This document shows, in pieces, positions 1 through 64,000 of a stretch of DNA of 64,000 bases. Positions within the stretch are counted from its first letter, which is position 1; every line of letters begins with the position of its first letter. The stretch comes from Lachnospiraceae bacterium KH1T2. GTDB taxonomy: Bacteria > Bacillota > Clostridia > Lachnospirales > Lachnospiraceae. The notes beneath the pieces were generated by a model. It saw only the letters and a program-made list of their open reading frames with translations, ran no database searches and had not been told where the DNA came from. The DNA lies in NCBI GenBank assembly GCA_900114405.1, contig FOSY01000001.1:124001-188000 (forward strand). The letters are read 5' to 3'. A program made the position numbers and the translations under genes.

Positions 1-556
1 CATGTATCTGCAAAAGCTGAATGATTTTGCCGCTGCAACGCCTATTTTGTGCGGTTTTCAAAGCATTGTTATAAACTAGCATTGTTTTATGGATACTTAA
101 TTTTTTATTAAGTGACTTTATCTTTATTTTAGAGGACGTTCATTTCTCAGTCATAATTCATTGCTATTATAATTACATCAAAACAAGATATTACTTGTTT
201 TGAACTCCTAAAAGCTTACAAGTAGCTTATAGATATTTTCCCCTTCTGTTGACTTGAGTAAGTCAACAAATACTCTCCTTAATGAAACGAGCAGATCCTC
301 CAGTCTGCTCGTTTCGCCTTTTAAATAACTTTTTCCATAATTTGGGTGATTTTGCCTGCTGATAGCCATACATCTACGCCTGTGGATTCATTACGTTCAT
401 GCTCTGCAGTCGATGTACATTGAATTTGTAATCATGTGTACAGTATTTAGTAGACAATAATCTTACATTTTTAAGTATTATTTATGCTGCATAAATAATT
501 ATATGATTTATAATTATATTGTATTGCTTTAATACAATGCATAACTACTATAATAG
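1..556. other. non-coding region with hairpins
   Basis: No convincing gene is seen here. A 24-codon frame open from the left edge (2-76) could be the end of a gene outside the window, but I do not recognise it. There is a perfect 10-bp hairpin at 178-203, a 9-bp hairpin at 247-268 and a 12-bp hairpin at 284-315. A TATAAT at 549-554 could be a -10 element for the gene downstream, but its -35 (TTGCTT, 19-nt spacer) is poor. Confidence 0.4.
284..315. terminator. candidate terminator hairpin
   Basis: A perfect 12-bp stem (GAAACGAGCAGA and its complement) closes an 8-nt loop and is followed by GCCTTTTAAA. It may end a transcript entering from beyond the left edge. No gene upstream is visible to confirm this. 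Confidence 0.4.
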
Positions 557-768
557 GTGTATTGACACGTTCTAAATCAAACTAATGTCATATCTCGAAA
601 TCGCCAACATAAGGCTCATTCGAGCTATGACATAAGTTTAATTATGAATGTGTCAAAACACTGTGTATTGACACGTTCTAAATTAAACTAATGCCCTATC
701 TTGAAATCGCCAACATAAGGCTCATTCGAGCTATGACATAAGTTTAATTATGAATGTGTCAAAACACC
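557..768. repeat. two tandem 106-bp hairpin units
   Basis: Two near-identical 106-bp units abut (557-662 and 663-768). Each holds a 38-bp imperfect inverted repeat: arms 562-599/619-656 and 668-705/725-762, with an identical 19-nt loop. Each left arm begins with TTGACA. The second copy ends just before the ribosome binding site of the DUF975 gene, so the units sit in its promoter or leader. They could be MITE-like elements or structured regulatory RNA. There is no coding capacity. Confidence 0.75.
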
Positions 769-783
769 AGGAGGAGAAATATC

Positions 784-1467
784 ATGTGGTCAATCGGAGA
801 AATTAAAAAGCAAGGGAAAATGGCTTTCAAAGCCAATTATTGGAAAAGTGTGATAGTTGCATTTTTGTCTACATTACTTATTGGTGGTACAGGCACAGCA
901 TCCTATAATACTGTAAAAAGTAAACTCTCGAATGTAGCCATTACACTTACTCCAGCCGAATTACTTACTATACTAATAGCTTTGCTTGCTTTGCTCTTCA
1001 TCATATCCGTAGTGAGTATTCTATTGCAAATTTTTGTGTTCAATCCACTTAATGTTGGATGTCACAACTTTTTCAAGGAAAATGTAAAAACAAATTCAGC
1101 TGATCTGTCTGAGATTACTTTAGGTTTTAAGAATTATGGAAAGACATTTGTTACATTATTTTTAAGAGATCTGTTTATATTTCTTTGGTCACTACTTTTC
1201 ATAATCCCTGGATTAATAAAGTCCTATTCCTACAGAATGGTTCCTTATATAATCGCTGATGAACCTGAACTTTCATCATCAGAAGTCATTTCCAGATCCA
1301 GAGAAATGATGAATGGTCATAAATTCCATACTTTCTTATATGACCTTTCATTTATAGGTTGGATCATTTTATCATGCATAACTGCAGGCATCGTGGGAAT
1401 ATTCTGGGTAAATCCATACATACTTAACTCAGATGCTGCACTTTATCTTGAATTAAAAAATAAATAA
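784..1467 (+). CDS. DUF975 family integral membrane protein
   Basis: This is a 227-residue polytopic membrane protein with about five or six hydrophobic segments. The opening residues (IKKQGKMAFKANYWKSV) fit DUF975, a Firmicute membrane family of unknown biochemical role. I chose the ATG at 784 because AGGAGG lies 8 nt upstream; an in-frame upstream start at 754 falls inside the repeat unit and has no ribosome binding site. The gene is monocistronic, preceded by the tandem hairpin units and followed by a bidirectional terminator. Function unknown. Confidence 0.8.
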   Translation: MWSIGEIKKQGKMAFKANYWKSVIVAFLSTLLIGGTGTASYNTVKSKLSNVAITLTPAELLTILIALLALLFIISVVSILLQIFVFNPLNVGCHNFFKENVKTNSADLSEITLGFKNYGKTFVTLFLRDLFIFLWSLLFIIPGLIKSYSYRMVPYIIADEPELSSSEVISRSREMMNGHKFHTFLYDLSFIGWIILSCITAGIVGIFWVNPYILNSDAALYLELKNK

Positions 1468-1476
1468 AATACATGT

Positions 1477-1514
1477 AAAAAAGGTGCTTCCATTCACGCG
1501 GAAGCACCTTTTTT
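1477..1514. terminator. bidirectional terminator
   Basis: A 15-bp perfect stem (AAAAAAGGTGCTTCC and complement) closes an 8-nt loop and carries A and T tracts on both sides. It separates the convergent DUF975 gene and gmd. Confidence 0.9.
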
Positions 1515-1516
1515 AA

Positions 1517-2608
1517 TTACTTAACAAGTCCCTTTTCAAGAGCCTCAACCTTATACAGATCTACGAATTCTTCTGCTCTTTCACGAGCAACCTTCTTCAT
1601 ATCACTGTCAACCATGATCTTAACAAGCTCTTCAAATGTTGTCTTTGCAGGATTCCATCCAAGCTCTGTCTTAGCCTTTGTAGGATCACCCCAAAGGTTA
1701 ACAACGTCTGTCGGACGGTAGAAATCAGGGCTGACCTCTACAAGAACCTCGCCTGTAGCCTTGTCATATCCCTTTTCATCAACGCCTTCACCCTTGAACT
1801 CAAGCTCGATGCCTGCATAATGGAAGGCGAGCTGGCAGAACTCACGAACGCTGTGCTGCACACCTGTAGCAATAACAAAGTCCTGCGGCTTCTCCTGCTG
1901 AAGTATAAGCCACATGCACTCTACGTAGTCCTTAGCATAGCCCCAGTCACGAAGTGATGAAAGATTACCAAGGTAAAGCTTCTTCTGCTTGCCCTGCTTG
2001 ATACGTGCAGCTGCAAGAGTGATCTTACGTGTTACAAATGTTTCTCCACGTCTTTCAGACTCATGATTGAAAAGAATACCTGAGCAGCAGTACATATTAT
2101 AAGCGTCACGATATTCACGAATGATCCAGTAACCATAAAGCTTAGCTACAGCATATGGGCTATATGGGTGGAACGGAGTCTTCTCATTCTGAGGAACTTC
2201 CTCAACCTTTCCATAAAGCTCACTTGTAGATGCCTGATAAATACGGCATGTCTTTTCAAGACCTGCCATACGAACTGCTTCAAGAATTCTAAGAACTCCT
2301 GTTGCATCGCAATTTGCCGTATACTCAGGAACATCAAAACTTACCTGAACATGGCTCTGTGCTGCAAGATTGTAAATCTCGTCAGGCTTGATCTGGAAAA
2401 TAATCTTATTCAAGCCCATTGAATCGCTCATATCGCCATAGTGAAGATGAAAATGCTCGTTGTCCTCCAAATGTGCGATACGTTCTCTGAAATCTACACT
2501 TGATCTACGAATAATACCGTGAACTTCATATCCCTTTTCAAGAAGAAACTCTGAAAGATATGAACCATCCTGACCGGTAACGCCTGTGATAAGTGCTACT
2601 TTACTCAT
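1517..2608 (-). CDS. gmd: GDP-mannose 4,6-dehydratase
   Basis: Converts GDP-D-mannose to GDP-4-keto-6-deoxy-D-mannose, the precursor of GDP-fucose, GDP-rhamnose and related sugars for surface glycans; a cytosolic SDR-family enzyme. The 363 residues match the family's usual length. The NAD(P)-binding motif [10 protein letters not shown] is at residues 9-18, the Ser/Thr-rich catalytic stretch near 127-129 and the YxxxK pair at Tyr152/Lys156. The usual partner (GDP-fucose synthase or reductase) is not in the window, so the final sugar is unknown. It lies 102 nt after a GH32 gene and may be read with it, although the functions are unrelated. Confidence 0.95.
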
Positions 2609-2710
2609 TTATTTTTAACCCTTTCAAATCAAATTTAATAGCCCAAAAAGGCACAATACTGAAATATATTAAATCATTTTGAAAAAAAAGTCTAGTGTTT
2701 TAGTACTGCT

Positions 2711-4156
2711 TTAATATTTAAGGCAGTATTCACTTTTTATCGAATTAAACTCAACCTTCACTGTATCTTTTCCGCCCTTAAATATAAAGTGATCAGCCGT
2801 TAACGGAGTTTCGTACAATGTTCCCGTGAGAGCCTGATAGCCACCATTAACAAATATCTCAAAAGAATACTTATCCAGCAAAAGTCTTAATTCCAGCTTA
2901 TCTTCTGCATTAGTGAGTATCTCTCTGTAGTCACATATAGATGCACATCTTCCGGCATGACTTCTGTTAAGTATCAGATGTCTGTCGCTGCTTCGATATT
3001 CTATCGAAGTATAAATATCGCCTTCTGCTGCAAATTTAAGACAAAAATCTTCATTAGCTGATGCGGTGACTGTCATATCAGCAACTCTTCCTCGTATCTC
3101 TTCCTTTTCAGTTTCTGTCTCAGCCAAAAATTCCTTTTCAACAGTTCTTTCATATAAAGAAGCGATCTCATCAATCGGCTTCTGATAAACATGACCACTT
3201 TTAAGCGTAAGTTCTCTCGGGAATGTCATCTGTCCAAACCATTTATTACTATCAGGGCACGTTCCGCCTGACTCCGGTGCCTGCATCCACGCTGTGACAA
3301 TACGTCGTCCATCTTTAGTCAATGTTGACTGCGGAGCATAGAAATCAAATCCAAGATCCATCGCCTGAATATTTTTACCTTCTTCTTTCACACAGAAAAG
3401 AGTACAGTTTCCATTACGGAAAAGCGGTGATGTATTTCTCATGTTCATCGCAGAGAACGAGATCACTCTCTTTCCATCAAGTTCAAACATATCAGGGCAC
3501 TCCCACATATCACCGAATGATCCGTCATTGTGAAGAAGTTCTTTTGAGTATGTCCACTTCAATGCATCCTCTGATTCAAAAAGAAGCACACTTCCAAGTC
3601 CATCTTTCATTCTGACAGCCGCGACACAGTAATATTTTCCATCCTCATACCAAATCTTCGGGTCGCGGAAATCTTCTGCATATGAGCCTTCAGGGAGATC
3701 TTTACCAGTAAGTACAGGGTTATTTTCATATCTTACATAATCAATACCATCACCAAATGCCATACACTGAGTTTCTTCTCTGAAATGCTCTCCATTTTCT
3801 TTATCAAACTCATTATGAGCCGTGTACATCACAAGGTGTCTGCCATCTTTATATGTCATAGCACTTCCGGAAAAACAGCCTGTTTCATATGGCATATCAG
3901 GTGCCATTGCAGCCGGTTCTGCTTTCCATTTAAGTAAGTCCTCTGAAGTCCAGTGTCCCCAATGCATAGCATCCCATCGTGTACTATATGGATTATATTG
4001 ATAAAAAAGATGATACTTTCCGTTATAGAACGAAAAGCCATTCGGATCATTAAGCCAGCCTACAGCCGGTGAAAGATGATATACAGGTCTCTCTTCATCT
4101 GATATCTTTTTTACATTTTCTTTTTCATAACTACGTGCCTTTTCAAGTAATGTCAT
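2711..4156 (-). CDS. GH32 beta-fructosidase / sucrose-6-phosphate hydrolase
   Basis: A glycoside hydrolase of family 32 that cleaves sucrose, sucrose-6-phosphate or short fructans. The WLNDPNG motif holds the nucleophile Asp37, the FRDP motif the transition-state Asp165, and MWECPD the acid/base Glu219. The five-blade catalytic domain is followed by a C-terminal beta-sandwich (about residues 340-481). There is no signal peptide, so it acts in the cytosol on an imported substrate. No sucrose PTS or fructokinase is adjacent, so sucrose versus sucrose-6-phosphate cannot be decided. It is 40 nt downstream of the TRIC-like gene. Confidence 0.93.
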   Translation of the reverse strand: MTLLEKARSYEKENVKKISDEERPVYHLSPAVGWLNDPNGFSFYNGKYHLFYQYNPYSTRWDAMHWGHWTSEDLLKWKAEPAAMAPDMPYETGCFSGSAMTYKDGRHLVMYTAHNEFDKENGEHFREETQCMAFGDGIDYVRYENNPVLTGKDLPEGSYAEDFRDPKIWYEDGKYYCVAAVRMKDGLGSVLLFESEDALKWTYSKELLHNDGSFGDMWECPDMFELDGKRVISFSAMNMRNTSPLFRNGNCTLFCVKEEGKNIQAMDLGFDFYAPQSTLTKDGRRIVTAWMQAPESGGTCPDSNKWFGQMTFPRELTLKSGHVYQKPIDEIASLYERTVEKEFLAETETEKEEIRGRVADMTVTASANEDFCLKFAAEGDIYTSIEYRSSDRHLILNRSHAGRCASICDYREILTNAEDKLELRLLLDKYSFEIFVNGGYQALTGTLYETPLTADHFIFKGGKDTVKVEFNSIKSEYCLKY

Positions 4157-4196
4157 TTTATAATTCCCCTTAGCCTATAAACTTTTTATATCTATA

Positions 4197-4850
4197 TTAA
4201 AGTGCCTTCGGCAGATTCCATTTATAATGCCCTGCCAATGCTCTAAATACCAAAGTGAGTAAAAATCCCGTCATGATAGCGAGCGACATCTCATATCTTC
4301 CAACTACGACTATCGCCATACCTATCGCACCGACCATCGATGCACATGCATAAACATGCTTTACAAATATATCAGGGGTACGATTTGCGAAAAGGTCTCT
4401 CAGCAAGCCGCCTCCCACACCTGTTATCACTCCAAGGAATACCATAAGAAAGATTCTGTGATGAGTCTTAACATTTAATCCGGCATTCACTCCATCCACT
4501 GTAAAAGCTGCAAGTCCCAATGCATCTGACCAAAATAAAAACTTTTCATAGATCAGGCGAAACTTAGGTGGTAAATGCGTATGTTTCCTATTTTGGAAAG
4601 CTATCGTCAAAAATACAATATTAGCTGTGGCTGCTGCCATAAAAACAAATACAGGCTTGTGAAACATCACCGGCGGAGTGTCGCCTATTATCACATCTCG
4701 CATAAGACCGCCGCCCGTGGCAGTTACAACTGCCAAGATATTTACACCAAATATATCCATTCGCTTCCTGACTGCTACCATTGCACCCGATACAGCAAAT
4801 GCTATTGTTCCTAAAATGTCCATTATTAAAATAAATTCCGTGGAGCTCAT
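4197..4850 (-). CDS. TRIC/UPF0126 family membrane protein
   Basis: A 217-residue membrane protein with two tandem UPF0126 repeats of three helices each. Both repeats carry the glycine-rich signature GGGLMRD / GGGLLRD. Family members are described as trimeric intracellular cation channels, and some have been linked to glycine transport. The substrate here is unknown. I prefer the ATG at 4850 to a GTG one codon upstream. It follows the diguanylate cyclase by 18 nt and probably shares its transcript. Confidence 0.85.
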   Translation of the reverse strand: MSSTEFILIMDILGTIAFAVSGAMVAVRKRMDIFGVNILAVVTATGGGLMRDVIIGDTPPVMFHKPVFVFMAAATANIVFLTIAFQNRKHTHLPPKFRLIYEKFLFWSDALGLAAFTVDGVNAGLNVKTHHRIFLMVFLGVITGVGGGLLRDLFANRTPDIFVKHVYACASMVGAIGMAIVVVGRYEMSLAIMTGFLLTLVFRALAGHYKWNLPKAL

Positions 4851-4868
4851 CACTACTTACCTACTTCG

Positions 4869-5954
4869 TTAAAATTTATATACGACCTTATTCTTGCCTG
4901 AATTCTTTCCATGATATAGCTTTTTATCCACATCATACATCATTGCTTTTAAGTCAAGTCGCGGATCGTAAGCTGTCACACCTATCGTAACAGTTACAGA
5001 TACCTTATTTACCCCTCTATGATCAATTACCTTATTCTCAATCTCAAGTCTTATTCTTTCCGCTGCCGAAACCGCCTTTACTTCGTCTGACCTCATGAGT
5101 ACGAGTATCTCTTCTCCACCCCATCTGAATGCTTTATCGTTCTTCTCAACATTAGAAGAAACCACATCAGCTACTGTCTTCAGCACCTCATCTCCGCAGG
5201 CATGCCCGTAAGTATCATTCACCTGCTTAAAATCATCTATATCAAACATCATAATGCAGAAAGGCTTCGAAAACTTACTTGCCTCATCATAGGCTTCTTT
5301 AAGGTATGCATTCATTTTTCTTCGAGTCAGAAGATGCGTGAGCGGATCATTATATACATACTTTTCCAGCTCTTCTACCAGAAATTTACCACCCATATAT
5401 GTGATCACATTTATGCACGCCATCGTAAGAATGATACAGGCTATGCGAAATACAATATTCGCCAAAAAGTAATCGTCCCTTACCGGAAGCAGGTACTCTC
5501 CCCTTAAAATCCATGATATCAAGGTTGATAGCGTAAGACCCACCGATGTAAACCCGACAAGTTTTATGTCAAAGAAAAAAGCCTCTCCAAGTGTAAACAA
5601 GAGGCAAAATGCCCAAAGATCTCTAAAAGGGCACATATAAGAAATAAAATTCCACTGAATTATGGCTATCAACGCCATAGTGTATTTACCGCTTATCAGC
5701 TTTTTCTTTTTTACAAGTCCATTCCTGTCAAATCCTGTTTTTATAAAAAAGATACCCACTATCAAAAAAGAAAGATCAAGCAGGTCAAACGCTGTAAGCA
5801 CCGGCACATTTATATCTATGTATAATTTTCTATAATTCAGATACGTTATTATAACGCTGGCAGCAATACACGAAAACGGTACTATCAACATAATTATCTT
5901 GTATACACGCTTTGTATAAGCATCAAGTACAGTCAGATCCCTATCCATGGTCAT
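4869..5954 (-). CDS. membrane-bound diguanylate cyclase (GGDEF)
   Basis: Makes cyclic di-GMP from two GTP. Residues 1-195 hold about six transmembrane helices, probably a sensor. The GGDEF domain begins at YNDPLTHLLTRRKM (201), with the metal-binding FDIDDF near 237-242 and the active loop GGEEI at 279-283, a permitted variant. No RxxD inhibitory site is visible five residues upstream of the loop, so feedback control through the I-site is unlikely. It is first of four same-strand genes. An inverted repeat TTAACAAC/GTTGTTAA (6003-6042) upstream might bind a regulator. Confidence 0.92.
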   Translation of the reverse strand: MTMDRDLTVLDAYTKRVYKIIMLIVPFSCIAASVIITYLNYRKLYIDINVPVLTAFDLLDLSFLIVGIFFIKTGFDRNGLVKKKKLISGKYTMALIAIIQWNFISYMCPFRDLWAFCLLFTLGEAFFFDIKLVGFTSVGLTLSTLISWILRGEYLLPVRDDYFLANIVFRIACIILTMACINVITYMGGKFLVEELEKYVYNDPLTHLLTRRKMNAYLKEAYDEASKFSKPFCIMMFDIDDFKQVNDTYGHACGDEVLKTVADVVSSNVEKNDKAFRWGGEEILVLMRSDEVKAVSAAERIRLEIENKVIDHRGVNKVSVTVTIGVTAYDPRLDLKAMMYDVDKKLYHGKNSGKNKVVYKF

Positions 5955-6274
5955 GCACCTTTCCCTATAAATATCATTGACTTTACATGATTGCTTTTTA
6001 TATTAACAACCGTAAAGACTCTCCCCTCTTCACAGTTGTTAATTATACTAATTGAAAATACAGATGTCGATATTAAATTAAAAGAAGCATGACATTTTTT
6101 GCCATGCTTCTTTAGTGCTCATATAGATTTTTGTAGCAAAGCTTCAAAAATCCCGCAAACAAGCCATTTAAATGCAGCTGCGCTGCGGGCTTGTTTGCCG
6201 CTTGTTTTTTTGCTTTCAGACGGAACCCGCAGTAAATGCGTGTTCCTGTAATTTACGTACAAGAATTCATACTT
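5955..6274. other. intergenic region with stacked inverted repeats
   Basis: No gene is seen. Besides the terminator at 6081-6113 there is an 11-bp inverted repeat at 6155-6198 (GCAAACAAGCC and complement) enclosing a second GCAGC/GCTGC palindrome, then a small hairpin near 6224-6246. The strand facing the gene cluster could form a compound structured 3' region. A repeated palindromic element is also possible. Confidence 0.4.
6081..6113 (-). terminator. terminator of the biosynthetic operon
   Basis: An 11-bp stem (AAAGAAGCATG and complement) around an 11-nt loop is followed on the minus strand by TTTTAATTT. It lies 160 nt past the last gene of the cluster. Confidence 0.7.
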
Positions 6275-6541
6275 TTATGCTGATTCATTGATTTTCCTGT
6301 AGACCTTTTCTGCAAGGATATTTATTGAAATAGGCTCTGCCAGTTTCATTTCCTCGGTAAGCTCTATACCATAGCTTTCTTCACATGTTAGAAATAGCTG
6401 AACGATCGATATACTGTTAATCCCCAAATCTTCTACAAAAAGATCATCATCTGATATTTCTGAAATATTTTCATCCACCACTTCATTAAGTGTATCCCGG
6501 ATCTTCTTAGTGATATCCTCTAATCCTACTACTGCATTCAT
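6275..6541 (-). CDS. free-standing acyl carrier protein (cluster CP-3)
   Basis: An 88-residue carrier protein. The motif DLGINSISI presents Ser43 for the 4'-phosphopantetheine arm, and the surrounding four-helix pattern is normal. It is the last gene of the cluster and overlaps the upstream ANL ligase by ATGA, so the two are translationally coupled. The ligase probably loads this carrier. It is distinct in sequence from the two other carriers of the cluster. The acyl group carried is unknown. Confidence 0.88.
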   Translation of the reverse strand: MNAVVGLEDITKKIRDTLNEVVDENISEISDDDLFVEDLGINSISIVQLFLTCEESYGIELTEEMKLAEPISINILAEKVYRKINESA

Positions 6542-8103
6542 ACTGCTTTCCTCTCTTTCTTTACCGGCAGCTTCCTTACTGCATCTGCATTGGTGTTATA
6601 AAATTCCTTAATATAAAATCTTGCCGTCTCGCCTTTGCTTGTCACAGGCATTACTTTATCCGTAACGTAAACATTAGCCAGCCGTTTGTTCAGTGGAAGT
6701 TTTAAATTTGCCTCTACTATCTTTTCAAATATCGTTGTATCCTCAAAATCATCGCTTTCACTGCTGCTTATAAATAAAGTCGGGCGATCATCTATGCCTA
6801 CCGTAACAAACTGTGATACCATTCCTTCAAGAAATGAAAAATGCGAATCTAACTCCTCCGGGTATATATTTTCTCCATTATCACTGATTATCACACCCTT
6901 ATGCCTTCCCTTGAAATAAAGCCTTCCTGAATGTATTTCAGCCATATCACCACTTCTGAAGTATTCTTTTGGATTTCTGAATATTTCCTTACCTCTGTTA
7001 AGTGTTGACGAATACATCGATTTTCCATTAACTGCAAGTTCACCGTAGCCTTCACTCTTTTCCTCGCCCGTTTCAGGGTCTATTACTACAGCCGAATGGT
7101 TATTGTAAAATACTCCAACGTAATCCAAAGAAGGATCATCTGCGATAGCTCCCATTGTGACAAATGAAGTCTCTGTCATCCCCCAGCCATTTACTATATA
7201 TATTCCGGTATCTATAAGTTTCTTTGCAGTCGCAGCATCAAGCCTTGCACCGGAGCTGCATCCAAATGTGAGTTTTTCGCCCAAAAGTTTCTTCATTGCT
7301 TCTGGTTTACTGCTTCCAAAACGTTTATTTGCTATGCTGAGTATACCTTTCCATATGGCCGGAACAGAGCACAGAAACCATATGCCTCTATCTCTGCAAG
7401 TATCGATTATCCCGAAAATTCCGGGTTTTTGCGGCATCACGATTGGATAGCCTGCTGTAATAAATGCAAGCGTAACGCCGAAGCCAAGGCAATGTCTTAG
7501 CGGCAGGGTAAGGAGCATGGGATTTGCCTGCACTCCGCCTTCATTCCTCGTTCCTACTATTCCCTCATCATGCAGCAGACACTTTGACACATTTAAGCAC
7601 TGTGCATATATAGCATCTGCATAAAACACATAAACTTTTGCTCTGCCCGTAGTACCTGAAGTACAGAATGCTATCCTTGACTCCCATGAAACTTCCTTTA
7701 TTTCTCCAGCTTCAGCTTTCTCAAGCTCTTCCATAGTGACATTTACAAGCCCGGTATGATCTTCTGCCTTATCTGTAATAATGGCTCTCATATCTGCCTG
7801 CATGCGAAATGCCTCCACCTGCTCTTTACTAGCATTCGCATCGATCAAAAGCACAGGATAGCCTATCTTCAAAAGGCCAAAAAATACCGCAAACCAAAGA
7901 TAGTGATTATCACTTTTAAGACCTATCCACTTTCCCTTTTCTATTGAAGAAAGTTTTTTTTCAAGCTCTGATGCAGCTGCATCAACCATGCCTGCATAGC
8001 CCTTTCCGTCTACTGTAAATTCCTCTCCTGATCTAAACCATGTAAGCAGCTTCTTACCTTTGAAATTTTCTATAGTTATCCTGTAAACTTCACTGAAATC
8101 CAT
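6538..8103 (-). CDS. ANL-superfamily adenylate-forming ligase
   Basis: Activates a carboxylic acid as an acyl-adenylate and transfers it to a thiol, most likely on the coupled carrier protein. At 521 residues it has the P-loop motif TSGTTGRAK (148-156), GWGMTETS of the core domain, a YFRSGD motif and the C-terminal catalytic Lys near 490 in SKGETARF. It is divergent from typical acyl-CoA ligases and I cannot assign a substrate. No transmembrane or fused carrier domain is present. The gap to the KAS III-like gene upstream is 16 nt and GGGAG precedes the ATG. Confidence 0.85.
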   Translation of the reverse strand: MDFSEVYRITIENFKGKKLLTWFRSGEEFTVDGKGYAGMVDAAASELEKKLSSIEKGKWIGLKSDNHYLWFAVFFGLLKIGYPVLLIDANASKEQVEAFRMQADMRAIITDKAEDHTGLVNVTMEELEKAEAGEIKEVSWESRIAFCTSGTTGRAKVYVFYADAIYAQCLNVSKCLLHDEGIVGTRNEGGVQANPMLLTLPLRHCLGFGVTLAFITAGYPIVMPQKPGIFGIIDTCRDRGIWFLCSVPAIWKGILSIANKRFGSSKPEAMKKLLGEKLTFGCSSGARLDAATAKKLIDTGIYIVNGWGMTETSFVTMGAIADDPSLDYVGVFYNNHSAVVIDPETGEEKSEGYGELAVNGKSMYSSTLNRGKEIFRNPKEYFRSGDMAEIHSGRLYFKGRHKGVIISDNGENIYPEELDSHFSFLEGMVSQFVTVGIDDRPTLFISSSESDDFEDTTIFEKIVEANLKLPLNKRLANVYVTDKVMPVTSKGETARFYIKEFYNTNADAVRKLPVKKERKAV

Positions 8104-8119
8104 ATCAGCTCTCCCAATA

Positions 8120-9154
8120 TTAAAATGTAATTGACATTATGCCTTCACTTATGCCTACTCCAACGCTTACTGCAAAGGTTTTATAACCTTTTTTCACCAT
8201 TCCATTCTCTATAGCTTCATATGCAGCTATCGGTATGTTGCTTGAACCCACATTTCCAAACTTATCCACGACCGATACCATCTTTTTCACATATTCTTCA
8301 GGCTCTCCTCCAAGCTGTTCTGCAAAAAGATCTGACATGTTATAGACTACCCACCTTGCGACCTGAGTAGGAATTATGCAATCTGCATCTGCAAAAGTCA
8401 TGCCAAAGATGTCCTTAAGTTTTGGAAGTATTCCTTTATATATTCCAAGCTGTCTATCTGCAATTCCTTTCGTAGTTCCAGGAACATACAGCTTATCAGC
8501 GTCATGCGGATACATAACTCCGCCTCCCCATACTACATTGTGATTCCATGAATCAGAGTAAGTATGAAAATAAGATTTTTCGATACCGCAGCCCTCTTCG
8601 TCAGAACCTCTAAGCAAAAATGCTCCTCCGCCATCTCCCAGCGAAAGCGCTACAGGTGCTCTTTCCATAAGCTCAGCTTTATTGTCATAGTCAAATTTAG
8701 TCCAGCGCGAAAAAGCTTCTCCAGACACGACAAGGACTGTTTCCGCCTTACCTGTCTTTATAAGGCTATCCGCCACATCCACTCCATTCAGAAAAGCATT
8801 GCAGGCATTTTTGATGTCAAAAACAAATGCATTACGTACATTCATCTTGTCAGCAACTACGTTTGCGGTTGCCGGCTCTGCAAAATCCTGCGTAACAGAG
8901 CAAAAAATAAGTGCATCTATTTCAGAAGGCTCAACTCCCGCAATATTTAGTGCATCTAAGCCTGCTTTTGCAGCTATATCAGAGCAGTATTCCCCCTCTG
9001 CTGCATAATGCCTCTGCGCGCATCCCGTAAGCATCTTAGTAAGTCCCATCTTTACACCGAATTTCTTAAATCCGCATCTTTCCTCAAGCTCTTCTGAGGT
9101 AACTATTCTTTGAGGCATATATCTGCCGACACTTAATATATGAGTTTTCTTCAT
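8120..9154 (-). CDS. KAS III (FabH)-like enzyme lacking the catalytic His
   Basis: A 344-residue thiolase-fold protein of the FabH type. The nucleophile Cys118 is in KNACNAF and the Asn of the triad is kept at 301 (GNVGSSNIP). The His that normally follows IP (as in PHQAN) is replaced by Thr263 (IPTQVA). Decarboxylative condensation relies on the His/Asn pair, so ordinary fatty-acid initiation is unlikely. It may transfer an acyl group to an O or N nucleophile, or condense without decarboxylation (inference). The start at 9154 is preceded by AAAGGA; upstream codons would overlap the carrier gene. The gap to that gene is 11 nt. Confidence 0.85.
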   Translation of the reverse strand: MKKTHILSVGRYMPQRIVTSEELEERCGFKKFGVKMGLTKMLTGCAQRHYAAEGEYCSDIAAKAGLDALNIAGVEPSEIDALIFCSVTQDFAEPATANVVADKMNVRNAFVFDIKNACNAFLNGVDVADSLIKTGKAETVLVVSGEAFSRWTKFDYDNKAELMERAPVALSLGDGGGAFLLRGSDEEGCGIEKSYFHTYSDSWNHNVVWGGGVMYPHDADKLYVPGTTKGIADRQLGIYKGILPKLKDIFGMTFADADCIIPTQVARWVVYNMSDLFAEQLGGEPEEYVKKMVSVVDKFGNVGSSNIPIAAYEAIENGMVKKGYKTFAVSVGVGISEGIMSITF

Positions 9155-9165
9155 AACTTTTCCTT

Positions 9166-9405
9166 TCAGGCAGCAGTACAAGCCTTAATGATATTTTCTA
9201 TACCAATAACAGAGTCAAACTGTTCTATCTCTACATCCTCAAGCGGTATAGAAGTATTGAATGCCTCCTCAAATTCCGATATAAGACCTATTATGTCAAA
9301 AGAGTCCATAAATCCACCGGTTATAAGCTTAAGTCCTTCTGTGATCTCAACTTCTTCAAGCTCAGCAACATTTGCCTTTAAAATCTCAATTATCTTATCT
9401 CTCAT
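9166..9405 (-). CDS. free-standing acyl carrier protein (cluster CP-2)
   Basis: A 79-residue carrier protein. Ser35 in GFMDSFDII is the phosphopantetheine site. The acidic sequence and the FMDSFDII form resemble carriers used with standalone ligases (D-alanyl-carrier-like). It lies between the PP-loop enzyme, with which it overlaps by 11 nt, and the KAS III-like gene, and is a natural acceptor for the amino acid:carrier-protein ligase two genes upstream (inference). AAGGAG lies 7 nt before the ATG at 9405; a TTG one codon earlier is less likely. Confidence 0.87.
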   Translation of the reverse strand: MRDKIIEILKANVAELEEVEITEGLKLITGGFMDSFDIIGLISEFEEAFNTSIPLEDVEIEQFDSVIGIENIIKACTAA

Positions 9406-10435
9406 CAATTATCTCCTTAAGATCAAGTCCCATATTTTCTAAAACACCCTTAAGATCATCCTCTGTTATAGGTGTACTTATCAGCTTTATCGCATCATCC
9501 CTTTGCATTTCCTTTGAACGGATCAAATGGCTGAACTCTGTTTCATGCTGTGAATATCCAAACTGTTTCACTGCAAGATATTGTGACACATAGTTAAATG
9601 CACAGTTTGTAGAATGCGCAGGCCAGCTATTTTCAGGCAGTTTAAACTTAAGCTTTTCCTCTATCTCTTTGATTATCTTCTGTTCATCATATTTGATGTA
9701 CTTAAACGGCGATATCTGCACTATTCCACGATAATGCTTTGCCGAATAACCTATAGGATTTTCAAAAAGTTCCAGATACTTATTAAACCGGTCATCAGAT
9801 CTGATTATCTCAAGAGTATTTCTATCCGATTCCTCAAATATCCATGAAAGAGCATCATCTTTCAAATATGACTGGCCTTTCGTATATCCACCTAGTACAA
9901 GCCTTGTATCATATCGCAGGCACGTATCCTTTATTATTTTCTCCAAAAGAATGTGGCATACTCTGCAATAATATATGTGCTTTTTACTCTTTAGCATGGT
10001 TTCAAAAAGTGCGCTCATTTCCGATACTCTGTATGTAAGACTGTCTATCCCAAGTATCTGCACAGCATTTCGGATATTGCTATACATCTCAGGCAGAGCA
10101 AATCCATTGTCTATAAAAAGTGCCAATGGTCTAAGACCCATCTGACTTGCAATATAGAGCGTCATTATACTGTCTTTTCCTCCGGAAACAGCCACAATAC
10201 AATCATAATCACCACTGCCTTTGTAGCGTTCAAGTTTCTTCCTGAATATATCCCTTTTCTTTTCTGCCGGTATTTCCTCAAAAGTCTTACTGCTGTCAGT
10301 CTTCTTTTCCCCATTCTCATCTCGGCAAAATCTGCATACTCCCTCTTCGTCTAGTTCAATATGCCCTTTAACCTCCGGGATTATACACTTCCTGCATCTT
10401 CTGACATTGGCATCTATGAGTGATCTGCTAATCAT
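9395..10435 (-). CDS. PP-loop ATPase, amidotransferase/thiolation type
   Basis: A 346-residue enzyme of the adenine nucleotide alpha-hydrolase superfamily. The PP-loop SGGKDS is at 84-89. Two N-terminal CxxC pairs (Cys14/17 and Cys34/37) look like a zinc finger. A further CxxC (Cys157/160) plus Cys278 recalls the CxxC...C pattern that binds a 4Fe-4S cluster in tRNA thiolases such as TtuA and TtcA. The overall sequence also fits the N-acetyl-sugar amidotransferase (WbpG/PseA-like) family, which adenylates a carbonyl and replaces O by N. In this cluster it may convert a carrier-bound amide or carboxyl to an amidine or thioamide (inference). ATG at 10435 has GAGG upstream; it is 8 nt after the ligase gene. 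Confidence 0.8.
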   Translation of the reverse strand: MISRSLIDANVRRCRKCIIPEVKGHIELDEEGVCRFCRDENGEKKTDSSKTFEEIPAEKKRDIFRKKLERYKGSGDYDCIVAVSGGKDSIMTLYIASQMGLRPLALFIDNGFALPEMYSNIRNAVQILGIDSLTYRVSEMSALFETMLKSKKHIYYCRVCHILLEKIIKDTCLRYDTRLVLGGYTKGQSYLKDDALSWIFEESDRNTLEIIRSDDRFNKYLELFENPIGYSAKHYRGIVQISPFKYIKYDEQKIIKEIEEKLKFKLPENSWPAHSTNCAFNYVSQYLAVKQFGYSQHETEFSHLIRSKEMQRDDAIKLISTPITEDDLKGVLENMGLDLKEIIDER

Positions 10436-10443
10436 ATTTTTCC

Positions 10444-11640
10444 TCACAGTCTGCAATATTTATTTATCTCTTCATAAGTTTCTTTATCCCATTTAGACGT
10501 ATCAAGCCCCTTTTGTGAAAGCAGCGCATATGCAAGTCTTTCAATGCCGAAGGCAAAGCATGAAGTATGACAGTATGCACCTGATTCCTTAGTCTTGATG
10601 TCATAAACTTTTGTAAAATGTGTTCTATGGAAATTAGCTGAACTGCATGAAATATAGCTCTTGCTGCCAGGCACCAGCCACTTAAATTCACGCTTTGAAT
10701 CGCCTATAAGCTGAAACAGCTGTAATTTCTTATAATTACTTGCAAAGAAGGAGTCATTTGCAGTCTCAATCTTGCAGTTTAGCTTGAATTTATCAGCCCA
10801 GAAGCTCCACAGCGCACAGGCTCTCTCTATACAGCTTTTTGCCTGATCAGGTGTTCCGATGAAAACGTATTCTTTCATATAAAACTCATTAAGTCTCGAA
10901 AGCTCAGTAACATTTATGCCTTCATTTCTAAAGCACTTTCCAGAAACAAGAACGCACTTAGGCTCTGCACCTGCTATCCTTTTGCCTCTGAGCGACGGAT
11001 ACACAGGTACGCACGCTGCTGTTCTCATAACATTTTTAGGCGGTCTTATATTGGTAAAGAACGACTCGTCCTGAATTCCATTCTTTGAAAACTCATCGAT
11101 CACATCTATATCATTTTTCATTGTTGTCTGAAACATTATATGATGAGGGAAACTTTCGAAATACTTGCCCTCATTATAATCAGCGATCGGAGTAAGAGTT
11201 GGAACTTCCATTTCTATCTTCTCGTATTCCGGAAAGATAATATCCATCTGTTCTTCGATCTTTTTAGAAAAGTACTTAAAAACTTTAAGAAAAATGCCGC
11301 TATAAGCATATGCCCCGCTGCTTATCTCCCTTACGATCCCCTTATCAAGCATTTCCTCGAACACATCATCATTATTAAGCGTAGAGCACTCGGTATGGTC
11401 TTCCAATGTCTTAACCGCAACTTTGTCATCCATCTTGCTCAGCTTAACATTTATCATATCGACCAGCTTTTCCACACTTTCTCTGATGTGTGCCTCGTCA
11501 GTTCCCTCATACTCTATCTCAACCGCATCACTCAAGCACTTAATGTCTGTTATGCACTCAGAAATATATGAAAGCATATCAACAAAAAAATTTCTGTCGC
11601 TTTCACGAACATTTTCTAATTTATAGCAATATGTGCTCAT
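10444..11640 (-). CDS. amino acid:[carrier protein] ligase, SerRS-like
   Basis: A class II aminoacyl-tRNA-synthetase-fold enzyme of 398 residues. Motif 2 is FRNEG (237-241) and motif 3 GIER (365-368). Cys210, Glu257 and Cys361 match, with nearly the same spacing, the zinc ligands of the Bradyrhizobium amino acid:carrier-protein ligase and archaeal-type SerRS. There is no tRNA-binding coiled-coil arm, so it should charge the phosphopantetheine of a carrier rather than tRNA. Characterised members use glycine or alanine. An N-terminal part of about 100 residues is longer than in the Bradyrhizobium enzyme and may dock the carrier. The start at 11640 lies 1 nt past the previous stop; an ATG at 11652 is possible. 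Confidence 0.82.
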   Translation of the reverse strand: MSTYCYKLENVRESDRNFFVDMLSYISECITDIKCLSDAVEIEYEGTDEAHIRESVEKLVDMINVKLSKMDDKVAVKTLEDHTECSTLNNDDVFEEMLDKGIVREISSGAYAYSGIFLKVFKYFSKKIEEQMDIIFPEYEKIEMEVPTLTPIADYNEGKYFESFPHHIMFQTTMKNDIDVIDEFSKNGIQDESFFTNIRPPKNVMRTAACVPVYPSLRGKRIAGAEPKCVLVSGKCFRNEGINVTELSRLNEFYMKEYVFIGTPDQAKSCIERACALWSFWADKFKLNCKIETANDSFFASNYKKLQLFQLIGDSKREFKWLVPGSKSYISCSSANFHRTHFTKVYDIKTKESGAYCHTSCFAFGIERLAYALLSQKGLDTSKWDKETYEEINKYCRL

Positions 11641-11641
11641 C

Positions 11642-12517
11642 TTATCCAGCATCCTCCAAAACCTTTATATTTGTAAGTACGATATGTCTTCCACAATTAT
11701 TCTTTGTGATAATGATATTGTTATCCTCAATGCGGACCATATCTTTCTCTTCTCTCTGATTTTCTACAAATTTATATCTATCCCATATAAAAGTTGCAGA
11801 TCCTATCTTCAGTCTCGGTTCACTTAAAGTTTCAAGCTTGCCATAGTCCATCGCTCTGAGAAACGCCCCTATTTGACTCATATCCCACTTTTCATTTATA
11901 TAACCGTCATTCGGTATATCTTTTATCTTATGAAAGCCGCACTTTTTATTGATCTGCGTTACACACTCAAGTCTCTCATCAGCGATAAACTTATCCGCAA
12001 ATTTCTTAAAAGCCTCAAACGCTATATCAGTCTGCTTCTTCAAGAGTTTTAATGAAGTTATGGAACTATCAAGTGCTATCTTCCTCTGAACTATGATCTC
12101 ACCGCAGTCCACAGCTGTACTTATCCTATGCCATGTAATACCTGTATAGCTGTCCATTTCATATATTGCCCATGCTTCGGCGTTCATTCCTCTGTGGTAC
12201 GGAAGCAGCGCATTATGATAATTAATTCCATCAAAGTTTCTGTGCTCGACTATATCCTTTGGGAAAATATACGTATTTACCGCACTTATGACCTTAAGAC
12301 GATAATTTCTAAGGTCCTCTTTAAGTGCCTCTGTCATTTCTTCCGTATCAAAGCATCTATACTCGATATTTCTGCTCTTGCAAAGTTTCTCCACGAACCT
12401 GCTTCCAGATATCCTTTTTTCATATATAATCGCTTCATTTCCTCTTTCACGCAGATACACAGCTATATCCAAAGCAAGTTTTCCTGAACCTATGATAATG
12501 ATCTTTTTATCAGGCAT
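11642..12517 (-). CDS. formyltransferase (Fmt/GART-like)
   Basis: A 291-residue enzyme of the N10-formyltetrahydrofolate-dependent transferase fold. The N-terminal strand IIIIGSGKLA begins the Rossmann-like domain. The catalytic set is Asn99 and His101 (NYHNALLP) with Asp137 (VDCGEI). It is not the housekeeping Met-tRNA formyltransferase: it lacks that family's usual flanking genes (def, priA) and sits inside the biosynthetic operon. It probably formylates the amine of the aminoacyl group loaded by the next gene (inference). It is separated from the aryl-acid ligase by 4 nt. The C-terminal 90 residues are a divergent beta domain. Confidence 0.83.
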   Translation of the reverse strand: MPDKKIIIIGSGKLALDIAVYLRERGNEAIIYEKRISGSRFVEKLCKSRNIEYRCFDTEEMTEALKEDLRNYRLKVISAVNTYIFPKDIVEHRNFDGINYHNALLPYHRGMNAEAWAIYEMDSYTGITWHRISTAVDCGEIIVQRKIALDSSITSLKLLKKQTDIAFEAFKKFADKFIADERLECVTQINKKCGFHKIKDIPNDGYINEKWDMSQIGAFLRAMDYGKLETLSEPRLKIGSATFIWDRYKFVENQREEKDMVRIEDNNIIITKNNCGRHIVLTNIKVLEDAG

Positions 12518-12521
12518 GGCA

Positions 12522-14117
12522 TTACCCTCTTATATTTGCTATCTCACTAAGTTTTTTCCTGTCTATCTTACCTACTGCTGTATAAGGAAATTCATTTACT
12601 ATCTCAAACTGATCCGGAAGCTTGAACTCCGCTATCCCCTTTGATCTTAAGTATGTTCTGATTTCTTTAAGATCTGCGCTATGATCATTTACCTTTGCAA
12701 ATATACATATCCTCTGTATAAGCTCTTTATCTTCCGCAGGGACAACGTATGCCTCTTTTATCCATGAACACTCCATAAGATAATCCTCCAGTTCTGACGG
12801 CATAACTTTTTCACCCATGCGATTTATCTGCTCTGCTACTCTTCCCAAAACCTGAAGTTCTCCGGTATCAGGGTCTATCCTTCCCTTATCTCCTGTTTTA
12901 TAAAATCCATCGTCTGTAAATGATCTCTGATCTGCAGTCGGATTATTGAAATATCCCATAAAAACAGATGGTCCGCGTGTAGCTATCTGTCCAATAGCCC
13001 CATCCGGCATAACCTCATCATTTTCATCAAGAATTACGATCTTATCGCCTTCACATACAGGCTTGCCATGACATGTAAGAAGTTTCTGCATTTCTATACC
13101 TTTTTCAGTACCACACACAAGCCCTTCACTCATACCATATGCCTGCTGGATAATGCCTCCGAAGTGTTCTACAGCTTCTTCCAAAAACTTCTGTGTAGTC
13201 ATACTTCCGCCGACCTGCATATTTTTAAGACTGGAAAGATCAAAATCACCACAGAAATCCATTATCTGCATACATGACATGATCAATGACGGGACCAGAC
13301 CAGCATTTGTTATCTTGTACTTCTGTATCAGGTCAAGTATCTCATCCGACGTACCGTCATATCCAAGTACAACCTCTGCACCACTTAAGAGTGAACCAAA
13401 AAGCCCAGGCCCACATAGATTCCAAGCATGTGCGAGCGGCATTGCGACCAATACTCTGCTGCCTTCTTTAACACCAAACATTTCTGCGCATCCCTGCTGC
13501 TCATGCAGAAAGCTTGCATGAATCCTCGGTATAAGCTTTGGTATCCCGGTAGTTCCACCCGAAAGCACTAATATAGCGATATCATCAAAATGTGCTTCTG
13601 GCTTTGGGATATCTTCTTCACCATAGCTTTCAATATCAAGTTCTTCTATCTCATCCACAAACCAGAAATACTTAAGACCCTCATATTTCTTACGCATTTT
13701 CTCAGCAAGTTCAGAATACTCATATCCATGATATGAACGCACCACTATATACCCTTTTGCACCTGATGTTTCTATAATTGCCGAAACTTCTCTCTCCCTA
13801 TGTGCCGGCATTGCAAGCACCGGTATCACACCTAGCCTGAAAAATGCAAAGCAGATCTCAGCAAAGCTTATGGTATTTACATGCTGAAGGACTACCCTGT
13901 CTCCCTTTTTCAACCCATCTTTAGAAAAATAAGCCGCAAGTCTATTCGCTCTATCCTCAAGTTCTCTGAATGTGATGCTTCTCTCGCGATCAATGATCGC
14001 TGTCTTTTCACCGTTCTTTATCACCTGCTCATGCAGATAATCCGTATGTGTTTTCTTTATCCATAAGCCTTCTTCTGCATACTTTTCTGCAAGTTCCCTG
14101 CATACTTCTTTATTCAC
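12522..14117 (-). CDS. aryl-acid adenylating ligase (EntE/DhbE-like)
   Basis: Adenylates an aromatic acid and loads it on an aryl carrier. The 531-residue sequence is closest to 2,3-dihydroxybenzoate/salicylate ligases: GLWI near 17-20, LAMPAHRERE (101-110), P-loop SGGTTGIPK (186-194), catalytic Lys517 (GKIDRKK). The substrate loop reads HAWNLCGPG (230-238), where DhbE has HNYPLSSPG; the Asn that contacts the aryl acid is Ala and a specificity Ser is Gly. Another acid than dihydroxybenzoate is therefore likely (inference). No isochorismate genes are nearby. It starts with GTG after GAGGAGG and overlaps the carrier gene by 8 nt. Confidence 0.85.
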   Translation of the reverse strand: MNKEVCRELAEKYAEEGLWIKKTHTDYLHEQVIKNGEKTAIIDRERSITFRELEDRANRLAAYFSKDGLKKGDRVVLQHVNTISFAEICFAFFRLGVIPVLAMPAHREREVSAIIETSGAKGYIVVRSYHGYEYSELAEKMRKKYEGLKYFWFVDEIEELDIESYGEEDIPKPEAHFDDIAILVLSGGTTGIPKLIPRIHASFLHEQQGCAEMFGVKEGSRVLVAMPLAHAWNLCGPGLFGSLLSGAEVVLGYDGTSDEILDLIQKYKITNAGLVPSLIMSCMQIMDFCGDFDLSSLKNMQVGGSMTTQKFLEEAVEHFGGIIQQAYGMSEGLVCGTEKGIEMQKLLTCHGKPVCEGDKIVILDENDEVMPDGAIGQIATRGPSVFMGYFNNPTADQRSFTDDGFYKTGDKGRIDPDTGELQVLGRVAEQINRMGEKVMPSELEDYLMECSWIKEAYVVPAEDKELIQRICIFAKVNDHSADLKEIRTYLRSKGIAEFKLPDQFEIVNEFPYTAVGKIDRKKLSEIANIRG

Positions 14118-14367
14118 TCTGATATTCCTCCTCGTAAAGCGCGTTGCACATACCTGAAAGAGTAGGATTCTTAAAATAGATTTCCATCGGCACTTTATGT
14201 CCTAAAAGTTTTTCGCACATTATATTCATCATCCCGATCATTAATGAAGTCCCACCAAGGTCAAAGAAATTGTCATCATCTGCTATTGACTTAATATCGC
14301 CATTTTCAAATCTTAAAACTTTCTTCCATATCTCTCTGAGTTTCGATTCGATTTCAGCTCTGCTCAT
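14110..14367 (-). CDS. free-standing aryl/peptidyl carrier protein (cluster CP-1)
   Basis: An 85-residue carrier of the peptidyl/aryl type. FFDLGGTSL presents Ser41. It is the only one of the three carriers with the GGxSL signature of NRPS carriers. It overlaps both the thioesterase gene (14 nt) and the aryl-acid ligase gene, and is the obvious partner of that ligase. Start at 14367: AAGGAG lies 6 nt upstream, whereas the upstream codon at 14391 is buried in the thioesterase gene. Confidence 0.88.
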   Translation of the reverse strand: MSRAEIESKLREIWKKVLRFENGDIKSIADDDNFFDLGGTSLMIGMMNIMCEKLLGHKVPMEIYFKNPTLSGMCNALYEEEYQSE

Positions 14368-15214
14368 TTTTGACTCCTTCTGTATCCGCAACTATATTCA
14401 ATATCAAGTCCATATCATCGACGAGGCAAAAATGATCAAAAGGTATCTCATGATATGTCATTTCAAAATCCGTAAATTCCTGCCATTTTTTCCACTCATC
14501 ACCGATTATGTCGTCATCTCTTCCATATATCACTGTGACGGGCACAGGCAGCTTTTCTTTATCTGACCTGTCATTACAATAGCTGAGAAGTACTTTTTCA
14601 TCTTTTACATAGTTGCCGAAGTAATTATTCGCAAGCTCTACGATGTACTCTATGCTCTCAGCATCTACACCTTTAAGCCCTGCAAGCGCTTTATCATCAG
14701 TACTTACGTCTTCTATTACGCCTTTCCTGTCATATATGCTGTACAAAGCCTTCATGTATGCGCTGCAGACTTCCCTTTGTACTTTTTCATCCTTAAATAA
14801 AAAGCCGGGGAACATGTGATAAAACATCCTCTGAATCTCATTTCTAAGGCGACTGCATCCAAGTATCCTCTCTATTTCTTTATCAGGAGTTGGTGAATAT
14901 GAACCGCATACAAAAAGCCTTTCCGGCATATGAAAGCCTCTTTCCTTAAGCACTCTGCATGTTTCATATGCAGCCACAGCTCCAAAGCAATATCCAAATA
15001 TAAGATATGGCTCATCAGCAGATTTTTTCTCTATCACATCTGCCATAACCTCTGCTATCCCCCGCATACTTTCCTGCTCAGGCTTCTTGCTTAAGTACCC
15101 TCTTCCCGGTATATCCAGGTACTCAACCTTGATCTCTTCACCCAAAAGCTTCTGCCACTTGATAAACAAAATGCTCGTAGTGCCGCCTCCCGGCACGCAA
15201 TATAATCTTTTCAT
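14354..15214 (-). CDS. type II thioesterase with Cys nucleophile
   Basis: An alpha/beta-hydrolase of the GrsT-like thioesterase family, 286 residues. The N-terminal CVPGGGT and the PGRG loop are typical. The nucleophile elbow is GYCFGA (Cys76), where family members normally have Ser (GHSMGA). An Asp near 233 (GRDDD) and His261 (DHF) complete the triad. It could edit mis-loaded carriers or release the product; Cys in this position also occurs in some thioesterases that release strained lactones or lactams. It overlaps the exporter gene by ATGA. Confidence 0.85.
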   Translation of the reverse strand: MKRLYCVPGGGTTSILFIKWQKLLGEEIKVEYLDIPGRGYLSKKPEQESMRGIAEVMADVIEKKSADEPYLIFGYCFGAVAAYETCRVLKERGFHMPERLFVCGSYSPTPDKEIERILGCSRLRNEIQRMFYHMFPGFLFKDEKVQREVCSAYMKALYSIYDRKGVIEDVSTDDKALAGLKGVDAESIEYIVELANNYFGNYVKDEKVLLSYCNDRSDKEKLPVPVTVIYGRDDDIIGDEWKKWQEFTDFEMTYHEIPFDHFCLVDDMDLILNIVADTEGVKNEQS

Positions 15215-16587
15215 CCAATCTCTCCATTAAGTATGTGTTTCTCTGTGAATCTGTACCTGTGTATGATCAGCAATGCCAGAAGAAAAGAAAACATATCTGC
15301 CATTGGCTGCAGCATGTAAATTCCCTTTTTACCGCATATTGCAGGGAGAATAAAAAGCAATGGGATAAAAAAAATCCCCTGCCTTGAAACCGAAATTATA
15401 AGTGAATCCAGATATCTTCCTATGTTTTGCATATACATACTCGAAACTGCATAGTATGCAAGGAAAGGAAGTGACAGACATTGAAATTTTATAAGTAAGA
15501 TCCCGTCTTCAAGCACCTGACTGTCGCCTGAAAATACACCTATCAGCCTACCAGCCATGAAGAACATAACCAATGCCCCAAGTGCCATGAAGCATGAACC
15601 AATTATCACCGTAAGCCTAAAGGCTTTATCGACTCTGTCATATTTTTTTGCGCCATAATTCATGGCACATATTGGCTGAAAGCCCTGTGAAAAACCTATC
15701 ATCAGGAAGTAAATAAGCGCTGAAACCCTTGTCGCTATGGTCACGGCAGCGATCATACTCTCTCCATATACCGATACAGTTTTATTCAGAAGAACAGCTG
15801 CAATGCTTGTGATCGCCTGCCTTGAAAAGTTCGGAGCTCCGCCTGCCAAAATATGATAGATGTTTTCCCTCGAAAGCTTAAACCTCACAAGACTTACCTC
15901 TATATTTCCATGCTTGAAGCTTAATACCGTAAGAACTGCTGACGCGACGATCTCGCCTATCAATGTCGCTGCACCCGCGCCGATTATCCCCATTTTTAAG
16001 AAAATTATAAAAACAGGATCAAGTACGATATTTAGTAACATTCCCGATGCAAGTCCCAGCATTCCGTCTTTCACATTGCCGCAAAGGCGCATCTGATTAT
16101 ATAAAGTGACTCCATACAGCAGAAACGGTATCGCCGCTATCAAAATTTTCAGATAAGCAGTCGTATAATTACTTAAATCAGTGAAAACATTTCCTCCAAG
16201 TGCATTCACAAGCGGATTGATCAACCAATAGGAACACAGCATTATAGCCACGCCTGTCGCAATTGAAATGACCACTCCTGTAGATGATACCGTCTGAGCC
16301 TCTTTTTCCTTTTTTGCGCCAAGCCTGTTTGACATTACATTCCCGCTGCCATAGCCAAACCAGAAACCAACAGCCTGCATAAGCGAAAAGAACGAATAGG
16401 CGATTCCTATCGCTGCCGTCATGCTCTTATTATTCAGCCTTCCTATCCAAAATGTGTCTGTAAGGTTATAGATTATCGAGACAAGCATACCGATCATCGT
16501 GGGAATTGCTGTCTTTATCAAAAGCGGAAGGATCGGCTCGCTTATCATTCTAAGCCGTCTTTGCTCCTTTAAGTCACCCTCACGCAA
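15211..16587 (-). CDS. MATE-family efflux transporter
   Basis: A twelve-helix multidrug and toxic compound extrusion protein that exports small molecules using a Na+ or H+ gradient. The N-terminal PLLIKTAIPTMIG and YNLTDTFWIG segments are typical of Lachnospiraceae DinF/NorM-type members. I chose the TTG at 16587 (459 residues) because GGGGAGG lies 9 nt before it and the family usually has 10-15 residues before the first helix; the ATG at 16548 is the alternative. It overlaps the end of the dikinase gene by 8 nt. Its place in the cluster suggests export of the product. Confidence 0.88.
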   Translation of the reverse strand: MREGDLKEQRRLRMISEPILPLLIKTAIPTMIGMLVSIIYNLTDTFWIGRLNNKSMTAAIGIAYSFFSLMQAVGFWFGYGSGNVMSNRLGAKKEKEAQTVSSTGVVISIATGVAIMLCSYWLINPLVNALGGNVFTDLSNYTTAYLKILIAAIPFLLYGVTLYNQMRLCGNVKDGMLGLASGMLLNIVLDPVFIIFLKMGIIGAGAATLIGEIVASAVLTVLSFKHGNIEVSLVRFKLSRENIYHILAGGAPNFSRQAITSIAAVLLNKTVSVYGESMIAAVTIATRVSALIYFLMIGFSQGFQPICAMNYGAKKYDRVDKAFRLTVIIGSCFMALGALVMFFMAGRLIGVFSGDSQVLEDGILLIKFQCLSLPFLAYYAVSSMYMQNIGRYLDSLIISVSRQGIFFIPLLFILPAICGKKGIYMLQPMADMFSFLLALLIIHRYRFTEKHILNGEIG

Positions 16588-19048
16588 TCTTAGATACCTC
16601 CCCTTTCGAGCCGTCAACACGGATAGTATCCCCGTCATTAAATCTCTGCGTAGCATATCCAACACCCAAAACAGCCGGTATACCATACTCTCTGGCTACT
16701 ATGGCAGCATGAGAAAGTGAAGCCCCTGTATCTGCTACCACCGCTGATGCCATCTTAAAGAGCGGTGTCCACTCCGGGTCAGTATATTGGCACACCAGCA
16801 CATCACCCTGCTGCATCTTATAGAATTCCTTAGGCGAACGAATGACTTTTACCGTTCCCACGGCTTCACCCCTGCTTCCTCCAACTCCCTTAAGTACAGA
16901 GCCGGATTTACCAAACACGAGAAGTTTGCACCTTTGCCATATTTTCTCCGCAAGCGGTCTGTTAGCCTTTCGTCTATCTATCTTCTTCTGAAGCTCTGCG
17001 CTTATCACACCTTTATCTGCAGCACCTTTAAGCTCTGCATAAAACAGATAAGCCACGTTTTCTCTGAAATTTTCTGTTCCATACAGAAGTGATGAGATCC
17101 TCTTAAGCGCTTCTCTGGCATAGAAAAACGCACTTTCCCAATAGTACTGACTCTCTTCCCTCACCACATGGAAATATCTGAAATCATCTATATCCTGCTT
17201 AAGCTCTTCAAACTCACTCTCGCTGCAGACATCCTTTATCTTTCCCATAAGAGCTGCGAATTGATCCTCCTCTGGGCAGAAATTACCATTAAGCAGCGGG
17301 CGAACAATATTTAAGAGTCTGTCAGGCTCATCAATATATGACTTTGCCAGAATGCAATAACAGTTGAAGTCGGTCTTATAGCCGTTTTCTCTGAGAAAGC
17401 TTTCAAACTCCGGCTTTATCGAAGGATACTCTGCTATAAGCCTGTCATAGCTTATCCCATTCAAAATAGCATTTGTCATTTTTTCATCAGCTCTGATCTT
17501 TTTAGCGATGCTGACAATACTCTTTGAAATAACTGCTGTTCTGTAGTCAAGATTATTGTAGAAATCCTCTTCTGTAAGATTCTTATCAATCTTTGAAACT
17601 ACTTTCTTTATCTTTCCTTTGAAAAACGCACTTGGAAACAGTGCATATTTGAAACGATCGTATGAAAGAGCCGCTACATAATCGTGAATGTTGGTAAAAC
17701 TTTCAAATGCCTCTTTGAAAGTCATCTTAGAATAATCAGCATTAACAATGCTCTCCAACTCTCTCTTATGCTCAGCCATTCTTTTTGATATCACCCTCCG
17801 GCAATGAGGATAATTTTTAAGTTCTTTTACAAGTCCAGGGAATTTAAGTATCTCCCTGTGAAGTCTTTTTTTATCTTTAGGAAGGATCGTAATGCCCTCG
17901 TCATCTAACTGCGGCTGCATATAGAGCTCTATTCCGGCTTCCCTAAAGATCACTGACTTCTGCTCATTTACCGCTCCTACCATATAGTCATCAAGCGGAT
18001 AAAAAGCCTCCGGTATCTTCTCAAAAAGGAACTTCAGATTCTTTTTCATAACAGGGCTGCACTTGCATTTTTCCAGATAACTATTTATGACTTTATCATC
18101 GTCTGCCTCTTTCTCTGAAACTGTAGTTATAGCCCTTGCCTGCAATATATAAACTTTTCCTCCGGCAATTCCCCACTCTATATCCATCGGCATGCCGTAG
18201 TGCTTCTCTATCAGGCATCCCTGCATCACGAGCTTGCCAACCTCAGCACTTGTCAGGCAGTTTGCTTTTTGAAGCTCTTCGCTGACTTCGATTTCCTTTG
18301 TTCCCTTCTCATCATATATGATCTGCGTTTTTTTAGTACCGATCGAAATATTCTTTATGACGCCCGCCCTGTCACATGTATACGAATCTGCTGTAACTCT
18401 TCCGGATACTACACTCTCTCCGAGACCATATGAAGCATTTATCTGCATTTCATCATGTGAATTATTAAGCGGATTTACTGTAAAAAGGACACCTGCCTTT
18501 TCACTCTCCACCATTTCCTGTACTACAACTGCCAAAGCGACCTTGCTATGGTCATAGCCCTGATTCTCTCTATAGTACACAGCCCTTGTACCCCAAAGCG
18601 ATGCATAGCAGTTCTTTACCTGACGCAAAAGCTCTTCTGTACCTCTCACATTTAGATACGTTTCCTGCTGACCTGCAAAGCTTGCGTCAGGCAGGTCCTC
18701 TGCTGTAGCTGATGATCTGACAGCTACTCTTGCATTATCGCCTAAATCTCTATAGCTCTCCACGATCTTTTCTGCCAGTTCTTCCGGAAATGATGCTTCC
18801 TTTATTTTTTCCCTAATACTCTTAGCTGACTCTGTAAGCTTTACAAGGTCGCCTGCGGCATTCTCCAATGATTCTTCTATGAAGCTTTCAAGTCCATTGC
18901 TCTTAATAAAAGATCTGTATGCATCACTGAGAACCACAAACCCACGCGGAATCAAAAATCCCGCAGATGTCATTTCCCCAAGATTCGCGCCTTTGCCTCC
19001 TGCAGATTCGACATCTTCTTTCCTAATCTCACTAAAATCCTTTATCAT
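16580..19048 (-). CDS. PEP-synthase-like phosphotransferase (RPH-like)
   Basis: An 822-residue protein with three parts: an ATP-grasp domain (about 1-320, GGKGANLGEM at 17-26, then RSSATAEDLP), a central alpha-helical part (about 330-730) and a swivelling phosphohistidine domain ending in GASLSHAAIVARE with His780. The C-terminal PEP/pyruvate barrel of true PEP synthases is absent. This layout is that of rifampin phosphotransferase, which moves the beta-phosphate of ATP to an antibiotic. It may phosphorylate the cluster product or an intermediate for self-protection or tailoring (inference). It is the first gene of the operon, with GGGGTG before the ATG. Confidence 0.82.
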   Translation of the reverse strand: MIKDFSEIRKEDVESAGGKGANLGEMTSAGFLIPRGFVVLSDAYRSFIKSNGLESFIEESLENAAGDLVKLTESAKSIREKIKEASFPEELAEKIVESYRDLGDNARVAVRSSATAEDLPDASFAGQQETYLNVRGTEELLRQVKNCYASLWGTRAVYYRENQGYDHSKVALAVVVQEMVESEKAGVLFTVNPLNNSHDEMQINASYGLGESVVSGRVTADSYTCDRAGVIKNISIGTKKTQIIYDEKGTKEIEVSEELQKANCLTSAEVGKLVMQGCLIEKHYGMPMDIEWGIAGGKVYILQARAITTVSEKEADDDKVINSYLEKCKCSPVMKKNLKFLFEKIPEAFYPLDDYMVGAVNEQKSVIFREAGIELYMQPQLDDEGITILPKDKKRLHREILKFPGLVKELKNYPHCRRVISKRMAEHKRELESIVNADYSKMTFKEAFESFTNIHDYVAALSYDRFKYALFPSAFFKGKIKKVVSKIDKNLTEEDFYNNLDYRTAVISKSIVSIAKKIRADEKMTNAILNGISYDRLIAEYPSIKPEFESFLRENGYKTDFNCYCILAKSYIDEPDRLLNIVRPLLNGNFCPEEDQFAALMGKIKDVCSESEFEELKQDIDDFRYFHVVREESQYYWESAFFYAREALKRISSLLYGTENFRENVAYLFYAELKGAADKGVISAELQKKIDRRKANRPLAEKIWQRCKLLVFGKSGSVLKGVGGSRGEAVGTVKVIRSPKEFYKMQQGDVLVCQYTDPEWTPLFKMASAVVADTGASLSHAAIVAREYGIPAVLGVGYATQRFNDGDTIRVDGSKGEVSKIA

Positions 19049-19330
19049 TGTTTGTCACCCCTATCATTATAGTTAGCACCAACTAACAAAGTTACCACTA
19101 GCAGAGCGATTACGCAAGCCCTTTTTAATTGTATGCTATGTAATTGACAAAATTTGTCAATTACAAATCGAATTGTTTTTTATACATGATAAATAACAGA
19201 TTTCTATTGTCATATATATCATCCATGCCGATATTGTAGTAAACGACAAAGATAATTTGCCGCTTACTATTAATTTTTAAAAACCAGCATTTTTGTGGCT
19301 AATTTACAAGGCAAGCCGCAGGAGGTAACT
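19049..19330. promoter_or_regulatory. divergent control region of cluster and chemoreceptor
   Basis: This 282-nt region separates the biosynthetic operon (minus) from a chemoreceptor (plus). An inverted repeat GTTAG-N6-CTAAC spans 19072-19087 just upstream of the first cluster gene, overlapping the edge of a minus-strand TATAAT (19071-19066). A second, larger one with 11-bp arms around one base (TAATTGACAAA) spans 19141-19163. Both could bind a regulator. I cannot place a convincing -35/-10 pair on either strand. Confidence 0.45.
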
Positions 19331-21346
19331 ATGGCTAAATCAAAAAAACCAGACGTATCATTTTGGAACAGTGTCAAAACACATTTAATAGCAGTAATGA
19401 TGCTAATCTGCGCAGTTCCTTTGATAATATCATTACTTATAAGTTACAAGAGTTCCATGAAGCAGGCGCTCAATGATGCCCAGACTAAAGGATATCAGCG
19501 AGCTACGATCATTGAGAAAGAATTTTTGGCAATCTTTATCCAAAATGTCCGCATGATGGAGTCAATCTCACACAGTAAGCAGGTAAAAGAATTACTTTTA
19601 GATCCAAATCATGAAGATATCGCAGGTGTACAGGACTTCCTCATAACCCTGAATGAACACCTTGGTGACGGAAATGACATAATAGTTGAAGACGCTACAG
19701 GTCAGCAGATAGTCAGAACCTCAGGAAATCTGGTAAATGTCGCAGACCGTGAATTCTTTAAGGAAGCGCTCACCGGTAAGGAGGTCATATCTGACGTCCT
19801 TATATCAAAAGCTACCGGGCTTAAAGTAGTTGTACTGGCTATACCTATCAAGGACCTGAATGATGATAAGGTTATAGGAGTAGTTCAGAAATCCTATGAT
19901 CTCTCATTTCTTCATGAATTCCTTGCTGGAACAGCTAATGCATCTTCTGGTGAAGAATCATTTATTGTTGCAAGAAATGGCGATCTTATTGCCCATTCAA
20001 ATTATGAACTTGCTGTCGATGACGAAGTGCCTAACTATAGCGATTTAGCTTTCTTCTCTGATGGAAAAGAAAATGGCAATTACGTAACCAATTTCAATAA
20101 TACCAAATACCTGATAGGCTATCAGAGAGATGAACAGACCGGCTGGATAGTCGTATCCGCAGCTGACTATGACGTTACTATCGCATCAGCACGAAACAGC
20201 GCTGTCATGACTATCATAATCGGTGCAATCATGCTGATACTCGCTATAGCTATCTCACTTACAATGGCTAATTCCTTCACAAACCCTATGCATATGCTGA
20301 ATGAATCGATCAGTCATCTTGCAAATGGAGTATTCAGCCCTATTGATAAGTACACAAACAGGAAAGACGAATTTGGTGTGATAATCAATAACACAAATTC
20401 TGTAATAGAAAAATTAAGCGGTATAATCAACAATATAAAGTCTTCCACAACCGCTGTACATAAGTCATCTGAAGATGTTGCAGAAACTGCCAACCAGATT
20501 TCACAGACATCTGAAAGCGTATCGACTGCTGTTCAGGAAATCACCTCCGGTGCAGCACAGCAGGCAAATGAAATTCAGAGTGTTACAGAAAATGTTGCAA
20601 AGATCAGTGAAGCGAATAATAAAGTACAGCACAATACCCGAAAGCTGACATCACTTGCTACAGACATGCAGGAAATAAGTACTATATCTTCTAAGAATCT
20701 TGGTTCACTTCAGGAGAGCAGTGAAAGAATGAGTGAAAGTATTTCTCAGATTTCAGAGAAAGTCGGTGCTACAAGTGTAGCAGTCGAAAATATCAACTCC
20801 AAGGTTGAAGAGATTGCTTCAATCGCCACTCAGACTAATCTCCTTTCACTTAATGCCTCCATAGAAGCTGCACGTGCAGGAGAAGCCGGCCGCGGCTTTG
20901 CCGTAGTTGCAGAAGAGATCAGTAATCTTGCCGATAATTCAAGAAATCTTGCAAGTGCCATAAGGGCAGAAATGGATGTACTACTTTCAAAATCAAGCTC
21001 TGCCGTAGAAATGGCAGATGCTGTAAGAAATGAAAATGAACAGCAGCAAGAAATCATTTCATCTACCGTACAGAGCGTACAAGGCGTTATAGACGATGTT
21101 TCCGCAACGACTAAGCGAGTAAAGACGATAGATACAGAAGTAGACGGATGTATCGATGCAAATAATGTAGTTTCTGACGCTATGACTTCACTTTCCGCAG
21201 TCAGTGAAGAAAATGCAGCATCCGCCCAAACTACAGGTGCTGCTGTGGAAGAACTTTCCGCAACAGTCATCACACTTGCAGGCTCCGCCGATTCACTGAA
21301 AGAAATTTCAGAGAAGCTGGAGCATGACATGGAATTCTTCAAATAA
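19331..21346 (+). CDS. methyl-accepting chemotaxis protein
   Basis: A transmembrane chemoreceptor of 671 residues. One helix near residues 20-40 and a second near 295-315 frame an extracellular dCache-type sensor domain ([15 protein letters not shown] motifs). A HAMP domain and a long cytoplasmic signalling coiled coil follow; the kinase-control tip is [19 protein letters not shown]. The ATG at 19331 has AGGAGG 5 nt upstream, so the longer frame from 19295 is rejected. It is closely similar in architecture to the second receptor at 24347-26332. The ligand is unknown. A strong hairpin terminator follows. Confidence 0.93.
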
Positions 21347-21352
21347 AAATTG

Positions 21353-21387
21353 ATCGCCGGCATCTTTTACGGATGCCGGCGATTTTT
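21353..21387 (+). terminator. terminator after chemoreceptor
   Basis: A 12-bp stem (ATCGCCGGCATC and complement) around a 7-nt loop is followed by TTTTT. Confidence 0.9.
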
Positions 21388-21427
21388 GCAGATATGAATT
21401 ATTTTGGAATCAAAAATGATGGTCTTT

Positions 21428-21610
21428 TTACTTTATTTCTTCAATCTGCGCAGCATCTTCCGGCAGATTTGTCCTCGTGAAATACTCGATCTCATTTTCG
21501 TGATGGATGTATGCGCCATTTTTAATCTGAACCCGAAGATTTTCCGGAAATGACATGTAAAGCTCATATGTTTTTTTATATTCTGAATCCTGTACTCTCA
21601 CTAATTTCAT
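21428..21610 (-). CDS. small protein, perhaps a GNAT remnant
   Basis: A 60-residue reading frame with a good ribosome binding site (AGAGGAATTTCA before ATG). The first part (YELYMSFPEN) is reminiscent of the N-terminus of some GNAT acetyltransferases, which would be over 150 residues, so it may be a truncated gene. Otherwise it is unrecognised. It is charged, with no signal peptide or membrane segment. Confidence 0.45.
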   Translation of the reverse strand: MKLVRVQDSEYKKTYELYMSFPENLRVQIKNGAYIHHENEIEYFTRTNLPEDAAQIEEIK

Positions 21611-21624
21611 TGAAATTCCTCTAT

Positions 21625-21738
21625 TTAAGATTTTGCAAGTTTATTGGTATCACTTGCTTCCGATGGACTATTTTGTTCCTTTAGTTCTTCACCCTCTTTC
21701 TTTAGATTTTCCACTTCTTTCTCTAGTCCTTTTAATAT
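21625..21738 (-). pseudogene. out-of-frame coiled-coil tail
   Basis: An open frame of 37 codons without a start codon, lying just past the stop of the next gene upstream (21741) in a different frame. It encodes a strongly heptad-like, charged stretch (LEKEVENLKKEGEELKEQN) and a Ser/Asp-rich end. It reads like the lost C-terminal coiled coil of that membrane protein after a frameshift in an AT-rich run. Chance purine richness is the alternative. Confidence 0.4.
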
Positions 21739-21740
21739 GC

Positions 21741-22562
21741 TTAATTATATTTATATTCATATTTCATGGACAACTTTGTAGGATTATCACGAATATCATC
21801 TATTTTGAATAGCTTTGTTTCAATAATTTTATTAACATTATCTTTTTTCTGCACAAAATCATAATCTTCCTTACCACATGTGAGCAAATATTCATCATCT
21901 ATCTTACTAACTACATAATAATCTTCATTTTTCCTTTCATCATGTATAATGACATGTTCTGTATATTTTTTTGAATATTCGTCCATAAAATAATATATAT
22001 AAGCAGCAAAAGCCGCCAAAATAACTACCCAAAAAACAAATACTTGAATATTTTGTGTCAACTTATCTTGAACAGCATTCAACTTATCTTGAACAGCATT
22101 TGTATTTGACTGCGTATCATTATCTTTTGTGAGATTAAATACAATTACAAATAAACAATCACCAACTGCACATATTAAAATTGGAATAAAGCTATTATTC
22201 TTTTTTAACTTCACACAAATTATAATTACTACACAAACTAATACTACAAAGGCCAATATACCGATTCCTTTAGCAAAATCAATTGGCAAACACGCTAATT
22301 CATATACAGCAAATACATTAAAAATAGCCAAAATAAAAAAAAGAGCCAAATAAGCTAAAGGCCTTTGCACTCTATAAATGCTTCGCTTCTTAGACAGAAA
22401 ATAACCCGCCTGTCCAATTCCCCTATTCTTAAGAACAAAGTAAATTGCCAAGTAAAATACGATTGGCAATATAATAAAAATTTTATTTCCAAATAGTTCT
22501 ATAGATAGTTCTATAGATCGTTCTATAAATAGTTTTATTAAGTCAACAACACATTCTTTCAT
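21741..22562 (-). CDS. membrane protein of unknown function
   Basis: A 273-residue protein that I do not recognise. An amphipathic, repeat-encoded N-terminus (IERSIELSIEL) leads into about five hydrophobic helices, a short direct repeat (NAVQDKL twice), another helix and a soluble C-terminal part of about 75 residues rich in Asp/Lys/Tyr. The start at 22562 follows GAGAGGAAT. The terminal codons run into an AT-rich stretch beyond which an out-of-frame coiled coil continues. It stands alone in its region and has lower GC than its neighbours, which may indicate acquired DNA. Confidence 0.65.
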   Translation of the reverse strand: MKECVVDLIKLFIERSIELSIELFGNKIFIILPIVFYLAIYFVLKNRGIGQAGYFLSKKRSIYRVQRPLAYLALFFILAIFNVFAVYELACLPIDFAKGIGILAFVVLVCVVIIICVKLKKNNSFIPILICAVGDCLFVIVFNLTKDNDTQSNTNAVQDKLNAVQDKLTQNIQVFVFWVVILAAFAAYIYYFMDEYSKKYTEHVIIHDERKNEDYYVVSKIDDEYLLTCGKEDYDFVQKKDNVNKIIETKLFKIDDIRDNPTKLSMKYEYKYN

Positions 22563-22599
22563 TTTTAGATTCCTCTCACGCTTAATTATAATAAAATTC

Positions 22600-22632
22600 A
22601 AATCTCATCCTGTAATGCTTAACATGAGATTT
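22600..22632 (-). terminator. candidate terminator
   Basis: A 9-bp stem (AAATCTCAT and complement) with a 15-nt loop is followed on the minus strand by GAATTTTATT. It lies 110 nt after the four-helix membrane protein gene. Confidence 0.5.
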
Positions 22633-22743
22633 GCGTCAGCATGGTTGCCATATTTTATATACAAATCACTGTGCATCCTTGCTAAGCGTTTTACCTCTGT
22701 CACAGATTGTAACCTTAACTGAGATAAAACATTCTCATATGAC

Positions 22744-23256
22744 TTACCCAGCTGATACGGATGCTGACTTCGATATTGATTTTATGAAAATAACAACTAA
22801 AACTACATAATCGATCAACGGTACAAAAGAAAGTGCACCGAATATGATTGTCTTGATCAAAGAAATACGATGTGCTCTCCACATTTTATAGCAGGCTACT
22901 GCCTCCGTAATGGAAGTCGCAAAATGTGTAAATCCTATTATGATCCAGGTTACTATCGTAAATAGAAATCCCATTGGAAAGCAGAGCATGAGCATACCTC
23001 CGCCAAACAAAACCAGTATCGGATATATCTGTGGAATTTTTACCAGCATTGAGATTTTCACGGCAGTTTTTTCATCATAATCAGGCGAAATGATAAGCCT
23101 TATAAGCCCTATAATGTAAGTTACTGCTGTAAAAAGAGTCAGAATTATGCCAACTGCAATTCCTAAACTTTGCATGTCTGAATCTAATATTATTGTCAAC
23201 GTGTGTAAGATATAGAAATACAGTGCTATAGGTAAGAATAATAGATATTTTTTCAT
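22744..23256 (-). CDS. small polytopic membrane protein
   Basis: A 170-residue hydrophobic protein with four predicted transmembrane helices and a short basic tail. I do not recognise a named family with certainty. The ATG at 23256 is preceded by GGAGAG; an upstream frame start at 23268 is less well placed. It is transcribed alone, divergent from the MerR regulator, and could be its target, although no pairing evidence beyond adjacency is visible. Confidence 0.65.
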   Translation of the reverse strand: MKKYLLFLPIALYFYILHTLTIILDSDMQSLGIAVGIILTLFTAVTYIIGLIRLIISPDYDEKTAVKISMLVKIPQIYPILVLFGGGMLMLCFPMGFLFTIVTWIIIGFTHFATSITEAVACYKMWRAHRISLIKTIIFGALSFVPLIDYVVLVVIFIKSISKSASVSAG

Positions 23257-23543
23257 ACAACTCTCCATTCCGTTGGTGGTATGATGAATTATGATAAATT
23301 TCCCGCTTTAAGAATCTGTGTTGCTTAACACGCGCGTAGAAATGTTTAAACCCCAACGAAATTTAATTTTATCATAAACACACAAAAATTCGATACATTT
23401 AGCAATTTTTATTCTGTATACATTAATTACTGTTAAAAAAGCCTTTTTGCTCTAAAAAAAGTTCTGATTTACCCTCTCTCTATTTGGCTCGAATATTATA
23501 TAATTAATTTATCTATTAACGGCTTGTTTTAAGAGGATAGCGT

Positions 23544-24326
23544 ATGATCGAATCAAAGTATTCCACCAAGCAAATCTGTCAGATATTTAATATAAGCAGA
23601 GAAACTCTGCGCCATTATGAGCGTTTAGGACTGCTTAAACCACGCATAAATCCGGCTAACGGCTATAGAGAATATAACTACTGGGATATAAGCACGATTA
23701 TTGACATCCTTAAATATCGTTCTTTAGGATTTACACTTTCCACCACTAAAGATGCAATTTTTGATATGGATTTTCCAAAAATCGTAGACATTCTGGAAGA
23801 TCATACTGATCATTATAAAACCCTCATAAGACAGTATGAGCTTCTTCTTGATAAAACTACACGGGATTTTGCGTACCTTCGCGGCGCTATGGATCACATC
23901 GGTGATATTTCAGAAACTGATTTGGTAGATATGTTCTTCATCCCTTACACCACTGATCAAAACAGCGAATACTTCTCTACAATGCAGCAAGCCTTCAATA
24001 ATTCGCAGTTTTTTTCCACAGCTCTTAAAATCGACGGGCACAGTCACGCTATGGAATGCTATGGCTTGATCACCGAGAAAACCTATGCGGATTTTCTCAA
24101 GATCAACAAGGGATTTATCATAGAAAAATCTCATATTGTCAGCCAGATCATTGATGTAGTCGGCAAGACACCTATTGATGAGATCATAGTTGATGATTTT
24201 AAAGCATCAATAACCAAAATGTATTCTAAAGAATTTGATACCATATACGCTATACTTATTTCCCGTTTTTATGACACAGAAAAGAGGTATCATCAATACT
24301 TCTTTCTTTTTTCAAAGCTTGAATGA
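23544..24326 (+). CDS. MerR-family transcriptional regulator
   Basis: A 260-residue regulator. The winged helix-turn-helix occupies residues 6-75 (YSTKQICQIFNISRETLRHYE... then GYREYNYWDI), followed by a coiled coil around 85-115 that would mediate dimerisation. The C-terminal 140 residues are an unrecognised effector domain, not the BmrR-type ligand-binding fold. AGAGGATAGCGT precedes the ATG. It is divergent from the four-helix membrane protein. The end of the gene overlaps a bidirectional terminator. Confidence 0.85.
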   Translation: MIESKYSTKQICQIFNISRETLRHYERLGLLKPRINPANGYREYNYWDISTIIDILKYRSLGFTLSTTKDAIFDMDFPKIVDILEDHTDHYKTLIRQYELLLDKTTRDFAYLRGAMDHIGDISETDLVDMFFIPYTTDQNSEYFSTMQQAFNNSQFFSTALKIDGHSHAMECYGLITEKTYADFLKINKGFIIEKSHIVSQIIDVVGKTPIDEIIVDDFKASITKMYSKEFDTIYAILISRFYDTEKRYHQYFFLFSKLE

Positions 24327-24335
24327 TACCTCTTT
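24281..24335. terminator. bidirectional terminator overlapping CDS end
   Basis: The 13-nt arms AAAGAGGTATCAT (24281-24293) and its complement (24323-24335) enclose a 29-nt loop. They lie between the convergent MerR and chemoreceptor genes and include the last codons of merR. Confidence 0.6.
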
Positions 24336-24346
24336 TGCTATATTTT

Positions 24347-26332
24347 TTATTTAAAGAACTGCATTTCTTCGTTTAGTTTTTCAGCAATCTGCTTAAGATT
24401 TGAAGCTGATTCCGCAAGTGTACTTACAGTTGCAGACAATTCCTCAACAGAGGCACCTGTTGTCTCTGTTGCAGCTGCATTCTCTTCAGAAATAGCTGAA
24501 AGGGATGCCATAGCATTTGATACACTCTTGTTAGAGTTTACACATACATCTGTCTCACCTGATATCTGAGCGACGCTTTCAACTGTCTTTTCAATGTCGC
24601 TGAGCATTCCCTTTACGGCCTCTATTGTCTGCTCTAGTGCAGCCTGCTGCGACTTATTCTCTTCAATGATCTCATTTGCAGCGTTAACAGCTGATGTTGA
24701 CTCGTCAAGAAGCTTTTCCATAACTTCGTGAATTTCTTTTGCAAGTGTTTCTGAGTCATCTGCAAGTTTTCTGATCTCATCAGCAACTACCGCAAATCCC
24801 TTACCTGCATCTCCTGCTCTTGCAGCCTCGATCGATGCATTAAGTGAAAGCAGATTTGTCTGCGCTGCGATTCCTGATATTCCTTCCACTCTTGCATTTA
24901 TATCTGCTACAGCATTCTGTGTATCAGAAATCTTTTCTGCGATATCTACGATCTTATGAGTCATAACTTCGCTTGAATCATGGAAGTTTGCAAGCGACTT
25001 ACCTGATGTCTCAGATGCATTTCTCATGCGATCTGCAAGAAGGTTAAGACTATTTGCTGACCCCTGCACATTTTCAATGGCTTCTGTGATCATACCGGCA
25101 TTATTAACTGAGTTCTGAACTTCTCTTGCCTGCTCTGTAGCACCTGATGCAATATCCTGCACTGCCTCTGCTACGCTTTCTGTTGTAGAAGCTATCTGAT
25201 TAGCCATCTCTGATAATTCCTCAGAAGAAGCATTTACTGTACCGGACGACTCTTTAATGTGACCAACGATGCTCTGCAGCTTATCAACAACGGCATTTGA
25301 ATTGTTTACCATCTGCCCGAATTCATCGTCTCTCTTCGCATATTTATTTATCTTAACGAACTCACCATTCGCTAATGCTGAAAGCAATTTATTTACTTCA
25401 AGCATAGGATCTGTGAAGCTGTTAGCTATGAAAAATGAAAGTACAAGCACAACGAGTATCAATGCAAGACCAACGAATATGATCAAGCTCGCACCGTTTG
25501 CTGCTGCCTTGATAATTTCTGACTCTTTTAATGCTGCACAAACTGTAAATCCTGATAATTCATTCTTTGTATAGCACAGATATACCGGATAGCCCGGTGC
25601 TGTACTGATGTAAAATCCTGTTTTCTCACCTGATGTCATATATGGAGATGATGAAAAATTCTGCACTTCATCATCTGCTTTGATCTCAAACTGTGAATGC
25701 GCTATCATGTCACCATTCTTATCTACAAGAAATGCTTCATCTGCTTCTTCCTTAAGCAATTCATGAATATCATTAGGATCAAATGTCTTATGAACGACGC
25801 CGAGAACCTTCTTTGTTGTAGAATCAACAACCGGAACAGCGATACAGATATTTCTTGTATTTGTTACAGAACTTACAAATACATTAGAAACAAATGGTGA
25901 ACCTTTCAAAGCATTCTGAAAATAGTCTCTCTCTGCTATGCTTTTTAATTTTCCTTCATCGCTTCTAAGAACCATCATTCCTTCAGTATTAGACATAACG
26001 ATCGTATTATCATCATTGAATGATTTATTGATATCGATCATCTGCTGCTTAACTTTAGACGAATCCTTCAGTTCTCCCTTAAGAAAAGCTATTGTCTGTG
26101 GAGATGCAGCAAAACTTGTAAGAGCCGTAAGGCTGTTATTCAACATCTTATCAACTTCTGATTCTATAAATTTCGCCTGCCACTCAACAGTTTCTTTTGA
26201 TGATTTTTTAGCACTCGAAGTCGAGCTTGTATAGCTGATGATAACTGATACTGTCAATGGTATTATAGCTATCAATAACATAAGAGCTATCAACTTTACT
26301 TTCACACTGCTTTTAAGCTTAGTTAATCTCAT
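24347..26332 (-). CDS. methyl-accepting chemotaxis protein
   Basis: A 661-residue chemoreceptor with the same plan as the receptor at 19331: N-terminal helix, dCache-type sensor ([16 protein letters not shown]), second helix, HAMP, signalling coiled coil with [19 protein letters not shown] at the tip. The ligand is unknown. I chose the ATG at 26332, preceded by GAGAGG; the longer frame starting at 26383 would leave almost no leader after the promoter at 26391-26419. Confidence 0.93.
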
Positions 26333-26390
26333 TCCGCTTTTTCCTCTCAAATTCTTATCATAGTTATCTTCTCTGATGTACACACGATTT

Positions 26391-26419
26391 TATAAACCCG
26401 GTTGTTACCACCAAGTCAA
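26391..26419 (-). promoter_or_regulatory. sigma-A promoter of the chemoreceptor
   Basis: On the minus strand TTGACT (26419-26414), a 17-nt spacer and TTTATA (26396-26391). The predicted start leaves a leader of about 50 nt before the ATG at 26332. Confidence 0.6.
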
Positions 26420-26481
26420 CAAATATAATTTTAATTAAAAATGAATAACCTTAATTTAATATAAAAAAAATGTAAAAAGAA

Positions 26482-26508
26482 AAAAGGCCGTGATAAACAC
26501 GACCTTTC
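26482..26508 (-). terminator. terminator of the amino-sugar operon
   Basis: On the minus strand AAAGGTCGTG pairs imperfectly with CACGGCCTTT around a short loop, followed by a T-rich run. It lies 55 nt past nagA. Confidence 0.75.
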
Positions 26509-26562
26509 TACGCTATAGACCTGCTTGCCATTTGTGTTACCTAACCGCAGCATGGCACAATT

Positions 26563-27702
26563 TTATTCTTTCCTTACTACCTCTCCATCCAAGATTACTG
26601 CTTTTATAGATAGATCAACTGCCGAAAGCAATACGCAATCAGCCTTCTTTCCTACATCTATACTTCCGATACTATTACCCATTCCTATTGATCTTGCAGG
26701 GTTATATGATGCACACTTCACAACATCCTCCAACGGTATTCCTATTGATACAGCTTTTTTCATGCAATCCATGAGATTAGTTGCAGAGCCTGCAATCACA
26801 CCGTCTTTAAGAGTTGCCAGATTGCCTCTTACTTTGACACTCAGTCCTCCCAGTGAATATTCTCCATCATCCATACCTGTAGCCATCATGCTATCGCTTA
26901 TCAATACTATCCTATCCGCTCCAAACATTGAAAAAGTCATACGTATGACAGGTGCAGAAATATGTATACCATCACATATCAACTCAGTCATTACATGACT
27001 ATTGTCAAAAGCAGCGCCTACTACTCCGCTTTCTCTATGATTGACAGGAGGCATTGCATTATACATGTGTGTAACATGATCTGCCCCCATTTCAAATGCC
27101 GCTGACGAGGTACTGTAATCAGCCATGGTATGTCCCACAGAAATATGCACTTTCCCTGATAGATTTTTTATGAAAGCTTCAGCCCCATCAAGCTCAGGCG
27201 CAAGAGTTATCAACTTGATCAGACCTCCTGCTGCCTCTTGCAATCTTTCAAACATCTCTATATCAGGTTTTTTAATATATTGCGGATTCTGTGCCCCTTT
27301 CTTTTCAATCGAAACAAATGGTCCCTCAAGATGAACTCCGCACAGTCTTGCCCTCCCATTGCTATCCGATGTTGCATACTTCAAGGCATTCCGACATATC
27401 TTGTCAAGTCTATCCTCCGGCAAAGTCATTGATGCCGGACATATAGAAGTCACGCCGTTTGAAAGCTCGTACTCTCCGATTCTTTCTAATGCCTCTTCTG
27501 TCGCATCAGAAAAATCATATCCTGCACATCCATGGAAGTGTACATCTACCAATCCCGGTATCAGATAACATCCAGCTGCATCCAGTATTTCATTATCACC
27601 GATGCGCACATCATCAACAAAAACACCATTCTCAATATATATGTCTTTTTTAACAAAACCCTGATTCAATGTATGAACCAATGCATTACAAATCTGCATC
27701 AT
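26563..27702 (-). CDS. nagA: N-acetylglucosamine-6-phosphate deacetylase
   Basis: Removes acetate from GlcNAc-6-phosphate to give glucosamine-6-phosphate in the cytosol. An amidohydrolase of 379 residues. The metal motif HFHG is near 56-59, HLEGPF follows in the middle, then HTMAD with a metal His, and the catalytic Asp in LISDSMMATG. It is the last gene of the operon and works directly upstream of NagB in the pathway. AGGTGAG precedes two adjacent ATGs. 11 nt separate it from nagB. Confidence 0.96.
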   Translation of the reverse strand: MMQICNALVHTLNQGFVKKDIYIENGVFVDDVRIGDNEILDAAGCYLIPGLVDVHFHGCAGYDFSDATEEALERIGEYELSNGVTSICPASMTLPEDRLDKICRNALKYATSDSNGRARLCGVHLEGPFVSIEKKGAQNPQYIKKPDIEMFERLQEAAGGLIKLITLAPELDGAEAFIKNLSGKVHISVGHTMADYSTSSAAFEMGADHVTHMYNAMPPVNHRESGVVGAAFDNSHVMTELICDGIHISAPVIRMTFSMFGADRIVLISDSMMATGMDDGEYSLGGLSVKVRGNLATLKDGVIAGSATNLMDCMKKAVSIGIPLEDVVKCASYNPARSIGMGNSIGSIDVGKKADCVLLSAVDLSIKAVILDGEVVRKE

Positions 27703-27713
27703 CTCACCTCACG

Positions 27714-28445
27714 TCAAAGTGGAGCCTTTGAAAGAGCCGCGGCATCAGCAACCAACGTCACATCTCTGTGTATCTGCAAGATAGATGCCGGAACCTTAGG
27801 TGTGACCGGTCCCCAGAATGCTTCTCTGACAATATCCGCTTTCTCTTCACCACTTACAATTATCAAGATTTTCCTTGCTCTCATTATAGATCTGATTCCC
27901 ATAGTATATGCCTGCGTCGGTACTTCATCTATACTTTCAAAGAAACGCGAATTAGCATCTATGGTACTCTGCGTAAGATTGACACAATGTGTATCTTTTA
28001 TAAATTCATCCGCCGGCTCATTGAACCCTATATGGCCATTATTTCCTAATCCCAAAAGCTGCAGGTCAATCCCTCCAAGCCTTTTTATGACTTCCTCATG
28101 AGCCGCACATGCGCGTTCCGGATTCGGATCTGCCCCATCCGGAATAAATGTTGCTTCTTTACGAATATTCACCTTACTAAAAAGATTTTCATTCATAAAA
28201 TAATAATAGCTCTGCGCATTATCCTTATTTAAACCCCTATATTCATCCAAATTTACAGTTGAGACTTTTGAAAAATCCAAATCTTCTTTTTTATACCACT
28301 CCACGAGCTGCTTATAAGTTCCCAGCGGAGATGAGCCTGTTGCAAGTCCAAGTACACAATCTGGTTTTAATATAATCTGCGCAGAAATAAGATTTGCTGC
28401 CTTCCTGCTCATATCAGCGTAATCTCTTGTCTTAAAAATTTTCAT
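27714..28445 (-). CDS. nagB: glucosamine-6-phosphate deaminase
   Basis: Converts glucosamine-6-phosphate to fructose-6-phosphate and ammonia. The 243 residues match the family. GLGNNGHIGFNEP carries the catalytic loop and LDEYRG the conserved Asp/Glu region. I chose the ATG at 28445 because AGAGG lies 7 nt upstream; the longer frame from 28478 would overlap the nucleotidyltransferase gene and has no ribosome binding site. Confidence 0.96.
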   Translation of the reverse strand: MKIFKTRDYADMSRKAANLISAQIILKPDCVLGLATGSSPLGTYKQLVEWYKKEDLDFSKVSTVNLDEYRGLNKDNAQSYYYFMNENLFSKVNIRKEATFIPDGADPNPERACAAHEEVIKRLGGIDLQLLGLGNNGHIGFNEPADEFIKDTHCVNLTQSTIDANSRFFESIDEVPTQAYTMGIRSIMRARKILIIVSGEEKADIVREAFWGPVTPKVPASILQIHRDVTLVADAAALSKAPL

Positions 28446-28461
28446 ATCTATACCTCTGTCC

Positions 28462-29367
28462 TCATGCCCAAAGATCATCCGGATAAAGACTGCTGTCTAT
28501 CTTTTCTTTAATAGACCTCACTACCGCTTCCTTGTCTTCCTTGTATGTCACCCCAAACCATTTTTCTGATGTTTTTAATACTTTTACATGACAAACTCCA
28601 TCCCTTATATCATCTGCAACTACCGACGGCAGGAAAAATTCTGCTTTCATGATGTCATCTTTATGCTGTTCAAAGAAAGGCTTCAGCTTCTGCTGTATGC
28701 TCTCGAATATATCCGGTGTGAATCCCCAGCAATTCATCGATACAGGTGTATCATTATCCAGCTTTTGATCTTTCCCCTCATGATTTCTAATTATTCCGTC
28801 TTCATCGCACTTTATCTTAGTCATCTCTGTGACACTCAAAAGCTCACCGTTCGAAGACGTTTTGCATACCCCTCTTGAAACCGTACCATTTTCGGTGAGT
28901 GTATTGGATAATTTAAAACCTACCATACAGTATTTGTACTCATCATCTTCTTTTACCAAAAATTCATGTAATTGCTTAAATGTTTCATATCCATAGTAAT
29001 CATCAGCATTTATCACAGCAAAATTACCTTCTGTTACATCCTTTGCGCAGAGAAGTGCATGAGCAGTCCCCAAAGGCTTAGTTCTTTCTTTAGGAATGTC
29101 TATTCCTTCTGTATAACTTTCAAACTTTTGGAATGCATAAGCTATATCTATCTTTGTTTCAACTCTCTTGCCTACAGTTTCATGAAACAAATTGTAATTT
29201 TCCTCTTTAATTATAAAAACTATCTTATCAAAGCCTGCCCTGATTGCATCAAAGATTGAATAATCAATGATAAATTCACCCGAAGGACCTATAGGATCAA
29301 GCTGCTTAAGACCTCCATATCTGCTTCCCATACCGGCCGCAAGTATCACCAATGTTGTTTTTTTCAT
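28462..29367 (-). CDS. sugar-phosphate nucleotidyltransferase
   Basis: A 301-residue NTP transferase. The nucleotide-binding signature LAAGMGSRYGG is at residues 9-19, followed by LKQLDPIGPSGE. The short gene lacks the left-handed beta-helix of GlmU. Together with the NahK-like kinase two genes upstream it probably makes a UDP- or other NDP-activated amino sugar from the sugar-1-phosphate (inference from context). GAGGGAG lies before the ATG and 13 nt separate it from the ROK kinase. Confidence 0.85.
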   Translation of the reverse strand: MKKTTLVILAAGMGSRYGGLKQLDPIGPSGEFIIDYSIFDAIRAGFDKIVFIIKEENYNLFHETVGKRVETKIDIAYAFQKFESYTEGIDIPKERTKPLGTAHALLCAKDVTEGNFAVINADDYYGYETFKQLHEFLVKEDDEYKYCMVGFKLSNTLTENGTVSRGVCKTSSNGELLSVTEMTKIKCDEDGIIRNHEGKDQKLDNDTPVSMNCWGFTPDIFESIQQKLKPFFEQHKDDIMKAEFFLPSVVADDIRDGVCHVKVLKTSEKWFGVTYKEDKEAVVRSIKEKIDSSLYPDDLWA

Positions 29368-29380
29368 AATCTCCCTCCTC

Positions 29381-30304
29381 TCAGATCAAAAGCTTTGCTG
29401 CGCCATATATACCGGCATTATTTCCCAACTCTGCAAGCTTTATCTCAATATCCGCAAGATCTTTAAGTACGTACTCTTCAAATGCAGGGTGCAAGAGCTC
29501 AATTACTTTATTTCCTGCTTTTGATACTCCTCCGCCAAGAACTATACACTCCGGGTCAAGCATATTCACCATGATGGAAAGCCCTTTTCCAAGGTAGCCT
29601 CCCCATATCTCAAGTGCACTTAACGCATATCTCTCTCCTGCAGCCGCATCATCAAATATCTTCTCACATGTAATATCACTTACATCTGCTATACTTTTTT
29701 CACTCTTTATCTTAGAAGCTATCCTCACCATTCCTGTCGCACTTGCATACTGCTCCAGACAGCCATAGTTTCCACATCCGCATCTTTGGTTTTCACCATC
29801 CTGTACATGTATATGACCTATCTCACCACCATATCCCGCATTTCCATATACTATCTTACCTCCTTTGATTATTCCTCCGCCTACACCCGTCCCGAGCGTA
29901 ACCATTATCACATCCTCATAGCCCATGCCTGCTCCACGCCAGTTTTCTCCAAGTGCTGCCGCATTCGCATCATTGCATGCCTCAGTTCTCATTTGTATTA
30001 GATTCTGCATTTCCTCTTTTATATTGCACTTTCCCCAACCGAGGTTTACAGCTCTGAGTACATTTCCATCCCCTTTTACCGGTCCCGGTATTCCTAAACC
30101 TACTCCTTCTACTTCTTCGGCCGACATTAAATTTTCTTGCATATCAGTATATATCTGCTCTCGTATATCTCCAATGATATGCCTGCCGCAGTCTTTGATA
30201 TTAGTAGGTATCTGCCAGCTTCTTATCAGATTCCCTTTGAAGTCAAACAACCCAAATTTAATGGCTGTTCCTCCAACATCAATACCATACACATATTTCT
30301 TCAT
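29381..30304 (-). CDS. ROK-family sugar kinase
   Basis: A 307-residue kinase of the ROK family, with DVGGTAIKFG (10-19) for ATP phosphate, LGTGVGGGII, and the zinc motif CGCGNYGCLE. Members phosphorylate glucose, GlcNAc, ManNAc or allose at the 6-position. In this operon GlcNAc is the most likely substrate, feeding NagA and NagB (inference), but glucokinase cannot be excluded. It lies 3 nt from the NahK-like gene. Confidence 0.88.
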   Translation of the reverse strand: MKKYVYGIDVGGTAIKFGLFDFKGNLIRSWQIPTNIKDCGRHIIGDIREQIYTDMQENLMSAEEVEGVGLGIPGPVKGDGNVLRAVNLGWGKCNIKEEMQNLIQMRTEACNDANAAALGENWRGAGMGYEDVIMVTLGTGVGGGIIKGGKIVYGNAGYGGEIGHIHVQDGENQRCGCGNYGCLEQYASATGMVRIASKIKSEKSIADVSDITCEKIFDDAAAGERYALSALEIWGGYLGKGLSIMVNMLDPECIVLGGGVSKAGNKVIELLHPAFEEYVLKDLADIEIKLAELGNNAGIYGAAKLLI

Positions 30305-30307
30305 CTC

Positions 30308-31408
30308 TCAGCCTCTCAAATCAGATACTATAGCCTGCATTTCATCAAGCTTACTTTCTATGTCTTTAACAAGATGAAACTGATTTCTTGCTCTTTCCAG
30401 ATTGTGCTCTGCATGCGTGGTCTTAAAATAAGTATCTCCTTCAAGATAGTCTGTAAGAAATCTTATCCCGACTTCAAATGTCATAAGTATACAGGAAAAC
30501 GGAAGCAGCTCAGCCTCAGTATCTGTCAGTGTATCTGACACTTCACTGATAAATCCCTTGGTATATGCCCTAAACATATCCAGACTAAATGAAACCTTTG
30601 AAAGATCTGTTTCATCCTCCAATGCCGTATTCGCTCCAAATCTATTGCTATCGCCAAAGTCATATAAAAGCGAGCCCGGCATTACAGTGTCCAGATCTAT
30701 TATGCAAATCCCCTCTCCTGTCACAGGATCTATCAATATATTGTTAAGCTTAGTATCATTATGCGTAACACGAAGAGGGATTTCCTTGCTTCCCAGCTTT
30801 GAAATGATCTCATCACAATACTTCTCTCTATCCATAACAAAACCTATCTCGGACTTAGCTTCAGTAGTTCTTCCCTTTATATCAGCCTTGACTGCATTTT
30901 TAAAATCTTCAAATCTTTTTCTTGTATTGTGAAAATCTGTAATTACCTCATATAACTTTGAAGCATCGAAGTCAGATAACTGACGCTGGAAATGCCCAAA
31001 GGCTCTGCCGGAATTTTCAAACACCTTCTCATTTACTGCACTCTGATAAGTGACTGTATTTTCTATGAAAATATATACCCGCCAGCAAGATCCATCTTCC
31101 GCTTCAAAATATGATCTGCCATCATTCGTCTTGACAATAGAGAGCGTATTCCTTTCAGGATTACCGCCTTCAGCGGTAATCCTTTCTTTCAAATAGTCAG
31201 TAACAAGAGTGACGTTATGCATCAACTTTTTTTCGTCAAATATTTCAGTGTTTATCCTCTGTACTATGTATCTAAGTGGCGGTTGGGACTCTCTTTTGAA
31301 ATATACAGCATAAGTATCATTTATATGTCCACATCCATAGTTTTCACTATAAATATATTCACCTTCGATATTAAAGTGCTTTACGATCTCAGAAATTTCA
31401 TACCCCAT
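30308..31408 (-). CDS. nahK: N-acetylhexosamine 1-kinase-like protein
   Basis: An aminoglycoside-phosphotransferase-fold kinase of 366 residues, close in length to Bifidobacterium NahK, which phosphorylates GlcNAc and GalNAc at C1. The catalytic loop is THNDTKLNNIL, with the metal-binding Asp in DLDTVMPG and a conserved GDSNRFG after it. Neighbouring sugar transport, nucleotidyltransferase and nagA/nagB genes support the assignment. Unlike the bifidobacterial locus no lacto-N-biose phosphorylase is present. Confidence 0.82.
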   Translation of the reverse strand: MGYEISEIVKHFNIEGEYIYSENYGCGHINDTYAVYFKRESQPPLRYIVQRINTEIFDEKKLMHNVTLVTDYLKERITAEGGNPERNTLSIVKTNDGRSYFEAEDGSCWRVYIFIENTVTYQSAVNEKVFENSGRAFGHFQRQLSDFDASKLYEVITDFHNTRKRFEDFKNAVKADIKGRTTEAKSEIGFVMDREKYCDEIISKLGSKEIPLRVTHNDTKLNNILIDPVTGEGICIIDLDTVMPGSLLYDFGDSNRFGANTALEDETDLSKVSFSLDMFRAYTKGFISEVSDTLTDTEAELLPFSCILMTFEVGIRFLTDYLEGDTYFKTTHAEHNLERARNQFHLVKDIESKLDEMQAIVSDLRG

Positions 31409-31429
31409 AATTTCACGCTTCCTTTACTA

Positions 31430-32899
31430 TCATTTTCCCGCTGCCAGATAGTCATCCAACTGTCTTTGCACTTCTTCCAGATATTTGTCCATACCAGCAT
31501 CCTTAAGTTTCTTTTGAGCCTGTGGAAATGCCTCATCATAGTCAACATATCCGCAAAGTATAGGCATCATTGTTGTATTTATGACCTCACCGATAGCCGT
31601 CTGCTCATTCTTTACCTTTGAATTATCAAAGTGGAATGCCATCACATCCGACTGCACAGCATCTTTATCCCAATTCTTATAATTATCAATAAACTCATCA
31701 GAAACATCAGTCGTAAATTTCTGATAATTTTGATTTCTAAACATCCACTCGTAGAAATATCCTCCAAATGCCGGATCTTTGAGCTCTATCTTGTCACCTT
31801 TTATAGTATAGTTCTCACCTTCAGGTCCATAAATTGCAAACATATAGTTGTCTTCACTGCCATAAAACCAATTTAAGAATTTTACCGCACCCTCAGGATT
31901 TGATGCTGAATATGGTACGCAAAGTACCTCACCTCCACATGATGTAATATACTTTTTCTTTTCAGGAGCAAGAATATATGATTTCAATACCGCATCCGGT
32001 GCATTGGTCCTTACTGCACTTATGATCTCGTTTTCTTTGCCGACAGAACCCTCAACCCAAATGTAAGTTCCCTGCTGTATCCTTGTATCACGCTCATTAT
32101 AGTTAGTTGTCAATTCATCTCTGTACAATTCCTTCTCATACATACTTCTGTTATATTTTGCGATCTTCTTAAATGTATCTGTCTCAAAATAACTATATGC
32201 TTTCTTGCTATCTTCGCCGTATACTACTGACTCACCTGCTGAACACCATGTAAGCTGCTCATCCTGGAAGTATCTTGTCAATGGCTTGTAGATGACATCT
32301 GCCGGGCCACTTAATTCCGGATGTGCTTTTGCCACTTTCTCGGCATACTCCGTCAGATCATCAGGTGTCTCAATATTTTTCATCCCCACTTCATCCATCA
32401 GATCCTGACGTACACATACAAGCTGGAACATTGCCGATGATGGCGCATAAGCTGACGGAATACCGTACTGCACACCATCTACTTTTCCACCATCCATCTG
32501 TGACTGCGGGATAACCTTTTGCAAATCCTGTCCATATTTTTCTATAAGTTCATCAAGCGGCTGACACTGTTTTTTGTTTACCATGATACCGATATCTGCA
32601 AGTCCGTCCCAGTAAAGATCTATGTCATCGCCTGCTGAAAGCATGATATCTTTCTGCTCCCAATACTGATCCCATCCTTTATAAACTATCTCTACCTCTT
32701 CACCAATCTCAGATTTAAGCTTAGGATTAAGCTCTTTTTCAATGAAATTTGCCATTTCATCTGTTTCCTCTCCCGGATACAAGATTCTGACTTTTCCATT
32801 GTCACCGCCCGCCTTTGCTTCTGAGACTTTAGAGCATCCACACAACAGAAGTGCTGCTGAAAGTGAACTTATAAGTGCCATACATACCCTATTTTTCAT
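31430..32899 (-). CDS. sugar-binding lipoprotein of ABC importer
   Basis: A 489-residue family 1 solute-binding protein. The signal peptide ends in a lipobox with Cys22 (LLLCGC), so the mature protein is lipid-anchored outside the membrane. The sequence resembles LipO/YtcQ-type binding proteins that work with LplB/LplC permeases on oligosaccharides. The two permease genes follow upstream in the operon. No ATPase is encoded here; such systems usually share a MsmK-type ATPase encoded elsewhere. AAAGGAG precedes the ATG. Confidence 0.9.
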   Translation of the reverse strand: MKNRVCMALISSLSAALLLCGCSKVSEAKAGGDNGKVRILYPGEETDEMANFIEKELNPKLKSEIGEEVEIVYKGWDQYWEQKDIMLSAGDDIDLYWDGLADIGIMVNKKQCQPLDELIEKYGQDLQKVIPQSQMDGGKVDGVQYGIPSAYAPSSAMFQLVCVRQDLMDEVGMKNIETPDDLTEYAEKVAKAHPELSGPADVIYKPLTRYFQDEQLTWCSAGESVVYGEDSKKAYSYFETDTFKKIAKYNRSMYEKELYRDELTTNYNERDTRIQQGTYIWVEGSVGKENEIISAVRTNAPDAVLKSYILAPEKKKYITSCGGEVLCVPYSASNPEGAVKFLNWFYGSEDNYMFAIYGPEGENYTIKGDKIELKDPAFGGYFYEWMFRNQNYQKFTTDVSDEFIDNYKNWDKDAVQSDVMAFHFDNSKVKNEQTAIGEVINTTMMPILCGYVDYDEAFPQAQKKLKDAGMDKYLEEVQRQLDDYLAAGK

Positions 32900-32923
32900 A
32901 CCTACTCTCCTTTATATAGCCCT

Positions 32924-33832
32924 TTATTCTTTTACGGCGCCTGTCATGATACCATTCACAAAATACTTCTGTACAAATGGATACAAGAAAATGATAGGAC
33001 CGATAGTAACTATAGTAACCGCCATCTTTACCGTCTCTGTCGGCAAAGCTATATTGGCCGCCGCTCCAGCCGGTACTCTTCCCGAGCTGATAGCATTTAC
33101 ATTTGATAATATATTGTACAGATAGTACTGCAGTGGGAAATAATCTCTGTCATTTACAAACATGAGAGCATTCCACCAATCGTTCCAAAATGCAAGAGCA
33201 TACATCATACCTACTGTCATCATTCCTGTCTTTGTCAGCGGTACTGCTATCGACGACCATATCTTAAAATAGCTTGCGCCATCCATCCTTGCCGATTCAT
33301 ACAGCGAAACAGGCACCTGTTCAAAGTAAGTTCGCAAGAGAAACATATTAAAAACATTCAATATCTGAGGAATTATCAGTGCCCTAAAATTATTTGAAAA
33401 GCCATACCAATTTACGCATACGTAATACCATGGTATGAGCCCGGCTGAAAATATGATTGTAAAATTGCAAAAATACGCGATCACATTTCTGTATTTAAGT
33501 GATTTAATTGATAAAGCAAAGGAGCACATACTCGTGATAACCATCGCAAGCGCTGTACCTGCTATCGTGACGAAAATAGTTACTGCATACGATCTCAGTA
33601 TTCTCATACCACTATGCGCAAATAGGTAAATATAAGTATCGAGCGTGAAATCTCTTGGCAATATCGAATATCCCTTCTGTACTACAGAGGTATTGTTTGA
33701 AACCGATACTGACACCACCATTATCAATGGAAGCAGACATACGATAGCTATAAATCCAATAAATATATACGAAAAAACCGTTACCGCCTTATCTGTCGCT
33801 GACATCTTTATTCGAGTTTTTTCTTTAGCCAT
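32924..33832 (-). CDS. sugar ABC importer permease, LplC/YtcP type
   Basis: A 302-residue inner-membrane permease with six helices. The EAA loop is YESARMDGASYFKIWSSIAVP. The end (MTGAVKE) is typical of YtcP/LplC proteins. The ATG at 33832 shares one base with the stop codon of the partner permease; GGGAGGG lies upstream. Confidence 0.92.
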   Translation of the reverse strand: MAKEKTRIKMSATDKAVTVFSYIFIGFIAIVCLLPLIMVVSVSVSNNTSVVQKGYSILPRDFTLDTYIYLFAHSGMRILRSYAVTIFVTIAGTALAMVITSMCSFALSIKSLKYRNVIAYFCNFTIIFSAGLIPWYYVCVNWYGFSNNFRALIIPQILNVFNMFLLRTYFEQVPVSLYESARMDGASYFKIWSSIAVPLTKTGMMTVGMMYALAFWNDWWNALMFVNDRDYFPLQYYLYNILSNVNAISSGRVPAGAAANIALPTETVKMAVTIVTIGPIIFLYPFVQKYFVNGIMTGAVKE

Positions 33833-34740
33833 CAAAACAGTCCCTCCCCTTCATTTATTTTCTTTGCAAAATGATTGGATATCGTGATAAGTATAAGCCC
33901 CATTATTGACTGAAACAGACCTATCGCAGTCGTATATGAGAATCCAAGTGTCCTCATCGCTGAATATACGTAAGTATCAATGACTGCAACCTCGTCATAA
34001 AGCAATGCATTGTTTCCGACAATACCATAGATCATTCCAAAATCTCCAAAGAAGATCCTGCCTATAGACATCAAAGTCAATATGATCACCGTAGGCTTCA
34101 ACAATGGCAATGTGATGTAAAATATCTGCTCAAAGCGGTTTGCTCCATCCACTTGTGCAGCCTCATACAGCGAACTGTCAAAGTTTGCCAAAGCCGCCAT
34201 GTATATGATTGAATTGTACCCACACCATTTCCATACATCGGCAATTATAATTATCGGTTTCCAATACTTAGGCTCTGCATACCATCTGACTGTCTCAGCT
34301 CCAACTCCTGCAAGCCACTGATTGATGATACCTGTGCTCGTTGAAAAAAATGCATATATGATAGCACCAACAACTACCCACGACAAAAAATATGGAAAAA
34401 ACATAACACTCTGAGCGATTTTCTTAAAAAATCTGTTGTTTATGTCTTTAAAGCAGATAGCAATAGTTATCGGTAGGATAGTTCCGAGTATCAGCCCCCA
34501 AAAATTGATAATAAGTGTATTGGCTATTACCTTTAGCCCCATCCCTGTGCTGCCGGTAAAGAAATACCGGATATTCTGTAACCCAACAAATTTACTTCCA
34601 AAGATTCCGTCTACTACATTGTAGTCAGTAAACGCCATCCATAGTCCGCCATACGGAATATAGCAAAACATTATCAGATATATTATTGTCGGAAGGCACA
34701 TCAGATAAAGCTGCCAATGTCTCTTAATTTCCCGTTTCAT
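33832..34740 (-). CDS. sugar ABC importer permease, LplB/YteP type
   Basis: A 302-residue permease with six helices. The N-terminal YLMCLPTIIYLIMFCYIPYG and the EAA loop YEAAQVDGANRFEQIFYITLP are diagnostic. It pairs with the LplC-type permease. The first 17 bases overlap the end of the acyltransferase-like gene and GGAAGGAG precedes the ATG, which suggests coupled translation. Confidence 0.92.
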   Translation of the reverse strand: MKREIKRHWQLYLMCLPTIIYLIMFCYIPYGGLWMAFTDYNVVDGIFGSKFVGLQNIRYFFTGSTGMGLKVIANTLIINFWGLILGTILPITIAICFKDINNRFFKKIAQSVMFFPYFLSWVVVGAIIYAFFSTSTGIINQWLAGVGAETVRWYAEPKYWKPIIIIADVWKWCGYNSIIYMAALANFDSSLYEAAQVDGANRFEQIFYITLPLLKPTVIILTLMSIGRIFFGDFGMIYGIVGNNALLYDEVAVIDTYVYSAMRTLGFSYTTAIGLFQSIMGLILITISNHFAKKINEGEGLF

Positions 34741-36073
34741 AAACTAACTCCTTCCAGCCGTTCCTCTCGAAAAGTTTTTCTTCAGCATCCAGATCCTGCG
34801 AGGTAATATATATCATCTCTTCAAAGCTTTTATCGAGTTCTTCCGGAAAGTAAACCATTCCGGTCTCACACAGTCTTCCTCCACCTTTTAGAAAAACTGA
34901 CACTCTTCTTTGAAGCGTTGTCTCCATAGGAACTTCATCAAGTTTCAGACTTAAATCGCCAAAAAGCTCTATATATGCCATTTCACCGTTCCAGCCACCG
35001 CTATAGTTAAAAAATTGTCTTTGCACTCTTACTATATTGCTGTCTTCGCTGAGCAGCATCGAAAGCCTGCCATCATATAACCAGCTTGCAGACCAAAATC
35101 CTTTGAAATCGATTTCAGGATAGTACGTTCTGAAAAAATCCATTGCAAGCTTCATAGATATCCTTACATGCTCCGGTGTATACCCTTCTCCCTCCGGAAT
35201 ATGAAACCCTATCATCCAGTCATCTTTCGTTAATATTTTGTTCCATTTTCTTTTTTCTAAAACTACAATTTTCTCTGTAATATATCCGCAAGGTGAGAGT
35301 CTGTTTCCGCTTACATTCTCCGCATCTTCATTATATTGAGTGATAAATTTTATCTTTCGTTCTGGCTCAAAACCACCATAATAATAACCATTTTTTTCTG
35401 TACTATCTGAAGCGCTCTCCTCATCATTTATCACTTGTCCCATGTTGTCTACAGCCAGCTTTTGAGCTGTCACGCCAACGACTTCATCGTCTTTTCTATA
35501 GAAATCATAGATACCGTCATACCTGCATGGAACAAACAAAAACCTATCAAATAAATATATAGAATGTGAATAGAAATTAAGGCTCCACGGCATATCATCC
35601 ACCTTAAGTTCTCCTGTCCTGCTATATTTTTCTATCTGCCCATCCAGCATTCTATATGGGATTTTTTCATATAATTCAGATGGTATCTTTCTCCTTATCA
35701 AGTCTTTTTCCGACTGCCTCATACATGAAAGACATATAAAGAAATTTATTGCTTTGCCGGCATCTCCTATACCAGACAAATTAAAATCCACATTACCATC
35801 TATAAAATATTCATATCTTCTGTCACACTGCGTCCAGCAAATAAACTTTACATACTCAGAAACTTCCCGGCTCTCCCAAATTTCTTCAAGATATCTGCAC
35901 AAAGTTTCAAGTTTTTCCGTTCTTAGATCATATCGTGACAATATACCTTTTAATTCATTCACATTGATGAGTGAGCCTTCTCCTTCCCACTCTTCATATG
36001 CTTTTTGGAATTCTGCAGGTAATGCCATCGGCCGCAGTTTTTCAGTCCAAGTGCGATAACTGCTTTTCTCCAT
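34724..36073 (-). CDS. acyltransferase-domain protein of unknown role
   Basis: A 449-residue soluble protein without signal peptide or membrane helices. The general pattern (an N-terminal helical part, then a middle GNAT-like part with RTYYPEIDFKGFWSASWL) resembles the NAT_N plus GNAT_C acyltransferase proteins found in sugar-use operons of gut Firmicutes. I assign this with moderate confidence and can name no substrate. It lies between the oxidoreductase and the permeases, so a role in handling an acylated or aminated sugar is plausible (inference). Confidence 0.6.
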   Translation of the reverse strand: MEKSSYRTWTEKLRPMALPAEFQKAYEEWEGEGSLINVNELKGILSRYDLRTEKLETLCRYLEEIWESREVSEYVKFICWTQCDRRYEYFIDGNVDFNLSGIGDAGKAINFFICLSCMRQSEKDLIRRKIPSELYEKIPYRMLDGQIEKYSRTGELKVDDMPWSLNFYSHSIYLFDRFLFVPCRYDGIYDFYRKDDEVVGVTAQKLAVDNMGQVINDEESASDSTEKNGYYYGGFEPERKIKFITQYNEDAENVSGNRLSPCGYITEKIVVLEKRKWNKILTKDDWMIGFHIPEGEGYTPEHVRISMKLAMDFFRTYYPEIDFKGFWSASWLYDGRLSMLLSEDSNIVRVQRQFFNYSGGWNGEMAYIELFGDLSLKLDEVPMETTLQRRVSVFLKGGGRLCETGMVYFPEELDKSFEEMIYITSQDLDAEEKLFERNGWKELVYETGN

Positions 36074-36095
36074 ACCCTTACCCCAATTTTTTGTC

Positions 36096-37331
36096 TTATC
36101 TCAATTCGCTAAGATCTATCGTTCTATGTTCTACTCTAGACTTCTCGGCAGCAAGCGCCATTATATGACTTTCAATTGAAGTCTCTATCGCCGATAGATT
36201 TTCATCACTTTTACCCTCTACCATATCCAGAAAGTGCTCCATAAGCCCTGCATCTCCTCCGCCGTGAAATCCCTCCATGACATCTGGTTGATATTTCTTT
36301 ATATAAGGTGCCTGCATTCCATTTGAAGTAAATCTGATTATTTCAATTTCATTCTTTTCATCATCACCTCGTATCTCACCATTTTCACACATGATCTTTA
36401 TGGTGCGACACATCCTGTTTGTAAAGCCACTCAAATTAAATGAAGCATGTATCCCGTTTTCAAACTCAAAAATCGCCACTTGATGATCACATACATTATT
36501 GTCACAATGAAATACGCATCTGCCATAAGGTCCTGTTTCAATAGCTTTCATCAAACCTGTCTTTGACTGGTCAACACTTATCGCCGCTGCCGGCCAGTTT
36601 CCTGCTATTGGCAGATATGCCTTTCTCGCATCAAACCTGCAATCCTTCACCTTGCAATCGATACATCTTTGTGCGCTTCCTTCAGGTGCATTTTCTTTCT
36701 TGAAATAACTCAGATCCCCAAACGACGAAACACTCTTTACTCTGCTTCGTGCTATCCATGTAAGCAGATCCATATCGTGACATGATTTCTGCATTATCAA
36801 TGAGCTGGAAATATCACTGTTTCTCCAATTTCCTCTTACGAACGAATGCGCTATATGAAAGTTTCCTATATTCTCATTGTGCTGAATATCTATGACTTTA
36901 CCAAGTTCACCCGATTCTACTATGTTCTTTATTGATGACCAGAATCCCGTATATCTGAGCACATGACATACCATTACTTTGCTCTTATTCTTTATTGCAA
37001 GATTTCTGATATCAAGACATTCCTGCATCACCGGTGAAATCGGCTTTTCCAGCAAGATATCATAACCAAGCTCAAGAGCCCCCATCGTATGCTCATAATG
37101 CTGCCTGTCCATTGTTGCTATGATTACAGCATCACACACTTTACCAAGCTTATAAAATGCATCGGTTGAATTGAAAACATGTGCTTCATCAAGCCCATAC
37201 TTTTCTGCCGCACTGCTTTTTCTCCCCTCATCAGGCTCCACCAGATAAGCAATTTCTGCTCGCTTGTGATCAAACGCATAGTCCGCATATATCCTGCCTC
37301 TCTGTCCTGCCCCTATCAATGCAAGTTTCAT
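36096..37331 (-). CDS. Gfo/Idh/MocA-family oxidoreductase
   Basis: A 411-residue NAD(P)-dependent enzyme. The Rossmann motif GAGQRGRIY is at residues 7-15, with LEKPIS (the catalytic-Lys motif EKP) near 114-119. The insert RCIDCKVKDC carries three cysteines that may bind a metal. Family members oxidise sugars or, as GH109-like enzymes, hydrolyse glycosides by an NAD-dependent redox mechanism. It is the first gene of the operon, behind the promoter at 37431-37459. AGAAGGG precedes the ATG. Confidence 0.87.
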   Translation of the reverse strand: MKLALIGAGQRGRIYADYAFDHKRAEIAYLVEPDEGRKSSAAEKYGLDEAHVFNSTDAFYKLGKVCDAVIIATMDRQHYEHTMGALELGYDILLEKPISPVMQECLDIRNLAIKNKSKVMVCHVLRYTGFWSSIKNIVESGELGKVIDIQHNENIGNFHIAHSFVRGNWRNSDISSSLIMQKSCHDMDLLTWIARSRVKSVSSFGDLSYFKKENAPEGSAQRCIDCKVKDCRFDARKAYLPIAGNWPAAAISVDQSKTGLMKAIETGPYGRCVFHCDNNVCDHQVAIFEFENGIHASFNLSGFTNRMCRTIKIMCENGEIRGDDEKNEIEIIRFTSNGMQAPYIKKYQPDVMEGFHGGGDAGLMEHFLDMVEGKSDENLSAIETSIESHIMALAAEKSRVEHRTIDLSELR

Positions 37332-37385
37332 ACCTATTTCCCTTCTTTCGTCCAGACCTTCTCCTCTTCATTACCTGTTTCTCGT

Positions 37386-37427
37386 GTTAACCAACTTTTT
37401 AACTCATTTGTTAACCTATTTGTTAAC
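37386..37427 (-). promoter_or_regulatory. GTTAAC half-site array downstream of operon promoter
   Basis: Three GTTAAC hexamers start at 37386, 37410 and 37422 (spacings 24 and 12), with another TTAA core between. They lie between the -10 element and the first operon gene, and share the TTAAC core of the palindrome at 37548. They are the likely operator of the LacI-type regulator. Confidence 0.6.
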
Positions 37428-37430
37428 CTG

Positions 37431-37459
37431 ATTATAGCACGCATGTATTAAAAAGTAAA
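37431..37459 (-). promoter_or_regulatory. sigma-A promoter of the amino-sugar operon
   Basis: On the minus strand TTTACT (37459-37454), a 17-nt spacer and TATAAT (37436-37431). The leader holds the GTTAAC array. Confidence 0.8.
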
Positions 37460-37506
37460 CTTTATTTCATTCTTTTCAATTATAACAATTCGCTAAATAC
37501 AGCGCA

Positions 37507-37535
37507 TTGACAAGTTCTTCTTTTTTATCTATAAT
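37507..37535 (+). promoter_or_regulatory. sigma-A promoter of the LacI-type regulator
   Basis: A perfect consensus: TTGACA (37507-37512), 17 nt, TATAAT (37530-37535). The operator palindrome follows at 37548. Confidence 0.85.
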
Positions 37536-37547
37536 TACATAAACACT

Positions 37548-37568
37548 TAGTTAACATTTTGTTAACTA
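37548..37568. promoter_or_regulatory. operator palindrome, likely autoregulatory
   Basis: A perfect 9-bp inverted repeat, TAGTTAACA, around TTT. It begins about where transcription from the promoter at 37507-37535 should start, as expected of a repressor site. Confidence 0.7.
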
Positions 37569-37601
37569 AAACAGTTCAACTAAATTATCAAAGAGGTTAA
37601 C

Positions 37602-38636
37602 ATGAGTAATATAAGAGATGTTGCGAAAGCTGCAGGAGTTTCAACCGCAACTGTTTCACGAGTCATAAATCATGATACCGAAGGTCGAATGACCGAGGAG
37701 ACAAAAGAGCGCGTATGGGAAGCTATAGCCAAATTGAACTACAAAGCTCCGGCGAAAAGCCTAAGAAAAAGCTCTGCTGCAAAGCATAGCAATACCAGTC
37801 ACAATGGTAATGATATAATTCGAATAGGCTGTGTCATCAGCACAGAAAAGGATAAGTATAGCGATCCATATTATCTAAGTATCCTTTCTTCTATTGAGGA
37901 ACATGCCAGAAAGAATAATATCCAGATTCCGATGATTGCTGCATCTAAGGAGCTTGAGGAGGCAGATTCACTTGATTCGTTTTTTTCATCACCCTTAAAC
38001 GGTATCATCTTGATGAATACCCTCAGTGAGAATATCTATAACTATGTTCGCAAACATGTTCCTGCAATAGTCGGCATTGATACAGCTCATACTGATATAG
38101 ATAACATAATTTACGATCATTACTATGCTGCTTCACTTGCAGTCGATACTCTTGTCAAAAAAGGATATAAAAAAATAGGATTCATGGGTGCTGCAGCAGA
38201 GGGTGCAAGACTTGAAGACAGCAAAAGATTTCGTGGCTACTATAGTTCGATGTACTCACATGGTCTATCTATCGATCCATCCACTTGTATCAACTGTCAT
38301 TGGAAAGAAGAGGAGTGTTCAAAAGCAATCAAGAAACTACATCAGAGCAAAAAACTTCCAGAAGCCTTTGTCGTTTCCAGTGATCTAATGGCAATGGCAG
38401 TCCTTCGTTCATTATATGATGTGAATGTAAGAGTTCCTGATGAAATAGCTATAATGGGAATTTCAAATATAGAAATGTCAAAATACTCCAATCCGCCGCT
38501 TTCTACTATAAGTATACCAACTTTTGAGCTTGGAATACTGGCACTCGATACTTTGAAACAACGTATCAACGGATATGATATGCTGCCAAGAAATATCTCT
38601 CTGCCGCTGCAGGTAATACTGAGAGCTTCCACATGA
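37602..38636 (+). CDS. LacI-family transcriptional regulator
   Basis: A 344-residue repressor-type protein. The LacI helix-turn-helix is at residues 2-50 (IRDVAKAAGVSTATVSRVIN), then the hinge helix region and a periplasmic-binding-protein-like sugar-sensing domain. A 15-residue basic, Ser-rich linker between hinge and core is somewhat long. It is divergent from the amino-sugar operon and very probably controls it and itself through TTAAC sites in the shared 270-nt region. AGAGG precedes the ATG. Confidence 0.93.
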   Translation: MSNIRDVAKAAGVSTATVSRVINHDTEGRMTEETKERVWEAIAKLNYKAPAKSLRKSSAAKHSNTSHNGNDIIRIGCVISTEKDKYSDPYYLSILSSIEEHARKNNIQIPMIAASKELEEADSLDSFFSSPLNGIILMNTLSENIYNYVRKHVPAIVGIDTAHTDIDNIIYDHYYAASLAVDTLVKKGYKKIGFMGAAAEGARLEDSKRFRGYYSSMYSHGLSIDPSTCINCHWKEEECSKAIKKLHQSKKLPEAFVVSSDLMAMAVLRSLYDVNVRVPDEIAIMGISNIEMSKYSNPPLSTISIPTFELGILALDTLKQRINGYDMLPRNISLPLQVILRAST

Positions 38637-38705
38637 TAATCTTACATATACAGTGTTGTTTTTTTACTTGTAGGAATTCCAATGGAATTTCCTATAAGTA
38701 AAAAA

Positions 38706-38748
38706 GAGCCTTACGCAGACCGTTATTTTACTGTCTAACGTAAGGCTC
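38706..38748. terminator. bidirectional terminator
   Basis: A 10-bp stem (GAGCCTTACG and complement) with a 23-nt loop lies between convergent lacI-type and HD-GYP genes; AAAAA flanks the left side. Confidence 0.6.
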
Positions 38749-38759
38749 CAACCTAACTC

Positions 38760-40118
38760 TTATATTTTTCCATCCTTCAGCAATTTCATAAATACATCCG
38801 CAATCTTAGGATCAAACTGTTTTCCCTTATTCTTTTCAATCTCTTCTATTATTTTTTCCTGAGACAGCTTATTTCTGTAAATCCTATCCGTATTCATTGC
38901 ATCAAAAGCATCTGCAACACATATCATTCTCGCTATCAATGGTATATCTTCGCCTGCTCTTCCCTCAGGATATCCTGTCCCATCGTATCTCTCATGATGA
39001 TACAGCGCACCCTCGCCTACATTTTTAAGGCTCTTGAAATTGCCAAGTATCTCACCGCCACATATAGTATGGGATTTGATCACATCAAACTCTTCATCAT
39101 CCAATTGACGAGGTTTCTTAAGGATACTATCCGGCACACCTATCTTACCGCAATCATGAAGCAGCGCTACGTAATAGATACGCTCAAGCTCCTCCCCGGA
39201 ATATCCCATTTCTATTGCCAAAGTCCTTGTATACTCGGCTACTCTGCTGGAGTGACCTTTGGTATATGGATCTTTTGCATCGATAAATCCTGTAAATGTT
39301 TCTATCGACTCCTGAATTATCTCATTATCGCGTTCATGACGCAGTTTATATTTTCTGATCTGTGCTGACGTGATAGCATAAATTGTAAGCGATATCAGCC
39401 AGATAAACATTGCCATTGCCGATATCCAGAAAAATACATCCCTTACGAGTAATCTATGGTACTGAAACTGAAGATCCAAAATCCATCCGTCTATATTTTC
39501 ACCAATGTGGGAATACAAAATTATTCCCGGAATAGTACCCTCGTGTGGTTCAAGTGGAACCTCTCTGGCATTTTCACTTGAACTTGGCAAATAGTACAGA
39601 TAGTCTCCAGGATACATACGTATCAAGGTTTCTCCGTCAAATGTGACCGTATCAAACGAAAAATCATCCGCATTAAATTCTCGAAGATCTGGTACTGTCT
39701 CTACATGTTCTTTACCTTTGATACTCTGGTGAATCTCAAGCATTCCATTCCATGCAGACTTTAAGAAAACTTCTTTATCAAAAGTAAGCTTAAACTTGAA
39801 ATTTGAAATCTCATCAGCAGTATTGTTCATCACAGGAAAATCATATGTATAAGCCTGATAGTTGTGCTCTGTAATTCCCTCATTATTTAGATCAAAAGCT
39901 TTTGTCCATGTACTGTCCCTTGGAACAGCCGATACAAAACAGCCCTTCTCCGTCTCATTCTTTTCACAAAAAAGCTTCTCACCCGCAAAAGTCTCCATGT
40001 GAACAGTACTATTGTACTTATTGATTCTAAAAATACTGATCACAAAAAGCAAAATAATAATGCAAAGCGATGCAACGAATTTTATCACGGCATGATTACT
40101 TTCCTTAAAATACACCAC
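38760..40118 (-). CDS. membrane HD-GYP domain protein
   Basis: A 452-residue protein that probably degrades cyclic di-GMP. An N-terminal helix (about 12-28) and a second at 238-262 frame an extracytoplasmic sensor of about 200 residues. The C-terminal HD-GYP domain shows HSSRVAEYT, HDCGKIG (HD pair), HHERYDGTGYP (the GYP motif) and DAFDAM. Translation starts at a GTG after GAAGAG. It stands alone. It is the likely functional counterpart of the diguanylate cyclase at 4869, though nothing links the two directly. Confidence 0.92.
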   Translation of the reverse strand: MVYFKESNHAVIKFVASLCIIILLFVISIFRINKYNSTVHMETFAGEKLFCEKNETEKGCFVSAVPRDSTWTKAFDLNNEGITEHNYQAYTYDFPVMNNTADEISNFKFKLTFDKEVFLKSAWNGMLEIHQSIKGKEHVETVPDLREFNADDFSFDTVTFDGETLIRMYPGDYLYYLPSSSENAREVPLEPHEGTIPGIILYSHIGENIDGWILDLQFQYHRLLVRDVFFWISAMAMFIWLISLTIYAITSAQIRKYKLRHERDNEIIQESIETFTGFIDAKDPYTKGHSSRVAEYTRTLAIEMGYSGEELERIYYVALLHDCGKIGVPDSILKKPRQLDDEEFDVIKSHTICGGEILGNFKSLKNVGEGALYHHERYDGTGYPEGRAGEDIPLIARMICVADAFDAMNTDRIYRNKLSQEKIIEEIEKNKGKQFDPKIADVFMKLLKDGKI

Positions 40119-40225
40119 AATTCTCTTCCTTCAATCCCCTCAATTTTTACACATTTTTTATATAACATCACTTGTTACAGCATAACGCAGAATTGGATGT
40201 AAAGGCAAGTATAGTTTTATAGTAA

Positions 40226-41602
40226 TTATTCCGGTATCATAAGCATCGCTGTAAAAACAATTTTTCCATCTTCCTGCTCAAGCTGTATGGTACCGTAATA
40301 CTTTTCTGCAATTCTCTTTATATTCAATAATCCGTAGCCATGATTTTCCTTATCCGACTTTGTCGTTTGAGGAAGTCCCGTCGCATGATTTATTGTCAGT
40401 TCTCCTGCATAGCTATTCTTTACCTGAATTAGATATGCATTGTTATTTTTCCACGACATTATTTCGATTTTGGGATTATCGCATTTTTCTGCACCCCTGA
40501 TTGCATTAGACAAAGCATTATTTAAAATAATTCCTATGTCTATAGATTCTACCTTACCACTGACCGGATAACAAAAATTCTGCGTAAACTCTATTCCACT
40601 TCTTTCGGCCTCACTTTTCTTTTCAGATATTATGATATCTGTAACCAGATTTCCTGTCTTTACATTGATCTCCGGCATCGGAAAACCTTTTTTCCATTCT
40701 TTAAGATAAGCTACAGCCTCATCATGTTCTTTTTTATCAATCAAATTTCCCAAAACCATGAGGTGATCATTCATGTCATGCCTGATACTGCGAAACTCAG
40801 AATACATTTTTTCCATCGTGCTGATATGTTCTGAAAGCTCCTCTACCTGCTTTGAAATCAGCAAATTTTGCATTGCTTCTTCTTGAGATTTCTTAATCTG
40901 CTGATAAGAATACATTACAGTAATTACCGCAATAAATGCGATTATCCCAAACAGAGTCTCTATACCATCATAGATTGGATAATCATTCCAAACATAAACA
41001 CCGGATTTTTCCACATATACATCCGAAAGAAAAGATGAAATCCAATACCCCGACATGATAGCTATAAACGGTGCAACAAGGATAATCAATTCCCGCCACT
41101 CCACCTGCTCACCTTTTCTCACATATACTTTTTCAGAAATTAGTATTTCTAAGAACAGCAGCACTTTTTTTATGATAGTCATTAAAATCAAGGCAACAAT
41201 AAACCAAATAAATTGATTCTTGGCGTCATCCATACCTTCCCTTGCATAAGTAATGCTGCTTATCAGTTCCCAAGGTAAAGAGGTGATTCCTTGTGCTATC
41301 CAAATAAAAAGATAAATTGTCATTGCAAGAAAAATCTTCTGTGCAATATTTCTTTTTTCTGAGATCAACGTTGTTACAAATACTGCTGTAATCCCAATAA
41401 TGTACGCGACCACACCAGACATAGTAAACGGTACGAAATAAAGAACAGTCATCACCAAAAAGAAAACAACACCTGTTATGTATGCCGTTTTTCTTTTAAG
41501 TACATAGGAAATATAAAATTTGGCAACTAAGAAGGCGCTAATCACTAATCCTAATATGGCAGATATCATATTGGCTGTTTCCCACATTCTCTCCATATTC
41601 AT
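40226..41602 (-). CDS. GHKL-type sensor histidine kinase
   Basis: A 458-residue AgrC-like kinase. Residues 1-240 form about six to seven membrane helices. The phosphoacceptor His is in IRHDMNDHL, and the ATPase domain has the N-box ALSNAIRGAE and the G-box HGYGLLNIKRIAEKYYG. It overlaps the LytTR regulator gene by ATGA. Partner of that regulator. No AgrD/AgrB-type peptide genes are adjacent, so the signal is unknown. Confidence 0.9.
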   Translation of the reverse strand: MNMERMWETANMISAILGLVISAFLVAKFYISYVLKRKTAYITGVVFFLVMTVLYFVPFTMSGVVAYIIGITAVFVTTLISEKRNIAQKIFLAMTIYLFIWIAQGITSLPWELISSITYAREGMDDAKNQFIWFIVALILMTIIKKVLLFLEILISEKVYVRKGEQVEWRELIILVAPFIAIMSGYWISSFLSDVYVEKSGVYVWNDYPIYDGIETLFGIIAFIAVITVMYSYQQIKKSQEEAMQNLLISKQVEELSEHISTMEKMYSEFRSIRHDMNDHLMVLGNLIDKKEHDEAVAYLKEWKKGFPMPEINVKTGNLVTDIIISEKKSEAERSGIEFTQNFCYPVSGKVESIDIGIILNNALSNAIRGAEKCDNPKIEIMSWKNNNAYLIQVKNSYAGELTINHATGLPQTTKSDKENHGYGLLNIKRIAEKYYGTIQLEQEDGKIVFTAMLMIPE

Positions 41603-42312
41603 GAATTCAACCTCCTGCAGCTATATGCCATGTAAGCCTTTATAAAGCCATCATATTCCCTTCTGGCTATTGGGATGCTGTCACCGCTTTGTACTGTTAT
41701 AGATGTTCTGTCATACCGTTCCACATATTTCAGATTGACTAGGTAAGCTCTGTGAACTCGATAGAAATCTGTATCCAACATTTTTTCCAATGCTGATAAT
41801 TGCCCATAATATTCTATATTTTCATCATTCATGTGCAGAATTGTTTTGCGGTCATACACCTCTGCGTATAAAAGCTTGGACAAATTCACCTTAATATGTG
41901 AACTCCCGGATTGCACTTCGATATACTTATCTTGTCTGGCAGATTCTTTCTCAAATCGCTTCAGTTCTTCTCTTGCTTTTTCATGCACTTCCTCTAATTT
42001 CTCATCCTCTACCGGCTTTACAAGATAATGAAATGCCTGCAGATCAAACGCATGAAATACCTGATCTTCTTCTCCTGTGACAAAAATCAGAATTTTTCTC
42101 CATTTTTTATCACGCAGCAACTGCGCTGCTTTCATTCCATCCATGTCAGGCATTTTAATATCCAAAAGTAAAATATCCGGATATACACTCTCACTAAGAA
42201 GCTCTTTTCCCGAAGTATAAGTCATAACCTCTGCATCAGGGCAAAATTTCTTCACCTTCTCGCCAAGGATAGCACATATTCTTTTTTCATCATCACATAT
42301 AGCTATTCTCAC
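41599..42312 (-). CDS. LytTR-family response regulator
   Basis: A 237-residue regulator. The receiver domain starts at RIAICDDEK, with the phosphoacceptor Asp in LLLDIKMPDMDG. The C-terminal LytTR DNA-binding domain runs from about 140 (KYIEVQSGSSHIKV) to the end. I chose the GTG at 42312 because GGAGGG lies 5 nt upstream and the receiver fold begins there; a longer frame from 42372 has no support. It is the first gene of the two-component pair. Confidence 0.9.
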   Translation of the reverse strand: MRIAICDDEKRICAILGEKVKKFCPDAEVMTYTSGKELLSESVYPDILLLDIKMPDMDGMKAAQLLRDKKWRKILIFVTGEEDQVFHAFDLQAFHYLVKPVEDEKLEEVHEKAREELKRFEKESARQDKYIEVQSGSSHIKVNLSKLLYAEVYDRKTILHMNDENIEYYGQLSALEKMLDTDFYRVHRAYLVNLKYVERYDRTSITVQSGDSIPIARREYDGFIKAYMAYSCRRLNS

Positions 42313-42398
42313 AAAATCCCTCCAATGCATTGTATATAATGGCAAGTAGAAACACGGGTGTAGATATAGCATTTTGTTTCTTCATTTAGAACATCCTC

Positions 42399-43454
42399 CT
42401 ATGGAAGTTGCAATAATCCATTTTGCAATAATTTCTTTATCATCGGTTTATACTTATCTATTCCAAAATCTTCTACAATACTTGTGATACGACCCCATGC
42501 ATCTTTTGACGATGCACCGCACAGAAATACACGTTCATCTTTTGTTCCGTAATCAAGAACAATAAATCTGTCATGAAAAATTCCACCGGTACGTTGCATT
42601 GTAATTTTTAATGTTGGGTATTCTTTGCAGAAATCTTTGTATTCAATATTGTGGAGTTTTGAAGTACCTACATTATCACTAAACACCTTGATCTCCACTC
42701 CCGAAATAACATTTTTCAAGTGTACCAACGTTCTAATTCCAATATAATTATCAACAAGATATACTGATTTCTTGGCTTTACTGTATATTGAAGAATATGC
42801 CACATCCGCACTGCAATACTTGGTATTATACATGAGCCAGCCATTATCCTCGTCACTAACAAAACTATTCATCATGTCTGCAAGATCAGATTTTGTCACA
42901 ACATCGCTAAGTCCATCCATGACATCTGACATTTGTTTTTCCACAGAAACAAGATCCATTCGGAGCTTTTTTATCTCGACCACATTGCTTGCAGTTTGCA
43001 TTGATAGCTGCATCATTTCACGCTGACCAATAAGACTCTGATTATCAATAATATAGTCTTTCATCTTTTTGAAAGTACGAACTAAATCTATACTCTGTTT
43101 TTCTGCCAGTGTTCCTTTTAAAACTGTCATTAACATATACAATCCTTGCTCTGTAAAAACGTATGGATTACTACGCGACATTGAATTAATATTTGCGGTC
43201 GCATTTTGCGACCACAAAATTTTCACTTCTTCATCAGTCACTTGAAACATAAAGTCTTCAGGAAATTTTCTTATATTTCTCTTTACCTGCTCGTTTAACC
43301 TTTTAGTTTCATATCCATATATTTCTGCCAAATCTGCATCAAGCATTACCTTTACGCCACGAACTTCATATAGTTTTTCTCTCAAAAATTCTTCTGTAAC
43401 TTCTACTGGAACTAATTCAGTATTATCCACCACTTCGTTCTTTTTTTCGCCCAT
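42399..43454 (-). CDS. ORF6N-domain protein with PLD-like C-terminus
   Basis: A 351-residue protein. The ORF6N DNA-binding domain is at about 25-110 (VRGVKVMLDADLAEIYGYET, then FPEDFMFQVT), followed by a coiled coil (150-200). The C-terminal part has YLVDNYIG and HDRFIVLDYG, like one half of a phospholipase-D-type HKD fold with Asp for Lys. Such proteins are common on phages and mobile elements. I see no toxin-antitoxin partner. Function unknown. Confidence 0.8.
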   Translation of the reverse strand: MGEKKNEVVDNTELVPVEVTEEFLREKLYEVRGVKVMLDADLAEIYGYETKRLNEQVKRNIRKFPEDFMFQVTDEEVKILWSQNATANINSMSRSNPYVFTEQGLYMLMTVLKGTLAEKQSIDLVRTFKKMKDYIIDNQSLIGQREMMQLSMQTASNVVEIKKLRMDLVSVEKQMSDVMDGLSDVVTKSDLADMMNSFVSDEDNGWLMYNTKYCSADVAYSSIYSKAKKSVYLVDNYIGIRTLVHLKNVISGVEIKVFSDNVGTSKLHNIEYKDFCKEYPTLKITMQRTGGIFHDRFIVLDYGTKDERVFLCGASSKDAWGRITSIVEDFGIDKYKPMIKKLLQNGLLQLP

Positions 43455-43530
43455 ATTTTCCTTTCCAATCTTAAGGTGAAAAATTTTGACATCAAGATTC
43501 TACGTTTTAACCTTTTTTCTTTTTAACCCC

Positions 43531-43585
43531 GTCGAATTCGACCGGTTTAAACTTTATAGTTAAAGTGTTCACTTTTGAACACTTT
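43531..43585. repeat. palindromes between accessory genes
   Basis: A perfect 12-bp palindrome GTCGAATTCGAC (43531-43542) and a 10-bp inverted repeat AAAGTGTTCA around CTTT (43562-43585) lie at the end of the small HTH gene. The second could end its transcript; the first may be an operator for the ORF6N gene. Confidence 0.45.
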
Positions 43586-43865
43586 TTGAAGTTCCTGCAA
43601 TTTTCTGCAGTTCTTTATAATATGCCAGATAGCGATAAGCTGTTCTTCTGCTGACATCCCCCTCTGCAACTATCTCCATAAGAGTCATGCCACTCTCATA
43701 CTTCAACATAAAATCATTATATGCTGCCATCCAAGCTTCATCATGTTTTTTGCGACCACCGAAGTTACGGTTACGGAGCGTTTCATTTTCCGCCTTTAGC
43801 TCTGCGACCTCTTTTTCTAATTCCTTTATTCTTTCAAGGGCTTCATCAAGAGTTGTAATCTTCAT
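43569..43865 (-). CDS. small coiled-coil/HTH protein
   Basis: A 98-residue protein. An N-terminal coiled coil (5-31, ALERIKELEKEVAELKAENE) is followed by a basic GGRKK turn and a C-terminal helix-turn-helix (MTLMEIVAEGDVSRRTAYRYLAYYK) like that at the C-terminus of serine recombinases. It probably binds DNA. GAGGTGACACAAG precedes the ATG. It lies next to the ORF6N gene in a region of accessory character. Confidence 0.65.
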   Translation of the reverse strand: MKITTLDEALERIKELEKEVAELKAENETLRNRNFGGRKKHDEAWMAAYNDFMLKYESGMTLMEIVAEGDVSRRTAYRYLAYYKELQKIAGTSKSVQK

Positions 43866-43972
43866 CTTGTGTCACCTCGCTTTCTGACATCATTGTAATT
43901 CCGCACTGTGTCACTGTCAACTTGCTTTTTGGCACATGCTCTTTTCTGATTTCATCCCTGATTTAACAACAT
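43846..43972 (-). pseudogene. frameshifted small ORF upstream of HTH gene
   Basis: An ATG at 43972 with an excellent AAGAGGAGG site opens a frame that stops after six codons. One base further on, another frame continues for about 37 codons (EIRKEHVPKSKLTVTQCG...) and ends within the start of the HTH gene. A one-base frameshift would explain both. The peptide is not recognised. Confidence 0.35.
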
Positions 43973-44178
43973 TTGCTTTTCACCTCCTCTTGTTATCGTT
44001 GTTCATGGACTTATTATCCAAGAATCAAAGACTCTATTCCGTATATCCAAGAGGTAGGAAATAGTCGCTCTACTCAAAATTTTCCACGATATTGAAATTC
44101 ATCATTTATAGCAAACTTGCATTCTGTTATGATTTACATATACAAGAACTTTAGGAAAAGTACTGGGGGAATAAAGCA

Positions 44179-44451
44179 TTGAAGTGTAAATTATCAATTC
44201 AGGAAAAACTAAAAGATTTGAGAAATGACATTGTAAGGATTGCTAAAGATATAAGAGATACACATAGCAAAGACGCAGAAACCGGTGAAGCTACTACACC
44301 TGTTGACGATATAGAAAAGATAACATATCTGTTCAGTACCCTCACAGATACTGCTTCTCATGCCCATGGAAATTTGCCTTCGGCAAAGGGCATGCTCACT
44401 CCCACCTCATATTCTCACGTCCTCAGCAGCAAGTGCTTCGGACTGTGCTGA
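44179..44451 (+). pseudogene. truncated regulator-like ORF
   Basis: A 90-residue frame from a TTG with GGGGG upstream. The start (LSIQEKLKDLR) is like that of XRE-type regulators carried by conjugative elements of gut Firmicutes, but the helix-turn-helix that should follow is missing. From about residue 63 the coding sequence crosses a strong hairpin (44359-44394) and looks non-coding. I read it as a decayed mobile-element remnant, with low confidence. Confidence 0.35.
44359..44394. repeat. compound hairpin
   Basis: CATGCCC/GGGCATG arms flank an inner TTTGCC-TTC-GGCAAA stem, with an unpaired 7-nt stretch on the left side. No T tract follows, so its role is unclear. Confidence 0.4.
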
Positions 44452-44471
44452 ACAGTTACAAGCTAACACAT

Positions 44472-44522
44472 AAAGGCGCACCCACACCTGTCAAAATGAG
44501 CAGGTATGGACGTGCGCCCTTT
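44472..44522. terminator. large hairpin, likely terminator
   Basis: AAAGGCGCAC...ACACCTG pairs with CAGGT...GTGCGCCCTTT around a 10-nt loop with a few mismatches. It lies just past the unknown gene at 44539 (minus) and the truncated ORF (plus). Confidence 0.55.
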
Positions 44523-44538
44523 GTCATCAATGAATAAT

Positions 44539-45414
44539 TTATCTTAACCACTGTTTTGCAAAATCCACCATTTTTGCAATATCGTTCATATCACGATCTA
44601 TAGAAACATCCGAATCCGATCTCATCTTATCCGGATATATTGCATCGTATGCCGGCTTCACAAGTTTCTGATAGAATACCTTAAAATCATCCATGCCGCT
44701 TGAATCTGTTATATCAACTTCCTTTACCTTCTTTTGCAGAGAATCTATCAATTCCTGGTTTGTTGCAACACTTGTTACTGCAGATGCTCCGGCAGGTTTT
44801 CTTCCAAACAGCCGTTCCATCTCATTCTTAGCAGCCTCAGGTATAACTTGTCTCGCTCCCCAATATGTTCTTGCCGATTCATCATCATTCTGAACATAAT
44901 TGGATTTCGATAGTAACTCATTGTTTCTATCAACCAGACGGCTATTATAATCCTTCATAGCTTTAACTATAACCTGTCTCTGATCCTCGGAAAAAGAAGC
45001 AGCACATTTATCCACTAAGTTCTCAGCCAATGCCATTTTTGTATGATCAATATAACTCAAAGTACCTTGCTTTAATTGACTGGTCATCCCTGTTACCAGA
45101 TTGCGAGCAGTCTCAAATTCATCTTCCGAAAAATCTACTTTTCCTATACGATATGCACCTTCATCGTTTTTACTGACAGGTATATCCGTTCTGTATAAAA
45201 CGCTCACCGGATGGTTGTTCCATGACTGTCTTACCTTTTCTAATTCTTCTGCACCCAAAGCAGATATTTCTACTGTAACAGCTTGACCTCCTAATGTGCC
45301 GGAATCCTTTGGGTTATTTTCTTTTATTGAACTTATATTTTCAACAAAAGATGCCTGTATCTTATGCTGATAGTCCGCTGACTTGTCTATACCTACTAAA
45401 TTTGTAATATTCAT
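44539..45414 (-). CDS. conserved-looking protein of unknown function
   Basis: A 291-residue soluble protein that I do not recognise. No signal peptide, membrane segment or catalytic motif is visible. The sequence is helical and rich in Asp/Lys/Ser, with tyrosines and few cysteines. AAAGGAG lies upstream of the ATG at 45414. It follows the 200-residue gene at 45466 by 51 nt and is probably read with it. The N-terminal MNITNLVGID and the neighbour's MRISGSYNQ give both the look of short extended N-termini as found on secreted or flagellar-type proteins, but this is only an impression. Confidence 0.6.
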   Translation of the reverse strand: MNITNLVGIDKSADYQHKIQASFVENISSIKENNPKDSGTLGGQAVTVEISALGAEELEKVRQSWNNHPVSVLYRTDIPVSKNDEGAYRIGKVDFSEDEFETARNLVTGMTSQLKQGTLSYIDHTKMALAENLVDKCAASFSEDQRQVIVKAMKDYNSRLVDRNNELLSKSNYVQNDDESARTYWGARQVIPEAAKNEMERLFGRKPAGASAVTSVATNQELIDSLQKKVKEVDITDSSGMDDFKVFYQKLVKPAYDAIYPDKMRSDSDVSIDRDMNDIAKMVDFAKQWLR

Positions 45415-45465
45415 ACGTTCCGCACTCCTTTGCTTTGTTTACTAAGAAATCCTTTTCCTATGTTT

Positions 45466-46065
45466 TCACGCTCTCAGATCAAATGCTCCACCCTGTAGTA
45501 ATGAATTTGTTCCTGACATTTTTAGGATGAACTGCTTTGTCATGTCCTCCAAGTCTTTTCCTCGGAACTCCATGTTAAATGAAGCTTCTTCCATCTTTTG
45601 TTCTTTCTGCTTTTGTTCTTTCTGCTTCTGTTCAAGTCTTTTTTCAGCTTCTTTTTGCTCCATACTTTTCTCTTTTATCTTTTCAAGCCACTTATCTAAC
45701 TCTGGATCTGTACTTCCTTCATCACCAAATACCCCTATCGTTGTCATCGTACTATATTCTTCTCCAAATTCAATAAATACTGACTTAAGTGTCCCTCCAT
45801 GAGCTATAGAAGATTTTTGTCCAGCCTCAATGTAATCTGGCACTTTTGACAGTTCTCTTTCCAGCCATTCTCCGGTTTTCTCATCTGACATAGCCTTCCG
45901 CAAAAGTCCGCTCGTAACCGATACTGCAGCGTTTTTACCAGGAGTCAGACATCCAAACTTCTGCGTCAGGTAGTTTGAATACTCCTTTACATTAGTACTT
46001 TTTCTGCTTAGAATATTTACTGAATTATTCACCGTAGTTTGATTATATGAACCACTTATCCTCAT
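45466..46065 (-). CDS. unknown protein with charged coiled coil
   Basis: A 199-residue protein. After a polar N-terminus (SGSYNQTTVNNSVNILS) comes a globular part of about 100 residues, then a Lys/Glu/Gln-rich helix (135-165, EAEKRLEQKQKEQKQKEQK) and a short hydrophobic end. The start at 46065 follows AAAGGAG; an upstream in-frame start at 46104 has none. Not assigned to a named family with confidence. Paralogous small proteins of this style are frequent in Lachnospiraceae. It pairs with the gene at 44539. Confidence 0.6.
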   Translation of the reverse strand: MRISGSYNQTTVNNSVNILSRKSTNVKEYSNYLTQKFGCLTPGKNAAVSVTSGLLRKAMSDEKTGEWLERELSKVPDYIEAGQKSSIAHGGTLKSVFIEFGEEYSTMTTIGVFGDEGSTDPELDKWLEKIKEKSMEQKEAEKRLEQKQKEQKQKEQKMEEASFNMEFRGKDLEDMTKQFILKMSGTNSLLQGGAFDLRA

Positions 46066-46482
46066 ATTGATAATTCTCCTTTGACCTTCAATCATGAAAT
46101 CCATTTCATTCGGTTATTATGGAATAGTTATTCCCATCTAATCTATTTTTCGGAAGCAGAAAAAGGTATATAAACCGATTTGTAGTGAACGGCAAGTTTA
46201 ATGTAGTAAATGGTAAAATTTAGCCCGAAAAATATACCTTTCCATAATTATTATCGTAATACGCTATTCTGCTCTGAATACCTCTGCACAAATCGACTAT
46301 AAAATGACATAAAACGACTAAAAAATCCGCATCAATCCTTCCTATAGGATTGACACGGATTTTTCATCATATCATATTAAAATGCTTAAAAGCCTCTTCA
46401 ATTGCTTTGACTTTTTTCTCCGGGCATCCCGGTTGTCTGCTGTTTTCAGATTTTGGCTTATTATATATCTTATGCTTAATAC
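46066..46482. other. intergenic region with terminator and gene remnant
   Basis: From 46066 to 46320 I see only the leader of the unknown pair and AT-rich sequence. The part 46321-46482 holds the rlmD terminator and an out-of-frame tail of the rlmD gene, listed separately. Confidence 0.5.
46321..46365 (-). terminator. terminator of the trpXYZ-rlmD operon
   Basis: AAAAATCCG..TCAATCCT pairs with AGGATTGA..CGGATTTTT around a short loop, with one 2-nt mismatch on each side. T tracts occur on both strands. Confidence 0.85.
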
Positions 46483-46483
46483 T
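46367..46483 (-). pseudogene. vestigial C-terminal tail of rlmD, out of frame
   Basis: Immediately past the rlmD stop, another frame is open for 38 codons and ends 2 nt before the terminator. Its end (CPEKKVKAIEEAFKHFNMI) resembles the end of the C-terminal extension carried by many clostridial RlmD proteins. The rest of that extension is missing, so a deletion plus frameshift is likely. Confidence 0.45.
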
Positions 46484-48114
46484 TAGTTCTTGGAAAGCAA
46501 GACCACATTTTCTATGTTATCAGTAAACGGGAACATATCAAACGGAGTTATTGATTCAACCTTGTACTTCTTCGCTCTTGTAAGAAAGTCAAGGTCTCTT
46601 TCCAAAGTTATCGGATTGCACGATACATACGAGATTCTTTCCGGCTCAAGCTCAAGGAGCGTCGTCAGGAATTTCTCGCTGGAGCCAGCTCTTGGCGGGT
46701 CCATGATCACGACATCTGCCTTATTTCCATCTGCATAATATCTTTCGAGGAAGTCACCGGCATCATCATTTACAAAATTAATATTTTTAATGTCATTAAT
46801 CTTTGCATTTTCTCTTGCATCACGTACTGCGTCAGAGTTGAGCTCTGCACCTATGACACTTCCTGCTTTATCAGAAGCTATTATACCGATCGTACCTGTT
46901 CCGCAGTAAGCATCTACCACTGTATCATTCTTTGTGATACCTGCAACTTCTATCGCTTTGCGGTAAAGAAGCTCTGTCTGAACCGGATTCACCTGATAGA
47001 AAGAGCCCGGAGATATCCTAAACTTCTTTCCACAAAGCTTGTCTTCGATAAAGCCCTTTCCATAAAGGACCACATTTCTCTTTCCAAGGATCATGGAATC
47101 TGTTCTGTCGTTGATATTCTGGACGATCGTAGTTATCTCAGGATGATCCTTAAGAAGAGCTTTTACAAAGTTATTCTTAGAAGGCATTATCGGCGAACGT
47201 GTGACGATGATAACCATCACTTCACCTGTCTGTTTACCCATTCTCACCATGATATATCGTATGTTTCCATAGCCGTTTCGATCATTATAGATCTTCATCT
47301 TAAAGCTCTTCATAAGCTTTGCCGTATCTACGATTATCTGATCTGCTTTAGCATCTTCTATATAGCATTTTTCGATAGGAACTATCCTATGTGTTCCTTC
47401 GGAATAATTTCCGGGTTCAATCGTGCCATCGTATTTTTGAAGAAGTACAGCATTTACCTTACAGCGGTAATGATATGGATCTTTCATACCCACAACTTCA
47501 TCAATCTTGCCATATTTTCCAAGTAGATTTACTAATGTACGATGCTTTGCTGCAAGCTGCTCATCATAAGGTACATCGATATGTGAGCATGCACCGCAAA
47601 GTGAAAATACAGGGCATCTCGACTTAGACTTTTTACGCTTTTCACGTACTTCTGTATTTTCCCGTGTTTCTTCTGCACCTTTCCCGATAAATTTCTTTCC
47701 AAATGTTTTCCTATCGTCTAAAGTTTTCTTTCCATATGGCTTTTTATCTTCTGAAAACTTCTTTCCATATGGCTTCTTATCATCTGAAAATTTCTTTCCA
47801 TATGACTTTTTATCGTCTGAAGACTTCTTTCCATATGGCTTTTTATCGTCTGAAAACTTCTTTCCATATGGCTTCTTATCATCTGAAAATTTCTTTCCAT
47901 ATGACTTTTTATCGTCTGAAGACTTCTTTCCATATGGCTTTTTATCGTCTGAAAACTTCTTTCCATATGGCTTTTCATTGTCTAAAGACTTCTTTCCTGC
48001 AAAAGACTTATCTTTAGAATATCTTTTTTCCTTTGAATCCTTTGTTTCGACATACCTCTTTTCAGAAGACTTTCTATCTCCAAATCTTCTGTCATTACGA
48101 TCGTTATTTCTCAA
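46483..48114 (-). CDS. rlmD: 23S rRNA uracil-C5 methyltransferase with repeat N-terminus
   Basis: Methylates a uracil of 23S rRNA (m5U1939 type) using S-adenosylmethionine. The catalytic part begins near residue 165 with the Fe-S motif CPVFSLCGAC; the SAM motif DAYCGTGTIG, the VIMDPPRAG motif and the nucleophile Cys in SYVSCNP are all present. At 543 residues it is over 100 longer than usual because of an N-terminal extension: about 47 basic residues, then nine 11-residue repeats (K-P/S-YGKK-F/S-SDDK). It overlaps the transporter ATPase gene by 4 nt and so falls in the tryptophan T-box operon. RlmD versus RlmCD specificity cannot be decided. Confidence 0.88.
   Translation of the reverse strand: MRNNDRNDRRFGDRKSSEKRYVETKDSKEKRYSKDKSFAGKKSLDNEKPYGKKFSDDKKPYGKKSSDDKKSYGKKFSDDKKPYGKKFSDDKKPYGKKSSDDKKSYGKKFSDDKKPYGKKFSEDKKPYGKKTLDDRKTFGKKFIGKGAEETRENTEVREKRKKSKSRCPVFSLCGACSHIDVPYDEQLAAKHRTLVNLLGKYGKIDEVVGMKDPYHYRCKVNAVLLQKYDGTIEPGNYSEGTHRIVPIEKCYIEDAKADQIIVDTAKLMKSFKMKIYNDRNGYGNIRYIMVRMGKQTGEVMVIIVTRSPIMPSKNNFVKALLKDHPEITTIVQNINDRTDSMILGKRNVVLYGKGFIEDKLCGKKFRISPGSFYQVNPVQTELLYRKAIEVAGITKNDTVVDAYCGTGTIGIIASDKAGSVIGAELNSDAVRDARENAKINDIKNINFVNDDAGDFLERYYADGNKADVVIMDPPRAGSSEKFLTTLLELEPERISYVSCNPITLERDLDFLTRAKKYKVESITPFDMFPFTDNIENVVLLSKN
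47690..47973 (-). repeat. 33-bp tandem repeats within rlmD
   Basis: About nine in-frame 33-bp units encode the lysine-rich 11-residue repeat. A higher-order block of three units (99 bp) is present twice in near-identical form, so the array has probably grown by unequal exchange and may vary in number between strains. Confidence 0.85.
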
Positions 48115-48917
48115 TTTCCATCCTCTATACTGATCTCATCAAATCTGCTTGTGAGATCCTTAATACTAATACTGCTCTTCTCTTCATCTCTTACATCAAA
48201 GACTATATTTCCACGATGCATCATGAAGAGGCGATTGCCGTAATCTGCGGCAAACTTAAGATTATGTGTGACCATAAGTGTTGTCACATTCTTTTCTTCT
48301 ACGACCTGACGGGTCAGCTCCATAACAGTTTCAGCCGACTTTGGATCAAGCGCCGCCGTGTGCTCATCCAAGATCAGTAGTTTAAGCGGTGTCATTGTAG
48401 CGATCAGCAATGCCAATGCCTGTCTCTGCCCACCCGAAAGGGATTTGACCTGTATGCCAAGTTTATCTTCAAGCCCCATATGAAGCTGCTCAAGGATTGT
48501 TCTATAGTAATCTCTGCGCTGTCTATCGACACCCTTCTGAAGCAGAAAGCTTCCGCCTTTATTATCGGCTAGTGCCAGATTTTCCATAATAGTCAGGTCA
48601 GGACATGTCCCAGCTGCCGGGTCCTGATAAACCCGCCCGATAAACCTCGAACGCTCAAATTCCTTAAGTCTGGTTATCTCTTCTCCATCAACCGTGATCC
48701 TTCCGCTGTCAATAGGAAGACTTCCGCAGAGTAAATTCAGCATAGTCGTCTTTCCCGAACCATTCGAACCGACTACACTTATAAAATTACCTTTTCTCAG
48801 TTCAAGATTAAAATCACTAAACAGCGTAACTTCATTTACGGAGCCCGGATTAAAAATCTTATTCACATGCTCAAAAGTGACCATTGCTTCATTTATTTTC
48901 TGCTGCTTTGATGACAT
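48111..48917 (-). CDS. trpZ: ABC importer ATPase, tryptophan type
   Basis: A 268-residue ATPase. Walker A is GSNGSGKTT, the signature SLSGGQRQALALL, Walker B LLILDEHTA. The Glu-His after Walker B and the overall sequence fit the ATPases of TrpXYZ-type importers. AAAGGAG lies before the ATG at 48917; a frame start at 48962 overlaps the permease more deeply and is unsupported. It provides energy for the permease encoded just upstream, overlapping it by 29 nt. Confidence 0.87.
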   Translation of the reverse strand: MSSKQQKINEAMVTFEHVNKIFNPGSVNEVTLFSDFNLELRKGNFISVVGSNGSGKTTMLNLLCGSLPIDSGRITVDGEEITRLKEFERSRFIGRVYQDPAAGTCPDLTIMENLALADNKGGSFLLQKGVDRQRRDYYRTILEQLHMGLEDKLGIQVKSLSGGQRQALALLIATMTPLKLLILDEHTAALDPKSAETVMELTRQVVEEKNVTTLMVTHNLKFAADYGNRLFMMHRGNIVFDVRDEEKSSISIKDLTSRFDEISIEDGN

Positions 48918-49809
48918 TTCTGGCACTCCTTTCATTTTTAAGTCTGCTTCCAACCAATGCAATGATAAAGAGTCCGCTCATCAATGCCTTAAGGTAGATC
49001 GTATCAAGTCCGAGCTGCATCGCTGCTGTAAGGCAGCAACGGTAAATTATCATACCTATTATTGCCATTGTAGTACCTCGCAGCTTTTTCGCTTTGCCAA
49101 AAACAGCTTCTCCAATGATAACAGCCGCAAGAGCCATTACCACCATTCCTGTACCACTTGAAGCATCTGCACTTTCTTTCTGCTGTGCAAGCACACAACC
49201 TGAAAGTGCGACCAGTCCATTACCGATCATAAGTCCTATGATCTTCATGTTTCCCGGATCTTTACCCTGCGAAACGACAAATCTCTCATTGCTTCCCACA
49301 GCTCTTAAAAGGAGTCCTGATCTGGTTTTCAGATAAAGGTCTAAAAGAATCTTAACAACAATTGTGATGATCAGTGCCATGATTACCCATGCCCACTGGT
49401 CCAAAGCGCTATTATACAACATACCGCCGAGTCCTGTCGAGAAAATTGTAGGCATATCAAAAATGGAAAGGACTGCTTTCTTTGACGTCACTACCATATT
49501 TACACTGTAAAGCGCCGTCTGCACGAGGATTCCACTCATAAGATCCGAAATATGAAGTTTAACATGCAGCGCACCGGTAACGCTTCCTGCTATGCAGCCT
49601 GCCAAAAAGCAGATCACACATACAAGCCAGGGATTAACTCCCGCCGTTATGAGTGCAGCCGCACTGCAGGCTCCCAGTGGAAAAGAGCCATCCACAGAAA
49701 GATCTGCAAAGTTAAGCACCTTATAGGTGATATAAACACCCATCGCCATGATTCCATATATCATGCCCTCTCTGAGCACTACCTGAAGCAGTCCAAGTAT
49801 AATTTCCAT
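48889..49809 (-). CDS. trpY: ABC importer permease, tryptophan type
   Basis: A 306-residue membrane protein with about eight or nine helices of the branched-chain-amino-acid-permease-like fold (VYITYKVLNFADLSVDGSF near the start, AVGSNERF in the cytoplasmic loop). This fits TrpY-type permeases, which pair with a TrpX binding protein. TAGGAG precedes the ATG. Confidence 0.87.
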   Translation of the reverse strand: MEIILGLLQVVLREGMIYGIMAMGVYITYKVLNFADLSVDGSFPLGACSAAALITAGVNPWLVCVICFLAGCIAGSVTGALHVKLHISDLMSGILVQTALYSVNMVVTSKKAVLSIFDMPTIFSTGLGGMLYNSALDQWAWVIMALIITIVVKILLDLYLKTRSGLLLRAVGSNERFVVSQGKDPGNMKIIGLMIGNGLVALSGCVLAQQKESADASSGTGMVVMALAAVIIGEAVFGKAKKLRGTTMAIIGMIIYRCCLTAAMQLGLDTIYLKALMSGLFIIALVGSRLKNERSARNVIKAAENK

Positions 49810-49837
49810 CGTTAAAAGCTCCTAAAAGTTAAGTATT

Positions 49838-50872
49838 TTATTTATTAGATCCTGTCGTAACCATAGTTCCATCCTGATATTCTGAAGGAATCTCAATTCC
49901 AAGTGTCTTTGCCACATCTGTATTTACAAATGGTGTGCCTTCGTTCGCTGTATAGATTTCTGAATCTTCAGGCTTAAGCTTTTCCTTAAGGATCTTTCCG
50001 GCTATCTTACCTGTCTCTTCGCCAAGTGCCACATAATCAATTGAGATAGAAGCAAGGCATCCGTCGTAAACCTGTCCCTCCTCAGAGCCAAACACAGGGA
50101 TATTTGCCTTTGAAGCAGCCTGCAGAACTGTAGGAAGATTATTTACGACATTGTTATCTGTAAAGTTATTTATGCAGTCAACACCGCTTGCAACCAATGA
50201 CTCTGCACCTGCTGCAATCTCAGAGCTGTTTGTTACACCGATAGCTTCGATGCTTTCAAAGTCATACTTAGGTGCGAGTTCCTTGAGTGTCTCAAGATTT
50301 GTTATTGAATTAGGCTCGGAGGTAGTATAGAGCACACCTATCTTTTTAGCTTCCGGGAGAAAAGCTCTTATCATCTGAAGCTGAGCTTCAAGCGGGAGCT
50401 GATCTGAACTTCCTGCACATATCGTTTCAGATTTATCAAGACTTTTAACGAGCTGTGCTGAAACAGGGTCGCTTACTGCAGTGAAGACTACCGGGATCTT
50501 ATCAGCTTTGCAGGCTCCATATGCACTCATTGCTGCAGGAGTTGCAATTGCACCTATGAGATCATATTTTTTCTGAGCCATTGTCTGTGCTTCTGTATCC
50601 GCTGTAGACACCTCCGCATTGGCATTTTGGAAATCGATCGTAAGATTCTCACCTTCAACAAAGCCCTCGTCTGCAAGACCTTTCACGAAGCCTTCATAGC
50701 AATTGTCAAGCGACGGTACTGTAGTGTACTGTATCACACCTATCGTCTTCTTATCCCCTGACGAACTCTCCGTAGTAGAAGCGCTTGATGAAGAACCACA
50801 CGCTGTAAGTGACATTGCAAGTGCTGCTGTTAATGCTGCTGCGATTACCTTTGATACAAGATTCTTTCTCAT
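49838..50872 (-). CDS. trpX: ABC importer substrate-binding lipoprotein, tryptophan type
   Basis: A 344-residue binding protein. A signal peptide ends in LTAC with the lipidated Cys25. The mature part (IGVIQYTTVPSLDNCYEGF) is of the ABC_sub_bind family. The preceding T-box with a UGG specifier points to tryptophan as the substrate, as in other Firmicute trpXYZ loci. It is the first gene of the operon. Confidence 0.9.
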   Translation of the reverse strand: MRKNLVSKVIAAALTAALAMSLTACGSSSSASTTESSSGDKKTIGVIQYTTVPSLDNCYEGFVKGLADEGFVEGENLTIDFQNANAEVSTADTEAQTMAQKKYDLIGAIATPAAMSAYGACKADKIPVVFTAVSDPVSAQLVKSLDKSETICAGSSDQLPLEAQLQMIRAFLPEAKKIGVLYTTSEPNSITNLETLKELAPKYDFESIEAIGVTNSSEIAAGAESLVASGVDCINNFTDNNVVNNLPTVLQAASKANIPVFGSEEGQVYDGCLASISIDYVALGEETGKIAGKILKEKLKPEDSEIYTANEGTPFVNTDVAKTLGIEIPSEYQDGTMVTTGSNK

Positions 50873-50900
50873 ATTTTTTCCCTGCCTTTTCCCATAAACT

Positions 50901-51199
50901 AAGAAGAGCCCTTGTCTCTTCCGTTAATAAATAACTGAAGGGACAAGAGCTCGTTAATTACACTCCTGCGGTACCACCCTTATTGATATCATAGATATCC
51001 ACTCATCCGCATACCATCATATGCGTTTTCCTGTAACGGGGAACAGCCGTCTCACCTACTTGATAATCTTTCGGTTCGCCCTCGGAAGTCCATTCACAGA
51101 AAGTTCTGCACTGCCTTGCACCACCCGGCAGCTCTCTCTAACAGAAATCATCTCTGCTACTACTCTTCGTCATCGGTTTAGTAATGTTTTAATGATTTA
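50901..51199 (-). promoter_or_regulatory. tryptophan T-box leader
   Basis: On the minus strand this is a full T-box riboswitch. Stem I carries the AGAGAGC and GGTGG distal motifs. The specifier loop GAATGGA places the codon TGG (Trp) at 51092-51090. The T-box sequence AGGGTGGTACCGC spans 50980-50968. A terminator (GAGCTCTTGTC pairing with GACAAGGGCTC, 50952-50901) follows; its left arm would be sequestered in the antiterminator when uncharged tRNA-Trp binds. It controls the trpXYZ-rlmD operon. Confidence 0.93.
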
Positions 51200-51204
51200 A
51201 AGTG

Positions 51205-51233
51205 ATGATACATCATTAGACTAAAAAAGTCAA
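51205..51233 (-). promoter_or_regulatory. sigma-A promoter of the T-box operon
   Basis: On the minus strand TTGACT (51233-51228), 17 nt, TATCAT (51210-51205). The start should lie near 51199. The -35 is only 16 nt past the stop codon of the exporter permease gene. Confidence 0.8.
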
Positions 51234-51248
51234 CCTCAAAAAATTTTT

Positions 51249-52523
51249 TTACTCATATCGTAATGCCTCTATCGGGTTCATCTTCGCAGCTTTGTTTGCC
51301 GGATAATAGCCAAAGAATACACCGAAAAGTACAGAAAACATCAAGCATCCTATAACTCCAAGCGGAGACGGTGCTCCCGCACTTCCCATAATGTGGCTTA
51401 TGACTGCTCCAAGTACAAGCCCAAGTATAACTCCTATTATTCCGCCTAAAACACAAACTACCACGGCCTCTGTGATAAACTGCATCCTTATATATCCATT
51501 TGTTGCACCAAGTGCCTTACGCGTTCCTATCTCTCTTGTACGCTCACTTATAGTTACTATCATGATGTTCATAACGCCGATACCACCTACAAGAAGAGAG
51601 ATCGCACCAATTCCCATGATAGCCAGCGTAATACTTCCGATCATCTTATTCATCTGATCAAGCTCAGCCTTCATACTATAGCAATATGTCTCATATGCAT
51701 CATTATTTTTATAATAATTGCTATTAAGCCAATTCTGGATATTCGTAGCAAGCTGACCAGGTTCTGTGCCATCTGACTTAGCGATTATTGTCATTTCCTG
51801 AAGACCGTCATTTGTGCTCCTCTGCGTTCTCTTCGCAGCCTTAAATGGTACGAATGCGCCTGTCGAAATATCCTTCTCAGATACGCCTGCGCTGAAACCG
51901 CCTGATGACTCTGTATATTCATAAACTCCGACTATAGTAAAAGAATAGTAATTTCCATCAACTTCAAATTCTACAGTCTTTCCGAGTGCAGCCTCATTAT
52001 TTCCATCGTACAAATTCTTAACGTATTTATCAGAAACAATGATAACATTACTGCCCGATGAATAATCCACCTTTCCAAGGTTTCTTCCTGCAACCATCTT
52101 AAGCTTTTTCTGATTCATTGCAGTAACATTCAAGCCATATAAGTTTATATTTGCATACTTCTTTTTATTTGTAATTTTGGTTCCGCCAATTTCCAATGAA
52201 AGAACTATTCCGCTCACATCCTTTGAGAAATTTTTCTCCAAAGCTATCATCATATCATTAGTGAAATAGTCTTTCTCTTTCATATCTCGAACATTTTCAT
52301 CATATTCGCCGTTTTCATCAGCTTTTTGTGTAAGATATACGCTTATATTATTGGCGCCCATTTCTCCAACTTCATTTTTGATCTTGTTGTTCATAGCACT
52401 TCCGACTGACATAATAGCTATTACAGCCGCAAGTCCTATTATTATTCCAAGCATGGTAAGAAAAGTCCTGATCTTATTTGACTTTAGCGCAGTTAGTGCC
52501 AATCGCACATTTTCAAGAAACAT
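51249..52523 (-). CDS. MacB-type ABC exporter permease
   Basis: A 424-residue protein. The N-terminal helix (NKIRTFLTMLGIIIGLAAVI) is followed by a large extracytoplasmic MacB-type domain (about 45-285) and three C-terminal helices of the FtsX fold (MNIMIVTISERTREIGTRKALGA). It forms the membrane part of a tripartite-like exporter with the ATPase and adaptor genes upstream. Substrates of such systems include peptides and macrolides; none can be assigned. The stop runs straight into the next operon's promoter with no separate terminator. Confidence 0.92.
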   Translation of the reverse strand: MFLENVRLALTALKSNKIRTFLTMLGIIIGLAAVIAIMSVGSAMNNKIKNEVGEMGANNISVYLTQKADENGEYDENVRDMKEKDYFTNDMMIALEKNFSKDVSGIVLSLEIGGTKITNKKKYANINLYGLNVTAMNQKKLKMVAGRNLGKVDYSSGSNVIIVSDKYVKNLYDGNNEAALGKTVEFEVDGNYYSFTIVGVYEYTESSGGFSAGVSEKDISTGAFVPFKAAKRTQRSTNDGLQEMTIIAKSDGTEPGQLATNIQNWLNSNYYKNNDAYETYCYSMKAELDQMNKMIGSITLAIMGIGAISLLVGGIGVMNIMIVTISERTREIGTRKALGATNGYIRMQFITEAVVVCVLGGIIGVILGLVLGAVISHIMGSAGAPSPLGVIGCLMFSVLFGVFFGYYPANKAAKMNPIEALRYE

Positions 52524-53229
52524 ATCTCAGCCCCCTTCTCTCATCGATGATACATCCATCTTTAAGTGTAAGGACTCTCTCCGTCTCCTCAGCAAGCTCT
52601 CTTGAATGTGTTATAAATACAATAGTTATTCCCTGCTCTTCATTTAATTTATGAAAAAGATCCATTATCAAGCGCCCTGTCTTAGAGTCAAGCGCACCGG
52701 TAGGCTCATCTGCAAGTATTATGGATGGGCGGTTTACCAATGAACGGGCGATAGCCACTCTTTGCTTCTGACCACCTGAAAGCTCATCAGGTGTATGGTC
52801 TTTTCTCTCACCCATTTCCACAAGATCAAGCAGCTCCTCTGCACGTGCTTTTCTCTCATCCGGTCTAACTCCTCCATAGAGCATTGGCAGTTCGACATTT
52901 TTAAGAGCACTTGTTCTTGCAATAAGGTTATATGTCTGAAATACAAATCCTATCTGCTGATTTCTTATATGTGAAAGCTCACTGTCACGCGCTTTTACAA
53001 CATCTATCCCATCCAAAGTATATTCACCTTCAGTAGGCTTATCCAAAAGACCGATGATATTCATCAACGTTGACTTACCTGAGCCAGATGTTCCAACTAT
53101 TGAAACAAACTCTCCTTCATATACCTTCAGGTCTATACCGTGAAGTATTTCAAGCTCATTAGGTTTGCCAATATTAAAACGCTTAACAATTCCTTTTGCG
53201 TCAATGATCACTTTTTTATTCGATGTCAC
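52513..53229 (-). CDS. MacB/LolD-type ABC exporter ATPase
   Basis: A 238-residue ATPase. Walker A is GTSGSGKSTL, the signature LSGGQKQRVAIARSL, Walker B IILADEPTGALD. It energises the MacB-type permease, whose gene overlaps its end by 11 nt. I chose the GTG at 53229, with CGGAGG 6 nt upstream and inside the end of the adaptor gene; the frame start at 53271 is unsupported. Confidence 0.92.
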   Translation of the reverse strand: MTSNKKVIIDAKGIVKRFNIGKPNELEILHGIDLKVYEGEFVSIVGTSGSGKSTLMNIIGLLDKPTEGEYTLDGIDVVKARDSELSHIRNQQIGFVFQTYNLIARTSALKNVELPMLYGGVRPDERKARAEELLDLVEMGERKDHTPDELSGGQKQRVAIARSLVNRPSIILADEPTGALDSKTGRLIMDLFHKLNEEQGITIVFITHSRELAEETERVLTLKDGCIIDERRGLRYVS

Positions 53230-54988
53230 TTCCGGCCTCCGTTGAATATGAATCTTCTGTAGAAGTATCAACTACCTCCATTCCTTCGCTTATTCCGTCA
53301 CCGCTCACCTGTGTATAGTAGTCATTCTTAACACCTGTCTTTACCGGAATCTGCTTTTGCTCACCGTCAGCTCCTGATGTTGTAACGTAAAAACCACCAT
53401 TTCCATCATCGCTTATGCAGTTTGTAGGTACTGCGAGTACTCCCGCTGCCTCCTGCTCGATGATCGTAAGCTTCACGCTCATACCGATTCTCAATCTGTC
53501 ACTTGGGTTCTTAATAGTAACCTCGATAGGATAACCTGACGACGTTGTGCTTGATTTTGAATCAGACTTTGAATCAGTTGTTTCTATGCTGATAACAGGA
53601 GAAACAAATGTCACTTCACCTTCCATAACAAGACTTCCTGTGGTCTCAGTTGTCATTTCCGCTTTCTGTCCAAGTGCTATATCACTTATATCGTACTGAT
53701 CTGCAGACGCTTTTACCTTATAACCACTGTCGTCCTGCAGTACAGCTATTTCATCACCTTTATAAGTCTGTCCTGCTTTAGCACTTACCGAAGTGATAAC
53801 TCCATCAGCTGGTGCCACGATTTTTGCTTTTTCAAGCTGTTTTGTATACTTATCAACTTCCTGCTGTGACTCTATTGTTCCTGTAGAAGCAGCGATTTCA
53901 CTTGTCTTTACAGTATCTGTATCATCAGCAAGTGTCTTTTTGTTTTCTCTATCAGTATCATCTACTGTCTGATTTGCCTTGATAGCGCTCTCCTTAGTAC
54001 TTTTAACATTATCCTGCGCACTTTTCAGATCGCTCTGTTTCTCAGCTTCTTTTGACTTTGCTTCAGACTGTGCTGACTCTGCCTCAGACTGTGCTGTCTG
54101 CTTATCTTCCAGCTCATTCTGATACTTTTTCTGCTTATCCTGTGCATCTTCAAGATCTTCATTTCTCTGATCATACTCAGCCTTGGCTTTATTATAAGCA
54201 TCCTGTGCTTCGTCAACCTTTCTCTGAGCCTCTGCCCTATTAGAATCATTTGCTGAGTCAAGTTCAGCCTGCGCACTTGAAAGTTTTCCTTCTTTCTCTG
54301 TCACAGTAGACTGAAGTTTATTTACATCACTTTGGATATCAGAAACTTTTCTCTCCTGCTTTCTGACTTTATTTTTAATTTCCTCTACAGCCTTCTTCGC
54401 ATTAGAAACAGCGCTGTCCTGTGCCGCGAGGTTAGCTGATGCCGAACTAAGCTCACCTGAGAGCTGCTGCACCTTATTAAGAGCATCGACATGATCTGCA
54501 CCCGCTCTTGCTGCATCCTCTGAAACTTTAGCCGAATTTGCCACCGCTGACTGCTGTGCGAGTTCTAAATTTCTCTTTGCAGCTGCGATCTCAATTTCGT
54601 TTTTCTGCTGTGCAGCCTTAAGATTCTGCTGTGCTGCGCTAAGTGAATTTTCAACGCTTGTAGTATCGAGCAGGGCAATCACATCACCTTTTTTTACTCT
54701 GTCGCCAACCTTAACTTTAACTTCTTTTATATCTACATCCGTAAGGTCAGATGTTATGGAATAGCTTTCATTACTTGCAATAGTACCAGAAATACTTATA
54801 GTCTTTTTTAAATCCTGCTTGGTCACTTCAATGCCTGAAGTCATATTTTCTTCCATTGCCTTTGCCTGCGCTCTTCTGTTAGAAGAAATAACAGCTCCCG
54901 CTGTTGATGCGCCAAGCAGTACAACTATTCCGATTATCAATGCTTTTTTATTCTTAAACACCTTGCCGATCACAGATTTATATTTCAT
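53216..54988 (-). CDS. membrane-fusion/adaptor protein of the ABC exporter
   Basis: A 590-residue HlyD/MacA-like protein. One N-terminal helix (about 13-33) anchors it. A barrel-sandwich (lipoyl-like) half at about 45-125, then a very long alpha-helical hairpin (about 125-360, Ala/Lys/Gln-rich) and the second half plus beta-barrel domains (about 380-590). The hairpin is about twice as long as in MacA. It would span the cell wall next to the permease. First gene of the exporter operon; a palindrome AAGCG-TTTT-CGCTT (55021-55034) just upstream may be an operator. Confidence 0.9.
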   Translation of the reverse strand: MKYKSVIGKVFKNKKALIIGIVVLLGASTAGAVISSNRRAQAKAMEENMTSGIEVTKQDLKKTISISGTIASNESYSITSDLTDVDIKEVKVKVGDRVKKGDVIALLDTTSVENSLSAAQQNLKAAQQKNEIEIAAAKRNLELAQQSAVANSAKVSEDAARAGADHVDALNKVQQLSGELSSASANLAAQDSAVSNAKKAVEEIKNKVRKQERKVSDIQSDVNKLQSTVTEKEGKLSSAQAELDSANDSNRAEAQRKVDEAQDAYNKAKAEYDQRNEDLEDAQDKQKKYQNELEDKQTAQSEAESAQSEAKSKEAEKQSDLKSAQDNVKSTKESAIKANQTVDDTDRENKKTLADDTDTVKTSEIAASTGTIESQQEVDKYTKQLEKAKIVAPADGVITSVSAKAGQTYKGDEIAVLQDDSGYKVKASADQYDISDIALGQKAEMTTETTGSLVMEGEVTFVSPVISIETTDSKSDSKSSTTSSGYPIEVTIKNPSDRLRIGMSVKLTIIEQEAAGVLAVPTNCISDDGNGGFYVTTSGADGEQKQIPVKTGVKNDYYTQVSGDGISEGMEVVDTSTEDSYSTEAGSDIE

Positions 54989-55020
54989 TTCATATACCGT
55001 TCCTTTCGGAGACTAAGTAT

Positions 55021-55034
55021 AAGCGTTTTCGCTT
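55021..55034. promoter_or_regulatory. candidate operator palindrome
   Basis: AAGCG-TTTT-CGCTT lies 33 nt upstream of the adaptor gene, next to a minus-strand TATACT that could be a -10 element. No clear -35 is visible. Confidence 0.35.
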
Positions 55035-55066
55035 AAAAAGCACTTTATGATTTCTTACGAAAATCT

Positions 55067-55105
55067 TAAAAGCGGATGCTTAAGTATACACTAAGCACCC
55101 GCTTT
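55067..55105 (-). terminator. terminator after the alcohol dehydrogenase
   Basis: On the minus strand AAAGCGGGTGCTTAG pairs with TTAAGCATCCGCTTT with one mismatch, followed by TAAGATTTT. It ends the operon that includes the alcohol dehydrogenase. Confidence 0.75.
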
Positions 55106-55120
55106 CTTACTCCAGGCACA

Positions 55121-56203
55121 TCACGCCTGAATTCCCGCTATTCTCTTTAATATATCGTCTGTTATCTCATAAGGTACAGCAGAAAGCTTAGCTGGATTTG
55201 ACTTCAATTCTTCATAAGCCTTTTCTCTAAATTCCAAAGGAATTTCCTCCGGAGCACATACCTTTACAAAGAAATCATTAAGTTCATCAGGATCAGTAAA
55301 TCCCGCCCTGTTCAGTATCCAGTCTCTGTCCTCTTTCTTCATGGCACGTATAAACTCTGACTGAAAATAACTTACGCACTTTCCATGCGGGATCGCACAG
55401 CCTATCGTGATAGGATAACTAAGCCCATGCGGGATCGTTGTTCCTGTCTGTGCTATAGTCATTCCTGCCATTGCAGATGCATCCATCATTTTCTGGAAAT
55501 CTTCATCAGCCGCATCTTTTTCACCTAGGAGGATTGGCTTAAAGCTCTTCCAAAGTTCAAGGCCATGGGCTGCACACATCTTGGTATACTCAGTAGCCTT
55601 CCTGTGGATGCTTCCTTCTACCATATGTGCCAATGCATCCATTGCTGTGTTGTTGATTATCGACTTCGGTGCTGTTTTAAGATATTTGCCGTCTACAAAG
55701 GAGACTGTTGGAAACAGCTTATGAACACTGGATTTTTTCGTATTGAGATCAGTCCTCGTCAATACTGAAACAGCCGTAGCCTCCGAACCTGTACCGCATG
55801 TGGTCGGCACTTCTGCCAAAGGCAGCATATCCGATGTAGCTTCTTTGTCATAGAGATATTCCCACGGCTCATCATAATGTTTCATCATAAGCGCTATCGC
55901 CTTTGCGGCATCCATAGCAGAGCCTCCGCCTATTCCGATAACGAAGTCACAGCCATTTTCCACACCGAAGTCTCTGGCTTCCATAACGCTCTCAACTGTC
56001 GGGTTTTCTTTTATACCTTCAAAACATTCAAACTCAACATCTGCGTTATCAAGAACCTCGACCACATCAAAAAATGAACCGTTCTTTCTGGCAGAGCCTC
56101 TTCCCATAACTATGAGAGCTTTTCTTCCGAGCGAAGTCAGCGCCTCCGCATGATCCTTGATCGCATCATATCCTGAAAATACTTGTGCAGGCATATAAAA
56201 CAT
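55121..56203 (-). CDS. iron-containing alcohol dehydrogenase
   Basis: A 360-residue group III alcohol dehydrogenase that interconverts an alcohol and aldehyde with NAD(P)H. The nucleotide-binding GIGGGSAMDAAKAIA is near 93-107, and metal ligands are expected in the MVEGSIHRK and TTIPHGLSYP/IPHGKCVSYF regions. The substrate is unknown; members of this type often act as butanol or 1,3-diol dehydrogenases. It lies 23 nt after the lectin-like gene and is probably read through from it. Confidence 0.93.
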   Translation of the reverse strand: MFYMPAQVFSGYDAIKDHAEALTSLGRKALIVMGRGSARKNGSFFDVVEVLDNADVEFECFEGIKENPTVESVMEARDFGVENGCDFVIGIGGGSAMDAAKAIALMMKHYDEPWEYLYDKEATSDMLPLAEVPTTCGTGSEATAVSVLTRTDLNTKKSSVHKLFPTVSFVDGKYLKTAPKSIINNTAMDALAHMVEGSIHRKATEYTKMCAAHGLELWKSFKPILLGEKDAADEDFQKMMDASAMAGMTIAQTGTTIPHGLSYPITIGCAIPHGKCVSYFQSEFIRAMKKEDRDWILNRAGFTDPDELNDFFVKVCAPEEIPLEFREKAYEELKSNPAKLSAVPYEITDDILKRIAGIQA

Positions 56204-56226
56204 TTTCTGTACCCCTTTTCCAATAC

Positions 56227-57405
56227 TTAGTTAGAAACCTTATTATCATCAAATTCGATGATATATCCCATTTTACCTTTCCAATATGCTGAAGTCGAAA
56301 TGATATCATTAGTTATATCATTAAGATACCAGCGCTTATCCTTTTTTCTATATAACATATCAAGGTAGCACTCATCAATACTATTCTCATCCTTATAGCT
56401 AGGCTCGTTTGTAAGCCAGTAGCCATTAAATGCTGAATCTGTCTGTATAGGATCTCCTACATAGCTTCCATCCGGTGCCACCCAGTAATAATCTTTACTT
56501 TCAGCATCTCTCTTGGCGCCGATGAGATAACATATTGTATCTGCACTTCTTGATGAGATCTGATTGAGAATATACTGGCATTCTTCATCCGAATTGATAT
56601 GAGCAAGATAACCTCCCTTGCTTATCGCATCTGCCCATGCCTGCTCCCATGTGACATCAGCATCTACAAAAGCATAAGTGTGGACTTTTCCATCCTCTAC
56701 AAAGCTTCCGTTTCCTGCCTCAGACGCTTCCTCTGTTGCCTTTTCCGCCTCAGTTTCTTTTGCTTCACTTGCCGCTTCGCTTGCCACAGCTGTCGCAGCA
56801 CGTGACTCAACTGACGGTGCTGACGCTTCAGCGCTTACTTTCTTTGAAGACGAACTTTTAGAACTTCCACCACCGATTATCTTCATGACGATAACTGCAG
56901 CTATCACAAATACTATGATAAGTCCGATGATCGCAGCTATTACAGGGATGAAAGCCTTAAGATCACGCTCTTCTTCCTCATCTTCATCATACTCGTCATC
57001 CTCGTACTCATCATCATCTTCTTCATTGTCATATCCGTCGTAGTCTTCATATTCATCATCTTCATCGTACTCGTCGGATTCTTCGTCTTCGTACTCCTCA
57101 GTTTCTTCGTCTTCGTATTCCTCGTCTTCGCGTTCGTACTCATCCTCTTCGTACTTATCGCTGCGTCTTCCTCTGTAATCCTCTTCCGGCTCCTCTTCTT
57201 CCTCAGGCTCTTCCTGTGGTCTCCTTCTATGAGGCAAAATACTTATAACAGGACCTCTCTCCCCAGTCTGTCTCTCAGCCTGCTCAGTTTCTTCTTTCTC
57301 CTCAACACTTTCCTCAACATCAAGTTCAAAATCTGTCTTTGTACCACAGTACTTGCAAAATTTTGAATCATCCGAAAGCTTTTTACCACAGTTTTTACAA
57401 AACAT
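56227..57405 (-). CDS. zinc-ribbon membrane protein with C-type-lectin-like domain
   Basis: A 392-residue protein. A zinc ribbon (Cys3/Cys6 and Cys17/Cys20, CKNCGKK...CKYCG) starts the cytoplasmic part. A highly acidic linker of Asp/Glu/Tyr repeats (about 60-150) leads to one helix (152-177) and a Ser/Ala-rich extracellular stalk. The C-terminal 140 residues (TWEQAWADAISKGGYLAHIN, then DYYWVAPDGS and YWLTNEP) fit a C-type-lectin-like fold. It may bind cell-wall or glycan ligands (inference). It is 4 nt after the GH25 gene. GAAGGAG precedes the ATG. Confidence 0.8.
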   Translation of the reverse strand: MFCKNCGKKLSDDSKFCKYCGTKTDFELDVEESVEEKEETEQAERQTGERGPVISILPHRRRPQEEPEEEEEPEEDYRGRRSDKYEEDEYEREDEEYEDEETEEYEDEESDEYDEDDEYEDYDGYDNEEDDDEYEDDEYDEDEEEERDLKAFIPVIAAIIGLIIVFVIAAVIVMKIIGGGSSKSSSSKKVSAEASAPSVESRAATAVASEAASEAKETEAEKATEEASEAGNGSFVEDGKVHTYAFVDADVTWEQAWADAISKGGYLAHINSDEECQYILNQISSRSADTICYLIGAKRDAESKDYYWVAPDGSYVGDPIQTDSAFNGYWLTNEPSYKDENSIDECYLDMLYRKKDKRWYLNDITNDIISTSAYWKGKMGYIIEFDDNKVSN

Positions 57406-57409
57406 ATTT

Positions 57410-58321
57410 TCACTCCTTCTTTTTCATAATCTGTATATCAAGGTCAGTTTCGCCGGAAATTCCGGGAACTGACGCTTTATTGGTATACTGCCAATATGTA
57501 AAATGATATGGTGTCTGCGGAACTTTTTCATAATCCGCATACCATACCTGATATTCACTAAGCTGTGAAAGGTCGAGTTCATAAGCCTCCCAAAGCATAT
57601 TGGCATAAATCATCGGGATATATCCGGCTTCGCTTATCTTCTCACAAAAGACTTTCGTATTTGCCGTAAACTGCTCTCCCGTGACATTATCTGTCCTCGC
57701 CTCATCATCTAAAATGCTCTCAGGGTCATATACCACCGGAAGTTCGAGTTTCTGCCCTTTTAAAAGCTCAAGCACAAAATCTGCTTCTTCTGCTGCTTCA
57801 CTTTCATTTATCGCCTGTGCAAAGAAATATACTCCGACATCGAGCCCGGCTTTATGCGCACCTTCAATATACTCTTTATATCTCTTGTCCGCATTGAGCG
57901 CTCCGCTTTTGCCGTAACCTCTGAAGCCTATCCTGATGATAGCAAATTTAACTCCCGACTCTTTTACCTTTTCCCAATCTATGTCACCCTGATGATATGA
58001 AACATCTACTCCAATCCTGCTTTTATACTTAGAATCTCTATATGTCACATGATCGCCATGATGTTTGAAATTACCTGACATATACTCATTCATCGGAACT
58101 GCTTTATTGACAGATACTTCGTATTCCTCTCCAAAGGCATCCACAAACTTGATCTTATCCGGTATTTCTTTTCTAGACTCTGATTGCATTTGGTCACATG
58201 ATAATGTAGCATCACCGCTTACAGTATCTTTTCCACCATCATCCGAAGCTTTTGCCCCACACCCTGCAAAAGTCATCATGATAAGCGCAAATATCAATGT
58301 TAAACATATATTTCTATGCAT
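57410..58321 (-). CDS. GH25 lysozyme-like lipoprotein
   Basis: A 303-residue surface lipoprotein: signal peptide with lipobox FAGC (Cys21), then a Ser/Asp-rich linker and a GH25 muramidase domain from about 100 (IGVDVSYHQGDIDW) to the end. The conserved Asp in DVSYHQ and the YDPES acidic pair are in place, so peptidoglycan beta-1,4 cleavage is likely. The start codon shares a base with the stop of the zinc-ribbon gene upstream. It may remodel the wall around the two linked membrane proteins. Confidence 0.88.
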   Translation of the reverse strand: MHRNICLTLIFALIMMTFAGCGAKASDDGGKDTVSGDATLSCDQMQSESRKEIPDKIKFVDAFGEEYEVSVNKAVPMNEYMSGNFKHHGDHVTYRDSKYKSRIGVDVSYHQGDIDWEKVKESGVKFAIIRIGFRGYGKSGALNADKRYKEYIEGAHKAGLDVGVYFFAQAINESEAAEEADFVLELLKGQKLELPVVYDPESILDDEARTDNVTGEQFTANTKVFCEKISEAGYIPMIYANMLWEAYELDLSQLSEYQVWYADYEKVPQTPYHFTYWQYTNKASVPGISGETDLDIQIMKKKE

Positions 58322-59673
58322 TAGTTCTTTCCTGCCACGTAATCATCATAAGTTCTGCAGCCCTTTGAACTGTCTGAGAAACCACAGAGTCTATAGATAC
58401 TCTCTACGTAATATCCCTTTTCCTTTGTATCTTTATCATCTGTGCATGAAGGATACTGGAGCTGAAGGTGATATACGTATTCAGAAGTGATCTTAACAAG
58501 ATCATATTCCATCATGGTATGATTCTCATCAACATAACCGCTTGCGATATATTTTGAGTTGCTTTCTCTTATACTTCCAAAGATAGCCTCTTCATCATGA
58601 AGTCTTGCATTTTCAGTTTCTTTTGCATACGCATATGCTTCCTTGAGAGAAAGACTATCCGTACGCGCCGTAACAGATACGATAAGTGATGAATTATCAC
58701 TGCCTGTAAAGACTATAGATTTTACATTAGTTCCATAGTCATTTGTAACATCCGTACTTATAACCTCTGCACTATTATAGAGATTAGATGGATAAGAAAA
58801 TTCAAACTGCGGAATACCATCACTGTCTGTGTATTTAATAAACTTATCCGGTTCAAGCACATTTGCATAATCAGCAACCGCTGTGCTGTCTATTCCCAAT
58901 GCAGAAGCATCTTCTGACTCAACAGCTTCTGTTGAAACCTTTTCCATTGGCTCTTCCGTTGAAGCTGCTTCTTCCTGTTCAGTGCTTTCAACTGAAGTTT
59001 CCTCCGTTTTATCTGCCGCAAGTGATGTTTTATTTGACTTAAAATGCAAAATCACTGCTGCGATTCCAAGCACTACGATAACGACAGCTACTGCGATGAT
59101 TGCTTTCAGCACATTTTTCTTCTTTTTATCTCGCTTAGCTCTCTTCTCGATCAAAGAACGTCTGTCATATCTTCGATCATCTTCTTCATCGTCTTCATCT
59201 TCGTCGTCTTCGTCTTCATCTTCGTCGTCTTCATCATCGTCGACTTCTTCATCCTCTTCGGCGTCAGCATTATCTGCGTCTTCGTCGTCCTCTTCCACTT
59301 CAGGCGTGTCTTCGTAATTCTTTATCTCTTCACGCATGCCATCCATCTCAGGGGCGTCCTCTGACTTAAATTCTCCTCTGCTTTCAGGCTGCTCTTCTAT
59401 ATTCTCAGACTTTTCCTCTTCAGCGATCATACGCTCTTCATTCAAAACTTCCGTACAATCTCTATCTGCCTGCACTTCTTCTATCTCAGTTTCAGCCTTC
59501 TCGCTTTCATCTGCTCTTTCATTTTTTTCTTTCAAAGGGAAGATCGTATCAGGCACAACTGCCTTTTCACCTGTAAGTTCTTCAAGCTGGGCATCCGTAA
59601 CTTTAGTTCCGCACGATGTACAAAACCTTGAACCCATACTTAGTTTAGTTCCACAATTTCTGCAATAACTCAT
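58321..59673 (-). CDS. zinc-ribbon membrane protein, unknown outer domain
   Basis: A 450-residue protein built like the one at 56227: zinc ribbon at the start (Cys4/Cys7 and Cys18/Cys21, CRNCGTK...CTSCG), a long acidic linker (about 60-170), a basic stretch, one transmembrane helix (about 193-214) and an extracellular part of about 235 residues with a Thr/Glu-rich stalk and a beta-rich end that I do not recognise. GGAGG precedes the ATG at 59673; the longer frame from 59769 is unsupported. First of the three linked surface genes. Confidence 0.78.
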   Translation of the reverse strand: MSYCRNCGTKLSMGSRFCTSCGTKVTDAQLEELTGEKAVVPDTIFPLKEKNERADESEKAETEIEEVQADRDCTEVLNEERMIAEEEKSENIEEQPESRGEFKSEDAPEMDGMREEIKNYEDTPEVEEDDEDADNADAEEDEEVDDDEDDEDEDEDDEDEDDEEDDRRYDRRSLIEKRAKRDKKKKNVLKAIIAVAVVIVVLGIAAVILHFKSNKTSLAADKTEETSVESTEQEEAASTEEPMEKVSTEAVESEDASALGIDSTAVADYANVLEPDKFIKYTDSDGIPQFEFSYPSNLYNSAEVISTDVTNDYGTNVKSIVFTGSDNSSLIVSVTARTDSLSLKEAYAYAKETENARLHDEEAIFGSIRESNSKYIASGYVDENHTMMEYDLVKITSEYVYHLQLQYPSCTDDKDTKEKGYYVESIYRLCGFSDSSKGCRTYDDYVAGKN

Positions 59674-59786
59674 AGTCTTCTTTTTCCTCCGTAGGGAGAT
59701 CGGTTCTCCCTGAAACTCTCCTGCAGCAGCCCACTCTGCTCGCAGTTTATCCTGTGTTGCCAATGTCACATATAATTGGAATTATA

Positions 59787-60356
59787 TCATGTGTTCAACT
59801 CATGATAAAGTCTGCCTACCGGAAGACCTACCACATTATAGTAGTCTCCGACTATTCCCTTTATATATTTGGCAAATGTTCCCTGTATCCCATAACTTCC
59901 GGCTTTATCCATAGGATCACCTGTTGAGATATACTCAAGGATCTCCTCATCACTCATAGGATAGATCTCCACCTCAGTTGTTTCATGGAAAGATCTATAT
60001 TTGATCTCATCCTTCTCAAAAGCTGCAATAGTAACGCCTGTAATAACTTTATGTACTCTTCCCTGAAGCTCCTTCAGCATTTCGAATGCATCTTTTTCAT
60101 TCTTTGGTTTCCCCAGAATTTTTCCATCTACAACTACTATCGTATCCGCAGATATGATAGTCCCAGATTCACATTTTTCAGCAACATTCCTTGCTTTACC
60201 AAGGGAAATTTCTTCCGCTGCCTTTTCCGGAACATCAGACATATACTCTTCCTCTGAGTCACTTACAATGACTACAAAGTCAAGTCCGATCTGATGCAGC
60301 AATTCCTGACGTCTTGGTGATGCCGAAGCAAGTATTATTTCTTTTCCTGATTTCAT
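59787..60356 (-). CDS. maf: Maf-family nucleotide pyrophosphatase
   Basis: Hydrolyses non-canonical or modified NTPs (dTTP, UTP and their analogues) to NMP. The 189 residues match the family. ASASPRRQELL near the start, then SADTIVV (catalytic Asp) and DKAGSYGIQG are diagnostic. The ATG at 60356 has GGAG 8 nt upstream; an earlier frame start at 60377 does not. It is 113 nt upstream of the zinc-ribbon gene and divergent from the AlaX-type gene. Confidence 0.94.
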   Translation of the reverse strand: MKSGKEIILASASPRRQELLHQIGLDFVVIVSDSEEEYMSDVPEKAAEEISLGKARNVAEKCESGTIISADTIVVVDGKILGKPKNEKDAFEMLKELQGRVHKVITGVTIAAFEKDEIKYRSFHETTEVEIYPMSDEEILEYISTGDPMDKAGSYGIQGTFAKYIKGIVGDYYNVVGLPVGRLYHELNT

Positions 60357-60552
60357 AATAAAACTCCATAAATTCATGTTCGCAGACTTCTCATCCTGCG
60401 GAACATTTTTGATTCAGCCCCTATCATAACACAAAATCGCGTATGTTTTTTGGATTCATTTATTGAAGTTGCAAGAGTTTATGTATACATTTAAAAATGT
60501 TATACTGAAAACTAAAACAGCTATATTAATATAAAAATGAGGGATAAATTCA

Positions 60553-61701
60553 ATGACAGAAAAACTATATGATCTGGATGCTTATGCATCAGAATTTGAT
60601 GCCGTCGTGCTTTCCTGTGAGCCTGACCATGACGGAACCTACCGGGTAGTCTTAGATAAAACTCTTTTCTTCCCGGAAGAAGGCGGACAAACACCGGACA
60701 CAGGCATACTCGGAGCAGCCAACGTTATCGACGTGCAGATAGATAAGCAAAATATCATCACACATTTCACTGATTCAGAGTTAAAAGTCGGTTCTGATAT
60801 CCATGGTAAGATTGATTTTGAACATCGCTACAGCAATATGCAGAACCACACCGGAGAGCACATCTTCTCAGGCTATGCACATAGCATATATGGCTGCACT
60901 AATGTCGGCTTCCACCTTAGCGACTCTATCGTTACAATGGATTATGATAAGCAGCTTACTGATGAGGAAATTTCTCATCTTGAAAAACTGACAAATGAAG
61001 CTATATTCCAAAATATTCCTGTAATATGTGAATATCCGGCTCCTGAAAAGCTCGAAACTCTCGACTACCGCAGCAAAAAAGAACTTTCCGGTGCAGTAAG
61101 GATCGTAACTATCACAGATGTCGATATATGCGCCTGCTGTGCTCCACATGTCAAGAGCACTATCGAGGTTGGAATGCTAAAGGTCATCTCTTCACAAAAT
61201 TATAAAGGCGGCACAAGACTTTCAATACTTTGCGGCAGACGTGCCTTTGAAAATTATAAAAGTGTTTACAGTCAGGCAGATGACGTCAGCCATCTTCTGA
61301 GTATCAAGCAAAACGAAGTCAGTGAAACAGTTGCAAAACTGCTCGAAGAAAGAAATTCTCTTCTCTCCAAAGTTAAGACATTGCAGGAAAGAATACTTAT
61401 GCAGCAGATAGCAGGCGTTGACCCTGCTGCTGAAAATGTCGTTTTATTTGTCGAAGAAGCTGAGCCTGTAGTCATGAGAAATTCCGTAAATGCCTTAACA
61501 GCTTCGCATCCGGGCTACTGCGGTGTGTTCAATGGAAATGACACAGATGGATACTCTTTCATAATCGGCTCTTCTCAAAAAGATTGTCGTGATTTCCTAA
61601 ATTCTATACGCGAAAAAATTCCCGTTAAAGGTGGCGGAAAGCCGGAAATGGTTCAGGGATCTGTTAAAATCTCTGCTTCAGTCTTAAGAAATATTTTTTG
61701 A
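60553..61701 (+). CDS. AlaX-type alanyl-tRNA editing protein
   Basis: A 382-residue protein that probably clears Ser or Gly from tRNA-Ala. It has the AlaRS-type editing domain: HTGEHIFSG (HxxxH zinc motif), then CACCAPH (Cys/His zinc ligands), followed by a coiled coil (about 255-285) and a C-terminal DHHA1-like domain with GGGKPEMVQGSV. This is the long AlaX form. It is monocistronic and convergent with queA. Confidence 0.92.
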   Translation: MTEKLYDLDAYASEFDAVVLSCEPDHDGTYRVVLDKTLFFPEEGGQTPDTGILGAANVIDVQIDKQNIITHFTDSELKVGSDIHGKIDFEHRYSNMQNHTGEHIFSGYAHSIYGCTNVGFHLSDSIVTMDYDKQLTDEEISHLEKLTNEAIFQNIPVICEYPAPEKLETLDYRSKKELSGAVRIVTITDVDICACCAPHVKSTIEVGMLKVISSQNYKGGTRLSILCGRRAFENYKSVYSQADDVSHLLSIKQNEVSETVAKLLEERNSLLSKVKTLQERILMQQIAGVDPAAENVVLFVEEAEPVVMRNSVNALTASHPGYCGVFNGNDTDGYSFIIGSSQKDCRDFLNSIREKIPVKGGGKPEMVQGSVKISASVLRNIF

Positions 61702-61706
61702 TCTAT

Positions 61707-61744
61707 AAAAATCCTATGTTAAGCAGCGCTTAGCATAGGATTTT
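61707..61744. terminator. bidirectional terminator
   Basis: AAAATCCTATG pairs with CATAGGATTTT, with an inner TTAAGC/GCTTA pairing, between the convergent alaX-type gene and queA. Confidence 0.85.
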
Positions 61745-61756
61745 GTCACAGCTCAT

Positions 61757-62794
61757 TTATTTCAGGAACATCGCATCTCCAAAGCTGAAGAATCTATATC
61801 TTTCCTTTACAGCTTCTTTATATGCATTAAGGACATTTTCTCTTCCTGCGAGTGCAGATACAAGCATTATAAGTGTTGACTCCGGAAGGTGGAAGTTAGT
61901 TATCAGATTATCCAATACCTTAAATTTATAACCCGGATAGATAAAAATTTCAGTATTTGCACCTGTTGTAGCCTGTACAACGCCATTCTCATCTGCAGCA
62001 GACTCAATAGTTCTGCAGCTTGTAGTTCCTACACAAATGATACGGCCGCTGCCTGTACGCTTTGTTTCATTGATCGTATCAGCAGCTTCTTTTGAAACCA
62101 TATAAAACTCACTGTGCATATGATGATTAAGCACATTTTCTTCCTTTACAGGTCTGAAAGTTCCAAGTCCCACATGAAGTGTAACGTAAACGAGCTTAAC
62201 TCCTTTATCCTGAATCTTCTGAAGAAGCTCAGGTGTGAAGTGAAGTCCTGCTGTCGGCGCTGCTGCCGAACCGTCAAACTTAGCATATACTGTATTGTAT
62301 CTGTCGCGGTCTGCAAGCTTATGTGTGATATATGGCGGAAGCGGCATTTCTCCAAGCTTATCAAGGATTTCCTCAAAAATTCCATCATAGTAGAATTTTA
62401 CAAGTCTGTCGCCTTCCTCTACAATATCAACTATCTCAGCCTTAAGAAGACCATCTCCAAAAACTACTCTTGCTCCGACTCTGAGCTTCTTTCCCGGTCT
62501 TACGATCGTCTCCCAGATATCATTTCCTTTATTTTTAAGAAGAAGTATCTCTACTGCAGCACCGGTGTCTTCCTTTACGCCAAGAAGTCTTGCAGGGATA
62601 ACCTTTGTATTATTCATAACAAGGCAGTCACCCGGGTTAAGATAGTCTACGATATCATGAAAAATCTTGTGCTCGATTTCACCTGTTTTTTTATCAAGAA
62701 CCATAAGCCTTGATGTATCACGCTTATCCAGAGGATCCTGCGCTATGAGTTCCTCCGGAAGATCATAATAAAAGTCTTTTTTTAATAATTCCAT
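61757..62794 (-). CDS. queA: tRNA epoxyqueuosine synthase (S-adenosylmethionine:tRNA ribosyltransferase-isomerase)
   Basis: Transfers the ribosyl part of SAM to preQ1 in tRNA, giving epoxyqueuosine. The 345 residues match the family. [19 protein letters not shown] near the start, the [10 protein letters not shown] motif and [14 protein letters not shown] are diagnostic. The usual partner tgt is not in the window on this side. The gene stands apart from the ABC genes by 104 nt without clear regulatory signals. Confidence 0.96.
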
Positions 62795-62898
62795 TTCTAT
62801 TGCCTTCTAAATATAACTTAATTTATGTACCGATTTTCTATCTTACCACAATCCTTAGACAAAATGAAGAGAAATGCCGGTGAAGGAAATTTATGCGT

Positions 62899-63654
62899 TT
62901 AATTTACAATACTGCAATATTTCATAACTTTTTCATACATTTTATCATCGAGGCCATAAAGTTCCTTTATAAGCCCTCTTTCTACGACTTTTCGCGGTGT
63001 CTCACACACTGTATTTCCATCTTCATAAACCAACAGCAGCCTGTCTGATACAGCCATTGCCAATTCAAGCTCATGAAGCGACATTATAACGCTCATACCT
63101 TCTTCCGCAAGTTCCTTTATGACATCCATAAGTTCCATGCGGTGACGTATATCCAAATATGATGTCGGCTCATCCATCACCAGAACTTCCGGAGTCTGGC
63201 ATATAGCTCTCGCAATGAGCGTTCTCTGCTTCTGTCCGTCACTCATATCAGAAAAATTTTTTTCAGTCAAATTTTCTATTTTCATGAGCTTCACAGCCCT
63301 GTCCATTTCTTTTTTATCACATTCAGAAAACAGGCCAAAGCCCTCTGTATATGGAAGCCTGCCTGCCAGCACCACATCACCTGCGGTCATCAGCTGCGGT
63401 GCTATACGCTCAGTTGTAACTATAGAAAGCTTCTTCGACATCTCCTTTAACGGAATATCTCTGATATCATCTTTTCCTATATAGACGCTTCCGCCCAGCA
63501 ATGAAAGCTGACCCGAAATGCTTTTTAACAGAGTAGATTTACCTCCGCCATTTGGTCCTATTAAAGAGATTATCTCACCTTTGGCGACCTTAATGTCGAC
63601 ATCTCTCACTATTATCTTTCTATTGTATCCGGCAGATACTTTTTCCAATCTCAT
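62899..63654 (-). CDS. FecE/BtuD-type ABC importer ATPase
   Basis: A 251-residue ATPase of iron-complex/cobalamin importers. Walker A is GPNGGGKSTL, the signature MSDGQKQRTLIARA, Walker B VLVMDEPTSYLD. It follows the FecCD-type permease gene by 13 nt. The ligand, probably a siderophore, heme or corrinoid, cannot be assigned from this part. Confidence 0.92.
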   Translation of the reverse strand: MRLEKVSAGYNRKIIVRDVDIKVAKGEIISLIGPNGGGKSTLLKSISGQLSLLGGSVYIGKDDIRDIPLKEMSKKLSIVTTERIAPQLMTAGDVVLAGRLPYTEGFGLFSECDKKEMDRAVKLMKIENLTEKNFSDMSDGQKQRTLIARAICQTPEVLVMDEPTSYLDIRHRMELMDVIKELAEEGMSVIMSLHELELAMAVSDRLLLVYEDGNTVCETPRKVVERGLIKELYGLDDKMYEKVMKYCSIVN

Positions 63655-63667
63655 TCTCAGACTTTCC

Positions 63668-64000
63668 TCAATTCCTATAATGCCTGTTTTTGATAATCAT
63701 AATTATGACTATAGGTGCTCCAAAAAGCGACGTTACTGCTGATATATTTATCTCTGTCGGTGCAAAAAGCTGTCGTGCCAACAGGTCGCTCGTCATACAG
63801 AATACTGAACCCGCTAAAAAAGAAGCAGGTATAAGTATCAATGGCTTTGAAGATTTAAGTACTTCCCTGACCAAAAACGGAACAGCTATTCCAATGAATG
63901 ATATCGGTCCCGCAAATGCCGTAACACAAGCGGAAAGGATGCTTGAAAGCATGATTATCAATATCCTGCACGCCTTTATATTCACGCCCATGCTTTTTGC
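63668..64000 (-). CDS. FecCD-type permease, partial
   Basis: Only the C-terminal 110 or so residues of an iron-complex/cobalamin permease are in the window; the frame runs off the right edge, so the codon at 63991 is internal rather than a start. The stretches FAGPISFIGIAVPFLVR, the LIPASFLAG segment and ISAVTSLFGAPIVIIMI are diagnostic of the family (usually about 330 residues). Confidence 0.9.
   Translation of the reverse strand, partial: AKSMGVNIKACRILIIMLSSILSACVTAFAGPISFIGIAVPFLVREVLKSSKPLILIPASFLAGSVFCMTSDLLARQLFAPTEINISAVTSLFGAPIVIIMIIKNRHYRN

Follow-up and report, generated by a model that had tools for sequence, protein, structure and literature searches.

Results

The window, a 64,000-nucleotide stretch of the genome of the gut-type bacterium Lachnospiraceae bacterium KH1T2, harbors between positions 6275 and 19048 a run of twelve open reading frames (genes A to L), which are all encoded on the minus strand and, with refined starts, either overlap or lie no more than 16 bases apart. 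An ORF check of the window placed them where a first-pass annotation had put them, and Pfam and NCBIfam assignments of the 20 proteins in and beside the cluster back every class that it had named for these co-directional, mostly overlapping genes. Gene A (16580..19048) encodes an RPH/PEP-synthase-like dikinase of 822 aa with a mobile domain carrying SHAAIVARE and a PPDK_N domain, which we take to be the sole ATP-grasp-fold domain among the twelve proteins, and gene B (15211..16686; 491 aa as listed, the true start probably lying further in) a MATE-family exporter (Pfam MatE 2e-48; TIGR00797 over cut-off). Gene C (14354..15214) encodes a stand-alone thioesterase of 286 aa (Pfam Thioesterase 3e-23), D (14110..14367, the start being preceded by an SD-like sequence) carrier protein 1 (GGTSL; PP-binding 6e-13), a candidate aryl carrier, and E (12522..14117) a 531-aa ANL enzyme resembling aryl-acid-AMP ligases, the nearest solved sequence of which is DhbE (1md9, E 8e-107). 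They are followed by F (11642..12517), a formyltransferase of 291 aa (Formyl_trans_N 2e-15) that keeps N-x-H and Asp, by G (10444..11640), a type-2 SerRS-like amino acid:[carrier protein] ligase (tRNA-synt_2b; PDB Bll0957 family, E 3e-25) whose start is likewise preceded by an SD-like sequence, and by H (9395..10435), a PP-loop (AANH) enzyme with matches to PAPS_reduct and WbuX, which is a homologue of CtaC and a candidate carrier-dependent thioamide synthetase. Gene I (9166..9405), two genes downstream of G, encodes carrier protein 2, a DltC-like protein (DSF) of 80 aa that has no Pfam match at 0.001 and matches the NCBIfam DltC/ACP models below their cut-offs; PP-binding was accordingly found in the two other carriers. 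The run ends with a KAS III-like enzyme (J, 8120..9154; ACP_syn_III), a second, divergent ANL ligase (K, 6538..8103), which like E matches AMP-binding, and carrier protein 3 (L, 6275..6541; GINSI; PP-binding 3e-7).

In agreement with the earlier statement, the 20 proteins scanned include no condensation or modular ketosynthase domain. The absence of NRPS genes stands for the window only, since several relatives in the family carry them. NRPS queries taken from two relatives had no match in the window except gene E, and the three condensation-domain places in the host genome all lie on other contigs. Among the twelve proteins we found neither a sulfur-supply gene product nor a family corresponding to an ATP-grasp beta-alanine loader. 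Consensus scans for promoters (38 versus 34.9 expected, sd 6.4) and terminators (10 versus 7.3 expected, sd 3.6) gave numbers near chance.

The assignment of H is central to the interpretation of the operon. The motif SGGKDS, the tetracysteine C21/C24/C41/C44 and the cysteine triad C164/C167/C285 (numbered in the 353-aa version counted from 10456) are invariant in all 15 H proteins. We recognised CtaC in genome G496 through five published residue numbers (D77, S78, C154, C157 and C284). H aligns with residues 7-340 of this CtaC candidate at 26% identity (E 4e-18 in a database of 13 proteins), with C154/C157/C284 of CtaC opposite C164/C167/C285, and the CxxC of H also aligns with that of TtuA PH0300. 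These alignments make it evident that H is homologous to CtaC, the Fe-S enzyme that makes the thioamide of the antibiotic closthioamide, and has its cysteine triad, which bears out the comparison with closthioamide drawn in the first-pass annotation; the pathway probably swaps oxygen for sulfur in its product. According to the closthioamide study, CtaC is active only on carrier-bound substrates, its activity is diminished when the triad cysteines are changed to alanine, and that cluster, too, has no sulfur-supply gene (PMC6772006).

By whole-length score, however, H is closest to sugar amidotransferases. Its best NCBIfam match is TIGR03573 (WbuX), with 152 bits under a curated cut-off of 203.2 bits, and it has the PP-loop and Zn tetracysteine of the WbuX type. 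The structure model of H (pLDDT 85.2) matches best the Legionella NASAT (8wex, Z 21.2 over 300 residues) and more distantly LarE, NcsA and TtuA (Z about 11); argininosuccinate synthase (Z 13.0) and the nitrile synthetase ArtA (Z 12.0), which rank in between, are taken to reflect the shared PP-loop fold. In contrast to H, seven aligned amidotransferase-type relatives lack the cysteine triad, namely L043-L045, which score over the WbuX cut-off, and L059-L062, which were found by an H profile and not scored against WbuX. L049, a WbuX-like protein below the cut-off, also has a CxxC and a later cysteine, so that, as far as tested, the triad also occurs outside thiotemplate clusters. This comparison leaves aside L046-L048, L051, L052, L057 and L058, which the PP-loop string filter missed, as well as L065-L067 and L070-L073, and the row for L064 represents a different frame. 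The H profile matched 11 of 391 genomes of the class at 1e-20, among which only the window's own reaches a cassette-like score (583 bits, the next being 160), indicating that H-like proteins occur in other settings too.

INYHN and D-x-G are kept in all nine F proteins aligned. In G, putative Zn ligands (Cys/Glu/Cys), which we presume to bind Zn, align with those of Bll0957 and type-2 SerRS, and the pocket contains, as in Bll0957, the alanine of CFAFG; alanine occupies the glycine position of SerRS in 20 of 20 G proteins, and on this account we downgraded serine as the substrate of G. G is thus predicted to be a carrier-charging amino acid ligase that shares the catalytic core, the putative Zn ligands and the pocket alanine with Bll0957-type enzymes, but has an N-terminal extension of about 60 residues that aligns with type-2 SerRS, and is embedded in a biosynthetic operon.

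Two further enzymes depart from their families at catalytic positions, as is evident from their sequences. J has the fold, the nucleophilic cysteine (Cys127) and the asparagine (Asn310) of the KAS III family, to which FabH and the acyltransferases CerJ and PqsC belong, but Thr272 in place of the catalytic histidine (353-aa numbering), so that it lacks the Cys-His-Asn triad of decarboxylating KAS III enzymes. The same position is Thr or Ser in 14 of the 17 full-length J proteins, all of which keep Cys and Asn; the J of L024 (173 aa, N-terminal half missing), which has Thr, was excluded from this alignment. For C, the label "type II thioesterase" had to be revised: in place of the GxSxG serine of type II (editing) thioesterases it has a cysteine nucleophile (GYCFG), and G-x-C-x-G recurs in C and in the enzymes most closely related to it (five of five: window, L016, L018, L026 and L034). 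In the latter four clusters the Cys-type thioesterase co-occurs with GHSMG/GHSFG enzymes. Being of the cysteine type, C may join as well as release.

K keeps TSGTTG and has GE where GK is usual at A10. The pocket of E (HAWNLCGPG versus HNYPLSSPG in DhbE) departs from 2-hydroxyaryl ligases, which keep Asn-Tyr/Phe where E has Ala-Trp. DhbE position 235, at which we take Asn to be the defining residue of 2,3-DHB/salicylate-AMP ligases, is Ala in E of the window and of L016 and Asn in all seven type II relatives (L021-L026 and L034). A tblastn search with gene A at 1e-4 came up empty in all 19 related loci described below, which places the gene outside the conserved core; A and B are both absent from the nearest relative, L016. 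RPH relatives gave some match in 18 of the 19 genomes with these loci, the best being a 52% N-terminal match in G362 and the others short or weak.

A scan with G alone retrieved 19 related loci, nearly all from Firmicutes, 14 of which also have H and I adjoining, which argues for an association of these genes beyond chance. The cassette occurs in Lachnospiraceae, Oscillospiraceae, Eubacterium and Peptoniphilus, including [Eubacterium] cellulosolvens LD2006, Lachnospira pectinoschiza M83 and Peptoniphilus lacydonensis EL1. We take these to be groups of anaerobes, which fits the need of an O2-labile Fe-S enzyme. Within the genus, G is present in one of 48 genomes, that of the window itself. No G gene was found in viral contigs, and the 94 matches in plasmid records are all below 60% identity; among the 30 listed of these 94, the best reaches 30.2%, and those listed are general amino acid:carrier ligases. 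L012-L015, with G matches of 23-36% identity in other gene contexts, were not counted as cassette loci.

Rather than lying scattered among unrelated partners, as the first-pass annotation had allowed for, the genes keep the order F-G-H-I-J-K-L in all six clusters with F and H, L016 having one thioesterase gene inserted. I directly follows H in all 15 H-bearing clusters and G directly precedes H in 14, with J in between in L033. L adjoins K in L016-L020, L021-L023, L025 and L033, and J in L024, L026 and L034. The gene set and the conservation of the cassette are evident at this level, and so is an exchange of acylating enzymes, since six of the 15 H-bearing clusters contain F, seven contain a GNAT gene, none contains both and two contain neither. 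Formyltransferase and acetyltransferase thus appear to replace each other, although the independent events are few, with three label changes on the G tree, and contig ends truncate L019, L020 and L028. As L023 and L025 have H with both F and GNAT absent in the DNA examined, the target of H need not be an N-formyl or N-acetyl amide. Conversely, L029-L031 have F without H, and L032 has a J with Thr and no H within its 7.9-kb contig; a 320-aa protein of these H-less clusters (L029-L032) has a predicted fold (pLDDT 75.6) without a Foldseek match at E <= 0.001.

Several relatives carry additional genes. Pfam confirmed NRPS genes that include condensation domains in L017, L022 and L024 (= L010), and tblastn detected NRPS relatives in L021, L023, L025, L026, L028, L034 and partly L020. 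Two fused ABC proteins and Trep_Strep- and CbiQ-type ECF genes lie beside the cassette in L021-L025 and L033, no more than ABC and a CbiQ-type gene in L026 and only the ABC pair in L034. In L017, a nitroreductase-family gene lies beside the NRPS.

Discussion

Taken together, we regard it as fairly probable that the operon constitutes an NRPS-free thiotemplate route, including a thioamide, that makes and exports a small specialised metabolite; the family matches support the earlier proposal of a small pathway that works on free-standing carriers and includes an aryl-type ligase as well as a formyltransferase. In the route that we envisage, G would charge a small amino acid, most likely Gly or Ala, onto carrier I, and F would formylate an amine, which GNAT would acetylate instead in relatives. 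H, as a CtaC-type [4Fe-4S] PP-loop enzyme, would adenylate a carrier-bound amide and exchange its oxygen for sulfur. L would receive another acyl group from K, and D an aryl-type acid from E. J, the KAS III homologue without the decarboxylase histidine, would take an acyl group on its own cysteine and pass it to a nucleophile on the following carrier. The thioesterase C would act in joining or cyclisation and in release, B would export the product, and A would serve either in an ATP-dependent final coupling (ligation) or in protection of the host itself. We infer the product, its sulfur, all of the substrates and the order of the steps, and equally that the amide acted on by H would be the N-formyl one and that the aryl acid and the amino acid would be joined.

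Several other readings have to be weighed against this route, two of which concern the chemistry of H and J. H could be an amidotransferase that converts an N-formyl or N-acetyl amide with ammonia to a formamidine or acetamidine, as WbpG/WbuX do on acetamido sugars, so that the product would be an amidine. The WbuX match, the NASAT fold and the shared Zn tetracysteine speak for it, but the match falls short of the curated cut-off, the triad is missing in the seven amidotransferase-type proteins (though present in sub-cut-off L049), and the 20 scanned proteins include no recognisable glutaminase; unlike the N-acetyl sugar amidotransferases (WbuX/WbpG/LpNASAT), with which it has the fold and PP-loop in common, H stands amid carrier proteins and not sugar genes. 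On account of the triad and the comparison with CtaC we downgraded this reading and consider it unlikely. Somewhat less likely still is a heterocycle, for which J would C-acylate an N-formyl- or N-acetyl-glycyl-S-carrier and H would close the ring, with sulfur to a thiazole and without it to an oxazole. The pocket alanine typical of Gly/Ala ligases, the missing histidine of J and the nitroreductase-family gene of L017 are compatible with this idea, as is the consideration that an amino acid whose single amine is taken by F leaves J no second amide to form there. However, L023 and L025 lack F and GNAT, J may simply form amides or esters, and we know of no KAS III that C-acylates a glycyl-S-carrier. 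A specific version, in which an N-thioformyl (in GNAT clusters N-thioacetyl) glycyl-S-carrier is made by F, G, H and I, the His-less J acylates the alpha carbon and the ring is closed between the thioamide sulfur and the ketone so formed, strikes us as very improbable. If true, it would yield 5-substituted thiazole-4-carboxyl units from glycine, one-carbon units and inorganic sulfur, a thiazole route without cysteine, heterocyclisation domain or YcaO, and thereby a thiazole block that could be plugged into NRPS-free and NRPS pathways alike.

The remaining readings concern the destination of the product. The ABC and ECF transporter genes beside the cassette in relatives, with reduced sets in L026 and L034, hint at a metal-binding compound, a siderophore or copper ligand, and recall equibactin by their gene content. 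The window operon, by contrast, encodes a MATE exporter but nothing for uptake, its E pocket has Ala-Trp, and no metal-dependent regulator was found among the 20 proteins scanned; a metal ligand thus has a small but real chance, and for the window we downgraded the siderophore in view of the missing uptake genes and the E pocket. Equibactin has the importer EqbHIJ and the YbtPQ-like EqbKL (PMC3672683), and cassette relatives resemble it and yersiniabactin in having an aryl ligase, NRPS, a fused ABC pair and importer-type genes, of which the window operon lacks the NRPS and uptake genes. Since equibactin has an NRPS and the available part of its description names no G-, H- or J-type gene for eqb (PMC3672683), we rejected it as a twin and keep it as a transporter analogy only. 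It is very unlikely, finally, that the operon modifies the cell envelope by a DltABCD-like aminoacylation with extra genes and no secreted metabolite. Carrier I is DltC-like, and teichoic-acid D-alanylation also loads a small amino acid onto a carrier, but none of the twelve proteins matches a DltB/MBOAT- or DltD-type family, and specialised metabolism fits an operon that has three carriers, an exporter and a CtaC homologue and whose distribution within the genus is scattered.

The closest known system to the proposed thioamide route is closthioamide (cta) of Ruminiclostridium cellulolyticum, with which the operon shares an AANH enzyme, free carriers and an ANL ligase without NRPS. Both are NRPS-independent thiotemplate systems of anaerobes with separate carriers, an aryl-acid ANL-type ligase and a CtaC-type Fe-S PP-loop enzyme with the same cysteine triad (PMC6772006). 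The amino acid loader, in contrast, is a SerRS-like ligase here and the ATP-grasp CtaD in cta, and counterparts of the peptidyl transferase CtaG, the transglutaminase CtaJ and CtaA were not recognised among the twelve, which in turn include a formyltransferase, a KAS III-like enzyme, a second ANL ligase, a third carrier, a Cys-thioesterase and an RPH-like dikinase as extras (PMC6772006). Closthioamide was the first case in which thioamide formation on a carrier was reconstituted, in 2019 (PMC6772006). Word searches of open papers returned no description of the twelve-gene set, although such clusters may be among the 100 CtaC homologues surveyed in 2019; on our best reading, the operon is a thioamide-forming, NRPS-free pathway with an amino acid loader and joining enzymes unlike those of closthioamide.

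The cassette is compact and portable and combines a CtaC homologue with another amino acid loader and with other acylating and joining enzymes. It makes testable whether CtaC relatives act on formyl or acetyl amides and what a KAS III enzyme without its histidine does, as well as whether gut anaerobes produce thioamide antibiotics or metal ligands.

The cluster and its genome

The twelve genes that the first-pass annotation had proposed as a thiotemplate cluster were located at 6275-19048 on the minus strand, where they lie head-to-tail and tightly packed, and the domain content claimed for them agrees with the domain matches of the cluster proteins. They are lettered here from A at the 19048 end to L at the 6275 end. 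The flanking gene neighbours are ordinary: one side holds genes for a GGDEF protein, a glycine-transporter-family protein, a GH32 enzyme and a GDP-mannose 4,6-dehydratase, and the other side a gene for a methyl-accepting chemotaxis protein in the opposite orientation. Two mutually adjacent ORFs (286 and 174 aa) in a low-G+C stretch at 21741-23268 (minus strand) gave a very weak DUF6057 match below the cut-off or no Pfam match.

The operon lacks a PPTase gene, whereas its relatives L016, L017 and L024 have their own; one PPTase-family match in the genome, a 199-aa frame, could provide for activation of the cluster carriers. Condensation domains are found at three places in this genome, all on contigs other than that of the cluster (G000:C53:8844-10211, G000:C56:51184-52344 and G000:C46:19135-20058), one of which falls in a 1238-aa open frame.

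The PP-loop enzyme H resembles CtaC

The best NCBIfam family of H is that of the N-acetyl sugar amidotransferases, with 152 bits and thus below the cut-off of 203.2 bits, and by fold, too, its predicted model (pLDDT 85.2) lies nearest to this group, matching the Legionella NASAT structure 8wex (Z 21.2, rmsd 4.4, 300 aligned residues). All 15 H proteins harbor an invariant C164-x-x-C167 and C285 (353-aa numbering) plus a Zn-type tetracysteine, and in a profile search the CxxC aligned with its counterpart in TtuA PH0300. According to the published work, CtaC, the thioamide synthetase of the closthioamide pathway, belongs to the AANH enzymes, contains Fe-S and thioamidates substrates that are bound to a carrier; alanine changes of D77 or S78 abolished its activity, and those of C154, C157 or C284 diminished it (PMC6772006). 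A 355-aa protein in genome G496 carries all five residues at exactly these numbers. We take G496 to be the closthioamide producer R. cellulolyticum H10, and the neighbour of this CtaC candidate is presumably an aminotransferase-like protein, judging by its sequence.

H and the CtaC candidate share 26% identity (E 4e-18 in a 13-protein database) with aligned Cys triads. The triad is missing from seven amidotransferase-type relatives, of which L043-L045 exceed the WbuX cut-off and L059-L062 were retrieved with the H profile; it is also present in L049, which is WbuX-like and below that cut-off, and in L054-L056, L063 and L068. Based on this match, the aligned triads and the triad-less amidotransferases, H appears to resemble CtaC in its working, as far as sequence-testable features go. 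H directly adjoins the carrier gene I in every one of the 15 clusters, and a predicted thioamide synthetase H working with carrier I would be the strongest link of our model; the weakest are the amide that is thiolated, the group that J transfers and the role of the dikinase A.

G496 encodes further CtaC-like proteins. A 2142-aa protein (L077:5829-12257, plus strand) shows an AMP-binding match at residues 1157-1451, a CtaC/H-like PP-loop stretch at 1456-1785 (19% to H) and a carrier match at 1866-1930, apparently representing a CtaC-like domain inside an NRPS module. A second CtaC-like gene (L075:7946-9052, minus strand, and L082) is flanked by very large NRPS-like genes and scores higher with H than the CtaC candidate does.

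Loading, acylation and joining enzymes

In the amino acid:carrier ligase G, the putative Zn ligands are kept, and an Ala occupies the pocket position of the type-2 SerRS Gly, as in Bll0957 (20/20 G proteins). By analogy, Gly or Ala is a lead for its substrate, since this Ala is common to G and Bll0957, which charges Gly. The Asn, His and Asp that are catalytic in formyltransferases are kept in all nine F proteins. Among the 15 clusters with H, six contain F, seven a GNAT acetyltransferase, none both and two neither, and this alternation requires few events on the G tree.

The KAS III-like enzyme J retains Cys and Asn in all 17 full-length sequences; His is replaced by Thr or Ser in 14 and found only in L029-L031, and the partial J of L024 has Thr at this position. 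The nucleophile of the thioesterase C is a Cys, likewise in its four closest relatives, and GHSxG thioesterases co-occur with Cys-type relatives of C in the same clusters. Because Cys-thioesterases can form strained rings, C could perform the joining step. The ligase E is similar to DHB- and salicylate-AMP ligases and lacks an Asn that its type II relatives (7/7) keep, and K is a divergent ANL ligase in which the A10 GK is replaced by GE.

Cluster types among relatives

Type I clusters (the window and L016-L020) share the gene order F-G-H-I-J-K-L, with ABC/FtsX exporters in L016-L020 versus MATE in the window. L016, which has an extra thioesterase gene inserted between J and K, has C (62%), D (43%) and E (64%) in common with the window, but not A and B. 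Type II clusters (L021-L026, L034 and the fragment L028) combine G-H-I with J, L, K, E, NRPS and ABC genes; K was not found in L024, a GNAT is present save in L023 and L025, and the transporters are ABC, with or without ECF-type (none seen in L028). The Peptoniphilus locus L033 reads GNAT-G-J-H-I-K-L with ABC and ECF genes, and within the locus DNA examined neither NRPS nor E was found. Type III clusters (L029-L032) contain G with J, an ANL fusion, a 320-aa protein and ABC/FtsX, F adjoining G in L029-L031; no H was found within the locus DNA examined, which for L032 ends at the contig end. The contig of L027 begins 464 bases before G, and this locus shows no further cassette gene.

The H-less relatives encode a family of 320-331 aa (L029:4353-5315, L030:3408-4394, L031:6018-6986, L032:4411-5406) with the invariant motifs QCNMA, NFKGSQG, CRH and YFQH, for which we obtained no Pfam match (L029/L011 and L032 tested) and no clear fold match. 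A hydrophobic, transporter-like 469-aa protein opens two clusters (L016:1990-3399, Pfam scan without match; L026:4082-5470). A nitroreductase-family gene (L017:712-1683, minus strand) adjoins a two-module NRPS divergent from the type I cassette and possibly encodes a ring-oxidising partner.

Distribution and relation to closthioamide

Matches to G occur in 7 of 299 sampled family genomes, close ones in only three (the window's own, G131 and G007), and within the genus in 1 of 48, again the window's own (22 of the 48 lie within completeness and contamination limits). When an alignment of three G proteins was used to scan a species-genome collection, at least 19 loci were obtained, a lower bound since the scan relied on two short patterns; they come from Ruminococcus and other Oscillospiraceae, Lachnospiraceae, Eubacterium, unclassified Clostridiales, Peptoniphilus and one 'Alistipes' MAG. 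The closest G (72%) belongs to an uncultured Ruminococcus, i.e. a different family, and families are intermixed on the G tree, which, together with the single occurrence in the genus, points to horizontal spread of the cassette. The L019 cassette, from the MAG named Alistipes (Bacteroidota), is nested among Ruminococcus ones on this tree; its assignment may be a binning error.

Word searches of open papers, subscription papers lying mostly outside this scope, listed no title or abstract that describes this gene set. Some of these clusters may be included in the published CtaC network, because that survey retrieved 100 homologues, about 75% of them near thiotemplate genes and mostly from anaerobes (PMC6772006). 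A non-canonical thiotemplate thioamide pathway is a kind already known from closthioamide. In both systems an ANL ligase and free carriers accompany the AANH enzyme, whereas the two differ in the amino acid loader used, in N-acylation, in acyl transfer and in release; these differing parts would be what is new here within a closthioamide-like kind.
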